A stretch of 64,000 nt of DNA from Amylibacter marinus. Its GTDB lineage: Bacteria > Pseudomonadota > Alphaproteobacteria > Rhodobacterales > Rhodobacteraceae. The notes under the pieces are model-generated. The model searched no databases. It was not told the origin of the DNA and was given only the letters and a program-made list of their open reading frames with translations. The stretch spans positions 1-64,000 of the forward strand of contig NZ_BSNN01000002.1 in NCBI RefSeq assembly GCF_030160015.1, written 5' to 3'. Shown one piece after another: positions 1 through 64,000 of the stretch. Position numbers and translations under genes: made by a program. How positions within the stretch are numbered: the first letter of the stretch is position 1; each line of letters starts with the position of its first letter.

Positions 1-857
1 TCATCCGAATGCCGTTTTCGTGCCATGTCTCACTACTCCAGTCTCTAATAAACAATGGCACAGTTTTAGGGGGACGAGACAGCTTTGGGGGCGAATATGC
101 TGAATAGGTTCAAGACCACCGATGCTATCTTGATCAAGTTGAATGATCGCGCGGATGGCTTGAACTGGCAATTCAGCCAAAATTGCATGATAGGCGATGT
201 CATCTATCCGTGCCCGGGAAATCACTCTGCCTCCAACTCCAACAATTGACTGTGAAACTGAGGTTTCGGGCCAATCACCATCGCGCCAAAAACGAGTTCG
301 ATCTCTATTGAAACTAGATCAGTGTCGGCGCGGTCTTGGATTTCTTCATTAAGTATATTCCGCTCGGGCTCTGATATCCGATCTTGAGGTCCCCAGGCTC
401 TGATATCTCTAAGGGTGTTGAAAACATCCCTCCAAGGCGTAAATCCCGTCTCCATGCTTCGACCGCTTACCCAACGGCGCCACAAACTCATAACTTGTCT
501 CAATGCGGCGTCGTTAGGAACAAGCAAGTAGGCGGCAGGATTTTTGTCGTCGTCCTCAGGAAAAGCCTCTTCGTCGATCAACTCCAGGCCCGGGACGTTA
601 CGAATAGCATTTGCAAAACTTGATATTGCCCCACGAACTTCGAAAACCAGAAGCCTTTCTGGTGCGAGTGCTGTAGGGTCTGCTCGAACCTCCAAGCCGC
701 TGGAGGAAGCATCCATAAGTGACGCCAATTGTTCGAACTTAGGGCCTATCCGCTCAACTTGCCTACTTTGGTCAAATGATTCAGGTGGAGGCACAAACTG
801 GGAATTACCGGGTTGCCTTCTTTGCGCGGGCCCTGCCTTTAGCCTCAGGAGCGGCAT
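1..857 (-). pseudogene. IetS-like S8-type (subtilisin-like) peptidase, N-terminal part, frameshifted
   Basis: The first ~195 residues resemble the N-terminal region of S8-family peptidases that pair with an AAA+ ATPase (IetAS-type pairs); the catalytic domain would lie beyond the left edge. The chosen ATG at 855-857 begins MPLLRLKAG and overlaps the end of the ATPase gene by 53 bases. The frame closes with TGA at 222-224, but the alternative frame across 225-290 reads sensibly (GDWPETSVSQSIVGVGGRV, then ISRARIDDIAYHA) and continues to IRPQS near position 75. This suggests one base missing in the A5 run at 288-292 (T5 on the coding strand). After IRPQS the frame again gives improbable sequence and stops at 1-3, while the next frame reads plausibly (PPKTVPLFIRDW) to the edge, hinting at a second shift. 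The reading is either a decaying gene or homopolymer sequencing errors. The family call rests on my recognition of the N-terminal region, not on catalytic residues. Confidence 0.6.
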
Positions 858-1851
858 GTCCAAATTCGTCAACATCAAATATCCTTGGTTTTACTCTACT
901 ATCCCAAAGTTCTAGCTCAACCTTAAGGGCAGTGTCGACAGAGACCTCACCCAAACCAAGTATTTGTCTTCGTCGTACATTTTGACAAAAATCAATTATT
1001 TCTGAAAAGCTGGAGTCTCTGAGCTTCTTAGACAACGCAGCGGAACTTGACTTTGGGCAATCCGGCCATTGCCTTATAATTTGTTCTAGGAAAGCTTTCG
1101 TTTGGCTTATGCTAGGCGCAGGAAACTCTGAGCGGATTTGAAACCTTCGCCAAACCGCTTTGTCCAATAATTCAGCATGATTGGTTGCCGCAATAGTCAC
1201 GACATAACTGGGAAGCTGATCGAGCTGCATCAACAAGAACGAAACAACACGCTTTATTTCACCAGTTTCGTGGTTGTCTCCTCGTTCTTTACCGATAGCG
1301 TCAAATTCGTCAAAGAATAGAACACATGGTCGTGTGCGGACATAGTCGAATAATTTCCGCAGCCGCGCGTTGGTTTCACCCAAGTAACTTCCGATCAAAG
1401 CGTCATAGCGAACTACGAAGAAAGGAAGTCCCAATGCCTCGGCAATGGATTCTGCAAAAGAGGTCTTCCCGTTGCCTGGCGGCCCAGACAACAATACCCG
1501 GTGTCTCGGTTCAAACCCATGTGCGCGCAACACGTCGGCGCGCATGTGCTCTTCAATAAGCTGACGGCCATTCTCACGCACTGGCAGCGGAAGCATCAGC
1601 TCATCAAGTTGAACCCTCGCTTCAACTTCCAAGATCGCCTCTTTTTCGTCTCCTGCTGGCTTTCTGGAGGTCATCAAAGCCGGTGCGGCCACAGGAATGC
1701 TGGAAAGCGTTCGCTCTATACGGTCAGCAAGAATATTGTGATTTTTTGCCCGTTCCTCAGCGATCAACGCTTCGGTTGCTGAGCGCAACTTTTTTTGATC
1801 GCCAGACACTCCGGCGCTTACAAGAGATAAAAGAAGGTCGCTGCGGGCCAT
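805..1851 (-). CDS. AAA+ ATPase, IetA-like partner of an S8 peptidase
   Basis: This 348-residue cytoplasmic ATPase has an N-terminal helical region, then a single AAA+ module with Walker A GPPGNGKT, Walker B VLFFDEFDA, sensor-1 AATN and arginines at WRRFQIR. The C-terminus is basic (KGRARAKKATR). ATPases of this size directly upstream of a subtilisin-like protease form IetAS-type pairs, first described as a plasmid incompatibility or toxin-antitoxin-like pair and later listed among phage-defence systems. The peptidase gene overlaps its 3' end, implying translational coupling. Nothing in this ORF looks broken, unlike its partner. The AAA+ assignment is secure; the defence role is inferred from the pairing and from the position beside a tRNA gene. 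Confidence 0.8.
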   Translation of the reverse strand: MARSDLLLSLVSAGVSGDQKKLRSATEALIAEERAKNHNILADRIERTLSSIPVAAPALMTSRKPAGDEKEAILEVEARVQLDELMLPLPVRENGRQLIEEHMRADVLRAHGFEPRHRVLLSGPPGNGKTSFAESIAEALGLPFFVVRYDALIGSYLGETNARLRKLFDYVRTRPCVLFFDEFDAIGKERGDNHETGEIKRVVSFLLMQLDQLPSYVVTIAATNHAELLDKAVWRRFQIRSEFPAPSISQTKAFLEQIIRQWPDCPKSSSAALSKKLRDSSFSEIIDFCQNVRRRQILGLGEVSVDTALKVELELWDSRVKPRIFDVDEFGHAAPEAKGRARAKKATR

Positions 1852-1962
1852 GATGACAACTCTGTTTTAATCTACTAAACACTTCGGGAGCCAAAAATGG
1901 AAACATTTCATTTGCACAAGTTGAGCAAGTCGAGGACTTATGCATCAATAGAAATTTTACAA

Positions 1963-1980
1963 CTATATAAAGTTATATAG
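1963..1980. promoter_or_regulatory. perfect inverted repeat upstream of the IetA-like gene
   Basis: Arms CTATATAA and TTATATAG are exact reverse complements separated by AG. The element lies about 112 bases upstream of the ATPase start, in an AT-rich 245-base gap that otherwise shows no gene. It could be a repressor operator or part of the promoter; an AT-rich palindrome can also arise by chance. Confidence 0.35.
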
Positions 1981-2096
1981 GGATTCTTCGGGAGCCGACC
2001 TACATCTCCTTATGCTCACACACAGATAGTGCCGTCTAATATGCATGTCACTTACTTGCAGTTTAGGGCCAGTGTATTCGCTTGTGGAGAACCATA

Positions 2097-2828
2097 TCAC
2101 GAAGAATCTCCGTAGGGCTTGCCTGCAAGCGTCGAGGGCAGACAGCTGTACAAGCCAGAAGCCATGTCGATGTAATCAATCGAAGGGAAGTGATCCAGAT
2201 AGACCTCTCCATCGTATGATAGAACCTCTAAGTCAGATCCCATCGCATCGATGGCTATTTTGGCTCCATTGCTGATTATTGGCATTAAATTGAAGAACAG
2301 ACGTGATGGTTCGATACTCCGAGACTTGAAGTGTTCCACAGTCTCGCGGACTTGCAAATAATCCAAAATTTCAGAAGCCCGTTTATTCGAAAGCCGATTT
2401 TCTTTGTGTTCCAAAAACTCGACGATATCCGGTAGATAATGTGGCAGACTGGCTTGGCTTTCCGGCTGATAAGCCACGGTCCAGTAGCTTTGAGTGCTCC
2501 TGATTTGCCCCCTGAAAGCCATGGAAACAAAACCACGAACCCGTGACCCAAGATTGTGATGTCGCGCGTTACGAATGCCGATTAGGGTTCTAGCGCCCGG
2601 TTGCTCCATCCAGTCGTATGTATCTCGCGATGCGTCAGCAAGACTGTGATAACACGAAAGGACGTGATAGACGGCACTATCGAGGTTTCCAACTGCTTCA
2701 TCGAGGTCGACCATCGCCAAATTCGAGAAGCCGAAGATAGCCTCTGGCAATCGACGAAGCGCACGACAAAACTCATCGTATGCATAATTGATCGATCTCA
2801 TGTTTTCCCGAGCCACTTTCATAACCAT
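2097..2828 (-). CDS. hypothetical protein, 243 residues
   Basis: I do not recognise a family. The protein is soluble, with no signal peptide or membrane segment. It has a helical N-terminal half containing His/Tyr-rich stretches (YHVLSCYHSLAD, IRNARHHNLGSRVRG) and a C-terminal half ending in SCLPSTLAGKPYGDSS. The R-N-A-R-H-H motif loosely resembles the RxxxxH-type motifs of HEPN-like RNases, but that is only a resemblance. The start is ATGGTTATG after a weak AGTAGG. It lies between the IetA-like ATPase and tRNA-Cys on the same strand, so it is likely cargo of the same accessory segment. It reads as an intact gene. Confidence 0.6.
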   Translation of the reverse strand: MVMKVARENMRSINYAYDEFCRALRRLPEAIFGFSNLAMVDLDEAVGNLDSAVYHVLSCYHSLADASRDTYDWMEQPGARTLIGIRNARHHNLGSRVRGFVSMAFRGQIRSTQSYWTVAYQPESQASLPHYLPDIVEFLEHKENRLSNKRASEILDYLQVRETVEHFKSRSIEPSRLFFNLMPIISNGAKIAIDAMGSDLEVLSYDGEVYLDHFPSIDYIDMASGLYSCLPSTLAGKPYGDSS

Positions 2829-3140
2829 AATACCTACTGCATCAAACGTTAGAACGATGACGCATTTCGTTCCGTTTGCACAGCAAAAGTTACCACCATC
2901 TGTCTTGAACGGCCGCTCTCTCGAGTTTTAAAATGCTACCTCGCATCCGTAGCGAATGTCCGGTTCCCGCCCTTTTTATTCATACAGCTTGCCCTCTAAG
3001 TTGCTTATGTGATGTCAATGTTCCTAGTTGGACATAGGTGAACATTTCAGCTCATCACAAAATATTACGATTTCTGAGCCTAAAATGAGCCTAAAGCCCG
3101 ATTAAATTTTCAATTTTTCAGCTAAGTCATTGATTTTAAA
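2829..3140. other. intergenic region between the accessory genes and tRNA-Cys
   Basis: I see no gene in these 312 bases. An inverted repeat (AATGTTC at 3017-3023 and GAACATT at 3040-3046, 16-base spacer) and a short tandem TGAGCCTAAA at 3076-3097 are present. This is where the end of an integrated element at the tRNA 3' end would fall. No integrase and no copy of the tRNA 3' end is visible to the left within the window. Confidence 0.4.
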
Positions 3141-3214
3141 TGGAGGCGAGTACCGGAATCGAACCGGTGTACACGGATTTGCAATCCGCTGCGTCACCAC
3201 TCCGCCAACTCGCC
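3141..3214 (-). tRNA. tRNA-Cys (anticodon GCA)
   Basis: The reverse strand folds as a 74-nt tRNA. The acceptor arms GGCGAGT and ACTCGCC pair, the anticodon stem CGGA/TCCG encloses TTGCAAA with GCA as anticodon, and the T arm ACCGG-TTCGATT-CCGGT is canonical. Discriminator T and the CCA end are encoded. The 3' end faces the accessory segment at 1-3100, the usual orientation when an element integrates at a tRNA 3' end. Confidence 0.95.
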
Positions 3215-3277
3215 GTCCCATGGTGTACGCAGGGCTATAGCAACGCTGACCATGGCATGCAACACGAAACCGCGTCC

Positions 3278-3847
3278 TTAGTGCAGGTAATAAAACAACA
3301 AGCTGGGCAATAATTGAAACGCCAGTAGCGCTCCAAAAAACAGGCTGATCTTGCACCGGCCAAACCGCCATATCAACCATCCGCCTAAAATCAGTACACA
3401 CAGGCTTTCTAGCATGCCAACTATTTGCCCAAAATGCGCTGGATCCCAATAGCTAACGGGACTCTCAAACACCCAATCTGAAAATGGCCAAAAATGGCGC
3501 CGTGCATCATCGTTGTGCAATAGAAAATCAGAAACCAAATGCAACATGCCCGATCCGGCAAAGGCTATTGCCGCCCAAATCCGCCGCCATATCGCCCACA
3601 GCAAAATCGCCCCCCATAGCGGGATCGAGTTATCTATCGCAAACACCGCCTGCCAACTGTTGGAAAAATAAAACTCGTCAAATATGCGACCAAAACTATG
3701 CCCACCGATCAACCGCGCCCATAAAACCATCAAATACAAAGAAAGATCGGGTAGAACACCACCAAAGATTGCCCACCATGTAATTTTCGGTTTATTTGGC
3801 TGTGCAAATGCAGCGGCTGCGATGATAATATGCGCGGGCGTGTTCAT
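3278..3847 (-). CDS. integral membrane protein, membrane-bound metal-dependent hydrolase-like family
   Basis: The 189-residue protein has several hydrophobic segments and begins [17 protein letters not shown], with [18 protein letters not shown] and [19 protein letters not shown] further on. The pattern of conserved His/Asp residues between membrane helices resembles small YdjM/DUF457-type proteins that in Rhodobacterales lie next to cobQ and are often named after it. The ATG at 3845-3847 was chosen because family members start at NTPAHI; an in-frame ATG at 3865 would leave only three bases to cobQ. The gene is divergent from cobQ and the two must share a very short promoter region. Function is unknown; a cobalamin role is suggested only by position. 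Confidence 0.7.
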
Positions 3848-3868
3848 ATTAAAATCATAGGGCATAGA

Positions 3869-5317
3869 ATGGCGAAATCAATCATGATCCAAGGGGCCGG
3901 ATCAAATGTTGGCAAATCTATGCTGGTGGCAGGACTGTGCCGCGCTTATCTTCGCCGCGGGATGTCCGTGCGCCCGTTTAAACCACAAAACATGTCCAAT
4001 AATGCCGCTGTCAGCTCAGATGGTGGAGAAATAGGACGCGCACAGGCGTTACAGGCATGGGCATGTGGCGTGGATCCGGTCACTGATATGAATCCGGTGC
4101 TACTTAAGCCAGAATCAGAAACTGGCGCGCAGGTGATCGTGCAGGGCAAGCGCCTTACCACCGTAAAGGCCCGCGCATATTCTAACCTAAAACCCAAGCT
4201 GATGCCGCGGGTCATAGAAAGTTATGAGCGCCTGCGAGCGCAATCAGATTTGGTAATCGTCGAAGGGGCGGGCAGTCCTGCGGAAATAAATCTGCGCGCA
4301 GGGGACATTGCCAATATGGGATTTGCTGAGGCGGCAAATTGCCCTGTGATTTTGGTGGGGGATATCGATCGCGGTGGGGTCATTGCGCAGATGGTCGGCA
4401 CCCACGCGGTATTACCCGCCGATGATCTGGCGCTGATAAAGGGTTTCATGATCAATAAATTTCGCGGCGATCCGACGCTGTTTGATGCAGGCTACGATGC
4501 GATCAAATCTCATACCGGCTGGCGGGGTCTGGGGGTTGTGCCTTGGTTCGATCAGGCCCATAGGTTTCCGGCTGAAGACGCGCTGGATATTGCCCCAGAC
4601 CCACAGGGCGAGGGGCTGAAGGTTGTGGTGCCACAGCTGTCGCGGATTGCCAATTTTGATGATCTGGATCCCTTGTCTGCTGATCCAAATGTGCAGGTTC
4701 AAATGATCCCGACAGGTCAACCCCTGCCGCTGGATGCAGATTTGATTCTGTTGCCCGGTAGTAAATCCACCATCGCTGATTTAGCATTCCTGCGGGAACA
4801 GGGATGGGATATCGATCTGGCCGCACATATTCGTCGTGGTGGTCATGTGCTGGGTATTTGTGGCGGCTATCAAATGTTGGGGCGCGAGATAATTGATGAC
4901 CAAGGTCTCGAGGGTGCGCCTGCGCGCGTGGCGGGGCTGGGGCATTTGGATATCACTACTGTGATGAAACCCGAAAAACGTCTTGCAGAAGTGACCGGCA
5001 CCGATAGTACGGGCGATATTCTGGTATCGGGTTATGAAATTCACATCGGTGAAACCACAGGGCCAGATTGCGCCAAACCGATGTTATACATCGATGGCCA
5101 GGCACAGGGCGCGCAGAGCGCCGATGGTCACATTTCTGGCTGTTATCTGCACGGGATTTTTAACACCGATGGCTACCGGCGGCATTTTCTAACTGGTCTT
5201 GGTGGGCGGGGTGGTGATTTCAATTACGCGGCCAGCGTCGATCATGCACTGGATGCGCTGGCAGATCATTTGGAACACTATTGTGATTTAGATGCGCTAT
5301 TGCGCTTGGCGCACTAG
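3869..5317 (+). CDS. cobQ: cobyric acid synthase
   Basis: CobQ amidates the side chains of adenosylcobyrinic acid a,c-diamide using glutamine and ATP in late cobalamin synthesis. The 482-residue protein has the N-terminal synthetase domain with a P-loop-like GAGSNVGKS and a C-terminal class I glutamine amidotransferase domain with the nucleophile Cys in [11 protein letters not shown] (about residue 330) and a His in CYLHGIFN. The start was placed at ATG 3869 ([11 protein letters not shown]), where the family begins. It is alone on its strand; no other cob gene is in the window. Its stop overlaps the convergent PopZ-like gene by four bases. Confidence 0.95.
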
Positions 5318-6036
5318 GCTTCGGGTTGGAAAACCTGTTTGATTTCATCGTGGATCAGCAAACGCACCTTGCGGGTAACATTCATCCCAAATGCCCCCTG
5401 CATTTCTGATCTGACAAACTGAGAAACCGTATCTTGTAACCCAATTGGCAATTCATCCTGCAGGCGCATTTGCACTTCGCTGGCGACGGTATCTTGCACC
5501 ACTTTGCGTACGGTTTCCTCGATCATTTCTGGCGCGATCTGATCGACCAAATCTTGGATCTTCTCGGGGGCGAATGCATTGACCGCATGGCCCACATAAG
5601 ACTTGCTGGTTTCAGCAAAAATATTGGCTATTTTGGCCGGGGCCATCTCTTCTATTATGCTGTGCAGGCGGGCGGGGGCCATGGTCTCGACGGTTTCGCT
5701 GATTGCGGTTTCTGCCAAAACCAACATCTTGGAATGGGTGACCTCTGGTTCATCCGCTAAATTTGCGGGCGTAGAAATATGTAGACGCCCCTGCTCAGAA
5801 ATGCCCTCGCTTGCGGGAGCGGATTTCGCGGATTGGCTACCAGATTGAGGGGTAGTGTCGTGCTGGCGCACAGGATGTTGTAATACCAGCACGTTATCCT
5901 CGGTCGGCATCGCGCGCGTACGCGATCCACCGACAACCAAACGTTGTTCGCTTTCATGTGCCGAAACCTCGGAAATAAGCTGACGCAACTGTAGGGGCGT
6001 TGCCGAGATCGACAGGCTGTTTTTAAGTTCATCCAT
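5314..6036 (-). CDS. PopZ-like / DUF2497-type protein
   Basis: This acidic, low-complexity 240-residue protein has a disordered middle ([20 protein letters not shown]), an Ala/Glu/Ile-rich helical region with repeated [18 protein letters not shown]-like segments, and a C-terminal helical block with the pattern RSEMQGAFG...[12 protein letters not shown]. That block resembles the C-terminus of Rhodobacterales DUF2497 proteins, the group that includes the polar organiser PopZ. The position directly downstream of tolC fits the common alphaproteobacterial order tolC-popZ-valS, although valS is here displaced to 11 kb on the other strand. By family it could be a polar scaffold; the repeat-rich middle is longer than I expect. 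Symbol withheld because similarity is confined to the C-terminus. Confidence 0.55.
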
Positions 6037-6111
6037 AGTAAATTTTCCGCGATTCGTTAATATATTACTAAAAAACCATGGCTAACAGCAAGCTTTTAGG
6101 CAATTTAAACG

Positions 6112-7503
6112 TCAGCGGCGTTTTTCCAACTTCTCCAAAAGGTTGTTTCGACGCGCCCCCAGCGCAGAGTTTGCACGCGCCTTTGGTGTGAATTTTTTGG
6201 GGTCATACAATTCCACATTCAACCCCAAAGTTTTGGCCGTAAGCGCTCCCATTTCTGATAGAACGCTATAGGCCCGAACCTGCTCATCGCGAAGGGCCGT
6301 TACCAATTCGGATCGTGCAGATAATAGATCCTGCTCTGCATCCAAAACATCCAATGTGGTGCGCGCGCCAACCTTGGCTTCTTCACTTACGCCCTCAAAT
6401 GCGATTTTGCTGGCGCGGATTTGTTGCTGACGTGCGGTGATTGCGGCCTTGGCTGCTTCCCAATTGTAATAAGCGGTGCGCAGGTTGGCCTTGGTCGTGG
6501 CAATGGCCTGTTGTAGCTGACGTTGTTCGGTCTCTAGGCTAGCGGCGGCTGAGCGGCGCGCACTGCTGAGCGTGCCGCCTTGATACAGGGGAATGCTGGC
6601 ATTTAGGCCCACGCTTACACTGGAATCGGGGCTGCTGAAATTACCGCTAAGATCAGATGTATCTCCAATTGATCCTGTCACCACACCAGTCACCGTGGGG
6701 ATGCGATTTTTCTGAGCCACTTTTAAATCTTCCTCAGCAGCCAGTACGCTAAACTGTGCAGCGGTTACGCGAGGGTGATCAATCAAGGCGCGCCGTTCCG
6801 CTTCGGCCAAGGTCTTGGGCAGGGCAGGGTGGGCGGCAGGTGTCATCAGGCTGTGCGGTTGCTCACCAACGTTGGCAACATAATTGGCAATCTGACCTTG
6901 CAGGGCAGCGCGGCTGGTCTCGCGGCCACTGATCGCGGCGGCCAAGCGTGCCTGCGTTTGGCTGACATCTGTACGGGTCACTTCGCCAACCTCAAAACGA
7001 TCCTGAGAGGCGCGTACCTGCTCTTCTAGAACGCGAATGTTGTTCTCGGCCAAGTTTAGTGTGGCTTGGGCGGCTCGTACATCCATGAAACTGGTGATCG
7101 CATTTAACAGCACTTGCTGTTCCGCAGCGACTAGATTTTCGCGCCCGGCCAATAGGGCCAATTCTGCGGCATTGATCCCCCCTAAGACCCGACCACCATC
7201 ATAAATCAACTGGCTAACCTGTAGCTGAACGGTCTGGGAAAATCCCTTCGTAAAACTGCCACTGGTGCTAGAGGAATGGCTGTGCGTGGCGTTAGCGCTG
7301 TAGCTTCCGTTGGCGCTGGGGCGTAGGCCGGCGCGTGCCGATACCAAATTCTCGTCCAATCCGCGCAGGGTTGCGCGTGTTTCCGCCAGCGAGGGGTTGT
7401 TCGCATAGGTCGCTTCTAGTGCTGATTTAAGACTGGTCATATCGGCCAGAGCGGTTGTGCCCATGGCGATGCTTATCATGGTCACGCTAAAGAGGTTTCG
7501 CAT
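6112..7503 (-). CDS. tolC: TolC-family outer membrane efflux / type I secretion channel
   Basis: The 463-residue precursor has an N-terminal signal peptide ending near TTALA and two long coiled-coil repeats typical of the TolC/OEP fold: LKSALEATYANNPSL near the start, the repeat QVSQLIYDGGRVLGGI, the second-half copy SIPLYQGGTLSSARR, and EEAKVGARTTLDVLDAEQDLL. It forms the outer-membrane exit duct for tripartite efflux pumps and type I secretion. No inner-membrane partner is adjacent. It lies between the PIMT-like methyltransferase and the PopZ-like gene, all leftward, probably one transcription unit. Confidence 0.93.
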   Translation of the reverse strand: MRNLFSVTMISIAMGTTALADMTSLKSALEATYANNPSLAETRATLRGLDENLVSARAGLRPSANGSYSANATHSHSSSTSGSFTKGFSQTVQLQVSQLIYDGGRVLGGINAAELALLAGRENLVAAEQQVLLNAITSFMDVRAAQATLNLAENNIRVLEEQVRASQDRFEVGEVTRTDVSQTQARLAAAISGRETSRAALQGQIANYVANVGEQPHSLMTPAAHPALPKTLAEAERRALIDHPRVTAAQFSVLAAEEDLKVAQKNRIPTVTGVVTGSIGDTSDLSGNFSSPDSSVSVGLNASIPLYQGGTLSSARRSAAASLETEQRQLQQAIATTKANLRTAYYNWEAAKAAITARQQQIRASKIAFEGVSEEAKVGARTTLDVLDAEQDLLSARSELVTALRDEQVRAYSVLSEMGALTAKTLGLNVELYDPKKFTPKARANSALGARRNNLLEKLEKRR

Positions 7504-7538
7504 GGTGGTCTCCTGTAGATTTTTTGGAGGGGGGAACC

Positions 7539-8195
7539 CTAAGCCAAGTTAAATTCTATTGTACGTTCAAATCCGCCAAGAATTGGCGCGGTTGCATCGA
7601 AATCACGCTTCCAGTTGATAGTATCGCCGGACTTTATGCCAATTCGGCACTGACCCATCGCCCCATCAACAAAGATCGCGGCCACACGCCCGCCATCTTT
7701 TAGCTGCTGCACAAGGCTTTCTGGGAAAACCTCAATCGCGCCTTGTAGAACCACCACATCATAGGGGCCGTGTTTGGCCGCCCCTGTGCTCAACGGAGCA
7801 GAGACAACAATTGCATTGTCCACCCCTTGTTGCGAAAGTGTTTCCGAGGCCGCATCAGCCAATTCAGCATTGTCCTCTACCCCAACAACAGCTTCTGCAA
7901 GATCCGCGATCACAGCCGTAGAATAGCCCAAACCGCAGGCTATATCCAAAACCAATTCATCACCGCGCACATTCACAGCATCCAGCATTTTGGCAAAGGT
8001 ACGTGCATCCAGCAGATAACGGGAATTTCCCAACGCCACATGATCCCCCACATAGGCGATTGATATCTTGTCTGTCGGCACATATTTTTCGCGAGCAATA
8101 TTCAACAAGGCATTGATAATAGGATATTTTGTCACGTCAGACGGTCTCACTTGGCAATCAACCATTGCGGTGCGTGCAGATGTGAAATCATTCAT
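7539..8195 (-). CDS. protein-L-isoaspartate O-methyltransferase-like protein
   Basis: The 218-residue protein has the PIMT opening (ARTAMVDCQVRPSDV), then the SAM-binding motif I (LVLDIACGLGYSTAVIA) and the acidic motif II loop (VVGVED). Enzymes of this family methylate damaged isoaspartyl residues for repair. In Rhodobacterales this paralogue sits directly upstream of tolC, as here, and several residues of the canonical catalytic segment differ, so the exact substrate is uncertain. The start was set at ATG 8193-8195 (MNDFTSARTA), because sequence upstream of it in frame does not resemble the family. Confidence 0.85.
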   Translation of the reverse strand: MNDFTSARTAMVDCQVRPSDVTKYPIINALLNIAREKYVPTDKISIAYVGDHVALGNSRYLLDARTFAKMLDAVNVRGDELVLDIACGLGYSTAVIADLAEAVVGVEDNAELADAASETLSQQGVDNAIVVSAPLSTGAAKHGPYDVVVLQGAIEVFPESLVQQLKDGGRVAAIFVDGAMGQCRIGIKSGDTINWKRDFDATAPILGGFERTIEFNLA

Positions 8196-8268
8196 ATCGA
8201 TACCATTGTTAAAATCAGCTCGCCTTATCTTTGCCACAGGCACCCCACAGGAGCAAGCCCCTGCGAAA

Positions 8269-9258
8269 TTAGTTTTCCTGTGAAAGCAAGGGGATCGGTA
8301 CTGCGTCGCCCTTAAATCGGCTCTTGGCGCTGGGGTGGATGAATTCGGCACTTTTGCACCCCAGAACACGCCGTTTGCGAAACAAGAAGAATTTGGCAAT
8401 CCCACGATAGGATCCCACCTTGGGGGCCGTTTCGTCACAGGGGTAGCGCTGGCGCCAATCATCAGGCAAGGTTAGACCGCAATCCACCACCTTTTTTAAA
8501 ATCCAGGTCAGCGGAATATTGGATAATCCGCGCGCTGCGGGTCTGGCATAAACCTGTCCGCCCACATCGGCATGTCCACCTTTGAACCAGACCTGTTGCA
8601 TCTGGCCAGGCCAGCTGGGATCGGCATCCCATAATTCGGGGGTATAGGCTATACGGTTTTCATCAATAGCCAACGCCTGATAGCCATGTTTTACACAAGC
8701 GCCGATGCGATCATTATGAAATTCGGTGGCCATGGGTGCGAGGCGCGAAATCAACGGATAAGGCAGTCCTAGCGCCTTTACCGTATCCCATACGCCCACC
8801 ATGGTAATTTCCACATTCGCGGCACAGTGTTCGGCGCAGAAATCCCGTAAGGTCGCAGCAGAGGCCTGTTGTTCGTATAGTCGGAATGCTTGGCGCAGGT
8901 TTCGATGGGTGGCGCATTCGCGTCGCAACAGCCCCACTTGATCAATCATCCCCGCCAAGGATCGCACCGCATAAGCACCTCGAGAATAACCGAACAGGAA
9001 AATCCGATCCCCCGCACGATATTTACTGGCCAATAAATCATAGGCGTTCTTAATGGACTTATTAATCCCCATCCCAGAGGCCAAGGTCACCAAATTCCAC
9101 AGCCCATGCCCCTGAACCCCTGCATCATAGTGCAAGGAGGTGGTCTTGGGGTCGTGCACTTCCAACAGCAATTTGTACAGAATACCCGCGTTGGTCTCTT
9201 CGCCCGTGGTCATGCGGCTTTGGGTGCCATCAATGATGATGATATGGTTTCGGTGCAT
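8269..9258 (-). CDS. DUF2235 domain protein (alpha/beta-hydrolase-like), copy 1
   Basis: The protein begins with a beta strand and IIIDGTQSR where the family usually has FFDGTW, followed by the nucleophile-elbow-like LFGYSRGAYAVRSLAG, the VGVWDTVKALG segment and the late FKGGHADVGG motif. DUF2235 proteins are predicted serine hydrolases related to type VI secretion phospholipase effectors of the Tle1 type, but many are chromosomal and unlinked to secretion genes, as here. The 329-residue protein lacks a signal peptide. A second family member lies at 45264-46409. The substrate is unknown. Confidence 0.85.
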   Translation of the reverse strand: MHRNHIIIIDGTQSRMTTGEETNAGILYKLLLEVHDPKTTSLHYDAGVQGHGLWNLVTLASGMGINKSIKNAYDLLASKYRAGDRIFLFGYSRGAYAVRSLAGMIDQVGLLRRECATHRNLRQAFRLYEQQASAATLRDFCAEHCAANVEITMVGVWDTVKALGLPYPLISRLAPMATEFHNDRIGACVKHGYQALAIDENRIAYTPELWDADPSWPGQMQQVWFKGGHADVGGQVYARPAARGLSNIPLTWILKKVVDCGLTLPDDWRQRYPCDETAPKVGSYRGIAKFFLFRKRRVLGCKSAEFIHPSAKSRFKGDAVPIPLLSQEN

Positions 9259-9325
9259 TGGCCCTGCTTTGTTGCGTGGCCCCTAGGGTGAAACTATTCT
9301 ATGCCCAAGTAAAGGGCGCAAAATT

Positions 9326-10447
9326 TCATAATGCCTGTATTGTTGGAATATCGCCAAACCCGTTAAATCGGGTTGCGATGGATTGCACATAGGCCCCCAT
9401 GCCTTGAATTATGATGTAATCTCCATCCTTTAAATTAATCGGCAAATCCAAAGGCGCATCCAATTGATCCAATGAATCACAGGTCGGGCCAAACGCCATA
9501 TACCCCTGTTTCGCGCCGCCCTTAGGATGGGCCTGGTCATCCACCACATACATGCGACCACAGATGCCAATATCGCTGAATTCGGCCAATCCACCGTAAA
9601 CGCCGTCATTCAGAAAAATCTGTGAACCATCGCGCGCCTTAACTCGCAAGATCAAATTGCCCGCCTCAGCCACCATCGCCCGGCCCGGTTCGCAAACCAA
9701 CAGCGGAGCTTGATCAAAATTATCTCGCACCGCTTGATAGATGGCGTCAAAATAAACAGATAGATCCACCGGCCCTGTACCGCGATCGCTGGGAAAACCA
9801 CCCCCCACATTTAACCGCGCCAAGGGCACCTGCGCACGCCCCGCAATCTCAGCGCATTTTACTATGTAGCGCTCCCATGCGGTGGGATTTATACACTGGG
9901 TGCCTGGGTGAAAAGTCATGGAGGCCACCATCCCCGCGCCATGCGCCCGACGTAGCAATTGGACACAGGTTTCCGCCTCTGCACCAAACTTGGTGCCAAA
10001 ATCATAGGCCGCCCCTGCCACATCCATATGCAGGCGTACAGAAACCTCGCTGCCCCAGGGTAACACGGCCAATAGTTTTTCCATCTCGCTGAGGCGATCC
10101 ACCGAGAAAGAGCGTACCCCCAGCGCCACGGCTCGCTCGATTTCATCCCTGCTGCGCACGGGGTTGTTGTAATGCAGAATCAGATCTTCACCCATCTGAC
10201 GGATGGTTTCGATTTCGGTAATTGAGGCCACATCAAATGTCTGAATGCCAACATTGATTAACTGGCTTAGAACCATTGGGTCAGGATTGGCCTTCACCGC
10301 ATAGGTGACCAGCCCGGCAAAACCCGCTTGGAAACGCTGTGCGGTTTGGCGTAGGGTTTCGGAATCCATAAATAAATGTGGGCGCTCAGGCTGACAGCGA
10401 CGAATAAACTCTTCGGGGGAATTCCAAACTGTTGGTTGATAACGCAT
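9326..10447 (-). CDS. type III PLP-dependent ornithine/diamino acid decarboxylase
   Basis: The 373-residue enzyme has the alanine-racemase-like fold of group IV decarboxylases: the PLP lysine in VTYAVKANPDP (about residue 52), HPGTQCI, the phosphate-binding GGGFPSDRG, CEPGRAMVAEAG and the C-terminal catalytic Cys in GPTCDSLD. It most likely decarboxylates ornithine to putrescine, with lysine as a possible second substrate. The start was set at the ATG at 10445-10447 (MRYQPTVW). It is divergent from an Lrp/AsnC regulator, which probably controls it from the 110-base gap. Confidence 0.9.
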   Translation of the reverse strand: MRYQPTVWNSPEEFIRRCQPERPHLFMDSETLRQTAQRFQAGFAGLVTYAVKANPDPMVLSQLINVGIQTFDVASITEIETIRQMGEDLILHYNNPVRSRDEIERAVALGVRSFSVDRLSEMEKLLAVLPWGSEVSVRLHMDVAGAAYDFGTKFGAEAETCVQLLRRAHGAGMVASMTFHPGTQCINPTAWERYIVKCAEIAGRAQVPLARLNVGGGFPSDRGTGPVDLSVYFDAIYQAVRDNFDQAPLLVCEPGRAMVAEAGNLILRVKARDGSQIFLNDGVYGGLAEFSDIGICGRMYVVDDQAHPKGGAKQGYMAFGPTCDSLDQLDAPLDLPINLKDGDYIIIQGMGAYVQSIATRFNGFGDIPTIQAL

Positions 10448-10557
10448 GGGGCACCTTTTCTTACCAGAATGCGTGTAAAGATGGGCAAAAGGACTCGTAA
10501 ATTTGTCAAATAGCTGAATAATATGTAGCATTATGACGAAATTTTGGGGAAATTACC

Positions 10558-10983
10558 ATGGATGCCATAGATCACACCATCATTGACGCCCTGCGCCAGA
10601 ATGCCCGCCTGCCTATTTCCAGCCTTGCCGCACAGCTGGGCATGGCACGTACTACCATCCAAACCCGCCTCTCGCGGCTGGAAAGCACCGGCATAATCCA
10701 AGGTTATGCAGTGCGCCTAGGCCCAGAAATCGAGGAGCGCCAAATCAAGGCTACGGTGCTATTGCAGCTAGACCCCAAAGCGGGGGCAGGGGTTGTCGCG
10801 CGTTTGAAGAAGATTCCGAACGTCGAACAGGCCTTTACGGCGTCTGGCCGTTTTGATTTGGTGCTGACGGTGGGGGCCAACTCTACGGGTGCGCTCGATG
10901 AGATATTGGACGAGATCGGGGATATGCAGGGGGTCAAATCATCCGAGAGTCTGATCCAGCTCAGCACCAAAATTGATCGCTAG
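10558..10983 (+). CDS. Lrp/AsnC family transcriptional regulator
   Basis: The 141-residue regulator has an N-terminal winged helix (MDAIDHTIIDALRQNARL; AAQLGMARTTIQTRLSRLE) and a C-terminal RAM/ligand-binding domain (KATVLLQLDPKAG; SGRFDLVLTVGA). The family senses amino acids and usually acts on divergent neighbours, here the ornithine decarboxylase gene. No convincing palindromic operator was resolved by eye in the shared gap. Confidence 0.93.
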   Translation: MDAIDHTIIDALRQNARLPISSLAAQLGMARTTIQTRLSRLESTGIIQGYAVRLGPEIEERQIKATVLLQLDPKAGAGVVARLKKIPNVEQAFTASGRFDLVLTVGANSTGALDEILDEIGDMQGVKSSESLIQLSTKIDR

Positions 10984-11079
10984 CCTCGGCGCATCCACAA
11001 TCCTCCTTTCCCTTGCTCAAAACCCACGCTAAGAAGCACAAAGCGTGATTTCACAGCGGATTATTCACAGGGCAAAACG

Positions 11080-13989
11080 ATGGCGATGGAAAAAAACTTT
11101 GATGCGAGCAAACGCGAGGCTGACATTTGGGAAAAATGGGAAGCGGCGCAGGCCTTCAAGGCAGGTGCAAATGCACGCGATGGTGCCGATAGCTTCTCGA
11201 TCATGATCCCCCCCCCGAATGTGACCGGTGTTTTGCATATGGGGCATGCATTTAACAACACGCTTCAGGATATCCTGATCCGCTGGAAACGTATGCAGGG
11301 CTTTGACACCCTATGGCAACCGGGCACAGATCACGCAGGCATTGCCACCCAGATGGTGGTGGAACGCGAGCTGGCCAAAGAGGGCAAAAAACGCACTGAT
11401 TTCCCGCGCGAAGAGTTTTTAAAGAAAATCTGGGCCTGGAAAGAACAATCCGGCGGCACCATAATCAACCAGCTGAAACGCCTCGGCGCATCCTGTGATT
11501 TTGACCGTACCGCCTTCACCATGTCGGGGGCACAGGGTGATACCCGCGTGGGCCACGAAAACAGCCCCAATTTCCACGATGCCGTCATCAAGGTTTTTGT
11601 TGAAATGTACAACAAAGGCCTGATTTACCGTGGTAAACGCTTGGTCAACTGGGACCCGCATTTTGAAACCGCGATTTCTGATCTAGAGGTGGAAAACATC
11701 GAGGTTGACGGCCACATGTGGCACTTCAAATACCCCCTAGCGGGGGGGCTGGAATATGAATACGTCGAGAAAGACGCGGATGGCACCGTTACGCTTCGCG
11801 AGATGCGCAACTATATCTCTATCGCCACCACACGTCCTGAAACCATGCTGGGGGATGGCGCAGTTGCCGTACATACCAAGGATGCGCGCTATGCCCCGAT
11901 CGTGGGTCAGCTATGTGAAATTCCTGTTGGCCCCAAGGAACAGCGCCGCCTGATCCCGATTATCACCGATGATTACCCCGATCCCGATTTCGGATCCGGT
12001 GCTGTGAAAATCACCGGTGCCCATGATTTCAACGACTATATGGTCGCCAAGCGTAACAATATCCCGATGTACAATCTGATGGATACCCGCGCCAACATGC
12101 GCGCCGATGGCGCCCCATATGTGGAAGAGGCCGCCAAGGCCCAAGCCATCGCCAATGGCACGCTGGAATTCGACGAGGCGATGATCGCCGCCACCAATAT
12201 GGTGCCCGAGGAATACCGCGGTCTCACCCGCGAAGAGGCCCGCGCGCGCGTGATTGCCGATATCACCGCCGAGGGTCTGGCCGTGATGCACGACGTGACC
12301 AAAACCATCAAAGACGAAGAGGGCACCGAGTCTCAAATCACTGAAACCGTGCCATACGTCGAAAACAAACCGATCATGCAACCCTTTGGCGATCGCTCCA
12401 AGGTGGTGATCGAGCCTATGCTGACCGATCAGTGGTTCGTAGAAACCGATAAAATCGTCGGCCCCGCGCTGGACGCCGTGCGTGAGGGTACCGTTAAAAT
12501 CATGCCCGAAAGCGGCGAGAAGGTTTACTACCACTGGCTCGATAATATCGAGCCATGGTGTATTTCTCGCCAGCTATGGTGGGGACACCAGATACCGGTT
12601 TGGTTTGATACAGAGGGCAACCAGTTTTGCGCCGCAACCGAGGCCGAAGCCATCGAGATGTCTGGCGGCAAGTCTCTAACCCGCGACCCAGACGTCCTAG
12701 ACACATGGTTCTCCTCTGGCCTCTGGCCCATCGGCACGCTGGGCTGGCCCGAACAAACCGACGAGCTGGCGCGCTATTTCCCCACCAGCACCCTGATCAC
12801 GGGCCAAGATATCCTGTTCTTCTGGGTTGCCCGCATGATGATGATGCAACTGGCTGTGGTGGATCAAATCCCCTTTGATACCGTGTATTTGCACGGTTTG
12901 GTGCGCGATGCCAAAGGCAAGAAAATGTCGAAATCCACCGGCAATGTCATTGATCCGCTGGATTTGATCGATGAATACGGCGCCGATGCCCTGCGCTTTG
13001 CCAATGCGGCCATGGCATCAATGGGCGGTGTGTTGAAAATGGATACCAAACGCATCGAAGGCTATCGCAATTTCGGCACCAAGCTGTGGAATGCCACGCG
13101 TTTCGCCGAATTCAACGAGGCCGCACCAGTGGCCGATTTCGACCCAAAATCCACAACCCAAACCCTGAACAAATGGATCGTGGGCGAGGTGGCCACACTG
13201 CGTGAAACAGTCGATGCATCGCTAGCTGCTTACCGCTTTAACGACGCGGCCCATGCGCTGTATGGCTTTATCTGGAACAAACTGTGCGATTGGTACGTAG
13301 AATTGTCCAAGCCATTGCTACAAGGCGATGATGCCGCCGCCGTGGCTGAAACCAAGGCAACACTGGCTTGGGTGTTGGATCAATCCTATACAATGCTACA
13401 CCCGATTATGCCGTTTATCACCGAGGAGCTTTGGGCCGAAACAGGGCACACTGACCTGTTGGCACACAAAGATTGGCCCGAATACACCGCGGCTGATCTG
13501 GTCGATGCAGATGCCAATGCAGAGATGAGCTGGGTGATCAATCTAATCGAACAGGTGCGTTCTTTGCGTGCAGAAATGCGCGTCAATGCAGGGGCCAAAA
13601 TCCCGATGGTGCAGTTGGAACTAGACGCAGCGGCCAAAACGGCCCTTGTCAATAACCAATCCATGATCATGCGCCTTGCCCGCATCAGCGAAATCACCAC
13701 GGCCAGTGCCGCCCCCCAAGGCGCGGTTACTATCGCGGTCGAGGGTGGCGAATTCTGTCTGCCTCTGGCCGATATCATCGATATCGATGCAGAAAAGGCC
13801 CGTTTGACCAAGGCGATTGAAAAACTGAACAAAGAGCTGGGCGGGATCAAAGGCAAGCTGTCGAACGAAAAATTCGTCAATAACGCCCCAGAATCCGTGG
13901 TTGCGGAAAACCGTGCGCGTATCGAAACAGGATCAGAAGAGCTGGAAACCCTCACCGCTGCATTACAGCGCGTTGAATCCTTGGGATAA
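11080..13989 (+). CDS. valS: valyl-tRNA synthetase
   Basis: The class I synthetase charges tRNA-Val and edits misacylated threonine. The 969-residue protein carries [16 protein letters not shown] with the HIGH-type motif HMGH (about residue 55), the [13 protein letters not shown] region, the editing CP1 domain ([16 protein letters not shown]), KKMSKSTGN (about residue 614), an anticodon-binding domain and a C-terminal coiled coil ([18 protein letters not shown]). The start at ATG 11080 follows a GC-rich gap without a strong Shine-Dalgarno; an ATG two codons later is possible. Long open frames on the opposite strand inside it are shadows. Confidence 0.97.
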
Positions 13990-14007
13990 ACTAGGCGGGA
14001 TAATCTC

Positions 14008-14032
14008 GGGGCGCGCAGAACGCGCGCCTCTT
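14008..14032 (+). terminator. hairpin after valS
   Basis: GGCGCGC and GCGCGCC flank AGAAC, with a G-T and a G-C pair extending the stem; the tail CTCTT is only weakly T-rich. The position 18 bases after the stop supports a terminator, but the T tract is poor. Confidence 0.5.
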
Positions 14033-14060
14033 ACAATTCCAAATCTTTAAAATATCCAAT

Positions 14061-14084
14061 CCCCTTGTCCCTCGGGACAAGGGG
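14061..14084. terminator. strong hairpin between convergent genes
   Basis: CCCCTTGTCC and GGACAAGGGG form a perfect 10-base stem closed by the tetraloop CTCG. It lies 12 bases past the stop of the leftward Tat-signal gene and downstream of valS, so it may serve either transcript. Neither side has a good T run, so a 3'-end stabiliser is also possible. Confidence 0.5.
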
Positions 14085-14096
14085 CAACAACGGCCG

Positions 14097-14276
14097 CTAG
14101 GGCACCACACGTTCCACCGCGCGCATCATTCCCGCCGCCTTGTCAAAATACACGGTCAGAATACGCCGCCCGCCGACCTTGCTGGCCACATTGGGCACAA
14201 GCCGCAGGCCCAACGCCGCCCCGCCGCTGGCCAAAACCCCACGTCGGCTGATTTTTATGCTGGTGTCATCTGACAT
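14097..14276 (-). CDS. small twin-arginine-signal protein, 59 residues
   Basis: The peptide has a Tat-type motif SRRGVLASGGAALGLRL followed by a short tail ending in TVYFDKAAGMMRAVERVVP. Very similar small proteins occur widely in Rhodobacterales, annotated only as Tat-signal or hypothetical proteins. ATG 14274-14276 (MSDDTSIK) was chosen over an in-frame start 33 bases upstream because the twin-arginine motif then lies at a normal distance from the N-terminus. Function is unknown; the mature part is so short that it may act as a membrane-associated or assembly peptide. Confidence 0.65.
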   Translation of the reverse strand: MSDDTSIKISRRGVLASGGAALGLRLVPNVASKVGGRRILTVYFDKAAGMMRAVERVVP

Positions 14277-14401
14277 CACGCCCTCCCATAAAGTCGTCCT
14301 GTTGCTCAATATCTAATGTCTCAGCATAGATTTTCAAGATAACGCCCTTATTCCATTGCATCTTCGCAGGATTTGCCGTTCTTTAGGCCAAAGGAATTTA
14401 T

Positions 14402-15502
14402 ATGCCCAAACAGACCAAACTTGCCCAATCTCTGCCCGCCACAGTGCCCTTCATCGCCCCAGAAATGACCGAGCGTGCCCGTGGCCGCGCCTTCACCGCG
14501 CGCCTTGGTGCCAATGAAAATGGTTTTGGCCCCGCGCCATCGGTGCTGGATGCTCTGCACAGCGCTGGCCCAGAAATTTGGAAATACCCGGACCCTAGCC
14601 TGTTTGACCTACGCCAAGCTCTATCAGACCACCACGCTATCCCGCCCAATCAGTTCATCCTTGGCGGTGGTATCGATGGCCTGCTGGGCACGCTGTGCCG
14701 CCTGTTTGTGGATCATAGCACGCATGTGGTCACCTCTTTGGGCGGCTACCCCACATTTAATTACCATGTGGCGGGATTTGGCGGCACCCTGCATCAGGTG
14801 CCCTATAAGGATGATATGGCAGATTTGGACGGCTTGCTGGCATCAGTTGTACGCAGTAATGCCACATTGGTCTACCTATCAAACCCAGATAACCCCATGG
14901 GCACAATGCACAGCGCCAGTGCGATAGAACAATTTGCAGAGGCCTTGCCTCGAACTTGCCTATTCATCCTAGACGAAGCCTATATCGAATGCGCCGATGC
15001 GCAAAATATCCCAAACCTTGCGGTAGACCAACCAAACCTGATCCGCTTTCGCACCTTTTCCAAGGCCTATGGATTGGCTGGCGCGCGTATTGGTTACGGG
15101 ATCGGCCCCGCTGATCTGATCGCCAGCTTTGATAAAGTGCGCGATCATTTTGGCGTCAGCCTGCTGTCTCAGGCCGCGGCATTGGCGGCATTGGCAGATC
15201 AAACATACCTAACGGAGACCTGCCAGCACATCACACAGGCGCGCGATCACATCGCCCAAATCGCCCGTGATAATGGGTTGATCCCACTGCCCAGCCAGAC
15301 CAATTTTGTCACAATCGATTGCGGACAAGGGGGGTATTTCGCCCGAGCAGTTTTGCAAAGCCTTGCTGATCAAGATGTCTTTGTTCGCATGCCAATGGTC
15401 GCCCCGCTGGATCGCTGTATCCGCGTATCTGTTGGCCCCGCGGCGGAATTGGCCGCCTTTGCCAAGGCCTTGCCCCTTGCGCTGACACAGGCGCGCGGCT
15501 AG
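14402..15502 (+). CDS. PLP-dependent class I/II aminotransferase, HisC-like
   Basis: The 366-residue protein has the fold type I aminotransferase signature of histidinol-phosphate aminotransferase relatives: LGANENGFGPAPS, YPDPSLFDLRQALSDHH, YLSNPDNPMGT, LDEAYIECA and the PLP lysine in TFSKAYGLAGARIGYG. HisC itself usually lies with other his genes; none is here, so it may be HisC, an aromatic aminotransferase or a broad-range enzyme. Its end overlaps the convergent class V aminotransferase by four bases. Confidence 0.8.
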   Translation: MPKQTKLAQSLPATVPFIAPEMTERARGRAFTARLGANENGFGPAPSVLDALHSAGPEIWKYPDPSLFDLRQALSDHHAIPPNQFILGGGIDGLLGTLCRLFVDHSTHVVTSLGGYPTFNYHVAGFGGTLHQVPYKDDMADLDGLLASVVRSNATLVYLSNPDNPMGTMHSASAIEQFAEALPRTCLFILDEAYIECADAQNIPNLAVDQPNLIRFRTFSKAYGLAGARIGYGIGPADLIASFDKVRDHFGVSLLSQAAALAALADQTYLTETCQHITQARDHIAQIARDNGLIPLPSQTNFVTIDCGQGGYFARAVLQSLADQDVFVRMPMVAPLDRCIRVSVGPAAELAAFAKALPLALTQARG

Positions 15503-16704
15503 CGCGATGCGGTTGCTATCACATGATTAGCGGCCTCAAGCGCGCCGGCGCCATGGGGAATATCTAGCGCTTTTAGCGCCGCATCAATCGTCCCCAAGGT
15601 ACCCAGTATCATCGGTACATTCATGTGCCCCATATGACCAATGCGGAAATAATTTTCAAACTCGGGTGACTTCGCATCCGCCATACCCAGCCCTATGCCC
15701 AAGGTCACCCCCGCCACATTTTCGCACCAATCGCGAATTTTTCCGCCATCAAAATGGCTGGTGGTGATCGAGGTTACGGCAAAGGAGCGCTTGTCGGGTT
15801 CCTTGATATTTAACCACATGCGTCCAGCACTGCCCCAGCTATCAACGGCCGCCCAAATAGCCTGCGCAAACACGCGATGACGCGTCCAAACGTTTTCCAA
15901 TCCCTCTTCTATCAGGATCATGTCAAGCGCCTCGCGCAGGCCCATCAAATGATGCGTCGGCGGGGTACCAGCAAAGCGTTGGTACAGCATCTCAGGGGCA
16001 ACGCGCGGCGCCCAATCCCAATAGTAAGAAACGCGATCCATTTCGCGTCGGGCCGCATGGGCACGATTATTCAAAAACACAAACCCCATGCCCGCAGGCA
16101 CCATCAGCCCCTTTTGACAGCCAGAAACCATCACATCCACCAGCCATTCGTCCATGAAATGCGGCTCGGTTCCAAGAGAGGCCATGCAATCCACCATATA
16201 AAGGGCAGGGTGCCCAGTGGCCCGTATGGCCTGCCCAAGGGCAGATATATCATTGCGCACAGATGTAGAGGTATCGGTTTGTACTACTAGAATGGCTTTT
16301 ATATCGTTGTTCTTATCCGCCAAAAGCCGCGTCTCTACTTGGGCGATATCCACGCTGGATTGTTTGCCAAAATCGATTACTTCAATCTCTATACCCAATG
16401 TCTGAGCAACAGCCCCCCACCCAAGGGCAAATGGCCCTGTGCCCAGCACCAAGACCTTTTCGCCTGCGGCCACGGTATTACTTAGCGCGGCCTCCCAGGT
16501 GCCGTGACCATTGGTAATATAGAAAACCACATCGCCCGTGGTGCCGGCCAATTGCTTTAGATCGGGGATCATCCCTTCGATCATTTCCTTTAGGGGGCCA
16601 TAATAAATATTGGGAGAGGGTTGATGCATGGCATTCAAAACCCGATCAGGCACAACCGAAGGCCCAGGAATAGCCAATAGTTTCCGTCCGTTATCCAGTG
16701 TCAT
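15499..16704 (-). CDS. class V PLP-dependent aminotransferase (serine/alanine-glyoxylate type)
   Basis: The 401-residue enzyme has the class V pattern: AIPGPSVVPDRVLNAM, the glycine-rich ITNGHGTWEAAL, MVDCMASLGTEP and the PLP lysine in VSGCQKGLMVPAGMGF. The family moves amino groups from alanine, serine or aspartate to glyoxylate or related 2-oxo acids. The exact donor cannot be read from sequence, and no glyoxylate or beta-hydroxyaspartate pathway gene is adjacent. The divergent neighbour is an ABC exporter. Confidence 0.8.
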   Translation of the reverse strand: MTLDNGRKLLAIPGPSVVPDRVLNAMHQPSPNIYYGPLKEMIEGMIPDLKQLAGTTGDVVFYITNGHGTWEAALSNTVAAGEKVLVLGTGPFALGWGAVAQTLGIEIEVIDFGKQSSVDIAQVETRLLADKNNDIKAILVVQTDTSTSVRNDISALGQAIRATGHPALYMVDCMASLGTEPHFMDEWLVDVMVSGCQKGLMVPAGMGFVFLNNRAHAARREMDRVSYYWDWAPRVAPEMLYQRFAGTPPTHHLMGLREALDMILIEEGLENVWTRHRVFAQAIWAAVDSWGSAGRMWLNIKEPDKRSFAVTSITTSHFDGGKIRDWCENVAGVTLGIGLGMADAKSPEFENYFRIGHMGHMNVPMILGTLGTIDAALKALDIPHGAGALEAANHVIATASR

Positions 16705-16854
16705 CGCAGGCCTCTTAAAATACGGGGTATAGTGTGGCAGTCGCCGCGTACCAGAAGCACAGATTCGCGCCCGCTTGTAAAATTAAAATTTGTGTCATTG
16801 GACTTCACCTGTGCTCATGCTAAGAGGGGGGTCGAATTGCCCAGAGGGAACTGA

Positions 16855-18708
16855 ATGCCCCAAGATTTTGATCCTAACCGCAGTGCATCTCAGGCCTATG
16901 GCCGATTGTGGCGCGATTGGTTGCGCCCATACCGCGCAACACTGTTCCTGACACTGATGTTAATGGTGATTGTTGCGTTGGCCTCGGCGGGCTATGCTAA
17001 ATTTATCCAAATGGTGATCGAGGGCTTCGAAACCGCCTCAAACAGTGTAATCTGGTGGGGACCCTTGGGGATCATCGTGCTAACCCTCTCCAAGGGTGTT
17101 AGCCAATACCTGCAAAATGTCCTGCAAAACCAAGTGATGTCGCGCATGCAGGCGGATATTCAAACCAAGATGTACGCCAGTCTGGTCACTATGGATTTGG
17201 CGCATCTGCTGGCCGAATCCCCCTCTGCATTGTCGGCGCGGTTTTCCGCAGATGTTGAATTAATCCGCAACGCATCGCGCCAAGTGTTTTCTGCTGTTAC
17301 GGCTATTTTGACCGTAATCGCCACCTTTGGGGTGATGTTGTCGATCGACTGGGCGATGACGCTGGGGTTGATATTGATTTTTGCGCTGGCCTTTGGCCCT
17401 GTGGGGATCGTAGGCGCGCGGGTTAAGGCGATATCGGCCACCACCCAGGAAGAAATCGCCCAGATGGTATCATCGGTGGACGAGGGGCTGTCTGGTATCC
17501 GTATGGTGCGCGCCTACCGCCTAGAGGATCGGCTGAAGGATTCGTCAAAAGCAGTCTTCGAAAACCTGTATAAACTGCGGGTCTCTTTGGTGAAATGGCA
17601 GGCGATCCTGTCGCCAATGATGGAAATTCTGGGCGGCTTGGCTGTTGGGGCGCTGTTCTTTTTGGTCGCTTTGCGCATGCGTTCGGGGGCTATTGATCTG
17701 GCGGGGTTTATCGGCCTGCTTACGGCGCTGGGCGTTGCCACAAATCCGGCACGTAAACTGGGCGGGGCCTATGCGATTGCCCTACAGGGTCAGGCTGCGC
17801 TGGATCGGGTTTTCGCGCTGTTTGATACCCCCAATACCATCCGTGATGGCAGCTTTGAGTTTGCCAGCGGAGATAAGGCCAAGGGCTTGGTAGAATTTCG
17901 CGATGTGGATTTCACCTATCCCGATGGGTTTCAGGCGCTGCATGGGATTAACCTGCGTATCGAGGCCGGCAAGACCTATGCCTTTGTTGGGCGCTCTGGA
18001 GCGGGTAAATCCACTGTTTTCAATCTTTTACCTCGCCTGTTTGACGCCACGTCTGGGGTGATATACCTAGATGGCCGCCCAATCACAGAATACACATTGC
18101 CAGCATTGCGTGATCAAATATCAGTGGTCAGCCAAGACAGCGTCCTGCTGAGCGGATCCGTGCTGGAAAACATCTCCTTCGGGCGCGAAGGCGCCAGCGA
18201 GGTGGATTGCATCAAGGCCGCCAAATCCGCCGCCGCACATAAGTTTATCACCAAACTACCCGAGGGGTTCAACACCCATATCGAACCCGCCAAGATCAAG
18301 TTTTCCGGTGGCGAGCGCCAGCGCCTGTCGATAGCGCGCGCGATCCTGCGTGATGCGCCAATCTTGTTGCTGGACGAGCCGACATCCGCCCTTGATGCGG
18401 AATCTGAAAACCAAATTCGCACAGCTCTTGATGTGTTATCTGAGGGGCGTACAACTCTGATTATCGCCCATCGCCTATCCACAATTCTGGATGCAGATCA
18501 GATTGTGGTGATGGATCAGGGCGCGGTGGTGGCGCAGGGTAGCCACGATGAATTGCTGGAACAGGGCGGGATCTATGCCGATCTGTTTAATCTGCAATTT
18601 GACCTCAGCCCAGAATCCTCTGCACCAAAACGCAAGCGATCGTTCAGCAATGGCCAAGGGCGCTGGAAATCCCCGCTTGAGGGTCTGGTCAAGTTTTTCG
18701 GGGGGTAG
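16855..18708 (+). CDS. ABC exporter, fused permease and ATPase (MsbA-like)
   Basis: The 617-residue half-transporter has a six-helix type IV permease domain (about residues 20-310) and a nucleotide-binding domain with Walker A GRSGAGKST, Q-loop SVVSQD, signature FSGGERQRLSIARAIL, Walker B ILLLDEPTSALD and switch histidine in IIAHRLST. It would work as a dimer in the inner membrane, probably exporting lipid or drug-like substrates. Its last 20 bases overlap the convergent glycosyltransferase gene. Confidence 0.92.
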   Translation: MPQDFDPNRSASQAYGRLWRDWLRPYRATLFLTLMLMVIVALASAGYAKFIQMVIEGFETASNSVIWWGPLGIIVLTLSKGVSQYLQNVLQNQVMSRMQADIQTKMYASLVTMDLAHLLAESPSALSARFSADVELIRNASRQVFSAVTAILTVIATFGVMLSIDWAMTLGLILIFALAFGPVGIVGARVKAISATTQEEIAQMVSSVDEGLSGIRMVRAYRLEDRLKDSSKAVFENLYKLRVSLVKWQAILSPMMEILGGLAVGALFFLVALRMRSGAIDLAGFIGLLTALGVATNPARKLGGAYAIALQGQAALDRVFALFDTPNTIRDGSFEFASGDKAKGLVEFRDVDFTYPDGFQALHGINLRIEAGKTYAFVGRSGAGKSTVFNLLPRLFDATSGVIYLDGRPITEYTLPALRDQISVVSQDSVLLSGSVLENISFGREGASEVDCIKAAKSAAAHKFITKLPEGFNTHIEPAKIKFSGGERQRLSIARAILRDAPILLLDEPTSALDAESENQIRTALDVLSEGRTTLIIAHRLSTILDADQIVVMDQGAVVAQGSHDELLEQGGIYADLFNLQFDLSPESSAPKRKRSFSNGQGRWKSPLEGLVKFFGG

Positions 18709-19387
18709 ATGCGCGGTATTTCTGTGCCAGAACCTCGGGCGATGCCCCCAATTTAAACCGCGCCACCAAAATAATGTTACGCAGACCTTGGCGCAACCAT
18801 CCCGCACGTTCATACCGGATGGCCGAGGTTTGGGCTGTGAAGTTCAAGGCCACCATCTGCCCCTTTAGAGCCTGAGCAATCAAGACATCTTCCATGATCG
18901 GAACTGGCGCATAGCCCCCCACAGCATTGTACAAACGTTTGGATATCAGCAAGCCTTGATCACCGTAGGGCATATCAAATAGGCGCGCGCGTAAATTGGC
19001 CCATTTGGCCGTAACCCGCGCCATAAAATGCCCACTGTCAAAGCACAACTGACCATAGCCCGCATGGGCCTTGCTAGCGATATGGGCCTCTAGCACGCTG
19101 CTCCAACCCTCTGCTAAAATGGTATCGGCATGGATCACCAAGACCCATGCCCCGCGCGCCGCTGATACGCCCGCATCCAACTGTGTTCCACGCCCCATAG
19201 GAGCGGTGATTATGCGCGCCCCAATCTCATCTGCAATGTGTTGGATATTATCGTCTGATCCGCCATCGGCAAAAATTAACTCGTGTACCAATCCTGCGTT
19301 TAATCCCTCGATCAGGGCGCGCAATGTAGGTGTGATGTGATGGGCCACGTTCAGGGTGGGGATCACAATTGAAAGTGGGGCGGGCAT
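18689..19387 (-). CDS. family 2 glycosyltransferase (TIGR04283-like)
   Basis: The 232-residue protein has the GT2 nucleotide-sugar fold: SIVIPTLNVAHHI, the acidic ELIFADGGSDDN, GRGTQLDAGVSAA and LVIHADTILAEGW. This pattern matches the TIGR04283 group, which includes enzymes linked to arsenosugar synthesis in other bacteria; no arsenic gene is nearby, so that role is not claimed. ATG 19385-19387 (MPAPLSIVIP) was preferred because the catalytic strand follows directly. Confidence 0.85.
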   Translation of the reverse strand: MPAPLSIVIPTLNVAHHITPTLRALIEGLNAGLVHELIFADGGSDDNIQHIADEIGARIITAPMGRGTQLDAGVSAARGAWVLVIHADTILAEGWSSVLEAHIASKAHAGYGQLCFDSGHFMARVTAKWANLRARLFDMPYGDQGLLISKRLYNAVGGYAPVPIMEDVLIAQALKGQMVALNFTAQTSAIRYERAGWLRQGLRNIILVARFKLGASPEVLAQKYRASTPRKT

Positions 19388-19466
19388 AGGGCTTGGCATT
19401 CCTTGTTATTCAAGGCTACATACAGGTTCTGAAAAGTAACATCACCCGAAAACTGAGGCAATACTC

Positions 19467-20225
19467 ATGAGCGAATGGGCTGAAAATCGTCAACTCCTGC
19501 ACGTCAGCGGCGCAGACACCGCCAAATTTTTGCAAGATTTGGTTTCGAATGATTTGACCGCCACATCCGATGGGCTGGTTTATACGGCCCTGTTGTCGCC
19601 CAAGGGCAAATACCTGTTTGATTTCTTCGTTACGCAACAAGACGGCGCATATCTGATTGATGTGGCCAAGGATCGCGCCGCGGCTCTGGCACAGCGCCTC
19701 AGCCTCTATAAATTGCGCGCAGATGTTGCGATTGCCGCATCAGATCTGCTAGTGAACCGCGGCCTTGGCGCCCCGCCGAGCGACGGCCACGCTGACCCGC
19801 GACACTCAGATATGGGATGGCGCGCCTATCAAGGCACTGCGGGGGGGGCTGCGCAGATTGATTGGGATGCGCGCCGCGTGGTGCAGTGTATCCCTGAAAC
19901 GGGTATCGAGCTGATCCCTGATCAAACCTACATCTTAGAGGCCGGTTTCGAGCGCCTGAACGGCGTGGATTTTCGCAAAGGGTGCTATGTGGGCCAAGAG
20001 GTGACCGCGCGCATGAAGCATAAAACCGAATTACGCAAAGGTTTTGCCCTAGTGTCTATTGAGGGAAACGCTTCAATTGGAACGGATATCATGAGTGAGG
20101 GCAAGGTTGCAGGACAGCTGTTTACGCAATCGGGTGGCTCTGCAATCGCCTATTTGCGATTTGACCGCGCATCAGGTGATATGAATGCCGAGGGCGCGGT
20201 GATTAGATATCACGCACCAACTTAG
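19467..20225 (+). CDS. ygfZ: tetrahydrofolate-binding protein YgfZ, Fe-S repair/assembly
   Basis: The 252-residue protein is GcvT-like and contains the diagnostic KGCYVGQEVTARMKHKTELRKG motif region with the conserved Cys. YgfZ helps assemble or repair certain iron-sulfur clusters, such as those of MiaB, in a folate-dependent way. The start ATG 19467 gives the expected early LLHVSGADTAKFLQDLVSND. The 3' end overlaps the convergent inositol monophosphatase-like gene by 23 bases. Confidence 0.92.
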   Translation: MSEWAENRQLLHVSGADTAKFLQDLVSNDLTATSDGLVYTALLSPKGKYLFDFFVTQQDGAYLIDVAKDRAAALAQRLSLYKLRADVAIAASDLLVNRGLGAPPSDGHADPRHSDMGWRAYQGTAGGAAQIDWDARRVVQCIPETGIELIPDQTYILEAGFERLNGVDFRKGCYVGQEVTARMKHKTELRKGFALVSIEGNASIGTDIMSEGKVAGQLFTQSGGSAIAYLRFDRASGDMNAEGAVIRYHAPT

Positions 20226-20994
20226 CAAATTTGGCGTGGCCTTCGCTATTGGCGGCAATAATCGTACCCGTGTGCATTGGGTTAGCGTCCGCTTCGATTG
20301 ATTGAACCAATCCACCGGCCTCTTTCACCAGCAAAAGACCCGCGGCCATTTCCCAGTATTTCAAACCACGGTTCCAATATCCGTCATACCGGCCCGCCGC
20401 CGTATAGGCCAAATCCAACCCCACAGCCCCAAGTCCACGAATGCCACCTGCGCTGGGTGAAATGCGCGCTAAATCTTTTAGATGCATTGGCAGATTGCCA
20501 CTGGTTCCCGCAGGCATGCCCGTGCCCAAAACCATTTGTTCCAGAGAGGTCCGCCCAGAAACCCGCACGCGCGCCTCGTTTAGCCAGGTTCCAGCGCCCT
20601 TTTCCGCCAAGAATAATTCCTCGATAACGGGGCTTAGAACCACCGCCGCAACAATCTCCCCCTTGTATTCCAGCGCAATAGATACAGACCAATGCGGCAA
20701 ACCGTGCACAAAGTTTTCCAAACCATCCAGCGAGCGTACAATCCAGCGCCGCGTTGGATCATCGCCCTTGGTCTCGCGTCCGCCGGCTCCGACAAACCCA
20801 TAATTCGGGCGTGCCTCGCGAAGGATTTCTTGTAATGTTTCCTCGGTGCGTTGATCCGCACGTCTGGCAAAATCATTAGGCCCTTTTTTGGACACCTGCA
20901 ATTTATCGACCTCGTTAAAATCGCGCATCATGGCGCGACCGGCCGGGCGAATAGCCTTGAGCATTACATTGATATTTGCAGACCATTGAGTCAT
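20203..20994 (-). CDS. inositol monophosphatase-family protein with degenerate metal-binding motifs
   Basis: Overall length (263 residues) and fold match SuhB/IMPase enzymes, which hydrolyse inositol phosphates using Mg2+ bound by GEE, DPxDGTTNF and WD motifs. All three sites are altered here: the acidic GEEG segment reads GAGGRE, WIVDPLDGTTNF reads WIVRSLDGLENF (first Asp to Arg), and WDMAAG reads WEMAAG. By family knowledge this should cripple two-metal catalysis, so it may be a pseudoenzyme or have a changed reaction. The reading frame is intact and the rest is well conserved (HGLPHWSVSIALEYKG; LDLAYTAAGRYDGYW), so it appears to be under selection. A normal suhB is expected elsewhere in the genome. 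Confidence 0.85.
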   Translation of the reverse strand: MTQWSANINVMLKAIRPAGRAMMRDFNEVDKLQVSKKGPNDFARRADQRTEETLQEILREARPNYGFVGAGGRETKGDDPTRRWIVRSLDGLENFVHGLPHWSVSIALEYKGEIVAAVVLSPVIEELFLAEKGAGTWLNEARVRVSGRTSLEQMVLGTGMPAGTSGNLPMHLKDLARISPSAGGIRGLGAVGLDLAYTAAGRYDGYWNRGLKYWEMAAGLLLVKEAGGLVQSIEADANPMHTGTIIAANSEGHAKFAKLVRDI

Positions 20995-21076
20995 GGGGGT
21001 TCACCTTTGAAATTCGGCATGGATGTTCGGGTTGGCGTTCTATAGGCCTAAGTGCGCGGAAACCCAAGCCCTAAAT

Positions 21077-21976
21077 TCATTCCCCGGCTTTACGCTCTGC
21101 GCGCGTAAAGCCCACAAAATCCTTCATAAACGGGGCATCGGCCTCACTTTTGCGCACCGCCGCATATAAGCGCCGCGTCAGCCCGTTTTTGGTTACGGGC
21201 TTGGTGGCAAAATCATGGCCGTATTTCTGATCCTCGACCACCCAATCAGGCAATACAGAAACCCCACGCCCGGAGGCAATCAGCAATATAATCACCGCCG
21301 TTAGCTCTGCTTGGCGAATTTGTGCAGGTTCGATGCGGGCCGGGATTAAAACCTCGGAAAATATATCCAAACGTGCCTTGTCCATGGGATAGGTGATCAG
21401 TGTCTGATCACGAAAGTCTTCGGCCTCGATATAGTCTTTGGACGCCAATGGGTGATCCGTGGCGCAGACAAAGGTGGGCGTGTAGTCAAATAATTCCTGA
21501 AATTCGATCCCTGCCAGATCCTCTGGGTCCGACGAAATCACCACATCCACCTCTTCGCGTTGTAGCGCCGGCAGGGCGTCAAAGCTCAGGCCGGGTTTGA
21601 TGTCGATGTCAATTTTTGGCCAGCTCTTGCGAAAATTTTCCAATACCGGAAACAACCACTCGAAACAGGCATGGCATTCAATGGCAATATGCATCCGCCC
21701 CGCCGTGCCACCAATCAATCCTGCAAATACCTCTTCGGTGGCGGCCACCTGCGGCAAGACCTTCTCGGCCAAATCCAACAGCTTGAACCCCGCCTTTGAT
21801 AACTTTAATGGTTTTGACCGGCGCAAAAACAGCTCCATCCCCACCTGTTCTTCTAGGGCCTTGATCTGATGCGATAGCGCCGATTGTGTGATATTCAGCG
21901 TATCCGCTGCGCGCCCCAATCCACCTTGTTCGTGGATGGCCTTGATGGTCTTTAAATGTCGAAATTCTAGATACAT
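21077..21976 (-). CDS. metR: LysR-family regulator, MetR-like
   Basis: The 299-residue protein has a LysR helix-turn-helix (FRHLKTIKAIHEQGGLGRAA; TQSALSHQIKALEEQ) and a C-terminal effector-binding domain beginning AGRMHIAIECHACFEWL, which is typical of MetR. MetR uses homocysteine as effector to control methionine genes. It is divergent from metF, and two MetR-type boxes lie between them, which strongly supports the symbol. Confidence 0.9.
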   Translation of the reverse strand: MYLEFRHLKTIKAIHEQGGLGRAADTLNITQSALSHQIKALEEQVGMELFLRRSKPLKLSKAGFKLLDLAEKVLPQVAATEEVFAGLIGGTAGRMHIAIECHACFEWLFPVLENFRKSWPKIDIDIKPGLSFDALPALQREEVDVVISSDPEDLAGIEFQELFDYTPTFVCATDHPLASKDYIEAEDFRDQTLITYPMDKARLDIFSEVLIPARIEPAQIRQAELTAVIILLIASGRGVSVLPDWVVEDQKYGHDFATKPVTKNGLTRRLYAAVRKSEADAPFMKDFVGFTRAERKAGE

Positions 21977-21988
21977 GCCGTGCCTTTA

Positions 21989-22032
21989 TGAGGTGATTTC
22001 ATCTTTATTATTAAATATATGAATTTGATTCA
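21989..22032. promoter_or_regulatory. two MetR-type operator boxes in the metR-metF gap
   Basis: The E. coli MetR consensus is TGAA-N5-TTCA. A perfect match, TGAATTTGATTCA, is at 22020-22032, and a one-mismatch copy, TGAGGTGATTTCA, is at 21989-22001. Their centres are 31 bases apart, close to three helical turns, and both lie in the 102-base gap between the divergent starts. This arrangement fits MetR autoregulation plus activation of metF. Confidence 0.75.
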
Positions 22033-22078
22033 AGCATGCAAATATTAGATAACCGTCCTAACTTACAGGAATAAGACC

Positions 22079-22957
22079 ATGAACCTCTCTGATAAAAATT
22101 TCGGCCTTTCATTCGAGGTCTTCCCCCCGCGCAGCCTTAGCGCCAGCTTCAAACTGTGGAACACCATCGAACAATTGGCTACCCTCGATCCCAGCTTCGT
22201 CTCGGTTACGTACGGGGCAGGGGGATCAACGCGCGATATTACCAAATCTGCGGTACAGGTCATTGCCAAGGAATATGGAATCGATGTGGCGGGGCACCTG
22301 ACCTGCGTTGATGCCAGCCGCGAAGACGTTCTGGCGGTTGCGCAGAACTATGCAGAATCTGGTGCGAAACAAATCGTGGCCTTGCGCGGTGACAGCCCCG
22401 ATGGCACGCCGTTTCAGGCGAAACCAGATGGGTTCCAATCTTCTGTCGAATTGATCGAAGCCTTGGCCAAGCAAGGCGATTTTAAGATCCGTGTGGCCGC
22501 CTATCCGCATCCCCACCCCGATGCCAAGACCGCCACGGCCGATATCGATGTGCTAAAGGCTAAATTCGACGCAGGGGCCGACAGCGCCATCACCCAGTTC
22601 TTCTTCGAGCCAGAGGATTTCCTGCGCTTTCGCGATTCTGCGGCGTGCGCGGGCATCACGGGTAAAATCATTCCTGGTATTCTACCGGTGGAAAACTGGG
22701 CCAAAACCAAAAACTTTGCCAAGCGCTGCGGTGCCCTAACACCAGATTGGCTAGACAAGGCCTATGAGAATGCCAATACCAAGGAATTGCATGATTTGTT
22801 ATCGATTTCGATCTGCACAGAGCTCTGTGATGATCTCATCAATGAGGGGGTGGAGGACTTACATTTCTATACACTGAATGATCCGAGCTTAACCAAAGAG
22901 GTTTGCCGTGCCTTGGGGCGCTGTGTTGCCACACCGCGCCTGACGAATGTTGCCTAG
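22079..22957 (+). CDS. metF: 5,10-methylenetetrahydrofolate reductase
   Basis: MetF reduces methylene-THF to methyl-THF for methionine synthesis. The 292-residue single-domain protein has FEVFPPRS at the N-terminus, SVTYGAGGST, HLTCVD, VALRGDSPDG and the Q-F-F-F-E motif, all characteristic of the FAD-binding TIM barrel. It is divergent from metR and followed by a hairpin terminator. Confidence 0.96.
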   Translation: MNLSDKNFGLSFEVFPPRSLSASFKLWNTIEQLATLDPSFVSVTYGAGGSTRDITKSAVQVIAKEYGIDVAGHLTCVDASREDVLAVAQNYAESGAKQIVALRGDSPDGTPFQAKPDGFQSSVELIEALAKQGDFKIRVAAYPHPHPDAKTATADIDVLKAKFDAGADSAITQFFFEPEDFLRFRDSAACAGITGKIIPGILPVENWAKTKNFAKRCGALTPDWLDKAYENANTKELHDLLSISICTELCDDLINEGVEDLHFYTLNDPSLTKEVCRALGRCVATPRLTNVA

Positions 22958-22961
22958 AAAA

Positions 22962-22996
22962 GAGGCCCTGTGTTCATATCACGAACCCAGGGCCTC
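22962..22996 (+). terminator. hairpin after metF
   Basis: GAGGCCCTG...CAGGGCCTC pair perfectly, and the inner GTTC/GAAC extend the stem after a one-base mismatch, around an ATATCAC loop. There is no T run after it. It starts four bases past the stop and is the only structured element in the 292-base metF-efp gap, which otherwise shows no gene. Confidence 0.6.
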
Positions 22997-23249
22997 ATCC
23001 GCGCCAATGCGCTACACCTTTTGAACTTAAGCAAGTTCTCTTTAGAAATTGGTACTCATGCATTCAATTCAAGCATGCAGAAAAGTTACCCTAGGTAAGT
23101 TTCTAACGGGTAAACAATTCAAAACATCCACAAGCAAGATAATGTGTTGTTAAGAGCCTGATATCGTTGCCCAAAGAAGGAAAATCACGCGAAAATTGAC
23201 AAATTTAACGGTTTTCACGAATAGGTGAAATAGGTGAAAATCGGCACGT

Positions 23250-23813
23250 TTAGGCGCGCTCTGAATATTCCATTGTCTCGGTATGCACCACAATTGACTG
23301 GCCCTGATCAATGAACGGGGGCACCATAATGCGCAACCCATTGTCCAAAACCGCAGGCTTGAAGCTGTTGGCGGCGGTTTGACCTTTTACCGCAGGCTCG
23401 GTTTCCTCTACCACACAGGTCACCTTTAGCGGCAGGGTCGCGTTTAACGCCTCGCTCTCGTGATATTCGATGGTCACAATCATGCTGTCCTGTAGAAGGG
23501 GGCGACGCTCGCCCAATATATCCGCAGGCAATTCAATCTGTTCAAACGTCTCGTTGTCCATGAATACCAGCATTCCATCATTCTCGTACAAAAATTGCTG
23601 GTCTTTTTGCTCCAGACGTACACGCTCTACCTTATCGGCGCTGCGAAACCGTTCGTTCAACTTTGATCCATTACGCAGGTTTTTCATTTCCACCTGCGCA
23701 AAGGCGCCGCCCTTGCCGGGCTTTACGTGATCGATTTTTACCGCCACCCATAGGCCACCGTTATGTTCCAGCACGTTGCCCATGCGAATTTCGTTTCCGT
23801 TAATTTTTGGCAT
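23250..23813 (-). CDS. efp: elongation factor P
   Basis: EF-P relieves ribosome stalling at polyproline stretches. The 187-residue protein has the three-domain EF-P pattern, with the loop KPGKGGAF carrying the modifiable lysine at position 34 and a C-terminal OB domain ([18 protein letters not shown]). It stands alone, divergent from a conserved small gene. Confidence 0.95.
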
Positions 23814-24016
23814 TTGTTATGGCCCCGTTAGGATTGAATTAAGGTTTTGAGCGCTTATATCTGTCCTGTTGTTCGCATACAAGTGAGGCGGGCGGATTTA
23901 ATAAAAGAGCTATGCGTTACGTGCATGATTGCTATGACCGTACTGGGGTACCGAATCGTCATAAAATCGTCATATTGCACGAACCTTAACAAAAACAAGA
24001 AAAAGAGGACGGCGAG

Positions 24017-24331
24017 ATGTTCGATTTCGTTGATGACACAGCTTACACAAATGATCAGGGCAAACGCGCTCAGAAACTGTTTGCCGCTGTTGTATTGGCT
24101 GCTTTGGATGATGCCATTGCAGATGATAAGAAATATGGCAATGGGGTAGAATCCATTGCGCGCTGGGCACGTTCACGCGATGGCCGCGAAGTGTTGATGT
24201 GTGCGGGTATTGAGCCAACAGAGCGTTGCGTGACCGGCATGATGGGCTTCGTCGAAAAAGGCGTGCGCACATCAGTGGCCCTCAGCCGCGAAGAAAGCGA
24301 GCGCCAAGCCGCCGCCAAAGAAGCCGCCTAG
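24017..24331 (+). CDS. conserved small protein, DUF6280-like
   Basis: The 104-residue soluble protein is very well formed, with the core AAVVLAALDDAIADDKKYGN and ARSRDGREVLMCAGIEP. I recognise it as a conserved Rhodobacterales protein, probably DUF6280, of unknown function. A good AAAGAGGA precedes the ATG and a strong terminator follows, so it is an independent transcription unit. The acidic, helical character suggests a regulatory or ribosome-associated role, but nothing in the sequence proves it. Confidence 0.75.
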   Translation: MFDFVDDTAYTNDQGKRAQKLFAAVVLAALDDAIADDKKYGNGVESIARWARSRDGREVLMCAGIEPTERCVTGMMGFVEKGVRTSVALSREESERQAAAKEAA

Positions 24332-24358
24332 GCGCTTCTTGTCAAAATTTTGAAAATG

Positions 24359-24382
24359 CGCCTCCCTTGCGGAGGCGTTTTT
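24359..24382 (+). terminator. Rho-independent terminator
   Basis: CGCCTCC and GGAGGCG enclose CTTGC, followed directly by five T residues. It ends the transcript of the small conserved gene 27 bases upstream. Confidence 0.85.
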
Positions 24383-24446
24383 CGTTTGGGCGGGGTGTGT
24401 TGCACAGGGCATGTTGAGCGTAGCGTATTCTCAAGCTTTGGCAGAT

Positions 24447-26909
24447 CTATCTTTTGCGCGGGTGTTTTACACGTCGTGTTGGTTCTGCCTCTGCAGGGTT
24501 CTCGGGCCATGGATGGCGCGGGTAGCGCCCGCGCATATCTTTGCGCACGTCAGCATAGGATGTCGCCCAAAAATTTGGTAAATCTGCGGTGGTCTGCACA
24601 GGGCGGTGCGCAGGCGACAGTAACTCAATCAATAGCGCCGTGCGCTTGGGGCCAATCGTAGGATGGGTTGTCATCCCAAACAGCTCTTGCAAGCGCACAG
24701 ATATGCGCGGCGGCTCGCTGGCGTAATCCACCATCAGCTTGGTGCCCGTCGGGGCCAAGATATGGGCAGGGGCCAGCTGGTTTAGCAGCTCGTTTTGCCC
24801 CCAATCCAGCAGCCCCTGCACGATCATCCCCATGTCCAGCTTTGCTAGAGCGTCCATGGTCTTGATCCCAGACAGATGTGGCAACAGCCACTCCTGGGCG
24901 CGTAGGGCCAAGGCGTCGGGGGAACAATCCGGTAAATCCGCCCCCTCCGACACCAATCGATTGATACGCGCCAGATACAGGCGTGATGCCTTGCTCCATG
25001 GTAAACAGTCCAGCCCCAGATCCAACACGCCGTCTAACATGGCCGCGCCGATCGCAGCGCCGTCACAATCCTTCCAATTCTTGGCGCTTAATACCAAGGC
25101 CCCAAAACAGACCTCCTCTTGCGCCAACACCCGCCGCTCGCGTTTTGACCAGATGCACCTCTGGCGGGTCTCAATACGCTCTGGGTATAGCCCAAGCACC
25201 TCAGCCTCGGTGATCGCGATGCCCAAGCGCAGGCGCGCATTCGCACCGCCCCCATCCAGATCCGTGGCCACAATCATGCGCGATGCCCCCAATGGGTCGC
25301 CATCCGCAACCTCTGCCCCCCTGCCACCAGATAGCAAATAGCGCGCGCCCTTACCCGTGCGGCGCAACCCGATGCGATCCGGATAGGCCAGTGCCGCCAT
25401 CTGTGCGAGGCTTAGATTATCGGTACCTGTGCCCTTCAGCCGCTTGGCGGTTTCCAGCACTCGTTTGCGGGCGGCTAAATTCACCCGAGGGACTTCGCGC
25501 GGATTATTCAGGGCCTTCCAGCGCAGGGTCAAATCACCACTGTCAGCGCTGGTCAGAATATCGCGCGCCTCCATCAAGGCCACGGCGCGGGGGGCCTCGC
25601 GCTGTGCTGATAGCAAGACCTTGGCCATACGCGGATGCACTGGCAGGCGGGCCATTTCCTCGCCCGCTTTGGTTAGGCGGTTGCCCTGATCTAACGCCCC
25701 CAACTGGCGTAAAACATCCTGTGCAGCGCTGAAATCTGTGGGGCGGGGCTGATCCAAAAATGGCATGGCACTGGGATCATCGGTGCCCCATGCGGCTAGT
25801 TCTAACACCAGTGCCGATAGGTCACTGCTGTGAATTTCTGGCGGGGCAAATGGCAATAGGCCGCCTTCTTCTCCTTTGGTCCACATCTTGTAGCATGTGC
25901 CTGCCGATACGCGGCCCGCGCGCCCCATGCGCTGGGTGGCCTCGGCGCGCGTTACGCGCTCGGTTACAAGGCGTGACATGCCCGATCCTGCATCAAAGCG
26001 CGCGCGCCGCGCCTGACCGCCATCCACCACCACGCGGATATCCTCGATGGTCAGGGAGGTCTCGGCAATAGATGTGGCCAAGACCAACTTGCGCGATGTG
26101 CTGGGCTCGATGGCGCGGCGCTGGTCCGCAAAAGGCATGGCTCCAAACAGCGGGTGGATGTGGATGGGTTTTAGGCGCGGCTCTAGCAGGGCCTGTACGC
26201 GCCGGATTTCGCCCTCGCCAGGCAGAAAGGCCAATATACTGCCCGTGGTTTCGGCGGCGGCGGTTTCGATCAGGGCGGCCATGGCCTGTACGAACCCATA
26301 GCCGCGTTGATTGGGCTGTGCCCATGGGCGCGCAAGATGGTGGGGGGTTACGGGGTATGATTTCCCCTGCGAGGTCACAATCGGCGCATCCCCCATTAGG
26401 GCGGCAACTGGGGCCGCATCCAAGGTGGCGGACATCACCAATATTGCCAGATCATCGCGCAGCGCTGTGCGTATTTCCAAGCACAAGGCCAGCCCCAAAT
26501 CGGCGTTCAGGCTCCGCTCGTGGAATTCATCAAAGATCACACAGGACACGCCCGTAAGCTCTGGGTCGGATTGAATCATACGGGTTAGAATACCCTCGGT
26601 GATCACCTCGATCTTGGTTATTGCGCTGGTCTTGCTGTCGCCGCGCATGCGATAGCCCACAGTTTGACCCAAGGCATCGCCGTAATGTTGTGCAAGGCGG
26701 GTAGCGGCCCCGCGCGCGGCAAGGCGGCGCGGCTCCAGCATCAGTATCTTGCCGCTAAAAATCTCCGCTGATTCCAACGCGATGGGGATTCGGGTGGTTT
26801 TACCAGCCCCTGGTGGGGCCTGTAGCACGCATTGGGTGTGCTGACGCATTTTCTGGATCACATCATCCAAAACATCATCGATTGGTAAAGGGAAGGCAAA
26901 CTGGGTCAT
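24447..26909 (-). CDS. hrpB: ATP-dependent helicase HrpB
   Basis: The 820-residue DEAH-type RNA helicase has Walker A APPGAGKTTR, the DEFH box VIFDEFHERSLN, motif III MSATLD, the late motifs TSIAETSLTI and QRMGRAGRV, and the HrpB C-terminal domain. HrpB is a cytoplasmic helicase of uncertain target. The ATG at 26907-26909 (MTQFAFPLPIDD) fits family starts; upstream in-frame sequence does not. Confidence 0.94.
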   Translation of the reverse strand: MTQFAFPLPIDDVLDDVIQKMRQHTQCVLQAPPGAGKTTRIPIALESAEIFSGKILMLEPRRLAARGAATRLAQHYGDALGQTVGYRMRGDSKTSAITKIEVITEGILTRMIQSDPELTGVSCVIFDEFHERSLNADLGLALCLEIRTALRDDLAILVMSATLDAAPVAALMGDAPIVTSQGKSYPVTPHHLARPWAQPNQRGYGFVQAMAALIETAAAETTGSILAFLPGEGEIRRVQALLEPRLKPIHIHPLFGAMPFADQRRAIEPSTSRKLVLATSIAETSLTIEDIRVVVDGGQARRARFDAGSGMSRLVTERVTRAEATQRMGRAGRVSAGTCYKMWTKGEEGGLLPFAPPEIHSSDLSALVLELAAWGTDDPSAMPFLDQPRPTDFSAAQDVLRQLGALDQGNRLTKAGEEMARLPVHPRMAKVLLSAQREAPRAVALMEARDILTSADSGDLTLRWKALNNPREVPRVNLAARKRVLETAKRLKGTGTDNLSLAQMAALAYPDRIGLRRTGKGARYLLSGGRGAEVADGDPLGASRMIVATDLDGGGANARLRLGIAITEAEVLGLYPERIETRQRCIWSKRERRVLAQEEVCFGALVLSAKNWKDCDGAAIGAAMLDGVLDLGLDCLPWSKASRLYLARINRLVSEGADLPDCSPDALALRAQEWLLPHLSGIKTMDALAKLDMGMIVQGLLDWGQNELLNQLAPAHILAPTGTKLMVDYASEPPRISVRLQELFGMTTHPTIGPKRTALLIELLSPAHRPVQTTADLPNFWATSYADVRKDMRGRYPRHPWPENPAEAEPTRRVKHPRKR

Positions 26910-27099
26910 GGGGCATAGATAGGGGAAAACGAACGCTATGTTGACCATAAATTGCACAAAACTGCGCGACGGGATAAAACATCTATGGAAGTTATGAGAA
27001 TCCCTTGACCTTCGTGTCATATGGGCCTATTGCACGGCTCTGTTATATCAATTGCGTTTGGCCACTGGGGCTGAACCCCGAAAACCCGAGGAAGAAAAC

Positions 27100-27387
27100 A
27101 TGTCTCGTCGTTGTGAACTAACTGGCAAAGGCCCGATGACCGGCAATAACGTAAGCCACGCGAAAAACCGCACGCGCCGTCGTTTCCTGCCCAATCTGAA
27201 TGATGTTACTTTGGCAAGTGAGACCCTTGGTCAAACTTACAAATTCAAAATCTCTGCTGCTGCGTTGCGCACTGTTGATCACCGTGGTGGTCTAGATGCC
27301 TTCTTGGCCAAAGCAAAAGATGCTGAGCTATCAGACAAAGCTCTGAAAGTGAAAAAAGACATTGCTAAGGCAACTGCCGCAGCATAA
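27100..27387 (+). CDS. rpmB: 50S ribosomal protein L28
   Basis: The 95-residue protein begins [21 protein letters not shown] and has the basic [12 protein letters not shown] segment of L28. GAGGAAG precedes the ATG at 27100 at a normal distance. It is a stand-alone gene with a terminator 30 bases after the stop. Confidence 0.97.
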
Positions 27388-27415
27388 GTCTTGCGACCAA
27401 TTGAACCGATTAAAG

Positions 27416-27439
27416 GCCTCGCACCTCGCGGGGCTTTTT
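27416..27439 (+). terminator. Rho-independent terminator after rpmB
   Basis: GCCTCGC and GCGGGGC pair (one G-T) around ACCTC, followed by five T residues. Confidence 0.85.
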
Positions 27440-27482
27440 GCTATTTGATGACCATGTTTTCAGATTTAAATTGGATATAGAG

Positions 27483-27965
27483 ATGAAGCGTATTTCTTTG
27501 ATACCTTTTAGCATTGTGATGCTGATTATTTTGGCGATTTCTTGGGTTTTTGCCTATGGACCATGTACACGGTCTGGTGAAATGGCTGTTGTGGATGCTT
27601 ATGCGCGCGCCTCTAGCCCAAGCGCAAAAACCGGTGCTGCGTTTTTCGTTTTGAAAAACGGCACACAAAAGAATGATCGCTTAATTGCAGCCAAATCCGA
27701 TGTTGCGCATCACTTGATGTTGCATACCCATAAAATCGATGCCAATGGCGTGGCGCAAATGGTGCATTTAATGGAAGGCTTTGCTATCGAGGCAGGGGCA
27801 GAATTTGCGCTAAAGCGCGGTGGCGCGCATGTGATGCTTATGGGGCTACAGCGTCCCTTGGTTGATGGGCAGAAAATCCCGCTTACCTTGGTGTTTGAAA
27901 ACGCCGGTGAAATCATTCTAGAGGTCACTGTGGATAATAACCGCAAGGCCAAACACGCCCATTAG
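27483..27965 (+). CDS. copper chaperone PCu(A)C-family protein
   Basis: This periplasmic metallochaperone (160 residues) starts with a single hydrophobic signal/anchor (ISLIPFSIVMLIILAISWVF). The mature part carries the family Cu(I) ligands in HLMLHTHKIDANGVAQMVHL and GGAHVMLMGL, i.e. the H...M(x)n HxM pattern. Such proteins deliver copper to cytochrome oxidase CuA. ATG 27483 (MKRISLIPF) was chosen because the signal starts there. A membrane-protein gene follows 20 bases later, probably co-transcribed. Confidence 0.88.
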   Translation: MKRISLIPFSIVMLIILAISWVFAYGPCTRSGEMAVVDAYARASSPSAKTGAAFFVLKNGTQKNDRLIAAKSDVAHHLMLHTHKIDANGVAQMVHLMEGFAIEAGAEFALKRGGAHVMLMGLQRPLVDGQKIPLTLVFENAGEIILEVTVDNNRKAKHAH

Positions 27966-27985
27966 GGCCTATTGGATTTCCAACT

Positions 27986-28462
27986 ATGAGTGATCTATTC
28001 ACAGGAATTTTAAACGGTGCTCCTCTGTGGGTTTGGCCCTTGTTGGTGGGGTTGATCGCTCTTGGCTTGATCACCGCGCGCACCCGGTGGACATCTCTTG
28101 TTCCATTTTATTTTCTGCCCTTGCTGGCGCTGATATCGCTACAGGGGATATTGGCGCTGGATCCGCAAATCCTCGTTTGGCCCATCTATGGTATCGGCTA
28201 TTCTATTGGGGCCTATTGGGTGTATCGCCGTCAGGCGGGGCTGATTTTAGAGCGCGCCGAGGGACGGGTGCGCCTACAAGGGGAATGGTTGCCGATGATC
28301 AGTCTGATGGTTATTTTTTGGGCCAATTTCGCTAATGGCACGATCAGCGCCATTAGCCCGTCGGCAGCTCAAGGTGTGCCCTTTGTTGTGGTGTTTGTGG
28401 CAATCGTATCGCTCGTCTCAGGCAGCTTCTTGGGCCGATCAGTGCGAATACTACGGGGCTAG
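27986..28462 (+). CDS. hypothetical membrane protein, DUF6622-like
   Basis: The 158-residue protein has about five hydrophobic segments (LWVWPLLVGLIALGLITA; LVPFYFLPLLALISLQGI; VFVAIVSLVSGSFL). I believe it matches the DUF6622 group, but the function is unknown. It follows the copper chaperone gene by 20 bases and its end overlaps the convergent SDR gene by four bases. Confidence 0.65.
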   Translation: MSDLFTGILNGAPLWVWPLLVGLIALGLITARTRWTSLVPFYFLPLLALISLQGILALDPQILVWPIYGIGYSIGAYWVYRRQAGLILERAEGRVRLQGEWLPMISLMVIFWANFANGTISAISPSAAQGVPFVVVFVAIVSLVSGSFLGRSVRILRG

Positions 28463-29115
28463 GCCAACAGACCTACCAACCTCTGGGCCTGACTTTCACA
28501 GCTATTTAAGGCGGCGCGATCCTCGCCGGGGTAAAATCGAGCACGTGTGGCCGTGGGCATCGGCTCGGGGGTAAACCCGATGATGCGTGGCCCGGTGCTC
28601 TCGCTTTCTTTGGCCCAACTGGAAAACAACGCATCTTGCGCCGCCTTGCTGGTACCATAGGCGCCGAAAAATTTCTGGCCTGCGTTCTTATCAATCATAT
28701 GCACCGCAGTGCCTTTGCGTGCGGTTAGCAGGGGTTCAATATTGGTAATTAGGCGTCCAGTTGCAGTGATATTCTGGGTGATGGTTTTTTGCCAGTCGCT
28801 GTCTGCAATATGGCTGGCAGGAGCCAAGGGCGCCGCATGAATGGCACAATGCGCCCAAATATCCAAGCCACCCCAACGTTCATGTATGGAAATACACAGC
28901 CGCTTTTGGGCCTCCTCGTCGGTGATATCCATGGGCACCAAGGTTGCAGTTCCACCTGCCGCTTGAATAAGATCATCAATTTCTTCCAATGCGCCCACAG
29001 TGCGGGCCACGGCGATGACATGGATATCCTTCTTGGCTATTTCTACAGCCAGCGCAGCCCCCAACCCACGCGAGGCGCCGGTGATCAGCGCCAGATTGTC
29101 GCCTTGTTCCGCCAT
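28459..29115 (-). CDS. SDR-family NAD(P)-dependent oxidoreductase
   Basis: The 218-residue Rossmann protein has the cofactor motif TGASRGLGAAL and the catalytic YGTSK pair. The usual catalytic Ser strand (NISS) reads HMID, so the active-site Ser may be missing or replaced. Its start is two bases after the purF stop, so it is the last gene of the alr-purF operon. The substrate cannot be inferred. Confidence 0.85.
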   Translation of the reverse strand: MAEQGDNLALITGASRGLGAALAVEIAKKDIHVIAVARTVGALEEIDDLIQAAGGTATLVPMDITDEEAQKRLCISIHERWGGLDIWAHCAIHAAPLAPASHIADSDWQKTITQNITATGRLITNIEPLLTARKGTAVHMIDKNAGQKFFGAYGTSKAAQDALFSSWAKESESTGPRIIGFTPEPMPTATRARFYPGEDRAALNSCESQAQRLVGLLA

Positions 29116-29117
29116 GG

Positions 29118-30590
29118 TTATTCTGCCGCCATTTCAAAACCCTTGGCGATTTGATCGCGGGGTTCTACAGGGTATTCACCAGAGAAGCAGGCATCACAGT
29201 ATTCAGGAGATGTAGCGTTGCGCCCTGATTTTACACCGCAGGCACGATACAGGCCATTGATCGAGATGAACTTCAGGCTGGCAACGCCCATATGTTCGCG
29301 CATTTGCTCTTCGGTCATGGTTGCCGCCAGTAACTGTTCGCGATCTGGCGTATCTACACCATAAAAACATGGCCACATGGTGGGGGGAGATGCGATTCGG
29401 AAATGAACCTCTTTGGCGCCCGCATCCAGAATCATTTCTTTGATTTTTAGGCTGGTGGTGCCGCGCACCACCGAGTCATCTACCAAGATCACCCGCTTAC
29501 CCTCGATCAGCGCGCGGTTTACATTCAACTTTAACCGCACGCCCATGTTGCGGATTTGCTCTGAGGGCTCGATAAAGGTGCGGCCCATGTAAGAGTTACG
29601 GATGATGCCCATGCCATAGGGGATGCCGCTTTCATGGCTAAAACCAATAGCAGCAGGTGTGCCAGAATCGGGCACTGGACAGATCAGATCCACATCCGCG
29701 GGGCTTTCCTTGGCCAGCTCGATGCCGATCTGGCGGCGGGTTTCATAGACTGATTGCCCACCCAAGATGCTGTCTGGACGAGAGAAATAAACCTTCTCGA
29801 AAATACAGGGGCGGGGGCTGACCCGCTCGAAGGGGAAGCTGCTTTCTATACCCTCTGGGCCGATCACAATCATCTCGCCCGGTTCGATTTCACGCACCAA
29901 TTGGGCACCGATAATATCCAGCGCACAGGTTTCCGAGCTAAGCACATAGCCATCACCAATTTGGCCTAGCACCAGTGGGCGCACGCCGCGCGGATCCCGC
30001 ACACCGATAAGTTTTGTGCGGGTCATGGCAATAACTGCAAAGGCCCCCTCGACACGGCTAAGGGCATCTTTGATGCGGTTGGTATGGTTTTTATGGATCG
30101 AACGCGCCATCAGGTGAATGATACATTCGCTGTCTGACGAGCTTTGGAAAATTGAACCGCGGTTGATCAATTCTTTGCGCAGGCTATCGGCATTGGTCAG
30201 GTTGCCGTTATGGGCAATAGCACAGCCGCCCAAGGAAAATTCCCCAAAGAAGGGTTGAACGTCGCGAATAGCTGTATTGCCCTTAGCGCCCGCGGTGGAA
30301 TAGCGTACATGGCCCAAGGCATTATCGCCCGGTAATGTTTCCATCAGCGATTTTTTGGTAAAATGATCGCGAACATATCCAAAGCGACGGGCGGAGTTAA
30401 ATCCGGTCTCGTGGTCATAGGCGACGATGCCACCGGCCTCTTGGCCGCGATGCTGTAGGGCATGCAGACCTAGAGCTACGAAATTGGCGGCGTCTTTTAC
30501 GCCGATCACACCGTATATTCCGCATTCTTCTTTGCGTTTGTTATGATCAAAGGGATGGGGCAGGAACGGTTCGGTGTCCGACAGACGCAT
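29118..30590 (-). CDS. purF: amidophosphoribosyltransferase
   Basis: PurF makes phosphoribosylamine from PRPP and glutamine, the first committed purine step. The 490-residue precursor has a 22-residue propeptide before the nucleophile in EECGIYGVIG, the glutamine-domain segments HNGNLTN and SDSE, the PRPP loop VILVDDSVVRGTT, and C-terminal cysteines (CGVKSG; YCDACFSGEYP) that may hold an Fe-S cluster. It lies after cvpA, as in many proteobacteria, and overlaps closely with the SDR gene. Confidence 0.96.
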   Translation of the reverse strand: MRLSDTEPFLPHPFDHNKRKEECGIYGVIGVKDAANFVALGLHALQHRGQEAGGIVAYDHETGFNSARRFGYVRDHFTKKSLMETLPGDNALGHVRYSTAGAKGNTAIRDVQPFFGEFSLGGCAIAHNGNLTNADSLRKELINRGSIFQSSSDSECIIHLMARSIHKNHTNRIKDALSRVEGAFAVIAMTRTKLIGVRDPRGVRPLVLGQIGDGYVLSSETCALDIIGAQLVREIEPGEMIVIGPEGIESSFPFERVSPRPCIFEKVYFSRPDSILGGQSVYETRRQIGIELAKESPADVDLICPVPDSGTPAAIGFSHESGIPYGMGIIRNSYMGRTFIEPSEQIRNMGVRLKLNVNRALIEGKRVILVDDSVVRGTTSLKIKEMILDAGAKEVHFRIASPPTMWPCFYGVDTPDREQLLAATMTEEQMREHMGVASLKFISINGLYRACGVKSGRNATSPEYCDACFSGEYPVEPRDQIAKGFEMAAE

Positions 30591-30625
30591 GGCAATGACT
30601 CGCAGATGTTAGCAGCTGAGCGTTA

Positions 30626-30662
30626 TATAGGGCAGGGAACACAAGGAGTCACCCGCCCTATA
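30626..30662. promoter_or_regulatory. inverted repeat in the cvpA-purF gap
   Basis: TATAGGGC (30626-30633) and GCCCTATA (30655-30662) are exact complements, with inner GGG/CCC able to extend the stem. It lies in the 91-base gap before purF on the transcribed strand. It could be a purine operator, an attenuator or a partial terminator; no T run supports termination. Confidence 0.35.
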
Positions 30663-30681
30663 GGCGTTTTGGTAATTATTC

Positions 30682-31290
30682 TTAGTTGCCGGTTACCTTT
30701 GGTAGATCGTCTTTGGCGGCATTGGCACTACAGGTTGTGGTCAACTCGGTGTATTTTGATTGACCCCAGGCGTATACGCCTTCTTTGCCGGCCTCGTAAT
30801 CGCGCTGAATCATGTCTTGGATTTTCACCTGAGTTTCTGCCAGCAATTCAACAGTCTTTGACTCGTTTACAATTGGGAAATCTGCCTCGAAGAAAGCATA
30901 GGCCACCAATGCCGCCAAGATAAGAAGAACCCCGCGCAGCATACCAAACAAAAATCCAAGTCCCTGATCAAAACCACTAAGCACGGAGCGCTGGACGGCG
31001 CCTGCGAATAGGGGGGTAAAGATTGCCTCGATAATCAGCGTACCCGCAAAGACGATGAAGAAGGCGGCGATCACCGACAATTCGCAATTCTCGCCCAAGA
31101 TATCCGATAGGATCGGGACCTCGCGGATCAAGGGCTCTACTTGTGGTGCAAAGATGAAGGCAACGATGGCCGCCACAAACCAGCCTGCGATTGACAAAAT
31201 CTCGCGTACAAAACCGCGCGAATATGCAAGTATTGCGGAGAGAAGGAGGATTATCCCCGACCCTGCGTCGACAAGTGTGAAACCTTCCAT
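30682..31290 (-). CDS. cvpA: CvpA family membrane protein
   Basis: The 202-residue protein has four hydrophobic segments (IILLLSAILAYSRGFVREIL motif, typical of CvpA, then SIAGWFVAAIVAFIF, VIAAFFIVFAGTLIIEAIF and MLRGVLLILAALVAYAF). CvpA lies upstream of purF in many proteobacteria and affects envelope stress or colicin V production; its molecular role is unclear. It is followed by purF. Confidence 0.92.
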   Translation of the reverse strand: MEGFTLVDAGSGIILLLSAILAYSRGFVREILSIAGWFVAAIVAFIFAPQVEPLIREVPILSDILGENCELSVIAAFFIVFAGTLIIEAIFTPLFAGAVQRSVLSGFDQGLGFLFGMLRGVLLILAALVAYAFFEADFPIVNESKTVELLAETQVKIQDMIQRDYEAGKEGVYAWGQSKYTELTTTCSANAAKDDLPKVTGN

Positions 31291-31310
31291 TCAGTATCCC
31301 CTTACACTGT

Positions 31311-32681
31311 TTAAGCGTCTATAGCCCCAAAACATCTTTCAACGAAGGCGTCTACACCATCGAATTTCTCTACCTTCATGCCCGATTCGCTGGGCAATTT
31401 CATCCTCGAAGGTGCGAAAATAGTTGAAAAACCTAATTTCTGTGCCTCTTTAATCCTATTTTCGGCCTGAGAGATAGGGCGCAATGCCCCTGAGAGGCTA
31501 ATTTCTCCAAAAACGACGGTGTCCGAGGCCAAGGCAATGTCTTGGCGCGCAGATATCAATGCCGCCGCGACCGCTAGATCAGCGGCGGGCTCAGAAATGC
31601 GCAGCCCCCCGGCAATATTTAGATAGACGTCTTGGCCAGCAAAGCTGATGCCAACCCGCGATTCCAGCACCGCCAAGATCATCGACAGGCGCGCCCCATC
31701 CCAACCAATTACCGATCGGCGCGGCGTGGCCAGCGGCGAGGGCGCAACCAGTGCCTGAATTTCCACAAGCAAGGGGCGCGAGCCCTCTATCCCCGCGAAG
31801 ACAACAGATCCTGCGGTTTGGGTGTCACGTTCCGAGAGGAACAATTCCGATGGATTGGAGACCTGCGCCAGTCCTGCGCCTGTCATCTCGAACACCCCGA
31901 TCTCGTCCGCGGCGCCAAAGCGGTTCTTGACCGCGCGCAGGATGCGGAACTGGTGGCCACGCTCGCCCTCGAAATACAAAACAGTATCGACCATATGTTC
32001 CACCACGCGCGGGCCGGCTAGTTGGCCCTCTTTGGTCACATGGCCCACCAAAATCACCGCAACACCGCGCTTTTTGGCAAATGTGGTTAGCTCGTGCGCG
32101 GTGGCGCGCACTTGGGATACTGAACCCGGGGCGCTGTCGACGTGATCAGCCCACATGGTTTGCACGGAATCGATGATGGCTAGATCTGGTTTTTCATCCT
32201 CTAGCGTGGTTAAAATATCGCGCAGGTTGGTTTCTGTGGCCAATTTTACCGGTGCATCCGTAAGGCCAAGGCGTTGCGCACGCATACGGATTTGGCTAGA
32301 GGCCTCTTCGCCGGAAATATAGATAGCCTTTTTGCCTGAGCGGGCAAACTCTGCCGCCGCCTGTAACAGCAGCGTCGATTTGCCGATGCCCGGATCACCG
32401 CCCACCAAAATGGCACTGGCGGGCACCAGCCCACCTCCCAACACGCGATCAAATTCGCCAATGCCGCAGGTGGCACGCGGCAGGGGGGCATCGACTGTGG
32501 CCAGATCTGACAGGGGCACTTTGCGCCCTTTGCTGGATCCCAGCGTTTTGCCCTTGGGGCCAGCGGCAAGGGGGGCCTCTTCGCGGATGGTATTCCATTC
32601 GCCGCATCCATCACACCGTCCGGCCCATTTTTTATGGGTGGCACTGCAATTGGTACAGGTGTAGGTGAGTGTTGTTTTTAC
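31311..32681 (-). CDS. radA: DNA repair protein RadA
   Basis: RadA is a RecA-like branch-migration ATPase. The 456-residue protein has an N-terminal zinc finger (CTNC...CDGC), Walker A GGDPGIGKST, the RadA-specific KNRFG motif and a C-terminal Lon-like domain (GISFAGQDVYLNIAGGL). ATG at 32679-32681 (MVKTTLTYTC) places the zinc finger normally; an in-frame start 21 bases upstream is less likely. It is in the alr-purF operon. Confidence 0.95.
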   Translation of the reverse strand, partial: VKTTLTYTCTNCSATHKKWAGRCDGCGEWNTIREEAPLAAGPKGKTLGSSKGRKVPLSDLATVDAPLPRATCGIGEFDRVLGGGLVPASAILVGGDPGIGKSTLLLQAAAEFARSGKKAIYISGEEASSQIRMRAQRLGLTDAPVKLATETNLRDILTTLEDEKPDLAIIDSVQTMWADHVDSAPGSVSQVRATAHELTTFAKKRGVAVILVGHVTKEGQLAGPRVVEHMVDTVLYFEGERGHQFRILRAVKNRFGAADEIGVFEMTGAGLAQVSNPSELFLSERDTQTAGSVVFAGIEGSRPLLVEIQALVAPSPLATPRRSVIGWDGARLSMILAVLESRVGISFAGQDVYLNIAGGLRISEPAADLAVAAALISARQDIALASDTVVFGEISLSGALRPISQAENRIKEAQKLGFSTIFAPSRMKLPSESGMKVEKFDGVDAFVERCFGAIDA

Positions 32682-32726
32682 CATGCGATGGTTCTGCCCC
32701 AAAGCGGCCTTAAGGGCAAGAAAAGA

Positions 32727-33206
32727 CTAGCTCTTTTTATCCAACATCAGGGAAATAACCAAGCTGGTTAGAACACAGGCGGTGAAGAGGTATAACCCCC
32801 AGCCTACCTCTAGGCGCCCCACGCCCACGCCTTTGGCCACCACGATATACATGGCGATCAGAAAAATATCAGCCATGGCGAATTTCCCCATGATTTGCAG
32901 GGCGGGGATCAGGCGGGCAGGGGCGCGGTTTAGCTGTAGTGCGGTGGTGCCCAGCACCTTGAGCATGGGGGCGACCAGTGCAAAGAGGATGACGATGATT
33001 GCAAGGAATATATCCTTTTCAAGCAGGCTATTGATGCCTGAAATCACGCTGATTTCCTTGAGTTTGAACAGTGGCAGTAGGCCAGCGCGCAACAGGGGGG
33101 CGAACCATGCAATGGGGAAGAGGATCAACAGGGACAGGTTAGCGCCGATCAGCAGGCGGGTTCGCATTTGCGCAGGGGTTGCGGTTTTGGGGAAGCCCAA
33201 GGGCAT
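32727..33206 (-). CDS. paraquat-inducible protein A-like membrane protein
   Basis: The 159-residue protein has four hydrophobic segments and resembles one PqiA/LetA domain (PIAWFAPLLRAGLLPLFK; KVLGTTALQL; GKFAMADIFLIAMYIVVAKG). PqiA-type proteins work with MCE-domain proteins in lipid transport. It is half the length of full PqiA and lacks obvious zinc fingers. It overlaps mlaF by one base, so it may be a membrane component of the same lipid-transport machinery. Confidence 0.8.
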   Translation of the reverse strand: MPLGFPKTATPAQMRTRLLIGANLSLLILFPIAWFAPLLRAGLLPLFKLKEISVISGINSLLEKDIFLAIIVILFALVAPMLKVLGTTALQLNRAPARLIPALQIMGKFAMADIFLIAMYIVVAKGVGVGRLEVGWGLYLFTACVLTSLVISLMLDKKS

Positions 33207-33952
33207 CAGCGCACCGCCTCTATAGGCCCCTCGGCGCGGCCATGCAGGAATTGATCTAAATAAGGGTTGCCAGATGTTTCAAGCTTGGCAATTGGGCCAG
33301 ACCATTGCACCGCGCCGTCGTGTAGCATGGCCACCTTATCAGCGATGGCGCGTACAGACGACATATCGTGGGTAATGGTCATGGCTGTTGCGCCCATTTC
33401 TACCACGATCTCGCGGATCAATTCATTGATAACGCCAGACATGATGGGGTCTAGGCCAGTGGTGGGTTCATCAAAAAAGATAATTTCTGGGTCGGCGGCA
33501 ATGGCGCGGGCCAGCCCTACGCGCTTTTGCATGCCGCCTGATAGTTCGGCGGGGAATTTATCGGCCACATCGGCGCGCAACCCCACGCGGCGTAGCTTTT
33601 CCACCGCCAGATCACGGGCATCTGTTTTTGAGAGTTTCCCCGCACCGCGCAGCAGGCGAAAGGCCACGTTTTGCCAAACTGGCAGGCTGTCAAACAGCGC
33701 CGCCCCCTGAAACAGCATGCCAAAACGTGCCAAGAAGGCATCGCGGTCGCCTTGGTCGGCCTCTTGACCGTAGACCAGAATGCTGCCGGCATCGGGGGTC
33801 TCTAGGCCAAGGATGCATTTTAGCAGCACGGATTTACCAGTGCCAGATCCGCCGATGATTACCATACTTTCGCCTTTGGCGATTTTCATATTCACACCCT
33901 GCAATACATGGTGTGCCCCAAATGATTTATGTACGCCTTTGATATCGATCAT
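33206..33952 (-). CDS. mlaF: phospholipid-transport ABC ATPase, MlaF-like
   Basis: The 248-residue ATPase has Walker A GGSGTGKSV, signature LSGGMQKRVGLARAI, Walker B IIFFDEPTTGLDP and the switch ITHDM. It pairs with the MlaE permease encoded just upstream (one-base overlap). Mla systems keep outer-membrane lipid asymmetry. The MCE subunit MlaD and the soluble MlaB/MlaC are not in this window. Confidence 0.9.
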   Translation of the reverse strand: MIDIKGVHKSFGAHHVLQGVNMKIAKGESMVIIGGSGTGKSVLLKCILGLETPDAGSILVYGQEADQGDRDAFLARFGMLFQGAALFDSLPVWQNVAFRLLRGAGKLSKTDARDLAVEKLRRVGLRADVADKFPAELSGGMQKRVGLARAIAADPEIIFFDEPTTGLDPIMSGVINELIREIVVEMGATAMTITHDMSSVRAIADKVAMLHDGAVQWSGPIAKLETSGNPYLDQFLHGRAEGPIEAVR

Positions 33953-34731
33953 TAGAAAAATGCCTCCGTCAGGATATAGTTGGCGGCCAGGATCATTACG
34001 CTAGCAGAAACCACTGCATTGATGGTGGCGCGCCCCACACCAGCCGCGCCACGCCCAGAGTTATAGCCATGGTAGCACCCCATCAGGGCCACGATAAACC
34101 CAAAGACCGCCGCCTTGGCAAGGCCGCTGGCGATGTCCTGAAATTGCAAGAAATCGGTGGTGTTCTGGACATAGGCGCTGGCGTTAAAGCCCAGCCGATT
34201 GGTGCCCACCAGATAACCACCCATAATGCCGATGGTATCGCCGACCGCCACCAAGACCGGCATGGCCAATGTGGCCGCAGCAAGGCGCGGGGCCACCAGA
34301 TATTTCATCGGGTTGGTTGACAGTGTGGTCAGGGCATCTATTTGCTCGGTCACCCGCATAGTGCCCAGTTCTGCGGCAATCGAGGAGGCCACACGCCCCG
34401 CCACCATCAGGCCGCCCAAAACCGGGCCCAGCTCGCGCACCATACCGATGGCCACGATCGAGGGCACCACCGCCTCGGCATTAAACCGCGCGCCACCTGA
34501 ATAGATTTGCAGTGCAAGGGCCGCACCTGTGAACAGGGCCGTCAACCCTACAACGGGCAAAGAAAAGTAGCCAATTTGCATAAGCTGTTGTGCCAGCTCG
34601 CGCCCATAGAAAGGCGGGCGAAATATATGCGACGTGGCGCGCAACGCAAACAGGATAACGCGTCCAATAGTGGTGCAAAATCCAAGGGTTGCGGCCCCAA
34701 TGGCGCCCAATGATCGTTCGATTAACTGCAT
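33952..34731 (-). CDS. mlaE: phospholipid-transport permease, MlaE-like
   Basis: The 259-residue membrane protein matches the MlaE/TrgI permease pattern, with ELGPVLGGLMVAGRVASSIAAE, the coupling segment LGTMRVTEQIDAL and the segment STNPMKYLVAPRL. It follows alr by two bases and precedes mlaF. It lacks the N-terminal STAS domain seen in some longer alphaproteobacterial forms. Confidence 0.9.
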   Translation of the reverse strand: MQLIERSLGAIGAATLGFCTTIGRVILFALRATSHIFRPPFYGRELAQQLMQIGYFSLPVVGLTALFTGAALALQIYSGGARFNAEAVVPSIVAIGMVRELGPVLGGLMVAGRVASSIAAELGTMRVTEQIDALTTLSTNPMKYLVAPRLAAATLAMPVLVAVGDTIGIMGGYLVGTNRLGFNASAYVQNTTDFLQFQDIASGLAKAAVFGFIVALMGCYHGYNSGRGAAGVGRATINAVVSASVMILAANYILTEAFF

Positions 34732-34733
34732 GA

Positions 34734-35771
34734 TTAACCTGCGTAATTACGGGCGTAACGCGCCCCGAGATTGGTAAGGATTTCATAACCGATGGTGCCA
34801 GCGGCGTCGGCCAAGTGCTCGATGGTCTGCGTCTCTGTCAGCAGATCCATCTGATCCGGAACATGGTCTAAATCAGTAACATCAACGGTAATTAAATCCA
34901 TCGAGACCCGCCCAATAATCGGACAGGGTATTCCATCAGCAAAGAGGCAGATATCCCCGCCTCCCATGGCGCGGATCAACCCATCAGCATAGCCTGCGGC
35001 GATTGTAGCAACGCGGCTGTTGCGCTGGGCAACCCAAGTGGCAGAATAGCCTACTGTTTCGCCCGCTGCGACCACGCGGGTTTGGATCACGGGAATTGAG
35101 AGAGTGGCCACGGGGGCGGCATTTGTGAACGGGTGCCCACCATAAAGACCAATGCCCGGGCGGCACAGGTCAAAGTGATACTCAGCCCCCAGCAACGTCC
35201 CCCCCGTTGCCGCCAGCGAGCGGCGCGCAGATAGGCCATCGGTCAGGGCATGAAATTCGGCCAATTGCGCGCGGTTTTGCGGATGATCGGGGGTGTCAGC
35301 ACAGGCGAGGTGGCTGATGATCAATTGGGCGTTTTGGGCGCTATCACGGTGGGGCGCGAATTCATTGGCCTCCATCCCTAGCCGGTTCATGCCTGTATCC
35401 AGCTGAATGCCGAAATCCGCATCGGGTAATTCTGTGCGAAAGCGCATCATTTGTTCGGGGGCGTTAAGCATGGGGATCAGTTTGTGATCGTGCAGGGTTT
35501 TCGCATCACTTAGCATCATGCCGCTAAAAACATAGATTTTAGCGGCATTTCCCAAGGCCTTGCGCAGGACCGCGCCCTCGGATGGCAGGGCTACGAAGAA
35601 GCTGTTTGCGCCTGCCTTTTGTAGGGCGGTGGCGACTTGTGCACTGCCTAGTCCATAGCCGTCGGCCTTAACGACGGCAGCGGTTTCTACGTGGGGGGCA
35701 GACTGTGCATCTAAATCGCGCCAGTTCTGACAGAGATTGTTTAGATTGATATGTAGGGTCGATGTGCTCAT
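34734..35771 (-). CDS. alr: alanine racemase
   Basis: Alr makes D-alanine for peptidoglycan. The 345-residue enzyme has the PLP lysine in VVKADGYGLGS, the catalytic tyrosine in TVGYSATW, and GRVSMDLITVDV near the C-terminus. It is the first gene of a leftward operon continuing through mlaE, mlaF, pqiA-like, radA, cvpA, purF and the SDR gene. Confidence 0.95.
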   Translation of the reverse strand: MSTSTLHINLNNLCQNWRDLDAQSAPHVETAAVVKADGYGLGSAQVATALQKAGANSFFVALPSEGAVLRKALGNAAKIYVFSGMMLSDAKTLHDHKLIPMLNAPEQMMRFRTELPDADFGIQLDTGMNRLGMEANEFAPHRDSAQNAQLIISHLACADTPDHPQNRAQLAEFHALTDGLSARRSLAATGGTLLGAEYHFDLCRPGIGLYGGHPFTNAAPVATLSIPVIQTRVVAAGETVGYSATWVAQRNSRVATIAAGYADGLIRAMGGGDICLFADGIPCPIIGRVSMDLITVDVTDLDHVPDQMDLLTETQTIEHLADAAGTIGYEILTNLGARYARNYAG

Positions 35772-35894
35772 GCCCCATTGGCCATAGGCGGGTAGGGAAG
35801 GTCAAGGGCAGAGGCCGCATTGGGACGGTTTTTACCACATTGGGCTTTCAAATTTATGTTCGATCTGGAAGATTGCCCAAAAGAGGAGAACGAG

Positions 35895-36350
35895 ATGAGT
35901 GCTGGGCGGATTCTATTTGTGTGTTTGGGAAATATTTGCCGTTCTCCTACGGCCGAGGCGGTTTTGCGCGCGATGGCACAGGCGCGCGGATTGGATTTGG
36001 TGGTAGAGAGTGCGGGAACGGGGGGCTATCATATTGGTGCCGATCCCGATCCGCGGTCGCGCCGCGTAGCAGAGGCGCGGGGATATGATTTTACGGGTCA
36101 GGTTTCGCGCAAATTATCAGCGCAGGATTTCAGCGACTTTGATCTGATCCTCTGTATGGATCAAGCCAATCTCCACGACACACGGGCGGTTATGCCAGAG
36201 GGCGCGCGGGCAAAGGTGCGCCGCTTTCTGGACTATGCAGTGGATCAGGATTTGAGAGATGTGCCTGACCCCTATTATGAGAATAATTTCGAACAGGTAT
36301 TGGATCTGATCGAGCTGGGCGTGGGCAGGGTGCTAGACGCTGAAACCTAG
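35895..36350 (+). CDS. low-molecular-weight protein-tyrosine phosphatase
   Basis: The 151-residue enzyme has the C(x)5R active site in FVCLGNICRSPTAEA close to its N-terminus and the general-acid loop VPDPYYEN. GAGGAG lies seven bases before ATG 35895, deciding this start over one 75 bases upstream. It could dephosphorylate tyrosine kinases of polysaccharide export or arsenate-reductase-type substrates; no such partner is adjacent. Its end overlaps the convergent four-cysteine protein gene by four bases. Confidence 0.92.
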   Translation: MSAGRILFVCLGNICRSPTAEAVLRAMAQARGLDLVVESAGTGGYHIGADPDPRSRRVAEARGYDFTGQVSRKLSAQDFSDFDLILCMDQANLHDTRAVMPEGARAKVRRFLDYAVDQDLRDVPDPYYENNFEQVLDLIELGVGRVLDAET

Positions 36351-36652
36351 CCGCAATGCATCTGCGCCAGTTCACCAAATTCCTTATAGCGTTTCCAAAA
36401 CCGTTCTTTGGATCGGACATCGGATTGGCGGGTGTCCTGGGCCAATTGCGGGTTTTTGAAAAACTTTGCCGCCAAGGATTGATCGCTGTTGCTGAGCTTG
36501 GCGTTGGCGACCTGTTGGATACAGGAGCATGTGGCGCGATCAACGCGGCGGTCTGATTTCAGGCAGGCGGATTGAATTTTGCCTGCGTATAGGGGGACGG
36601 AACTGGTGCCTAGCGCCAGAGAAAGCCCGATAATCATTGCTGTTTTTTTCAT
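36347..36652 (-). CDS. small secreted cysteine-motif protein
   Basis: The 101-residue precursor has a signal peptide ending near PLYAG and a mature part with C-x13-CxC and a terminal Cys-Gly (ACLKSDRR...CSC...MHCG). The region [17 protein letters not shown] and [15 protein letters not shown] matches a Rhodobacterales family often mislabelled arginine transporter. It shares a four-cysteine layout with three proteins at 39977-41058. Likely periplasmic with disulfides; the role is unknown. Confidence 0.75.
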
Positions 36653-36816
36653 ATCTGCCTCTTTCGTGCGATTTTTTCGCATCTTGTTTTGCTATGATGC
36701 CAAAGGGGCACAATTGTGGCAAGAGTCAGTTTTGCAACAGTGTTAATCGCGCTGAATTAGCTTTGCAGGGCTATGGTCTCTTGACCAGACCTGAAAACCA
36801 TATCATATCCGCAATT

Positions 36817-38616
36817 ATGACTGATATAACCAAAATCCGCAATTTTTCCATCGTGGCGCATATCGACCACGGTAAATCGACGCTGGCCGATCGGCTGATC
36901 CAATCCACGGGCACCGTGGCGGATCGCGACATGGAAGCGCAAATTTTGGATACAATGGATATCGAAAAGGAACGCGGGATCACCATCAAGGCGAACTCGG
37001 TGCGTATTGAATACAATGCGAATGATGGCGAGACCTACACGCTGAACCTGATCGATACCCCTGGTCACGTGGATTTCGCCTATGAGGTCAGCCGCTCAAT
37101 GAAGGCTGTAGAAGGATCATTATTGGTTGTGGATGCGTCTCAAGGTGTTGAGGCACAGACCTTGGCCAATGTGTATCACGCCCTAGAGGCGGATCACGAG
37201 ATTGTGCCAGTGTTGAACAAGGTCGACTTGCCCGCCGCAGAGCCTGATCGTGTGGCAGAGCAGATTGAGGATGTGATTGGCATTGATGCCACGGATTCTG
37301 TGCATATTTCTGCCAAGACCGGTGTAGGGATCCCTGATGTTCTCGAGGCGATTGTGAATCGTTTGCCCGCGCCAACAGGCGATATTGATGCGCCCCTAAA
37401 GGCGATGCTGGTGGACAGTTGGTATGACCCTTATTTGGGTGTTGTGGTGTTGATCCGCGTGATCGATGGCAAGATAAAAAAGGGCGATAAAATTCGAATG
37501 ATGAACACCAATGCCACATATCCTGTGGATCGCATTGGCGTGTTCCGCCCGCAAATGGAAAACATTGATGTGCTTGGCCCTGGCGAGATGGGGTTCCTGA
37601 CGGCATCAATCAAGCAAGTATCCGATACGCGTGTTGGTGATACTATCACCCACGAGAAAAAGGGCTGCGAAGAAGCATTGCCTGGTTTTGCCCCAGCACA
37701 GCCAGTGGTCTTTTGTGGGTTGTTCCCTGTGGACAATGCCCAATTCGAAGATCTACGCGAGGCTATTGCCAAACTGTCTCTGAATGATGCGAGCTTTAGT
37801 TCAGAAATGGAAACCTCGGCGGCACTTGGCTTCGGGTTTCGCTGTGGATTTTTGGGATTGTTGCACCTCGAGGTGATCCGCGACCGCCTAGAGCGGGAGT
37901 ATGACATTGATTTAATCACCACCGCCCCCTCTGTGATCTACCATATCCATATGCGCGATGGCGAGCTGATCGAGTTGCATAACCCAGCCGATATGCCAGA
38001 CCCCACCCATATCGATCACATCGAAGAGCCGCGCATTAAAGCGACTATTTTGGTGCCGGATGAGTATCTGGGCGATGTGCTAAAGCTGTGCCAAGACCGC
38101 CGCGGGATTCAAGAGGATCTGACCTATGCGGGCACACGGGCCATGGTGGTCTATGATCTGCCATTGAACGAGGTGGTATTCGATTTCTATGATCGTTTGA
38201 AATCTGTGACCAAGGGATATGCCTCGTTTGATTACACGATGGAGGGCTATCGTCAGGATTTCCTTATGAAAATGCAAATTCTGGTAAACGAGGAGCCTGT
38301 GGATGCGCTATCTACAATGGTGCACCGCGATCGCGCCGATGCGCGCGGGCGGGCGATGGTAGAAAAGTTGAAAGACTTGATCCCGCAACACCAGTTTAAA
38401 ATCCCAATCCAAGCAGCGCTGGGCGGGCGTATTATTGCCCGTGAAACCCTAAGTGCATTGCGAAAAGATGTGACCGCAAAATGTTATGGCGGGGATATGT
38501 CGCGCAAACGTAAATTGTTGGATAAGCAAAAGGCGGGTAAAAAACGCATGCGTCAATTCGGTAAGGTAGACATCCCACAAGAGGCGTTTATTTCGGCATT
38601 GAAGATGGATAGCTAG
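36817..38616 (+). CDS. lepA: elongation factor 4
   Basis: LepA is a ribosomal GTPase that aids translation initiation and back-translocation. The 599-residue protein begins [22 protein letters not shown] and has [25 protein letters not shown] and the unique C-terminal domain ending in [17 protein letters not shown] 36817 fits all known LepA starts; upstream in-frame codons do not belong to the family. Confidence 0.97.
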
Positions 38617-38622
38617 ACGTAG

Positions 38623-38664
38623 GATTGCAAAGGCTAAGTGTGATGCAATCTAGGGTGTGTTTTT
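38623..38664 (+). terminator. possible terminator after lepA
   Basis: GATTGCA and TGCAATC pair across a 14-base loop, with TTTTT ten bases after the stem. The long loop and offset T run make it weak. Confidence 0.35.
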
Positions 38665-38796
38665 AGACGAGTCCTTGATGAAAAACTTCTGTTATTTACC
38701 AACTTAAGAAAAAGTTAATTTAAATTTTTGTCTTCAAAGTATAAAAGGTGATGGTGCTTTTATTTGCATTTTCACAAATTTCATAAGGGGACAATT

Positions 38797-39054
38797 ATGA
38801 AAAACCTACTACTAAGCCTATCAATTGTGGCATTATCCGTTACAGCGACACAGGCGGGGACGCTGACCGATCCAGCGGTTGAAGAAATCATCGAACCAGC
38901 GGCAGAAGGATCCTCCGCAAATGGTATTCTAATCCCATTGCTGATTTTGGGTGTCGCTATCGCCTTGGTCGCTAGCAGTGATGATGACGATGATAACTGT
39001 AATATCTATCGCGACGTGGCTTTGGACGACCGCATTATTTGCCAAAAACGATAA
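38797..39054 (+). CDS. small exported or membrane protein
   Basis: The 85-residue protein has a signal peptide (LLLSLSIVALSVTATQAG), a second hydrophobic segment (ILIPLLILGVAIALVASS), a run of five aspartates and two cysteines near the end. Similar tiny proteins with a signal, an acidic linker and a Ile/Leu-rich segment occur in Rhodobacterales, sometimes mislabelled ferrochelatase. AAGGGG precedes the ATG. Function unknown. Confidence 0.6.
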   Translation: MKNLLLSLSIVALSVTATQAGTLTDPAVEEIIEPAAEGSSANGILIPLLILGVAIALVASSDDDDDNCNIYRDVALDDRIICQKR

Positions 39055-39132
39055 GCTCGTGGTGCTGTCGGGGCGCGGGAAACTCCGTATTCTCCTGCCC
39101 TGATTACCGACTACTGGCCAATTGGCGGTGCC

Positions 39133-39279
39133 CTATAGGGCATCACCAACCTTTTGCGCAGAGTTAGATATTGCGCGACCGGCACTGTTTAGATCGCGCC
39201 CTACACCATCCACCGTGGCACAGGCGCTTAGGGTGCAGATAAGTCCGATGCAGATCAGCGATTTCATATAATTTTTCAT
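39133..39279 (-). CDS. entericidin A/B-family lipoprotein
   Basis: The 48-residue peptide reads with the lipobox LSAC (Cys 20) after a hydrophobic signal (SLICIGLICT) and the entericidin-like tail ATVDGVGRDLNSAGRAI, ending GDAL. Entericidins are small outer-membrane lipoproteins; in E. coli the EcnA/EcnB pair affects bacteriolysis. AGAGG lies eight bases upstream of the ATG at 39277-39279. Only one member is seen, with no antidote partner. Confidence 0.8.
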   Translation of the reverse strand: MKNYMKSLICIGLICTLSACATVDGVGRDLNSAGRAISNSAQKVGDAL

Positions 39280-39424
39280 GTGGGCCTCTTTTTTCTCAGT
39301 AATAGCAGATTACCCCCGATATTCAATTCTCTGGGGCAGTGGAATTATATTTCGGCGGGTTTGGGAATTGTGCTTTCATTGCGTTGGTTTCGCGGCTAGG
39401 TCGGGGGTAACGAGAGGTGGGATA

Positions 39425-39976
39425 ATGTTAAATGTTTTGATGGCAAGGGCGGGGGCGAAATGCGAGTTTTGTACCGCCAGCGATGATTTGGCACCTATGG
39501 CTGTGGGGCCAGATGCGGATGGCACGGCCAATCGTGGGATTTTGTTGTGCGGTGTATGTCGAGACATGATTGAGGGGGATATTGATACCAATCATATGCG
39601 CTGTTTAGGCAGCGCCATGTGGTCGGAACATGCGCCTGTACAGGTGATGGCGTGGCGGATGCTGGATCGATTGTCGGATCAGGCCTGGGCGCGTGATCTA
39701 CTTGATCAGATATATATGGAGGATGCGACCCGTCGTTGGGCCGAGGTCGGTGCGCTTCGCGACAGCGCGCATAAAGACAGTAATGGTGCGGTGCTGAATG
39801 CAGGGGATAATGTGGTTTTGATCAAGGATTTGCCTGTAAAAGGGGCGGGCTTTACTGCCAAGCGCGGCACAGCAGTGCGCGGGATATCCTTGGTTGTTGA
39901 TAACCCTGCCCATATTGAAGGCAGGGTAGAGGGTCAGCGAATTGTGATACTGACCGAGTTCGTTAAAAAGAAATGA
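39425..39976 (+). CDS. PhnA/YjdM-like zinc-ribbon protein
   Basis: The 183-residue protein has an N-terminal CxxC...CxxC zinc ribbon (CEFC; CGVC) and the C-terminal PhnA domain (DSNGAVLNAGDNVVLIKDLPVKG; KRGTAVRGI; EFVKKK). PhnA was named after a phosphonate operon, but its role is unsettled; it is unlinked to phosphonate genes here. The extra ~70 residues between ribbon and domain are usual in longer forms. The start ATG 39425 precedes the ribbon. Confidence 0.85.
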   Translation: MLNVLMARAGAKCEFCTASDDLAPMAVGPDADGTANRGILLCGVCRDMIEGDIDTNHMRCLGSAMWSEHAPVQVMAWRMLDRLSDQAWARDLLDQIYMEDATRRWAEVGALRDSAHKDSNGAVLNAGDNVVLIKDLPVKGAGFTAKRGTAVRGISLVVDNPAHIEGRVEGQRIVILTEFVKKK

Positions 39977-40324
39977 TTATTGGGTGATATCGATTTCACA
40001 TTCGGTTTCCAACGCCTTTAGGTAGGCGCCGATTTGCGAGGTGAATTCGCCCGGCTTCATAGACTGCATAGCCTCGAACATAATTTCGCTCTCTTTGGAC
40101 TTTTCGGAAATCATTGCCAATGTTGCTGCTTCTTTCAGCTCTGGCGATAGGGTGGTTTCCATTTGTGCAAGTGAGCAATGGCAATCATCTGTGCTGACTT
40201 CCTCATTGGGGTTAACCTGTGCTGCTTTGGCACAGATTTCACTATTTGATTGCGCGAAGGCGGCGCCAGCAAGGCAGGCGAGCGCCGCTGTTGTTGAAAT
40301 AAGTTTGACGGGAATAAGGGTCAT
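39977..40324 (-). CDS. four-cysteine secreted protein, member 1 of a tandem family
   Basis: The 115-residue precursor has a signal peptide ending AAFAQS. The mature part has Cys spacing C-x17-CxC and a late Cys (EICAKAAQ; CHCSLAQME; ETECEIDITQ). The same layout is found in the next two genes and at 36347-36652, although the sequences between cysteines differ. Likely periplasmic and disulfide-bonded. Its stop abuts the PhnA-like stop. Confidence 0.65.
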   Translation of the reverse strand: MTLIPVKLISTTAALACLAGAAFAQSNSEICAKAAQVNPNEEVSTDDCHCSLAQMETTLSPELKEAATLAMISEKSKESEIMFEAMQSMKPGEFTSQIGAYLKALETECEIDITQ

Positions 40325-40342
40325 GACGTTTCTTTCGCTGTC

Positions 40343-40657
40343 TTAGTTCACCGCGCATTTGGCGCCAACGGCTGCACCATATGCTTCCATGTCGCCTTCA
40401 AAGTTGGGGCGCTCGGATAGGCGGGTGAATGTTTCGATTTCTGTGCCACCGGAAAGCATCACGCGATTTAACGCGGCCTTGACGTCATCTTCAAGGTGGG
40501 CATCCATCTGATCTTGCATGCAGACGCACAGCTTGGTTGGCATTCCAATGCCATTACCACTTTCTTTTACTGCGGCGCAGAATTCTTCGTTGGTTTGCTG
40601 GGCAAAGGATGCGCTGGCGGTCGCAACCATAAAACCTGCTAAAATCACTGTTTTCAT
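40343..40657 (-). CDS. four-cysteine secreted protein, member 2
   Basis: The 104-residue precursor has a signal peptide (MKTVILAGFMVATASASFAQ) and Cys layout C-x17-CxC then a late Cys (EEFCAAVK; CVCMQDQMDAH; GAKCAVN). It precedes member 1 by 18 bases, so they are probably co-transcribed. The conserved CxC followed by an acidic helix is the shared core. Confidence 0.65.
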   Translation of the reverse strand: MKTVILAGFMVATASASFAQQTNEEFCAAVKESGNGIGMPTKLCVCMQDQMDAHLEDDVKAALNRVMLSGGTEIETFTRLSERPNFEGDMEAYGAAVGAKCAVN

Positions 40658-40740
40658 AATTTGTCCTCAAGACTATCTGTTGTGGGGGGAGAGTACACTG
40701 CCGTTGCTGTTAAGGTCAATTACACCTTTAACGGTTGCGG

Positions 40741-41058
40741 TTATCCGCTGATACCGCATTCTGCCTGTATGGCCAGACCGAATTTTTGCATAATGGGCAG
40801 CAATTCGGATTCAGGGGCAACCTGTAGCAGCCCCTCGTAGGGGGAAACGCCCGCCAATTGCGCCTGTTGCACGGCCTGTTTCATTTCCGGCGTCATGTGA
40901 ATATCGGATTGCTGATAGATACAGACGCATTGCGCGTTGCTAACTCCGTCTAAATGATCAAGCTGTTCAGCGGCATCGCATTGCTCTTGGTTTGATAGAT
41001 TGGCCTGTGCCATCGGGGCAATCAGGAAAAACAATATGGCAGAGTAGATGCGGTTCAT
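40741..41058 (-). CDS. four-cysteine secreted protein, member 3
   Basis: The 105-residue precursor has a signal peptide (SAILFFLIAPMAQAN) and EQCDAAEQL, CVCIYQQSD and QAECGISG at the same positions as members 1 and 2. The start was set at MNRIYSA (ATG 41056-41058), which gives a compact signal; an in-frame start 51 bases upstream lacks it. Confidence 0.65.
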   Translation of the reverse strand: MNRIYSAILFFLIAPMAQANLSNQEQCDAAEQLDHLDGVSNAQCVCIYQQSDIHMTPEMKQAVQQAQLAGVSPYEGLLQVAPESELLPIMQKFGLAIQAECGISG

Positions 41059-41225
41059 CGGGGATCCCTTTGCAAATTTTGAAGGTATCTTAGGGGCTGA
41101 GTGGGCCATGTAAAGGTGCCATCAACTATTGGTGCCGCTACTTGCACTAATTTGATGGGAATTTTTCCTATATTTGGCATGATTTACTAGCGCGCGCATA
41201 GTAGCTTCGGGCGCGGAGGTGGCAT

Positions 41226-41378
41226 ATGAGAACATTGGCGATGATAGTTGGGCTAGCTGTAGCATGCTGGGGTGCTGGAACGATTGGGAAAGAGGTCAAG
41301 GCCACAGGGCCTACGGTAGAGAATTTCCGACTGGCCCAACAGGAGGGCGGCGATATGGACGAGGTGCACCACCCCTAG
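41226..41378 (+). CDS. small secreted or membrane peptide, 50 residues
   Basis: The peptide has a hydrophobic N-terminus (MRTLAMIVGLAVACWGAG) and a charged tail ending QQEGGDMDEVHHP. GGAGGT precedes the ATG by five bases. I recognise no family. It is encoded just upstream of the next small gene and two genes before a TadE/TadG locus, so a link to pilus assembly is possible but unproven. Confidence 0.5.
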   Translation: MRTLAMIVGLAVACWGAGTIGKEVKATGPTVENFRLAQQEGGDMDEVHHP

Positions 41379-41440
41379 GGCAATGGCTTGAATGGATCAC
41401 GATCTGGGCCTATGCTGGACTCAGCACAAGGAGCGTGAAG

Positions 41441-41812
41441 TTGGATTCCAGCGAAATTGAAAAAACCAAGTCGGATGTATCACAAAAGCTGGCGGATAAA
41501 TTTTCCAGCAAAGGGGGATTCGCTAGTCAACTGCGTAAAAACAAGCACAAATTGCCGAAAACAGTGGTGGCCGATGCAGCGATCATCGAAGAAGCCGAGC
41601 ATAATTTGCGCCACCCTAAGCTGCGCAAGCGTGTTGATGCACAACAGGTTTCAAACGCAAAACGGCGCATTCTTACCGCAGCCGATCAAGTTGAGGTTCA
41701 GCCGAACGATTATCAAGGGGTGATGGTTGGTTGGGTTGGCTTAGTTCTGGCCAAGCTGATGGGCGCGGCGGCGTTGATTTTTGGCGGCGGGTATTATTTA
41801 GGCCTATATTAA
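41441..41812 (+). CDS. hypothetical protein with C-terminal membrane segment
   Basis: The 123-residue protein is charged and helical (KTKSDVSQKLADKFSSKGG; KHKLPKTVVADAAIIEEAEH) and ends in a hydrophobic, glycine-rich segment. The start is inferred as TTG 41441 because AAGGAG lies seven bases upstream, an ideal distance; the frame is open to 41219 but upstream residues look non-coding and overlap the 50-residue peptide in another frame. Function is unknown; the tail-anchored form suggests a membrane-linked accessory protein. Confidence 0.55.
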   Translation: MDSSEIEKTKSDVSQKLADKFSSKGGFASQLRKNKHKLPKTVVADAAIIEEAEHNLRHPKLRKRVDAQQVSNAKRRILTAADQVEVQPNDYQGVMVGWVGLVLAKLMGAAALIFGGGYYLGLY

Positions 41813-42142
41813 CCCCAGAGAGAGATAATCGCGAGAATCACTTAGCTAATTCGCGCCGAATTTGTCTGACCAAGCGTCACGTTGGCATGAATGTGATAAA
41901 CTTTGGGTTACCTGCGACAACTTTTGCGTGATTTGCCGATGTTTGGCGGTATCTATTGCGTGCATTGCGGTGGGTTGCCACATTTTGAACATATTTCAAG
42001 GCGATATATAGGGTATACCACTGCCATGGCTATACTATTGATTTTCCTGTGGAAGACATTTTAAATATATGGTGAAATGGTCAGGTACGAATAGAGTACG
42101 ATTGCTGTATAGATTTATGGGTCGTTTTTACGTTGGGGTTCA
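41813..42142 (+). other. gap upstream of the TadE/TadG locus
   Basis: These 330 bases show no gene on either strand. The second half is AT-rich and probably holds the promoter for the pilin-like operon. No stable hairpin or operator stood out. Confidence 0.4.
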
Positions 42143-43687
42143 ATGATGTTGAAGAAAATATGTAAATTCATTTCGGATCAGAGCGGGTCGATGACCTTGT
42201 TCGTGGTTTTGACATTTACGACGATGATCGCCTTTGCTGGGATCGCGATTGATGTGGCCCGATATGAGGCGAGCCGTGCAGAGATCCAGACCCATTTGGA
42301 TAATGCCACATTGGCCGCGGCCAGTTTGCGCCAGACCGAAGATGCAAGCGTGATTGTTGATCGCTATATGGTCGCTGCAGGTTTGGATGTGAAATATGAT
42401 GTTGTTGCATTGAACGAGGTCAACAGCATCACCTATCGTCACATCGAAGCACAGGCTACCAGCAACATGGATACCTTCTTCATGCATATGTTTGGGGTAA
42501 GTGATCTGGATTTGGTCGTACGCTCGGCGGCGCAAGAACGTGTACCCCATGTAGAGGTATCCTTGGTTTTGGATATTTCAGGATCAATGGGGAACGGTGG
42601 CCGATTGACCAATTTGAAACCGGCGGCCGTAAGCTTTGTTACGAATTTGTTGGATGCGAATGATGCGGATAACCCAAACCGTGTTTCTATCTCCTTGATC
42701 CCCTATAATATGCAGGTGAATGCAGGTGAGACACTGTTCGAACTGGTGACTGGTGACGAGAATTCAGATCATGATTATTCTTATTGTGCCGAGTGGGATG
42801 AACAGGCCTTTGAGGAAACTGGATTTTCGGTTAGCCGCATGGATCAGGCGGTACATATGGGATATTCAAATTCTGACGACTACACCGATACCTCAGGATA
42901 TGGTACGACGGTTGGATATTTGACCAGCCCCTATTGCCGACCAGAAACATTTGCAGAAATTACGCCTTGGTCGAAAGACCTAAACGCTCTGACCACACAG
43001 ATTAACAATCTACAAGCTCGGGGGAATACATCGATTGATCTTGGTGTGAAATGGGGTACTGCCTTGTTGGACAGCTCTGCACAGCCGGTTTTGACCGCCC
43101 TTGCGGGAATGTGGGAGACCAATGCGGAAACCGGCGAGGTAACCGCGACGAACCGCCAAGCGGTGGATCCTGGTTTCATTGGACGGCCCGTGGTTTCAGG
43201 TGATGAGGTGACGCTAAAGGTTTTAGTGGTGATGACTGATGGCCAAAACACAACGCAGTATCGCGTAAAAAATTCCTATACGAGCAATACTGCTAATTCC
43301 CCTGTTTGGATTAACAGGAGTACCGAAGCAGTATCGTTCAATTTTGAAAGCGGCAGCTCTTGGGATCGCATGTCATGGACCGAGATGTGGGGCCGGGTAT
43401 CCGTTAAGGGCTATACCCGCCGCAAGGGTGGTAAGTGGTGGCATTTCTGGGATTACCACCTAAACAATAGTGAGAAGAACGATCGCCTATCGGATATTTG
43501 TGCTGCGGCGAAGGACAATCAGATTATCGTGTTCTCTATTGCCTATTCTGCTTCAGAGGATGGTCAGGATGCATTGGAAGATTGTGCAACCAGTTCGGCC
43601 TATTATCACGAGGGTGATCCCGAAACCATCGGCGGAATCTTTGCTGAAATTGGCGGCGTGATTGAGAAACTGAAGTTGGTTCAATAG
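42143..43687 (+). CDS. TadG-like protein with von Willebrand factor A domain
   Basis: The 514-residue protein has an N-terminal pseudopilin-like stretch (SGSMTLFVVLTFTTMIAFAG) that anchors it in the inner membrane, then a VWA domain with the MIDAS motif DISGSMG and a second acidic loop. TadG-type proteins belong to tight-adherence (Flp) pilus systems. The catalytic ATPase, prepilin peptidase and platform genes of that system are absent here. The first of three coupled genes. Confidence 0.85.
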   Translation: MMLKKICKFISDQSGSMTLFVVLTFTTMIAFAGIAIDVARYEASRAEIQTHLDNATLAAASLRQTEDASVIVDRYMVAAGLDVKYDVVALNEVNSITYRHIEAQATSNMDTFFMHMFGVSDLDLVVRSAAQERVPHVEVSLVLDISGSMGNGGRLTNLKPAAVSFVTNLLDANDADNPNRVSISLIPYNMQVNAGETLFELVTGDENSDHDYSYCAEWDEQAFEETGFSVSRMDQAVHMGYSNSDDYTDTSGYGTTVGYLTSPYCRPETFAEITPWSKDLNALTTQINNLQARGNTSIDLGVKWGTALLDSSAQPVLTALAGMWETNAETGEVTATNRQAVDPGFIGRPVVSGDEVTLKVLVVMTDGQNTTQYRVKNSYTSNTANSPVWINRSTEAVSFNFESGSSWDRMSWTEMWGRVSVKGYTRRKGGKWWHFWDYHLNNSEKNDRLSDICAAAKDNQIIVFSIAYSASEDGQDALEDCATSSAYYHEGDPETIGGIFAEIGGVIEKLKLVQ

Positions 43688-43688
43688 G

Positions 43689-44285
43689 ATGCTTGCCTTT
43701 AAAAAATGGCGTTACCTTTTGCGGGATGCGTCTCTATTCAAGCGATTTTCCGAAGATCAACGCGGGGCGACATCGCTAGAAATGGTGGTGGCGTCTACGC
43801 TGTTTCTGTTCATCCTATTTTGGATGATTGAAACCGGATTTATCATGCTCCGTTGGATTATGCTGGAGCGTGGTGTAGATATTGCGGCGCGCGAATTACG
43901 CCTGTATGGCGTACCTGAGGCCTATGATACCAATCTGGCAAAGCATGAGTATATCAAAACCAAGATTTGCGATGAAACTGCAATGATCAAAGATTGCGAT
44001 GAGAATCTGTATTTAGAGTTGCGCCCAGTGGATTCCAGCACTGGTATCCCCAATACTGCCGCCCAATGTGTTGATCGCACCGATGATATTGACCCCAATC
44101 TGGGAATTCCCACGGTTGATGCCGGGGCACGCAATGTGGCCGATGCTCGCGATATTATGTTTATGCGGGCCTGTGTTGTGGTTGATCCAATTTTGCCCGC
44201 AAATTACTCTATGCCGCTCAAGCTTGATCCCAGTGGCGGGATCGCGTTGGTGGTGGATAGTGCCTATATTAACGAGCCAAACTAG
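43689..44285 (+). CDS. TadE-like pseudopilin
   Basis: The 198-residue protein has a short leader with conserved GATSLEMVVASTLFLFI preceding one hydrophobic helix, the typical TadE/TadF architecture. The ectodomain has several cysteines (KICDETAMIKDCDE; ACVVVD). Its ATG follows the upstream stop by one base, so the genes are coupled. Confidence 0.85.
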   Translation: MLAFKKWRYLLRDASLFKRFSEDQRGATSLEMVVASTLFLFILFWMIETGFIMLRWIMLERGVDIAARELRLYGVPEAYDTNLAKHEYIKTKICDETAMIKDCDENLYLELRPVDSSTGIPNTAAQCVDRTDDIDPNLGIPTVDAGARNVADARDIMFMRACVVVDPILPANYSMPLKLDPSGGIALVVDSAYINEPN

Positions 44286-44294
44286 GAGACAGTG

Positions 44295-44894
44295 ATGAGA
44301 TTAAAGTCATATTTATCCGACAAGCGCGGTGTAGTTACGCTGGAATTCATGATGTTGGTTCCTGCGCTATTTCTATGGTTTGCTGGTACATTTGTGTTTT
44401 TCCAAGGCATTCATGGCTGGATGAAGGCCAAAAAGGCCAGCTATGCTGTTTCTGATATGTTGTCGCGCCAAACTGAGGTGGACAATGCATTTATCGATGC
44501 CTTGGACGGTGTATTTGATAGCGTATCCCAAAGCGAGGATTTCGCTCAAAGTTCGATCCGGGTTAGCAGTGTTTACAACGATGCAACGGATGGCTTGGAA
44601 ATGAAGTGGCACTGGCCGCCCAATCCACCAGCACAGACCCCGCATCAGCTGTCTGATATTACCAGCCATATTCCTCAGTTGACCGATGGCGAGTATATTC
44701 TGGTTGTTGAAACATTTCGCCCGTTTACCCCTCTATTTGACTGGGTCGGGCTAGATCCGATGACATTTGAGAACACGATTGGTTCTGTTTCGCGGTTTTC
44801 AGCGAAGCTGAGCAATACCGATTTCCCAGACGCATCCACCGCCACCGATGATGGCGTAGAAACAGATGATCCAGATGCGGATCCCGACGCGTAG
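44295..44894 (+). CDS. TadE/TadF-like pseudopilin, second copy
   Basis: The 199-residue protein has RGVVTLEFMMLVPALFLWF, the pseudopilin leader and helix, and a C-terminal acidic tail (TATDDGVETDDPDADPDA). AGGAG precedes ATG 44295 by six bases, chosen over the GTG at 44292. Third gene of the locus. Confidence 0.85.
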   Translation: MRLKSYLSDKRGVVTLEFMMLVPALFLWFAGTFVFFQGIHGWMKAKKASYAVSDMLSRQTEVDNAFIDALDGVFDSVSQSEDFAQSSIRVSSVYNDATDGLEMKWHWPPNPPAQTPHQLSDITSHIPQLTDGEYILVVETFRPFTPLFDWVGLDPMTFENTIGSVSRFSAKLSNTDFPDASTATDDGVETDDPDADPDA

Positions 44895-44916
44895 GATTTT
44901 ATCACATTAGTTTATG

Positions 44917-44943
44917 AAAAGCAGGGCTTAGCCCTGCTTTTTT
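44917..44943 (+). terminator. terminator of the TadE/TadG operon
   Basis: AAGCAGGGC and GCCCTGCTT form a perfect 9-base stem around TTA, followed by T residues and preceded by A residues, so it can also serve the opposite strand. The TTA loop is the TAA stop of the converging gene. Confidence 0.85.
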
Positions 44944-45239
44944 GTACCCAGCTTCTTCAACTTGCTACGCTCTTTCAAGGTTCGGTAACCCCCCTTGGAT
45001 CCAAGGGCAAAGATTACCCCAAGGAAGCATGCCTCTAGCGGGAAAATAGAGGCCACAGCCGGTAGGGCGAGGATCATCTGTAACAATGTCCATAGGATCA
45101 CCAATACAAGCCCCAGGCCCATAACCGTATAGAGCGCATGTCTGGCCTGATCTAATCTTGCCCCGTACTGGCGATCAACCATCCAACCAAAAGCTAAAGC
45201 CAATGCAAAGAACAAGACGACAGTGTGGAAAAAGCTCAT
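44928..45239 (-). CDS. small membrane protein
   Basis: The 103-residue protein has three hydrophobic segments (VVLFFALALAFGWMV; VMGLGLVLVILWTLLQMIL; PLEACFLGVIFALGSKGG) and a lysine-rich tail. I recognise no family. It starts 24 bases downstream of the DUF2235 stop and is probably co-transcribed with it. Confidence 0.6.
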   Translation of the reverse strand: MSFFHTVVLFFALALAFGWMVDRQYGARLDQARHALYTVMGLGLVLVILWTLLQMILALPAVASIFPLEACFLGVIFALGSKGGYRTLKERSKLKKLGTKKQG

Positions 45240-45263
45240 GGTTCAAGGCTCGCATAAATGGTT

Positions 45264-46409
45264 TCAGACAGGTTTATCCCCCGAAGTGTTGCTAAGATCA
45301 ATGCCTTTGGCATTCGCCCAGTCAACAAGATTCTTGGGGCGATAGCTGGTATCAGCTGCACATCTCTGAAACACTGATTTATCAATCACCTCGCATAGGC
45401 AGGTCAGAGTGAAATTATCGCCCTTGATCACGCCGCGCCCAATAGGGCGATGATGCCGGCGCCCAAGGTTACGGATAACTCCGATAATCCCACTAGCAAA
45501 GCTGTCTTCGATTCTTCCACTCGGGGATGCGTCGGATAGATCGACCGGTTTCTGAATTAACAGCCCCGCTGCCTGCGCTTGGGTGAAAACCCAGTTTAGA
45601 GGGATTTTTTCATAGGTATTGCCCTTGGATCCGCCAACACATCCGTGGCTGCCAGCAAACCAGCGCTGTTCTATGCTGGGGGTTATACGGTCTAGCTCTC
45701 GTTTTTTTTCCTCAGGTGAGAGATTATCTGGGGCATATTTGAAAAACAGAGTGGGTTTATACAGCTTGCGGTTTTCATTAATCGACAACGCATGGGCGAT
45801 GTTTTTATACAGGGTGGATACGTTTTGGTGGTGGAACTTATGCTTGGTGTTCAATCCAAACCTATCTCCCTTGGGGACACCGATCATCCCCACAGTATCC
45901 CACAAGCCCATAAACTGAATATTCACGCGTTTGGAATGGGCCATGATTTGGCGCTCGGCTGGTGTATGCTCGGCGGCGTCTATGCGTTTTAGCACGCTGA
46001 TTTGGCGAGCGAGTTTTCTGCGCGTATAATATTGAAACACCTGATCAGCCGAGAGCTCTGCAGTATTGTTTGATAACCCATAACGCACAATCATCCCCCC
46101 CAATGATCGCGCGGTATAGGATCCGCGCGAGAATCCGAACAGATAGATATTGTCACCGGGTTCGTAATGCTTGGCTAGAAATTTATAACCCTCTAGGATA
46201 TTTGCTTGAACACCTTTGCCAAACGCTCCGCCGCGAATCCATGTAAATCGTTCGACCCCCACGCCTTTGATGTATTTGGTCACCTGCCTGCCGTTTGATT
46301 GGCTGGTGTTCTGGGCAATTTGATCATAGCCTTCGAAAACGTTCGTGTTGGTTTTGGGTTTATTCCATGTTCCGTCAAAAAATAGGGCAATATTTTTACC
46401 AGCCATCAT
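45264..46409 (-). CDS. DUF2235 domain protein, copy 2
   Basis: The 381-residue protein has the family motifs IALFFDGTWNKP, LFGFSRGSYTARSLGG, FMGLWDTVGM and the late WFAGSHGCVGG. DUF2235 is a predicted serine alpha/beta-hydrolase fold, including Tle1-type phospholipase effectors, but there is no secretion gene around it. GGAG precedes the ATG. It resembles copy 1 at 8269-9258 in motif order, but copy 1 has a divergent first motif. Confidence 0.87.
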   Translation of the reverse strand: MMAGKNIALFFDGTWNKPKTNTNVFEGYDQIAQNTSQSNGRQVTKYIKGVGVERFTWIRGGAFGKGVQANILEGYKFLAKHYEPGDNIYLFGFSRGSYTARSLGGMIVRYGLSNNTAELSADQVFQYYTRRKLARQISVLKRIDAAEHTPAERQIMAHSKRVNIQFMGLWDTVGMIGVPKGDRFGLNTKHKFHHQNVSTLYKNIAHALSINENRKLYKPTLFFKYAPDNLSPEEKKRELDRITPSIEQRWFAGSHGCVGGSKGNTYEKIPLNWVFTQAQAAGLLIQKPVDLSDASPSGRIEDSFASGIIGVIRNLGRRHHRPIGRGVIKGDNFTLTCLCEVIDKSVFQRCAADTSYRPKNLVDWANAKGIDLSNTSGDKPV

Positions 46410-46572
46410 AAAATCTCCAATTTAAACTTCGTAACAGAGTATCACATTTATTTTTTCCTGCGCATGTGATTTTTCCTACGAATTGTGATCCCTGGTTGTG
46501 ATACCGGGTTGTTTTTCGCCCATGACTAGGACAAAGCTGTGCAGAGGTTTTACAACAGCGCAGGAGTGGGAA

Positions 46573-47019
46573 ATGCGATTTGCTCATACAATGGTTCGGG
46601 TTACAGATATAGACGCTAGTCTAGACTTTTGGTGTACCAAATTTGGCCTAATAGAGGTGCGTCGCAAGGATTATCCCGCCGGGCGCTTTACCCTGATATT
46701 CCTAGCGGCCCCCAAAGACAAAGCCAGCGCACAAGCGACACAGGCCCCCGAGCTAGAATTGACCTTTAACTGGGATGGTGAGGCAGAGCCACTGCAAACG
46801 GGACGGTCTTGGGGGCATCTGGCCTACCGTGTGGATGATATTTACGCCAGCTGTCAGCGCCTAAAGGATGCAGGTGTGGTGATCAACCGTCCGCCGCGTG
46901 ATGGGTACATGGCCTTTGTTAAATCCCCTGACAACATCTCTATTGAGCTGATCCAAGATGGCGAACCATTGCCCCCCCAGGAGCCATGGGCCAGCATGGA
47001 AAACAACGGCAGTTGGTAG
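46573..47019 (+). CDS. VOC-family glyoxalase/lactoylglutathione lyase-like protein
   Basis: The 148-residue protein has one VOC fold repeat pair: MRFAHTMVRVTDIDASLDFW, ELELTFNWD, WGHLAYRVDDIYASC and FVKSPDNISIELIQDG. Metal ligands His5, Glu (ELELT), His (WGHLAY) and Glu (SIELI) are present as in GloA. It probably detoxifies methylglyoxal with glutathione. The histidine kinase gene starts nine bases later. Confidence 0.88.
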   Translation: MRFAHTMVRVTDIDASLDFWCTKFGLIEVRRKDYPAGRFTLIFLAAPKDKASAQATQAPELELTFNWDGEAEPLQTGRSWGHLAYRVDDIYASCQRLKDAGVVINRPPRDGYMAFVKSPDNISIELIQDGEPLPPQEPWASMENNGSW

Positions 47020-47028
47020 GAACCGGCG

Positions 47029-48063
47029 ATGAAAAAATCTGTTCGATATATTCTAAACGGGTTATTCTTGCCTGTGTTCGTTGTGAACCAGAAGAAGAAT
47101 ATCAGCTTTATGAACAAGGCCGCACGGGCGCGCTATGTGGATGCGCAAACTGGACAAGAGTTCAAAGAGGTTATTTCATCTAAAAAATGCCGCAAGGCGC
47201 TGAAAAAGGTTTTAGAGGGGGCGCCAAACGAGACGGTGACCATCACCTTACAAGAGGTGGTGCCAACCTCGTTTCGCGTATCTCTTTCGCGTTTGGATGA
47301 TGAGCGCGGCGGCGCACCCAGCTGTGTGCTCAGCTTTGAGGATATTTCGCATATTCAAGAGGCCGAGCAGATGCGTCATGATTTTGTGGCCAATGTCAGT
47401 CACGAGTTGCGCTCGCCTCTAACGGCCATTTCGGGCTTCATCGAGACGCTACAAACGGCGGCGCAGGGCGATGCTGTGGCCACCAAACGGTTCCTAGATC
47501 TAATGGACCTAGAGGCGGGCCGTATGGCGCGTCTGATCGCAGATTTGCTGTCCTTGTCTAAATTGCAATCCAGCGAACGTGTGGCCCCAACACAAGCGAT
47601 AGATGTTCAAAAGGTTTTGGCTCAGGTCACGTCATCTCTGTCTGGATTGGCCGAGCAAAACAAAGTGAACATTGAGCACAATCTATGCAACAACATTCCA
47701 TTGGTTCTTGGGGATGGCGATGAGTTGACGCAGGTTTTCCAGAATTTAATCGAAAATGCGGTGAAATATTCACATCAGGGCACGTCGGTGGCGATCGATT
47801 TCTGCCCAGAGAATGCCCCGCATTCGCATGTGTGTATTTGCATTCGCGACCACGGCGATGGCATCGAGCCTGCGCATATTCCGCGCCTGACCGAGCGGTT
47901 TTACCGCATCGATAAGGGGCGCTCGCGCTCGCAGGGGGGCACGGGGTTAGGGCTGGCAATTGTAAAGCATATTTTGATCCGCCACCGTGGCTGGATGAAG
48001 ATCACATCAGAGGTAGGCGAGGGCAGTGTATTTTCTGTATACCTGCCCATCGCCGAGCATTAG
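47029..48063 (+). CDS. PhoR-like sensor histidine kinase
   Basis: The 344-residue kinase has a PAS-like N-terminus (PVFVVNQKKNISFMNKAAR), the H-box FVANVSHELRSPLTAISGF and the N, G1, F and G2 ATP-binding motifs (NLIENAVKYS; RDHGDGIEPAHIPRLTERFYR; GGTGLGLAIV). It has no membrane segments. In Rhodobacterales PhoR is usually followed by pst-phoU-phoB; here the convergent CoA-transferase follows and no response regulator is visible. The sensed signal is unknown. Confidence 0.85.
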   Translation: MKKSVRYILNGLFLPVFVVNQKKNISFMNKAARARYVDAQTGQEFKEVISSKKCRKALKKVLEGAPNETVTITLQEVVPTSFRVSLSRLDDERGGAPSCVLSFEDISHIQEAEQMRHDFVANVSHELRSPLTAISGFIETLQTAAQGDAVATKRFLDLMDLEAGRMARLIADLLSLSKLQSSERVAPTQAIDVQKVLAQVTSSLSGLAEQNKVNIEHNLCNNIPLVLGDGDELTQVFQNLIENAVKYSHQGTSVAIDFCPENAPHSHVCICIRDHGDGIEPAHIPRLTERFYRIDKGRSRSQGGTGLGLAIVKHILIRHRGWMKITSEVGEGSVFSVYLPIAEH

Positions 48064-49997
48064 GCTTGATCTTGGTCTCGAATATAGGCCGCTGCCTCTT
48101 TGGCAGTTTCGAAAATATGCGGCTGTAATTTTCGTGCTTTTAGGTCTTGACCCATTTTCTGGCGTAGGAAGGCCGATGTGGTATATCGTGCGGCCTTTAG
48201 GAAGTACTGGGTCTCTAGCTCTGCTTGGAAATCCGCATAGAGCCCACGCAATTTGGGCGCGATCACGCGGCCATCAAAGTTGGAAATGATATTAACCTTC
48301 TTCCCCAGATCACCGAAGAAGCGATGCATGACCGTATAGTGCTCGTCCAGATCAGCCTTGGTGTTGATCGAGGTGCCGGCCAGATTGATGAAAACAGTAT
48401 TTGTTGTCTCGTCATAGGTTAGGCGATCTTCCATTTTAACATTGATTAGGCTGTTGCGCAGCTTCATCGGTTTGTCTGCAAAAAGTGCAGGGTCCATGAT
48501 CTTGGGCGAATTAATAATTGGCCTAAAGGCCATGTGGGCCAGAATATCGCGTTCGATATCGATACCTGGGGCGACTTCGGCTAATTCCAGACCGGCCTCG
48601 GTGAGGCGCAATACGCATCGCTCTGTGATATATAGAACCTCTTGGCCCTGTTGGGCTGCATATTCGCCGTTGAAAGTGACCTGTTCGACCTCTGGGATGA
48701 ACTTCTGCATCGTGCCTTCTTGGGTAATCTGCATTGTGCCATCAGGGCATTCTATACGCAGGCCACGGGCCGTGAATGTGCCAACAAATATTAGCTTTCG
48801 GGCGTTCTGGCTGATGTTGATAAACCCGCCAGCACCGGCAAAGCGATCCTTAAACCTGCTGACATTTACATTGCCCTTGGCATCGACTTCGGCCATGCCC
48901 AGACAGGCCAAGTCCAGCCCGCCGCCATCATAAAAATCAAACATTTGATTGGTTTGGGTGACGGAATTAGCATTGATCGCCGCGCCAAAATCCAGGCCAG
49001 ATTGCGGCACCCCTCCCAGAACGCCTGCCTCTGTTGTGAGGGTGATGTGATCCAGTATCTCTTCTTCGTTGGCCACGGCACCCACACCCTCTGGCATGCC
49101 AATGCCTAGGTTTACGACACCGTTAATCGGCAACTCCATGGCCGCACGGCGCGCAATAATTTTGCGATCAGAAAAGGGCATGGGGGGCAGCTCGTCCACC
49201 ACACCTTTGAGGCGGCCAGTGAAGGCATGATTATAGGTGGTGTCATAGGTTTGCATGTGTTCAGAGGGATCCGCGACCACCACACAATCAACAAAATTGC
49301 CGGCAACGACCACTTCGCGCGGGTTCATCGAGCCTTCTGCGGCCAGACGTTCGACCTGCGCAATCACCAAGCCACCAGAGTTTTTGGCTGCCTGAGCGAT
49401 AGAGAGCATATCCAGTGTCAGGGCCTCGCGTTCCATGGTGATATTGCCGTATTTATCCGCGGTGGTGCCACGAATAAAGGCTACATCGATTGGGATCGAG
49501 CGATAGAACAGCCACTCTTCACCGTCCAGATCCTTTAGCTCTACCAGCTTTTCTGTGGATAGTTCATTGATCGCCCCACCAATGTGGCGCGGATCGACAA
49601 ATGTGTTTAGGCCCACCTTTGAAAACATACCCGGTTTGCCACCGGCGATCTCTCGGTACAGCTGTGAAATACAGCCCAACGGCAGGTTATAGGCGGCGAT
49701 CCTATTCTCTACCGCCATTTTCCCAAGGCGCGGCACCAAAGACCAGTGGCCGCCGATGGCACGTTTCACTAGCCCATCCTGCGCCAAGCGATTCAGGCCT
49801 GCATCTTTGCCATCGCCCGGCGCTGCGGCAAACAACAGCGATAGATCGCGCGGCTCTGCCTGATCTCGATAGCGATCGGCCAGCCCGCGCACCAACGCCT
49901 CGGGCGTGCCAATACCCACAAACCCAGAGACACAAACCGTGTCCCCATCTTTGATGACTGCGACTGCATCTTCCAGTGATACGACCTTGTCGACCAT
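48060..49997 (-). CDS. acyl-CoA:acetate/3-ketoacid-type CoA-transferase with C-terminal extension
   Basis: The N-terminal ~515 residues form a fused alpha/beta family I CoA-transferase like propionate CoA-transferase, with the catalytic Glu in TLTTEAGVLGG and the glycine-rich GFVGIGTPEALV. About 130 residues follow the usual end, starting NSLINVKMEDRLTYDETTNT, a small alpha/beta domain of a kind reported in some long forms. It is the last gene of the PHA operon, 17 bases after phaC. It probably activates a hydroxy acid or short-chain acid to its CoA thioester. Confidence 0.85.
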   Translation of the reverse strand: MVDKVVSLEDAVAVIKDGDTVCVSGFVGIGTPEALVRGLADRYRDQAEPRDLSLLFAAAPGDGKDAGLNRLAQDGLVKRAIGGHWSLVPRLGKMAVENRIAAYNLPLGCISQLYREIAGGKPGMFSKVGLNTFVDPRHIGGAINELSTEKLVELKDLDGEEWLFYRSIPIDVAFIRGTTADKYGNITMEREALTLDMLSIAQAAKNSGGLVIAQVERLAAEGSMNPREVVVAGNFVDCVVVADPSEHMQTYDTTYNHAFTGRLKGVVDELPPMPFSDRKIIARRAAMELPINGVVNLGIGMPEGVGAVANEEEILDHITLTTEAGVLGGVPQSGLDFGAAINANSVTQTNQMFDFYDGGGLDLACLGMAEVDAKGNVNVSRFKDRFAGAGGFINISQNARKLIFVGTFTARGLRIECPDGTMQITQEGTMQKFIPEVEQVTFNGEYAAQQGQEVLYITERCVLRLTEAGLELAEVAPGIDIERDILAHMAFRPIINSPKIMDPALFADKPMKLRNSLINVKMEDRLTYDETTNTVFINLAGTSINTKADLDEHYTVMHRFFGDLGKKVNIISNFDGRVIAPKLRGLYADFQAELETQYFLKAARYTTSAFLRQKMGQDLKARKLQPHIFETAKEAAAYIRDQDQA

Positions 49998-50014
49998 AGT
50001 AGCCTCCCTTTTGT

Positions 50015-51142
50015 CTAAACTTGGGTTTTCTTGATCCAGTCGATCAAGCCACCCGCAACCACGCCTTGGGCTTTGCGGCTGACGAAGACGCCAACATGCC
50101 CACCGGGGAAGCCGATTTCGGTATATTTCTTTGGTGAAATGTAATTGCTCAGGGGTTTCGTACAGCTGATTGGTACGATGTGATCCTGTAGCGCGTAGAT
50201 ATTCATCACGGGGCAGTCGATATGCGATAGGTTCACCGCCTGACCGTCGACGCTGAACTCGCCCTTTACCAGCTTGTTTTCCCGATAGAAATCATTGAAC
50301 CATTGCTTGGCGGCAGCACCGGGATGATCTGGGCGATCTGCGATCCATTTTTCCATACGCAGGAAATTCAATGTGGCATCCCTGTCGCCCTGTAGCCGTT
50401 GCAGACCGAGGTTATATTTGGTCATGGAATTCATCGGTGTCAGGGCCGAGAACATCACGCCAGACATCTCGCCGGGCATATTGCCGTGGACGTCGATCAT
50501 GTTGTCGATCTCTTCTTTCGACATATTCGATAGCCACTGGTTCAAAAAACCCTCGCCGCGCCAGAAATTTTCTGGATCACCTTTGAAGTCGATGGGGGTG
50601 ATGGCAAGCGCAAGACCTTTGAACAGGTCGGGTGCAAGGGCGGCTAGGCAGGTGGATAATGTGCCCCCCTCGCAGATACCAAACATGGTGATCGGCTTGC
50701 CATCATTATAATCCACCAAATACTCAACACAGTCGCGCAGATATATATCGATCATGTCTTCGATGGTGGTGAATTGATCGGCGCGCGTCGGGTTGCCCCA
50801 ATCCAGCACATGTACATCAATGCCCGCCTCCAGCAGGTTACGCACCAAAGAGCGATCCTGTTGCAGATCGATCATGGTTTGACGGCCAAACAGCCCATAG
50901 GCGATAAGCACTGGTGGTGCGCCTTTTAGGGGCTTGGCCAATGGGCGATAGCGGCTGACGGTGACCTTATCGATCTGAAATACCACATCAGATGGGGTGG
51001 TGGCTATTTGCACATCAGTGTCAGAAATTGCGTTCAGCATTTCGGATGATTTTAGTGTGTTAACACCAGCGTCCATCAATTGACCCATGGCGGTATTATA
51101 GGCCTGTGAGAAATTATCAGGCGTCTGCTTTGGGGTGGTCAT
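50015..51142 (-). CDS. phaC: class III polyhydroxyalkanoate synthase, PhaC subunit
   Basis: The 375-residue enzyme polymerises hydroxyacyl-CoA. It has the PHA-synthase lipase box GICEGG with catalytic Cys157, and the Asp and His of the triad in YALQDHIVP and GFPGGHVGVFVS. The length fits class III (class I enzymes are about 600 residues). It overlaps phaE by four bases (ATGA), as expected for a stoichiometric complex. Confidence 0.93.
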   Translation of the reverse strand: MTTPKQTPDNFSQAYNTAMGQLMDAGVNTLKSSEMLNAISDTDVQIATTPSDVVFQIDKVTVSRYRPLAKPLKGAPPVLIAYGLFGRQTMIDLQQDRSLVRNLLEAGIDVHVLDWGNPTRADQFTTIEDMIDIYLRDCVEYLVDYNDGKPITMFGICEGGTLSTCLAALAPDLFKGLALAITPIDFKGDPENFWRGEGFLNQWLSNMSKEEIDNMIDVHGNMPGEMSGVMFSALTPMNSMTKYNLGLQRLQGDRDATLNFLRMEKWIADRPDHPGAAAKQWFNDFYRENKLVKGEFSVDGQAVNLSHIDCPVMNIYALQDHIVPISCTKPLSNYISPKKYTEIGFPGGHVGVFVSRKAQGVVAGGLIDWIKKTQV

Positions 51143-51912
51143 TTCTGTGCGGCCCTTAGATCTTTTTTCAGTTTGCGCAACTCGCGTTTCAGCTTGTGCA
51201 CAGTTTCGGTCAGATCATCGATTTCTGTGCGTGTTGGCATCTGCAATTTTTCTCCCCAAGCTTCGGCCATTTTGGCCTGACGTTTTGTCAAGTTGCTAGA
51301 GGCTTGAATAAGGCCGCGTTGTGCAGCCATGAATTCTGTGGATGATTGGGTGTCCAGCAGCTCTTCATTTGCAGTTTTTACCCAGGCATTAAGGGCTTCG
51401 GTTACGTTGCCTGCCTTTAAATCATCGACGCTGAAGTGTTTGGAATAGGTGGCATAGGCGCGCGACCATGCCTCTTGCATTACCTTGCCAAATGCACTGC
51501 TGGCCTCTTGGAAATCAATCATCTCCTGCCATTGATCTGCGGCGCCAATTTGTGGGTAGGTCAGATCAGCCAGTTGGGGCATATTGGCAACGGATTCAAG
51601 GATAGAGCGTAGCTGTTCAGGCGCCTGTGTCATCCATGTGCTCGGATCAAACAAGGCAAAATAGGCGTCCTTTTGTTTGTCAAAGTTGGATTGTACGCTA
51701 GAGGCCATCATCGCACTTGGATCCCATCCAGGGGCCCAAGCGCGCACGAAGTTTTGCCAATTTTCAACGCCTTGACTGATCGGGTCTTTGGGTTTGGGTG
51801 CGAAGGCGCGGCCGAAATTTTCGGCCATTTCGCGCTGAGCATCGAAAAAGCTGTCTTGGCCTTGCTTCCAAAACTGCATCATTGCATCCATTCCATCGTT
51901 TTTATCAGCCAT
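51139..51912 (-). CDS. phaE: class III PHA synthase, PhaE subunit
   Basis: The 257-residue protein is helical and Trp-rich (FWKQGQDSFFDAQREMAENFG; NFVRAWAPGWDPS) and ends in a coiled coil with basic tail (HKLKRELRKLKKDLRAAQK), the layout of PhaE. PhaE stabilises PhaC and granules. It lies directly upstream of phaC with a four-base overlap. Confidence 0.88.
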   Translation of the reverse strand: MADKNDGMDAMMQFWKQGQDSFFDAQREMAENFGRAFAPKPKDPISQGVENWQNFVRAWAPGWDPSAMMASSVQSNFDKQKDAYFALFDPSTWMTQAPEQLRSILESVANMPQLADLTYPQIGAADQWQEMIDFQEASSAFGKVMQEAWSRAYATYSKHFSVDDLKAGNVTEALNAWVKTANEELLDTQSSTEFMAAQRGLIQASSNLTKRQAKMAEAWGEKLQMPTRTEIDDLTETVHKLKRELRKLKKDLRAAQK

Positions 51913-51923
51913 TGCGTTTTCTC

Positions 51924-53090
51924 CTAGAGTGCTGCGGTGTAAATTGCCAAGGCGTCGTCATAGGTGACTTCGCGCGGGTTATTTACCAGCAGACGTGATT
52001 GTTTCATGGCGTCCTCGGCCAAGCGCGGCAGGTCATTGTGGCTAACACCCACCTCTTTAAGTGTGGATTTCATACCCAGCTCCGGGCCCAGATCCTTGAA
52101 GCCCTGAACCATACCTGCACAGATTTCTGCATTTGATTTACCCGCCAGTTCTGGGAAGATAATCGGGGCTATCTCTGCATATTGCGATGCACCCAATTCA
52201 TCGGCCATGTTGAATTCCAGAACATGGGGTAGAACCAGCGCATTTGACAGACCATGCGGTACATGGAAATGGCCGCCCAGAGGATAGGCCAGCGCATGTA
52301 CCGCAGCCACAGGTGCGTTGGCAAATGACATGCCAGCCAGCATTGAGCCGAGCAACATATCAGAGCGCGCGGCGCGGTCTTCACCATCGCTACAGGCGGT
52401 CCGGATTGCCCCGCCCAGCAATTCCAGCGCTTGGCGCGCTAAGGTATCGGATAGAATGTTCTTGGCGTGTTTGGTGGTATAGGCCTCGATGGCGTGAACC
52501 ATGGCATCAATACCGGTGGCGGCAGTTACATGCGCGGGCAGACCAACCGTCAGCTCTGCGTCCAGTACAGCCCAGTCAGGCAATAAGGTGGGCGAAACCA
52601 CGCCTTTTTTCTCGGATGTGCGGGTGGTGACGATGGAAATCGGGGTCACCTCGGATCCTGTGCCAGCCGTTGTGGGGGCCAGCACCAGCGGCAGACGCCC
52701 GCCTTTCAGCATGCCCACGCCGTACATCTCGTCTAGGTCTTGGGCCACGTTATCCTGTGCCAGCACAGCGATCAGCTTGGCGGTATCCAAAGATGATCCT
52801 CCGCCGACAGAAACGACTCCATCGATGCCTTCTTTTTTAGCCTCTTCAACAGCGGCGCGGATCATGGCCTCTGGGGGATCTGCGACCACGTCGTCGATCA
52901 CGTGTACATCAATGCCAGCATCTTTCAGGCCTTTTAGCGTAGCATCCGCAAGGCCCAGTTTTAGGATCATGGCATCGGTGACGAAGGCTACCTTTTTACA
53001 GCCCAAATCTTGCATCAGACCGCCGATTTTTTCGGTAGAGCCGACCTCAGACAAAATAGAGGCTGTGGTTTGGAATTTAAACGGTTTCAT
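51924..53090 (-). CDS. iron-containing alcohol dehydrogenase
   Basis: The 388-residue enzyme has the type III ADH motifs: NAD loop VVSVGGGSSLDTAK, PTTAGTGSEVTPI, and metal ligands in GIDAMVHAIEAYTT and HALAYPLGGHFHVPHG. Family members reduce aldehydes such as succinate semialdehyde to 4-hydroxybutyrate, or lactaldehyde. Eleven bases separate it from phaE, so it is in the PHA operon. The actual substrate is unknown; the context suggests an aldehyde feeding a hydroxyacyl-CoA. Confidence 0.92.
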   Translation of the reverse strand: MKPFKFQTTASILSEVGSTEKIGGLMQDLGCKKVAFVTDAMILKLGLADATLKGLKDAGIDVHVIDDVVADPPEAMIRAAVEEAKKEGIDGVVSVGGGSSLDTAKLIAVLAQDNVAQDLDEMYGVGMLKGGRLPLVLAPTTAGTGSEVTPISIVTTRTSEKKGVVSPTLLPDWAVLDAELTVGLPAHVTAATGIDAMVHAIEAYTTKHAKNILSDTLARQALELLGGAIRTACSDGEDRAARSDMLLGSMLAGMSFANAPVAAVHALAYPLGGHFHVPHGLSNALVLPHVLEFNMADELGASQYAEIAPIIFPELAGKSNAEICAGMVQGFKDLGPELGMKSTLKEVGVSHNDLPRLAEDAMKQSRLLVNNPREVTYDDALAIYTAAL

Positions 53091-53100
53091 AATTGTGATC

Positions 53101-54756
53101 CTATTTGTTCAGAGGAGAGGAGAGCGTTTTTAGACGCGCAGTCAATTTCATGTTTTCAGAATAATCAACGGGACAATCGATGATCGATACGGTGCCATCA
53201 TTCATGGCAGTGTTCAAAATGTCTTGCAATTCTTCAGTTTTTTCAACGCGGTAACCCTTACCACCGAAGCTTTCTGCGAATTTCACGAAATCAGGGTTGG
53301 TCACATCGATATGAGAGCTGCGGCCAAATTCGCGCAACTGATGCCACTCGATCAACCCGTATTTGTTATCGTTGAAAATGATGATGGTGATGTTCAAACC
53401 TAGGCGTAGAGCGGTTTCGATTTCTTGGTTGTTCATCATAAAGCCGCTGTCGCCGCAAACGGCTACGATATTGCGCTCTGGGTAGATCAGCTTGGCGGCG
53501 ATTGCACCGGGAAGGGCGATGCCCATGGATGCGAAGCCGTTTGAGATGATGCAGGTATTTGGACGTTCGGCCTGATACATGCGGGCCATCCACATTTTAT
53601 GTGCACCTACATCGGAAATCACGATATCCTCTGGGTCGAGCGCGGCGCGCAGATCGCAGATGATTTTTTGTGGTTTCACAGGAAAGTGGTTGTCGTCAGC
53701 ATGCGCATTCAATTCTTCCGAAATGCTGTCGTGCAGATCGGCGACTTTGTTATCCAGATGCTTTTCGGCGCGCTGTGCCAGACGGGCAAGGCTGTCTTTG
53801 ATATCGCCGACCATGCCGATTTCTGGGATGAAATGGGTGTCTACCTCGGCGGCGGATGCATCGATGCTGATGATGCGCACATCCGCATTTGGGTTCCAGA
53901 AGCTGGGAGTATATTCAACCATGTCTAGGCCGATACAGATAACCAAATCGCTTTCTTCGATACCGAAGGCGACCAGATCGTGGGCCTTTAGGCCTACGGT
54001 GCCAATGGAGAGAGGATGTGATGAGGGTAGGGCGCCCTTGGCCATAAAGCTGGTGGCGACTGGGGCATTGGTAGCCTCGGCAAAGGCGCGTAATTCATCG
54101 CATGCATCGAAACGGATCACGCCATTACCGGCGATGATTACGGGGTTTTTTGCATTCTCAAGTGCGCTCAGGACGCGTTCGGCGCTGCCGGTTGGGGCCA
54201 CGGGGAACTGGGGGGCCTGTACTTTTAGGGGTTCGATATACTCATGTTTGGTATCGGCAACATTTTCAGGGAAGTCGATGAAGGAGGCGCCTGGTTTTTC
54301 TGCCTGAGCAAATTTGAACGCCTTGCGGATTACTTCGGGCACAATTTCTGTTTCGCGAATTTGCACAGAATATTTGGTGATAGGATCGAATAGGTTAACC
54401 AAATCTAGGATTTGGTGGCTTTCTTTGTGCAGGCGTGTTGTGGCGCCCTGGCCAGCGATGGCAACGATTGGTGCGCGATCCATATTGGCGTCAGCAACGC
54501 CGGTAACTAGGTTTGTAGCCCCTGGCCCTAACGTAGACATACATACACCTGCGCGTCCTGTCAGGCGGCCATAGACATCGGCCATGAATGCGGCGCCCTG
54601 TTCGTGGCGTGTGGTGATGAATTGAATCGTGCTGTCTAGCAGTGCGTCCATAACCGCGATATTTTCTTCGCCTGGGATGCCGAAAATGTATTCAACCCCT
54701 TCGTGTTCGAGGCATTTTACCATTTGCGCGGCTGACGATAGTTGCGTTCCTGACAT
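53101..54756 (-). CDS. acetolactate-synthase-like thiamine-diphosphate enzyme
   Basis: The 551-residue protein has the ThDP catalytic Glu52 in RHEQGAAFMADVYGR, FGIPGEENIAVMDAL, HKESHQILDLVNLFDPITK and the ThDP-binding GDSGFMMNNQEIETALR to NDNKYGLIEW. It is most similar to catabolic acetolactate synthase (AlsS), but ThDP-dependent decarboxylases share this fold. No small regulatory subunit or butanediol gene is near. It heads the five-gene PHA operon, ten bases before the dehydrogenase. Confidence 0.87.
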   Translation of the reverse strand: MSGTQLSSAAQMVKCLEHEGVEYIFGIPGEENIAVMDALLDSTIQFITTRHEQGAAFMADVYGRLTGRAGVCMSTLGPGATNLVTGVADANMDRAPIVAIAGQGATTRLHKESHQILDLVNLFDPITKYSVQIRETEIVPEVIRKAFKFAQAEKPGASFIDFPENVADTKHEYIEPLKVQAPQFPVAPTGSAERVLSALENAKNPVIIAGNGVIRFDACDELRAFAEATNAPVATSFMAKGALPSSHPLSIGTVGLKAHDLVAFGIEESDLVICIGLDMVEYTPSFWNPNADVRIISIDASAAEVDTHFIPEIGMVGDIKDSLARLAQRAEKHLDNKVADLHDSISEELNAHADDNHFPVKPQKIICDLRAALDPEDIVISDVGAHKMWMARMYQAERPNTCIISNGFASMGIALPGAIAAKLIYPERNIVAVCGDSGFMMNNQEIETALRLGLNITIIIFNDNKYGLIEWHQLREFGRSSHIDVTNPDFVKFAESFGGKGYRVEKTEELQDILNTAMNDGTVSIIDCPVDYSENMKLTARLKTLSSPLNK

Positions 54757-55083
54757 ATCTCTTCCCTTTTATGCAGCTGTTGTTTCTAGCTTAGTGTTAA
54801 CCTTAGGTTGCGGTCTAGCCATTATTTCCCGTTGCGTCAGCTAGCAGTTTTTGCATAGCCGTTAACCGTTACAAACAAGGCAAAAGTTAACACTTTATTA
54901 ATAAGAGGTGGAAAACAATAAGGCGGTTATTGTGCGCCGCACAATAAATTGCTGCGATGCACAAGATTTATGTTGCAATGCACAAAACCATCTGATACGC
55001 ATCGGTTATCGGGCCAGTTTCGACCCGAAGGAAGATTAGGCCCGGCAACCTCCTGTTGGGTAAACTGGTAAAGGAATGATCAC
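54757..55083. other. divergent promoter region of the PHA operon and phasin gene
   Basis: No gene is seen in these 327 bases. It carries the TGCACAA-type elements listed separately. The phasin ATG is preceded by AAAGGAA. Confidence 0.5.
54927..54985. promoter_or_regulatory. PhaR-type operator cluster upstream of phasin
   Basis: An inverted repeat with arms TTATTGTGC and GCACAATAA around GCC (54927-54947) is followed by two TGCACAA direct repeats at 54958-54964 and 54979-54985, 21 bases apart, each inside a TTGC...TGCACAA context. PhaR regulators bind TGC-rich sequences in phasin promoters. This is the most probable PhaR target for both the phasin gene and the divergent als-adh-phaEC operon. 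Confidence 0.6.
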
Positions 55084-55515
55084 ATGACCAAAGCAAACAA
55101 AGCGACCGAAAAAATGACTGCTGCTGCAACTGAAGCAACCGCTAAGGTGGCCGCAGCAACCGAAGTATCCCTGGAAAAATCTCAAGAGTTTTTCGCTAAA
55201 TCAACCAAGGCTTCTGAAAAGCTTGTTGAAGGTGTTATTGAATATAACGCATCTGCATTTAAAGGTGCCGAAGTTGTAGCGAAAAAAGCCTATGACAACT
55301 ATGTAGCCAACACTACAACCGCATACGAAGATGCAAAGGCATTGGCCAAAACATCTGATGTTGCTGGTTTCTACAAATTGGCTCAGGCCAACTTCTCTAA
55401 AGCTGCTGAGGCCTATACAGCCCAAGCTAAAGATTTGGCTGAACTGTCTCAAAAAGTCTTGGCAGATAACACTACTGTTGCCAAAAAATTGTACAAAGAA
55501 ACATTCGCTGGATAA
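55084..55515 (+). CDS. phasin
   Basis: The 143-residue protein is Ala/Lys/Glu-rich and helical, with the phasin-type core (ASEKLVEGVIEYNASAFKGAE; VAGFYKLAQANFSKAAEAYT). Phasins coat PHA granules. It is the first rightward gene after the operator cluster and has a strong terminator. The phaR gene follows. Confidence 0.88.
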   Translation: MTKANKATEKMTAAATEATAKVAAATEVSLEKSQEFFAKSTKASEKLVEGVIEYNASAFKGAEVVAKKAYDNYVANTTTAYEDAKALAKTSDVAGFYKLAQANFSKAAEAYTAQAKDLAELSQKVLADNTTVAKKLYKETFAG

Positions 55516-55534
55516 AACCAGATAATTGTTTTTC

Positions 55535-55566
55535 AAAGCCGCCTTGCAACCACAGGGCGGCTTTTT
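55535..55566 (+). terminator. Rho-independent terminator after phasin
   Basis: AAAGCCGCC and GGCGGCTTT pair around a 12-base loop and are followed by five T residues. Confidence 0.8.
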
Positions 55567-55594
55567 GCATTTCTAATACGAATTAGCCCGCATA

Positions 55595-55652
55595 TGCACA
55601 AAAAGAGGGGTTCACACGCGCAGACTAACAGCTATTATGACGCAGTGCACAA
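55595..55652 (+). promoter_or_regulatory. TGCACAA elements in the phaR promoter
   Basis: TGCACAA occurs at 55595-55601 and again at 55646-55652, 51 bases apart, in the short gap before phaR. The same heptamer lies in the phasin upstream cluster, which suggests PhaR autoregulation. Confidence 0.5.
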
Positions 55653-55664
55653 AGGGGCGGCGAT

Positions 55665-56285
55665 ATGTCTGAGGATCAAAAAGTGGCTGATGAGCCAGAA
55701 AAGGCCAGCGCTGACCAGCGGGTGGTGATTAAGAAATACGCCAATCGTCGCCTGTATAATACCAGCGCAAGCAAATACATCGTGTTACAGGATGTTATCG
55801 AATTGGTAAACGCAGGTCGGGAGTTCGTGATCGAAGACGCCAAAAGCGGCGAAGACATCACTCGCAGCATCCTGAACCAGATCATATTCGAACAAGAAAC
55901 TCAGCCCCAGGAATTCTTGTTTCCCCTAGAATTCCAAAAACAACTCATCCGATTATATGGCGATAGCTATGGACATTTGGTGCCCGATTTCTTGACCAAG
56001 TCGATAAACTTCTTTGCCTCGGAGCGCAAAGAAATGACTGATGCGTGGCAATCAATGATGGCTCGCAATACCGATACATTTCTAAAGCAATCAGAGGCCA
56101 TGGCACGCCAGAACATGGAGGCGTTTCGCCGGACATGGGATGTGTTTGGGGTAATGGGAAAAAATTCTGAAAAACCAGATGCAGGACAAGATGCGCCCAG
56201 TACAGATGTCGATCAAAGTGAGGCATTGAAAAAACTGCAAGCCGAGGTATCCGCTATGCAAGAAAAATTAAAAGAATTGAAGTAA
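55665..56285 (+). CDS. phaR: polyhydroxyalkanoate synthesis repressor PhaR
   Basis: The 206-residue protein has the signature N-terminal DNA-binding domain VIKKYANRRLYNTSASKYI, the granule-binding core and a C-terminal coiled coil (LKKLQAEVSAMQEKLKELK). PhaR represses phasin and itself until it is titrated by nascent PHA granules. It is followed by the hydrolase gene within 12 bases. Confidence 0.94.
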   Translation: MSEDQKVADEPEKASADQRVVIKKYANRRLYNTSASKYIVLQDVIELVNAGREFVIEDAKSGEDITRSILNQIIFEQETQPQEFLFPLEFQKQLIRLYGDSYGHLVPDFLTKSINFFASERKEMTDAWQSMMARNTDTFLKQSEAMARQNMEAFRRTWDVFGVMGKNSEKPDAGQDAPSTDVDQSEALKKLQAEVSAMQEKLKELK

Positions 56286-56297
56286 GATCGTGCAATC

Positions 56298-57203
56298 ATG
56301 CTGACAAAACCAGATGGAAAAGTAACCGCACAACCGGGAATGAAATTTAGCCACAATTATGTCCGCGGGCTAAGTTTTCAGGGGTTTCATCGTATTCATT
56401 ATACGGATTGGAACAATCGCCCCGATATTCAGGATCAGGATACGCTGGTCTGTGTGCATGGGGTGTCACGTAACGGGCGTGATTTTGACTATTTGGCCGA
56501 GCGGATGATGGATCAATACCGCGTGGTCTGCCCCGATATGGTTGGTCGCGGCGAAAGCGACCATCTGCTGACCCATAAGGGATACGATTATTTACAGTAT
56601 AATGCGGATATGAATGCCGTTTTGGCTCGTTTGGATGTGGGTAAGGTCGACTGGGTTGGCACATCGATGGGAGGGATTATCGGCATGGTCTTTGCCTCTC
56701 TACCGCAATCACCGATCAAAAAGTTGGTTTTGGTCGACGTCGGCCCTGAAATATCGCGCGACAGCCTGTTGAAAATTGGCGAATACATTGGTCTAGCGGG
56801 AGAGTTTAAGACGCGCGAGGCGTTAAAGGAGTATATGCGCGAGATCTACAAAGATTTTTATCCGCTTAGCGAAGACGATCTAGATCATATGTTTGAGCAT
56901 GCCGCTGTGCGTACCAAGCAAGGCAAGTTCAAGTTGCGCATGGATCCAGCGATTGGCGATGCCTTTCGCGAGGATATTTCTCTTTTTGATGTTGATATGT
57001 GGGAAACTTGGGACAATATCAGCTGTCCTGTCCTGATCGTTCGGGGCAAGGAGTCGCAGTTTTTCTCACAGGAAACTGCTAAAGAGATGTTGACCAGAGG
57101 GCCAGAGACAACCCTCATTGAGATGGAGCACGCGGGTCATACCCCGACACTGCGCAATGACGAGCAGGTTGACCCCATCCGCAAATGGCTGTTGGAAAAT
57201 TAG
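56298..57203 (+). CDS. alpha/beta hydrolase
   Basis: The 301-residue enzyme has the nucleophile elbow WVGTSMGGIIG, the oxyanion strand CVHGVSRNGRDFD and the catalytic His in HAGHTPTLRN. It directly follows phaR and may act on hydroxyacyl oligomers or esters, but this family has many substrates. No signal peptide is present. Confidence 0.85.
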   Translation: MLTKPDGKVTAQPGMKFSHNYVRGLSFQGFHRIHYTDWNNRPDIQDQDTLVCVHGVSRNGRDFDYLAERMMDQYRVVCPDMVGRGESDHLLTHKGYDYLQYNADMNAVLARLDVGKVDWVGTSMGGIIGMVFASLPQSPIKKLVLVDVGPEISRDSLLKIGEYIGLAGEFKTREALKEYMREIYKDFYPLSEDDLDHMFEHAAVRTKQGKFKLRMDPAIGDAFREDISLFDVDMWETWDNISCPVLIVRGKESQFFSQETAKEMLTRGPETTLIEMEHAGHTPTLRNDEQVDPIRKWLLEN

Positions 57204-58189
57204 GCAACCCCTGCCTGTATCAGGGTTAGCATGCGGATCAGGCCAATAGGGCGTGCGTCATCCAGAACGAAGGCCGCGCTTATTTTCTGTTGTTCTAAAA
57301 TGCCCAAGATTTTTGCACAGGATTGGTTAGGGGTGACGGATATGAATTTCTTGGTCATAATCGCAGTACCCTTGGTTTCAAACATCACCTGCTTCATCGA
57401 TCCATCGGTGTTCTCGGCCAGATAACGGCGAATATCGCCATCGGTGATCACGCCGCTTAGCGTGCCTTGATCATCTGTTAGCCCAATAATGCCATAGCCC
57501 TTTTCGCTCAATTGGGCCAGAATATCAGCGATCGTTGCACTTTGCGGGGCAAGGGGCAGATCAGCGCCCTTGTTCATCAATTCGGATACCGGTGTTAGCG
57601 CGGTTCCCAGCTTGCCTCCGGGGTGGAAATTAAAGAAATCCTGCTCGGAAAAGCCTTTGTTTTTCAATAACGTGATCGCGATTGCATCCCCCAACGCCAT
57701 TTGAATTAATGTTGATGACGTGGGGGCCAGATTATGCGGGCAACTTTCGGTGACCTTGGGCAGGATCAGCTGAATATCGGCGGCTTTGCCCAGCGTAGAT
57801 TGAGGGTTGGCGGTCATGGCGATTATGGGGATCGCAAAGCGTTTGGCGTAGCGCAGGATATCGCCCAATTCGCGGCTCTCTCCCGAAAACGACAGCGCCA
57901 TAAACACATCACCCTTTTGCACCATGCCCAGATCGCCGTGGCTGGCCTCGGCAGGGTGGAGGAACAGCGATGGCGTGCCCGTAGAGGCAAAGGTTGCAAC
58001 CATTTTGCGCCCTATAATCCCGCTTTTGCCCATGCCAGTAACCACCAAGCGGCCAGAAATATCCGACAGCAGGCTAACCGCGGCATCAACCGCCTGAGCA
58101 AAATCATCGATGTCAAGACGCGCGGTTAGCACATTCAATGCCTCTGTTCCGATTTCAAGACACTCTTTGACGGATGCGGTGTTTTCCAT
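57200..58189 (-). CDS. kdsD: arabinose-5-phosphate isomerase (KdsD/GutQ-like)
   Basis: The 329-residue enzyme has a SIS domain (RLVVTGMGKSGIIGRK; FLHPAEASHGDLGM) and two CBS domains (DILAQLSEKGYGIIGLTDDQ; QSCAKILGILEQQKISAA). KdsD makes arabinose-5-phosphate for Kdo in lipopolysaccharide. The start at ATG 58187-58189 (MENTASV) was chosen over one 75 bases upstream. No kds or lipopolysaccharide gene is adjacent. Confidence 0.9.
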   Translation of the reverse strand: MENTASVKECLEIGTEALNVLTARLDIDDFAQAVDAAVSLLSDISGRLVVTGMGKSGIIGRKMVATFASTGTPSLFLHPAEASHGDLGMVQKGDVFMALSFSGESRELGDILRYAKRFAIPIIAMTANPQSTLGKAADIQLILPKVTESCPHNLAPTSSTLIQMALGDAIAITLLKNKGFSEQDFFNFHPGGKLGTALTPVSELMNKGADLPLAPQSATIADILAQLSEKGYGIIGLTDDQGTLSGVITDGDIRRYLAENTDGSMKQVMFETKGTAIMTKKFISVTPNQSCAKILGILEQQKISAAFVLDDARPIGLIRMLTLIQAGVA

Positions 58190-58364
58190 AATTTTGCCTG
58201 TATTTTTGACTTTTTCCAGCCCTATCACGGCTACCAGAATTGGGAAATGGTAAATAAAATGCAAGGGCTGGGAATTTCCGTGGTTTTCGATAATGAATTA
58301 GAATACTCTACGTTGTAAATATGGCCTGATTGCCTAAATAAATTTTATGACAACGGAGTACTAA

Positions 58365-59429
58365 ATGTCGAGTTTCGAAGCCCAAATTGAACAATCAAAA
58401 AAAGAAGTTGCCGCCGCACAGTCAAAAATTGCTGATATTTCAACCCGAATTGAAAAGGCGCGTAGCAAGGCCGGTGCGGAAATCGATATTGAGAATGCCA
58501 CATTGGACGAAGTGCATGCACATTCCGACGCGATGAATGCCAATATCGCCGAGTTGATCATGGGCTTGGATGATGTAACGGCCGGATTTAGCCAAGATTT
58601 TGACGCTATGCGCAGCAAATCTGGCTGGGAGAAATTCATTGGTATTTTCTCCAAGCACCGCAGTGAAAGCCTGCGCCAAGAACGCATGCGCACCGCCAGC
58701 ATTGACGACAAGTTGCAGGATTTGATTTCCAAGTCCGATGTGATCACCCAGCTGTTGCAAGGCCAGCTAGAGGTTTTGAATACCCACAAAGAAAAGGTAG
58801 AGGTTAACCTGACCAGCACGCTAGCCGAACGCGAGGCGGCTGTTGGTGTATTAGAAGAGATCAAGGCAAAGCTGATCGCGATGGATCCAAAGATTATCGA
58901 AATGGAGGGCAAAATCTCTATGGAAACCGATGCCGCCAAGCGCACCAAATTGGAAAGCGAGCTGGCGAAGCTGAACGGTGAATACAATGATCTGGCGCAA
59001 CAAGAGCAGGTGAAGCTGGCCGAGAGCCAAACCCTAGAGCGCTATATCGAAAAGGGTAAAACCTGGGTCGATAGTCTGCAAAACCAAGCGGCAACGCAGA
59101 TGGTCTTGATCAATAAATTGCAAACAGACACCAAGCAACGCGTTGTTCTATATGATGCCCTAACCAAGTCCTTGAAAACCGCGCAACAGCAGGATGTGGC
59201 GCATCAGATCAACGAGATTGGTGTGGCAACAGACCAAGAGGCGCAAACCGCCATGGCGGCGATCGGGTCTGCCACCAATCGCCGTATGGCCGATATGATG
59301 GAAAAACACGAGGATCACATGGTTTTCGCGCGCAAGGTTTTAGAAGAGAAAGCCAAGTCAGATGAACGTTTCGCACGCCGCTTTGAAAAGATCGTCGAGA
59401 AGCATGACAGCAATGCTTATGGTGGCTGA
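58365..59429 (+). CDS. coiled-coil protein, first gene of the AAA+ operon
   Basis: The 354-residue soluble protein is predicted to be almost entirely helical (SSFEAQIEQSKKEVAAAQ; LNGEYNDLAQQEQVKLAESQ). It has no signal or membrane segment. Its TGA overlaps the next ATG (TGATG). I recognise no family; TelA-like tellurite-resistance proteins share the coiled-coil style only superficially. It is the first gene of a six-cistron unit. Confidence 0.75.
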   Translation: MSSFEAQIEQSKKEVAAAQSKIADISTRIEKARSKAGAEIDIENATLDEVHAHSDAMNANIAELIMGLDDVTAGFSQDFDAMRSKSGWEKFIGIFSKHRSESLRQERMRTASIDDKLQDLISKSDVITQLLQGQLEVLNTHKEKVEVNLTSTLAEREAAVGVLEEIKAKLIAMDPKIIEMEGKISMETDAAKRTKLESELAKLNGEYNDLAQQEQVKLAESQTLERYIEKGKTWVDSLQNQAATQMVLINKLQTDTKQRVVLYDALTKSLKTAQQQDVAHQINEIGVATDQEAQTAMAAIGSATNRRMADMMEKHEDHMVFARKVLEEKAKSDERFARRFEKIVEKHDSNAYGG

Positions 59430-59640
59430 TGCAGAAAGCATCTCTATGGGCCCTGTCTCTAGCCTTCGCTTGGGATGGGGTATTCAATAGCTCTGGTCTG
59501 GGCCATGCCCAAGGGGCCTTTTCCAGATTGAGCAGGCCGTCACCGCGCCTTTCCTGCTTGCCATTCCATTCTTCTTGTTTGGAGAATTGGCGCGTGGGGC
59601 GCGCGCCATAAAAGCGAAACTGAAGCCAAGAGCCAGATAA
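59429..59640 (+). pseudogene. small membrane protein, frameshifted
   Basis: The ATG overlaps the preceding stop, and the first frame reads a hydrophobic start (ASLWALSLAFAWDGVF). Past about 59520 this frame becomes improbable, while the neighbouring frame reads FQIEQAVTAPFLLAIPFFLF and on to a TAA just before the next gene (2 bases). Adding one base in the TTTT run around 59518-59521 joins the two halves into a 70-residue membrane protein. It is either a frameshifted gene or a sequencing error. The next cistron follows directly, so the operon layout is otherwise intact. Confidence 0.6.
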
Positions 59641-59642
59641 AT

Positions 59643-60761
59643 ATGAACACCGATTACACCCAAGATCACAAAGTTATCGAAGGCGCGCAGGCCACACGGC
59701 GCTACTTTGCCAAATTCTCACGTATTATCGAGCATTTGGCGCAGGTGACTGATCTAAGCCAAGATGAGGGGCTGATCAGTGGTGCCGAGGCCCAGGTCTT
59801 GGAGGGGTATTTACTGGGTCTTTCAAATACCTTTACGGCGCTGTCGTACAAATTCTTGATGGCCAATCGGGTCGGGTCACATCTGGGCAAAGTGCTGTCG
59901 ATTGATAGATCAGACAGTGGATTTCCAATTTTTCAAGAGCTGGTGCAAATGGCTGCGGATACTGTGCAGGCCGAGGTGCATCTAAACAGCCTACCATCCC
60001 AAGAACAGTTGAAGAAAGATATGGTGAACCATATCCTGACCGAGCAGCGCGCTCCCGTGCAACTGCAATATGCGCTGTCACAGCGGATTTACTATGAATA
60101 TTTGGCGCAGCGCCAGTTGTTTTACTCGCAGAATGATCCGCATATCATTTGGACAGGGGGCGATGACGATAGGCGCAAGTATCTGATATATTGGGCCAAT
60201 TACGACAGCCAAACCAACCTGCCGGTTATTTACCTGATGGAGGTAGAAGATACGGGCCGCAAGGCATTGGCCCGCGACGAGCGCCGCTGGCCACGGGTGC
60301 AGGCGCATCTGATGGCGCAGGCCGTTTCTGGCCTAAAGTTGCTGACCATTGCGCGTGGGTTTGACCAGGATTTTGACCATCTGCACCCTAAAAAACTGCG
60401 CAGGTTTCACATTGGCCCGATGTACAGCCATACATTTACCGAACAGGCGGGGCCCCTGCGCGAGGTACTAGCAGATGCATCAGGCGAGGCGGGGCTGGAC
60501 TGGGCGCTGACATGGGGTGTGGAAACCCTGCGATCTGCGCGTGTCAGCGAGGAGAAGAGCGGGTTTTTCAGCACGGTTGAGCGTCAAGTCTTTGATGTGG
60601 ATACCATGCGCGCTGGCCTGCAAGGGGTGAGCGATGCGCGCCGGTCATTGATCCTGCCGCACCGCGCCTTTCAAGTATTAGAAGAGAAAGACCCACCAAC
60701 CCTGCGAGATACGCGCAAATACGTGGTGGGCAAGAATGCAAAAATTATCAGTTATAAATAG
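59643..60761 (+). CDS. hypothetical protein of the AAA+ operon, 372 residues
   Basis: The protein is soluble and has a helical N-terminal half (LSQDEGLISGAEAQVLEGYL) and a mixed C-terminal half (KYLIYWANYDSQTNLPVIYL; RRFHIGPMYSHTF). I recognise no domain. It lies between the broken small membrane gene and the AAA+ ATPase, with two- and nine-base gaps, so it is probably part of the same complex. Confidence 0.7.
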   Translation: MNTDYTQDHKVIEGAQATRRYFAKFSRIIEHLAQVTDLSQDEGLISGAEAQVLEGYLLGLSNTFTALSYKFLMANRVGSHLGKVLSIDRSDSGFPIFQELVQMAADTVQAEVHLNSLPSQEQLKKDMVNHILTEQRAPVQLQYALSQRIYYEYLAQRQLFYSQNDPHIIWTGGDDDRRKYLIYWANYDSQTNLPVIYLMEVEDTGRKALARDERRWPRVQAHLMAQAVSGLKLLTIARGFDQDFDHLHPKKLRRFHIGPMYSHTFTEQAGPLREVLADASGEAGLDWALTWGVETLRSARVSEEKSGFFSTVERQVFDVDTMRAGLQGVSDARRSLILPHRAFQVLEEKDPPTLRDTRKYVVGKNAKIISYK

Positions 60762-60770
60762 GTCTAAAAC

Positions 60771-62711
60771 ATGTCAAATTCAGCTGGATTATTGGAAATA
60801 AAAGAAGAGCAGATTAGCGCTAAATATTCGGCTGCGATGGGGCTGTTGGATGGGTTCGACCACACACCGCGCCTTGCTAAGGCGGCGGATATCGACGGCG
60901 GCGCAGAAAAATCCAGCGGCATTGGAACTCGCCGGCGGTTTCGCTCTACCACACCTGGGCTGGTTACCCGCAGTACCGCGCGCCCAGAAGGTGTGCATAT
61001 TGCCAACCGCGTTATGGCATCAGACGATGATGACCCCTTGACCAGCCCTTTGCAGGCCACGGTTCTGCATGGGTTGCGCCGCGCATTGGCCACGGCGATA
61101 GTGGTTTCAGATCAATTCAGCGAGCAGACCGGGCTTGAGGCCCTGTTGGCGGATAATTTGGCGGGAAACCTGCCTAAGTCAAAACAGAGCGAGTTTAGCG
61201 AATTACTGTCTGCATCTGCGCTGATTTCGCTACATGTCTTCGCAAATATGGCGCAGTTCTTGCTGAGCAATGTGGCGCAGGCGGGGGATGTGGCCGAGAT
61301 TGGCGAGGTCGAGGAGATATTGACCGACAACCCGCAACTGGCGCTGAGTGGGGCATTATGGGAGCTGGATCAGGATCTGGCGTTGTTTGCCAGCGATGAG
61401 GCCCGATTATTGCCTGTTATTCTGGCCTATCTGGAAAAAATGATGGAAAAGGTCGCGTTGCGCGCGGCCAATACGCCGCGGCTGGATGTTTTTGAAAACC
61501 TGGCGTTTCGCGTAGAGGCCGATGATTTCGAATCCTCTGGATTTGCGGCCTCTGCGCGGGCTACATCCAGCAAATTGACCATGACGTTTAAGAAACCCCA
61601 CGAAGTGGTCGGCAACCACATCGCCAAGTATCAGGCGATGAAGCTGTCTAAGATGCTGATGGCCTATGATTTTGAGCGCAAGCTTAACCCCTTTGCCGAT
61701 CTGGGTGGGTTCATCTTTACGTTTATGGGCGATGGCAAGCCGGGCACGGGGAAAACCACCCTCATTCAGATGATGGCGGGGCTGATCAATGACTATTGCC
61801 AAAACGCGGGCTATGCATTTCGCTATGAAAACCTAAGCACCGATAGTATCGACAGCTATCAGGGGAAATCTGCCCAGAATGCTAAGAACTTTATCAAGAA
61901 TGTGCTGGATCCCAATGTGATCGGCTTTGGCACCATCGATGATATCGATCAGCTGGCGGGCAAGCGCGGCGATCGGCAATCATCAGCAGGGCAGTTGGAA
62001 ATCACCGCCGTGTTGATGGAGAGCTTTGCCGGTGCCAATACCGTGGTGCGCGGCAATTGTACCTTTGGGATGTTTTCGAATTATCCTGAAAACGTGGATG
62101 ATGCGTTGCGCCAGCGTGCGGGCGCACGTTTCTTGGTGGATGGGCCGCAAACGCGAGAGGATTACATCGATATTCTGCATCTGCTGATGGGCAAGAACCA
62201 TAATATCCCTGTGGGGGATCACGAGCTGTTCTCGGCCCAGCAGATTAAAAAGGCCGTTGCCGCATCCTATGACAGCCATTCAAAACCGCATGAGGCGGGT
62301 CTGCTGAATGTCTTTGACCGTGTGCATTCCGAGGTCGGTGCATTGGATACCATTGCCAAAATGGGGGCCTATCTAAAGGCGATCCAGCAGGCCGACGCGC
62401 GTTTTACAGGCCGTGCGATTAAAAACATCACTGATGCGGTCAAGGTGCGGGCGATGGATTTTGAACTGCCCGATGAATGGATGGAGAATACCGAGCTGTT
62501 CCTAGCGCGCGATTACGACACCAAGCGCAATATGATCGCCGAATTGGCCCAGCCGATCACGGTGGAAATGGTGATCCAAGAGATCAACCGCTATGCCGAT
62601 AGCGAGTTTAGATATGCGGACAAATCCGACGAGGTGGCGATTGAGAATATGGTGCGCGATTACGGAAGGCAGGAAGAGGCGAAGAAGCGGTATTTGGAGG
62701 GGAAGGGGTGA
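60771..62711 (+). CDS. AAA+ ATPase, central gene of the operon
   Basis: The 646-residue protein has a long N-terminal helical region (about 310 residues) and a C-terminal AAA+ module with Walker A DGKPGTGKTT, Walker B IGFGTIDDID, sensor and arginine-finger region (DDALRQRAGARFLVDG). The unusual Walker B ends in DD and lacks the DE pair. It probably remodels its partner proteins. Its stop overlaps the next gene by four bases. Confidence 0.85.
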   Translation: MSNSAGLLEIKEEQISAKYSAAMGLLDGFDHTPRLAKAADIDGGAEKSSGIGTRRRFRSTTPGLVTRSTARPEGVHIANRVMASDDDDPLTSPLQATVLHGLRRALATAIVVSDQFSEQTGLEALLADNLAGNLPKSKQSEFSELLSASALISLHVFANMAQFLLSNVAQAGDVAEIGEVEEILTDNPQLALSGALWELDQDLALFASDEARLLPVILAYLEKMMEKVALRAANTPRLDVFENLAFRVEADDFESSGFAASARATSSKLTMTFKKPHEVVGNHIAKYQAMKLSKMLMAYDFERKLNPFADLGGFIFTFMGDGKPGTGKTTLIQMMAGLINDYCQNAGYAFRYENLSTDSIDSYQGKSAQNAKNFIKNVLDPNVIGFGTIDDIDQLAGKRGDRQSSAGQLEITAVLMESFAGANTVVRGNCTFGMFSNYPENVDDALRQRAGARFLVDGPQTREDYIDILHLLMGKNHNIPVGDHELFSAQQIKKAVAASYDSHSKPHEAGLLNVFDRVHSEVGALDTIAKMGAYLKAIQQADARFTGRAIKNITDAVKVRAMDFELPDEWMENTELFLARDYDTKRNMIAELAQPITVEMVIQEINRYADSEFRYADKSDEVAIENMVRDYGRQEEAKKRYLEGKG

Positions 62712-63541
62712 GTATAACGGCGGATCAATCCACGGAGCATAAATTTTGGGAACTTGGTAATCCGGTCATGTGGGGGGTGATCGCTACAATTCTAGTGGCG
62801 ATTTTGGCAGGCGTTCTGGGCTTCCTACAGGTCTGTGATTCAGGCCATTCTTTTGTTGAACATTGCGAAACAAATGCTATGCGATTTTTGAACTCTCCAC
62901 CCAATGAAGTGGGCGACACACTTGCAGGTTTTGCAGGGGCATTGGCGTTTATCTGGATAATTGTCACCGTTGGACTACAAAGCAAGGAACTAGCGGCGCA
63001 AAGAGAAGAGCTAAAACTGACCCGTGACGAATTTTCCAAGATGGCAGCGTCCCAGTCCCAGCAGGTAGATATTCTAAAGATACAAGGTGATATATTTTTG
63101 GATGAACAACGCCAGAGAAAAGAAGCTGAGCAAAAAGATTTTTTGGATGAGTTACTTTTACGCCTAAAAGGAAGAATGGAAATCCACATTTACATAGGCA
63201 AGGGAGGTCATAAAAAAATCCTATTTGAACAAACGTATCAAAAACTAGGACCAGTAGATATATATACCACTTTGCATTACAGTGACTTGTCAATTGATGA
63301 GTATTTCGCGCGACGAGTCAGGGAACTTTATCACTTTGTTAATTCGGATTTTTCTAAAAGTATTATAATCGAAGACGATAATATTCGTCGATGGTTGGTC
63401 GATCTAAGATCAATGCTGAAACAGGTGAATTCCATTGAAGGCCTTAGCCACACTCAAGAAAGCCGGATATCTCGGCTAACAAGTGGCGAAATTTTTGACC
63501 AAAGCTTAGAGGTTTTGCTGGAAAAGGTGCAAACACCATGA
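62708..63541 (+). CDS. membrane protein with coiled coil, AT-rich insert in the operon
   Basis: The 277-residue protein has two transmembrane helices (WGVIATILVAILAGVLGF; LAGFAGALAFIWIIVTVGL), then a coiled coil (ELAAQREELKLTRDEFSKM) and a cytoplasmic domain. The GTG start overlaps the ATPase stop (GTGA). A hand count over 63061-63180 gives 35% GC, against 57% in 61741-61800 of the ATPase, suggesting recent transfer. Two helices followed by a coiled coil is common in phage-defence and stress proteins, but nothing here proves such a role. Confidence 0.75.
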   Translation: MSITADQSTEHKFWELGNPVMWGVIATILVAILAGVLGFLQVCDSGHSFVEHCETNAMRFLNSPPNEVGDTLAGFAGALAFIWIIVTVGLQSKELAAQREELKLTRDEFSKMAASQSQQVDILKIQGDIFLDEQRQRKEAEQKDFLDELLLRLKGRMEIHIYIGKGGHKKILFEQTYQKLGPVDIYTTLHYSDLSIDEYFARRVRELYHFVNSDFSKSIIIEDDNIRRWLVDLRSMLKQVNSIEGLSHTQESRISRLTSGEIFDQSLEVLLEKVQTP

Positions 63542-64000
63542 TGCGTCTCGTCAAACGCGGCCTTATGTTTGGCAACCTCGTCGAGGTGAAGTCCCCCGCG
63601 CTGGTCGCGCGCTATAACCGCGCGTTGAAACATCTGGTGGGCCGCGAGACCGCCTTGCAAGAATTTCATGTGGATATTAGCGGCTATTCCCCTGAAATTG
63701 GCGATGAGCTGGGCGATGATCTCTACCTGAACCCCAATGGCTGTAACCGCCAGTTCATTCTGCTGACAACGGATCAAAAAACCGCGCCTTTGTTGAATGC
63801 CAAGTTCTCGACATCGCGTGAAATTTTGCGCGATTACATCGAGGAGAACGAGGCCGAGCTGTTTGTTCTAACCGCTCGCGAGGCGGTAGCGGGCGAGTTG
63901 TTGAATTCGGTTTTTTCAATTGGCTCTCTGGAAGATTTGTTTGAAATCAATCGTATAGAGGTCGAAGCGGATACCGTGCAAGAGCATGTGGCCGAGGCAG
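63538..64000 (+). CDS. DUF6638-like protein (partial)
   Basis: The first 154 residues begin MMRLVKRGLMFGNLVEV and contain FHVDISGYSPEIGDELGD and NGCNRQFILLTTDQKTAPLL. I recognise this as a Rhodobacterales conserved protein, probably DUF6638, of unknown function. The ATG overlaps the previous stop by four bases. The gene continues past the right edge. Confidence 0.75.
   Translation, partial: MMRLVKRGLMFGNLVEVKSPALVARYNRALKHLVGRETALQEFHVDISGYSPEIGDELGDDLYLNPNGCNRQFILLTTDQKTAPLLNAKFSTSREILRDYIEENEAELFVLTAREAVAGELLNSVFSIGSLEDLFEINRIEVEADTVQEHVAEA

Follow-up and report, generated by a model that had tools for sequence, protein, structure and literature searches.

A conserved five-gene operon of Amylibacter marinus as a probable route to 4-hydroxybutyrate-containing polyhydroxyalkanoate

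The operon and its divergent neighbours

The analysed DNA, here called the window, is a stretch of 64,000 nucleotides from the marine bacterium Amylibacter marinus. It carries an operon of five open reading frames, all on the minus strand at positions 48060-54756 and separated by 10, 11, -4 and 17 bases; a sequence-only reading made earlier had given these coordinates, the strand and the gaps exactly. Each of the five starts is preceded by a purine-rich stretch. The unit reaches past the interval of that reading, since the genes for a phasin, the PhaR repressor and an alpha/beta hydrolase are placed divergently at 55084-57203 on the plus strand (Table 1). The intergenic region is likely to hold the promoters of both directions, and a promoter scan of 54757..55083 found no sigma-70-like site. 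A terminator-like hairpin was located 3' of the phasin gene (55535-55564). The hydrolase matched the model for intracellular scl-PHA depolymerases weakly (67 bits, cut-off 300).

Table 1 Features of the PHA locus in the window
Feature	Position	Strand	Details
Propionate/YdiF-type CoA-transferase, predicted 4-hydroxybutyrate activation	48060..49997	-	645 aa; PF01144
PhaC catalytic subunit, class III-like PHA synthase	50015..51142	-	375 aa; 4-base overlap with phaE
PhaE-like subunit, class III-like PHA synthase	51139..51912	-	257 aa; PF09712
Iron-containing alcohol dehydrogenase (Fe-ADH), predicted succinic semialdehyde reductase / 4-hydroxybutyrate dehydrogenase	51924..53090	-	388 aa; PF00465 + PF25137
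ThDP-dependent 2-oxo acid decarboxylase, predicted 2-oxoglutarate decarboxylase	53101..54756	-	551 aa; PRK08322
Divergent intergenic region, operon to phasin	54757..55083		327 bases, computed gap
Phasin, granule surface protein	55084..55515	+	143 aa; PF09361 37.4 bits, cut-off 24.9
PhaR, PHA synthesis repressor	55665..56285	+	TIGR01848 123.2 bits, cut-off 109.45
Alpha/beta hydrolase, possible PHA depolymerase or oligomer hydrolase	56298..57203	+	PF00561; 12 bases after PhaR

The sequence-only reading had proposed a search for this neighbourhood in other genomes and had named a rare chance cluster as the outcome that would refute it. The complete five-gene order was found at 29 of 85 distinct loci of the ThDP enzyme's homologues, close relatives among the matches listed, and a chance cluster is thereby ruled out. 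Four loci (L025, L027, L028, L029) had been removed before counting, their contigs being identical to those of L033, L034, L035 and L041. Among the matches listed, the order was present in several alphaproteobacterial groups and in two gammaproteobacteria, and three more loci had a partial operon, two of which end at a contig end. The carriers include Amylibacter ulvae, Ahrensia sp. R2A130 and Leucothrix arctica. Two additional complete copies were obtained from a sample of 385 alphaproteobacterial genomes. Two large alphaproteobacterial genomes gave Fe-ADH matches at 64% identity, but these are located outside such an operon and were rejected as copies of it.

Phasin, PhaR and hydrolase genes were found divergently beside the operon in 22 of the 29 loci among the matches listed. 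All three are present in Leucothrix (L070), where the phasin gene is inverted. At two loci situated at contig ends, none of the divergent genes (L030) and the phasin gene alone (L049) were seen, and in the 'type 2' loci L053, L056, L057 and L062 the hydrolase gene lies downstream of the operon on the same strand.

The PHA synthase, the CoA-transferase and the monomer supply

The PhaE protein was recognised by PF09712 (PHA_synth_III_E, 56.3 bits, cut-off 25.7) and stayed under the cut-off of TIGR01834 (56.4, cut-off 154.95). PhaC belongs to Abhydrolase_1, with the class III PhaC model TIGR01836 as its best NCBIfam match (314.1 bits, cut-off 365.3). The residues C157, D320 and H349, placed by motif, were present in 30/30 sequences among the matches listed; in the available text of PMC6403647, the catalytic triad of the Chromatium vinosum class III enzyme is C149, D302 and H331. 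The phaC and phaE genes are separate and adjoining and overlap by 4 bases, which is the class III arrangement. The earlier assignment to class III holds for the PhaE family, the gene arrangement and the triad, but the cut-offs of TIGR01836 and TIGR01834 were missed, and because of this we use the label 'class III-like'. By these comparisons, the PhaEC of the window is a divergent branch. No class I PhaC was found in the window genome.

The CoA-transferase showed 117.7 bits to PF01144 (CoA_trans), and its catalytic Glu, E323, was conserved in 29/29 sequences among the matches listed, as is characteristic of the YdiF/propionate type. YdiF (2ahu) was the top PDB match by sequence (451 bits) and by fold. 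The nearest NCBIfam equivalog, FadX, was missed with 415 against a cut-off of 750. The predicted structure had a mean pLDDT of 61.9, and for an additional C-terminal domain of about 125 aa neither a Pfam family match nor a name from the fold search was obtained. Pct-type CoA-transferases are listed as 4HB-CoA producers in the accessible part of PMC9676036.

The sequence-only reading had also named a plain 3-hydroxybutyrate (3HB) polymer as a refuting outcome. The ThDP enzyme, the Fe-ADH and the CoA-transferase would then be a co-transcribed redox or TCA bypass independent of the monomer, which we consider very unlikely. Class III synthases are chiefly associated with 3HB (PMC13042732, in the part available), and FabG-like reductases are present in carriers, where FabG or PhaJ might supply 3HB-CoA. 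Against this stand the five-gene order, which is kept across families, and the tight spacing of the genes in the window. Furthermore, PhaB over the cut-off was found in 0/9 carriers of the same genus versus 12/24 non-carriers (p 0.012). The operon of the window is without PhaB and so is not of the phaABC type; the best TIGR01829 score in the genome was 257.8, against a cut-off of 302.1. A plain 3HB polymer is disfavoured. A bypass is not needed because the window genome has a normal SucA, which also rules out a cyanobacteria-style replacement of 2-oxoglutarate dehydrogenase in this genome. SucA scored over the cut-off in 28/33 same-genus genomes. Outside the genus, PhaB together with class I PhaC was found in 4/24 carriers, and therefore the operon is not the sole PHA system there. 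Of the 25 Fe-ADH loci outside the genus, 24 were covered by these PhaB and PhaC_N searches; L060 was omitted, and L036 and L055 are partial loci.

The Fe-ADH and the ThDP enzyme

The residues D195, H199, H265 and H279 of the Fe-ADH, which we take to be the Asp, His, His, His metal ligands identified from Fe-ADH structures, were found in 32/32 sequences among the matches listed, as expected for a group III metal-dependent alcohol dehydrogenase. None of the 17 NCBIfam models listed reached its cut-off. The 4-hydroxybutyrate dehydrogenase model NF058672 gave 229.3 against 500, and lactaldehyde reductase was among the top-scoring models, likewise under its cut-off. From the gene context, we infer that the enzyme works like a 4-hydroxybutyrate dehydrogenase. 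A GabD-type gene flanks 12/32 Fe-ADH loci, in five placements, versus 1/53 other loci among the matches listed (Fisher p 1.7e-5, uncorrected for kinship or flank length). In eight relatives among these matches it lies 3' of the alpha/beta hydrolase gene on the same strand. The SSADH model TIGR01780 was applied to five of the 12 flanking genes; four passed and one was 0.65 bits under. No GabD gene adjoins the operon of the window, and the SSADH gene of this genome sits on another contig. SSADH was over the cut-off in 30/33 genomes of the genus, in operon carriers and non-carriers alike.

The ThDP enzyme has the TPP_enzyme N, M and C domains and scored 769 bits to PRK08322 (cut-off 509), a cut-off that was passed in two of 14 control genomes. 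The residues E52, H386 and K387 were invariant in 86/86 aligned sequences among the matches listed. By motif and offset they match E50, H385 and K386 of MaKGD, a 2-oxoglutarate-specific cyanobacterial decarboxylase, for which the available text of PMC10418658 names them as the Glu that binds ThDP and the His-Lys pair in the pocket. Most of the pocket residues named there are identical in the ThDP enzyme. This comparison to OgdA was made by fitting the published residue numbers by offset, together with the gene context. In the docking of the same article, Lys471 forms a salt bridge and Gln254 a hydrogen bond to 2-oxoglutarate. The first contact is His472 in the window, which departs from the OgdA/KGD pattern; in the 53 relatives without Fe-ADH among the matches listed, this site is His in 43 and Lys in 10. 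If Gln254 corresponds to the Gln in the GLQ motif, its place is taken by Lys257 in 27/27 type 1 enzymes, whereas position 257 is Gln in 48/53 relatives without Fe-ADH, both among the matches listed. Since Lys471 is replaced by His472 and Gln254 probably by Lys257, the substrate may have shifted.

That the ThDP enzyme is only an acetolactate synthase was a further refuting outcome in the sequence-only reading. In such a case it would be a catabolic enzyme, the Fe-ADH a lactaldehyde or diol dehydrogenase, and the monomers derived from lactate, acetoin or glycolate. The PRK08322 family bears the NCBI name 'acetolactate synthase large subunit', the AlsS model PRK08617 was just passed (525, cut-off 510; TIGR02418 was not, with 489 against 551), solved acetolactate synthases were the best PDB matches (394 bits), and the lactaldehyde reductase model ranked high for the Fe-ADH. 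However, all listed Fe-ADH models were far under their cut-offs, and the invariant Lys387 is missing from 4rjj and 1ozf, presumably the Bacillus and Klebsiella acetolactate synthases, which have H-A and F-H at the H386-K387 position. The flanking GabD genes would also be left without explanation. As a separate IlvB (778.5 bits) is encoded in the window genome, a housekeeping role is unlikely. Taken together, we regard the catabolic acetolactate route as quite unlikely.

In a tree of the matches listed, the ThDP enzymes of the operons formed one clade (SH-aLRT 96); the tree held 66/90 rows, with alternate loci without Fe-ADH omitted and some retained deliberately. Among the 53 loci of the family without Fe-ADH in the matches listed, 31 had an aldehyde dehydrogenase nearby, 18 had a GltB-like protein that groups with two scanned proteins carrying glutamate-synthase domains, and 17 had neither of these. 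The only homologue of the plasmid collection with >60% identity, from Leisingera, was placed in the operon clade and is accompanied by an aldehyde dehydrogenase and a YdiJ-like protein, whose sole match at E <= 1e-60 was the D-2-hydroxyglutarate dehydrogenase YdiJ (1055, cut-off 1350). A haloarchaeal homologue overlaps a gene annotated as SSADH (PRK09406, 610 against 730). Three aldehyde dehydrogenases beside gammaproteobacterial or planctomycete homologues were all far under the SSADH cut-off.

The glutamate-synthase-like, YdiJ-like and annotated SSADH genes next to the relatives point to 2-oxoglutarate and succinic semialdehyde. They argue against another 2-oxo dicarboxylic acid as the substrate, by which 2-oxoadipate would lead via glutarate semialdehyde to 5-hydroxyvalerate, or oxaloacetate via malonate semialdehyde to 3-hydroxypropionate. 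Such a substrate is unlikely, but the Lys257 of the type 1 enzymes hints at an altered pocket for the distal carboxylate, and GabD-family enzymes are also able to oxidise glutarate semialdehyde.

The proposed route and related systems

From the observed gene content, conservation, catalytic residues, co-location and co-occurrence, we infer each substrate, the polymer and the direction in which the route runs. The operon is probably a dedicated biosynthetic route to a 4HB-containing PHA, with a homopolymer or a 4HB-rich polymer expected in the window species. The ThDP enzyme would convert 2-oxoglutarate to succinic semialdehyde and CO2, and the Fe-ADH would reduce the semialdehyde with NAD(P)H to 4HB. 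The CoA-transferase would then transfer CoA to 4HB, with acetyl-CoA, for example, as the donor, and the 4HB-CoA would be polymerised by PhaE-PhaC into granules that are coated with phasin and controlled by PhaR. Return of the monomer to succinate would fall to the alpha/beta hydrolase, together with the neighbouring GabD (SSADH) where relatives have one, as many do. This route was the first candidate of the sequence-only reading, and it is now favoured by the GabD-type genes, the 2-oxoglutarate-related neighbours of the ThDP family and the absence of PhaB over the cut-off from nine same-genus carriers.

Nitrogen shortage raises 2-oxoglutarate, and the route could therefore be a direct overflow of the TCA cycle into a storage polymer. 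More tentatively, the operon could be the sole PHA system of the lineage, converting 2-oxoglutarate directly into a P4HB homopolymer and acting as a valve for carbon and redox once nitrogen is exhausted. It would then form a second natural PHA cycle that replaces the acetyl-CoA/3HB cycle and has passed by horizontal transfer among marine alpha- and gammaproteobacteria.

The biodegradable plastic poly(4-hydroxybutyrate) has hitherto been made mainly by precursor feeding or genetic engineering. According to the available text of the review PMC7147479, wild-type strains depended on structurally related precursors to produce 3HB/4HB copolymers; the part available of PMC8659255 mentions a few exceptions, such as Hydrogenophaga pseudoflava, whose pathway deserves investigation. 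A natural, self-contained 4HB-PHA operon, if confirmed, would offer evolved and matched enzymes by which ordinary carbon could be turned into a medical polymer with FDA approval, and would reveal a storage route branching from the TCA cycle at 2-oxoglutarate. With such an operon in the carrier strains named above, whether P4HB is made in nature could be put directly to the test.

The sequence-only reading knew of no described operon of this composition, and searches of the open-access library found no natural one. The same four steps from 2-oxoglutarate to a 4HB-containing PHA were engineered in Synechococcus sp. PCC 7002 with OgdA, a 4-hydroxybutyrate dehydrogenase, a 4HB-CoA transferase and class III PhaEC (PMC7147479, PMC8659255, available parts). 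That route is artificial, combines parts of several organisms and includes PhaA/PhaB, whereas the window has one natural conserved operon without either. In the accessible text on the cyanobacterial OgdA-SsaD bypass (PMC5160925, PMC10418658), a ThDP decarboxylase is likewise expected to yield succinic semialdehyde, but it then undergoes oxidation to succinate, a detour that stands in for 2-oxoglutarate dehydrogenase; in the window, reduction and polymerisation are expected and SucA is present. The SucD-4HbD-OrfZ pathway of Clostridium kluyveri, as described in the same part of PMC8659255, also leads to 4HB-CoA by a 4HB dehydrogenase and a CoA-transferase, but begins at succinyl-CoA and has no polymer end, and the CoA-transferase of the window is of the YdiF/propionate type. 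The phaABC and phaABEC operons share the PHA synthase, phasin and PhaR, and in the class III case also PhaE-PhaC. Their monomer is supplied by a thiolase and an acetoacetyl-CoA reductase, in place of which the window has the decarboxylase, the Fe-ADH and the CoA-transferase.

The operon and its distribution

The sequence-only reading had placed five leftward genes at 48060-54756, and this was borne out with computed gaps of 10, 11, -4 and 17 bases. The ThDP enzyme matched PRK08322 (NCBIfam) with 769 bits, and the other four products were assigned by Pfam and NCBIfam to an Fe-ADH, a PhaE-like subunit, a PhaC-like subunit and a YdiF-type CoA-transferase. A C-terminal domain of about 125 amino acids in the CoA-transferase (residues 520-645) lies outside the YdiF-matching part, had no match in Pfam and shows alternating strands and helices in a predicted model of good confidence. 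The end of this gene overlaps by 4 bases (48060-48063) with a convergent histidine-kinase-like gene (47029-48063).

Operon genes and neighbours in the window, and GabD-type genes flanking loci in other genomes
Feature	Position or locus	Strand	Arrangement
ThDP enzyme	53101-54756	-	operon
Fe-ADH	51924-53090	-	operon
PhaE	51139-51912	-	operon
PhaC	50015-51142	-	operon
CoA-transferase	48060-49997	-	operon
Phasin, PhaR, alpha/beta hydrolase	55084-57203	+	neighbours of operon
GabD-type	L036, L037, L038, L040, L042, L044, L058, L070		after hydrolase, same strand
GabD-type	L026		convergent with hydrolase, 37 bases apart
GabD-type	L039		after CoA-transferase
GabD-type	L056		after downstream hydrolase
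GabD-type	L060		before ThDP gene

When 84,980 species genomes were scanned with the ThDP protein, 362 relatives were obtained; the best 80 of these and 9 stretches from relatives, less 4 duplicates, gave 85 distinct loci. The five-gene neighbourhood, proposed earlier for a search in other genomes, was complete and in the same order at 29 of the 85 loci (in L049 a contig end cuts the CoA-transferase), partial at L036 and L060, both at contig ends, and at L055, and the ThDP gene had no accompanying Fe-ADH at 53. The five-gene cluster is a real unit. At L055 of Labrenzia alba (9648-12659), ThDP and Fe-ADH are kept, followed by a PhaE remnant; PhaC and the CoA-transferase were not found there.

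Among the best 80 of 362 relatives, the closest with a name was Amylibacter ulvae, at 88% for the ThDP protein, and the window probably comes from this section of the Rhodobacterales. The operon was seen in Amylibacter, Ahrensia, many Rhizobiaceae MAGs, Pacificoceanicola, Ruegeria lacuscaerulensis, a Rhodospirillales MAG, a Pseudomonadales MAG and Leucothrix arctica. Two layouts were seen, type 1 with a divergent phasin-PhaR-hydrolase group and type 2 with the hydrolase downstream. In the PhaC region of Ruegeria lacuscaerulensis (L056, G080 C65:5149-5511) the PhaC_N match crosses one TAG, and a 367-aa PhaC frame is open. Within the genus, the ThDP gene was present at 79% or more in 9 of 33 genomes; eight have the full operon, and the ninth, G019, has a fragment of the ThDP gene where its contig ends. 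With the Fe-ADH as query (E <= 1e-150), five of 385 alphaproteobacterial genomes surveyed gave a match. Besides the window, these were two further complete operons, each accompanied by the phasin, PhaR and hydrolase genes, and two cases in which the Fe-ADH gene lay outside such an operon.

Catalytic residues were kept throughout the aligned sequences: ThDP E52/H386/K387 in 86/86, Fe-ADH D195/H199/H265/H279 in 32/32, PhaC C157/D320/H349 in 30/30 and CoA-transferase E323 in 29/29. From this conservation these proteins look like functional enzymes under selection, and decayed genes are disfavoured.

Two papers describe the same order of steps as that predicted for the operon, built by engineering in Synechococcus PCC 7002 (PMC7147479, PMC8659255). 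Wild types are stated to need related precursors (PMC7147479); as exceptions, PMC8659255 names Hydrogenophaga pseudoflava and also a report on Bacillus cereus. The earlier statement that no described operon of this composition was known agrees with our search of the open-access literature, where no description of this operon was found. As far as that search shows, the organisation is new, and each enzyme type is known. The PHA operon finding is upheld, on firmer ground than the sequence alone could give.

Gene context and the 2-oxo acid

The gene context favours 2-oxoglutarate as the ThDP substrate. A GabD-type gene, that is of the succinic semialdehyde dehydrogenase (SSADH) type, was found in the flanks of 12 of the 32 Fe-ADH loci, whereas only 1 of the 53 other loci (L031) had one (Fisher p 1.7e-5, ignoring kinship and flank length, 505,761 vs 695,682 bases). 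Four of the flanking genes exceed the cut-off of the SSADH model TIGR01780 (646.35), namely those of L037 (702.7), L039 (717.5), L060 (677.4) and L026 in G022 (679.3), and that of L070 falls narrowly under it (645.7). No GabD-type gene adjoins the operon in the window; this genome carries its SSADH gene (689.5 bits) on contig C4, and 30/33 genus genomes have one over the cut-off.

At the 53 loci without Fe-ADH, an aldehyde dehydrogenase was found within a few genes in 31 (in 29 of them as the next gene downstream, in the same orientation), a protein clustering with glutamate synthase in 18 and neither in 17. Three of these aldehyde dehydrogenases were scanned and none reached the SSADH cut-off; two of the 18 glutamate-synthase-cluster proteins were scanned and matched PF01645 at 298 and 290 bits. 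The 18 loci (L071 11175-12686, L081 4270-5790 and 16 others) are mostly from gammaproteobacterial MAGs, plus Planctomycetota (L097, L099), the glutamate-synthase-cluster gene frequently following an unassigned aldehyde dehydrogenase, and a possible reading is an unrecognised 2-oxoglutarate bypass.

Three further homologues also have a gene context in favour of 2-oxoglutarate. The Leisingera plasmid protein (67.8%) is encoded near aldehyde dehydrogenase and TRAP transporter genes and a gene for a YdiJ-like protein. At E <= 1e-60 the YdiJ-like protein had a single match, YdiJ D-2-hydroxyglutarate dehydrogenase (1055 bits, below the cut-off of 1350), by which it would make 2-oxoglutarate. On a Haloarcula plasmid, the gene of a homologue (46%) shares 4 bases with a gene annotated as SSADH (best model PRK09406, 610 bits, below the cut-off of 730), and the match of a Dinoroseobacter homologue (40.5%) touches a gene annotated as glutamate dehydrogenase gdhA. 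The Leisingera sp. S132 plasmid locus (L116 3703-17156) comprises TRAP transporter, cupin, aldehyde dehydrogenase, ThDP, glyoxalase, SDR and YdiJ-like genes and looks like D-2-hydroxyglutarate catabolism via succinic semialdehyde.

Decarboxylation is in practice irreversible, and therefore a catabolic unit for the use of 4-hydroxybutyrate (4HB) needs no ThDP gene. The window genome has SucA, and an IlvB separate from the operon ThDP gene. What then remains as the probable role of the unit is synthesis of 4HB-CoA and its polymer.

Pocket and phylogeny of the ThDP enzyme

A cyanobacterial decarboxylase is described as strictly specific for 2-oxoglutarate, with its pocket residues named (PMC10418658). 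By that numbering, and with offsets chosen to fit (two near residue 50, one after 380), the window enzyme has the same residue at E50, V382, A384, H385, K386, A408, M410, G434, D435, G437, D462, Y465, L467 and Y531, and differs at G436 (Ser) and K471 (His). Q254 of the cyanobacterial enzyme probably corresponds to Lys257 of the window enzyme. Position 257 is Lys in 27/27 type 1 and 3/6 type 2 proteins and Gln in 48/53 others. We take it, by yeast AHAS numbering, to lie at the substrate channel; Lys257 may serve to adjust the pocket, or may be a sign that the substrate is a different dicarboxylic acid.

A quick tree, built from 66 rows, joined the Fe-ADH/PHA-linked ThDP proteins (30 full, 3 partial), L059 and the Leisingera protein in a single set of 35 (SH-aLRT 96); the Leisingera protein, with its 2-oxoglutarate-like context, was thus placed inside the PHA set. 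This set is nested within a family having aldehyde dehydrogenase or GltB-like neighbours, the root being unsure because the outgroup branches are very long, and three label changes were needed vs 22 in shuffles. The protein of the gammaproteobacterium Leucothrix clusters, at support 100, with the type 1 proteins of Alphaproteobacteria, in a fork that is left open, and the gammaproteobacterial rows L060 and L062 stand among alphaproteobacterial type 2 rows. These placements suggest horizontal transfer.

The predicted polymer

4HB is listed among the substrates of class I, III and IV synthases (PMC6403647) and Pct-type transferases are listed for making 4HB-CoA (PMC9676036). We consider a 4HB-containing polymer the probable product of the operon. 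For a polymer of 3-hydroxybutyrate (3HB), the supplying reductase PhaB exceeded the TIGR01829 cut-off in 12/33 genus genomes and in 0/9 carriers (p 0.012), two of which are 65% and 81% complete; in the 22 best genus genomes it was found in 0/7 carriers vs 8/15 non-carriers (p 0.022). A strong class I PhaC occurred in ten same-genus non-carriers, and the window genome had no PhaC_N match. A 3HB supply is unlikely, though FabG-level reductases, which might provide it, occur in 32/33 genus genomes (E <= 1e-60). Outside the genus, PhaB was over the cut-off in 4/24 carriers (L053, L055, L056, L057) and a further PhaC was present in 8/24 (the same four, L043, L044, L045 and L054); at complete type 2 loci the genome also holds PhaB in 3/4.

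The same-genus carriers G014 (C1:453351) and G020 (C7:247401) have an additional PhaC with an open frame of 574 aa, and second PhaCs were also seen in G067, G068, G069 and G078. The frames of all six are 574-588 aa long, with PhaC_N matches of 192-208 bits, below the usual class I.
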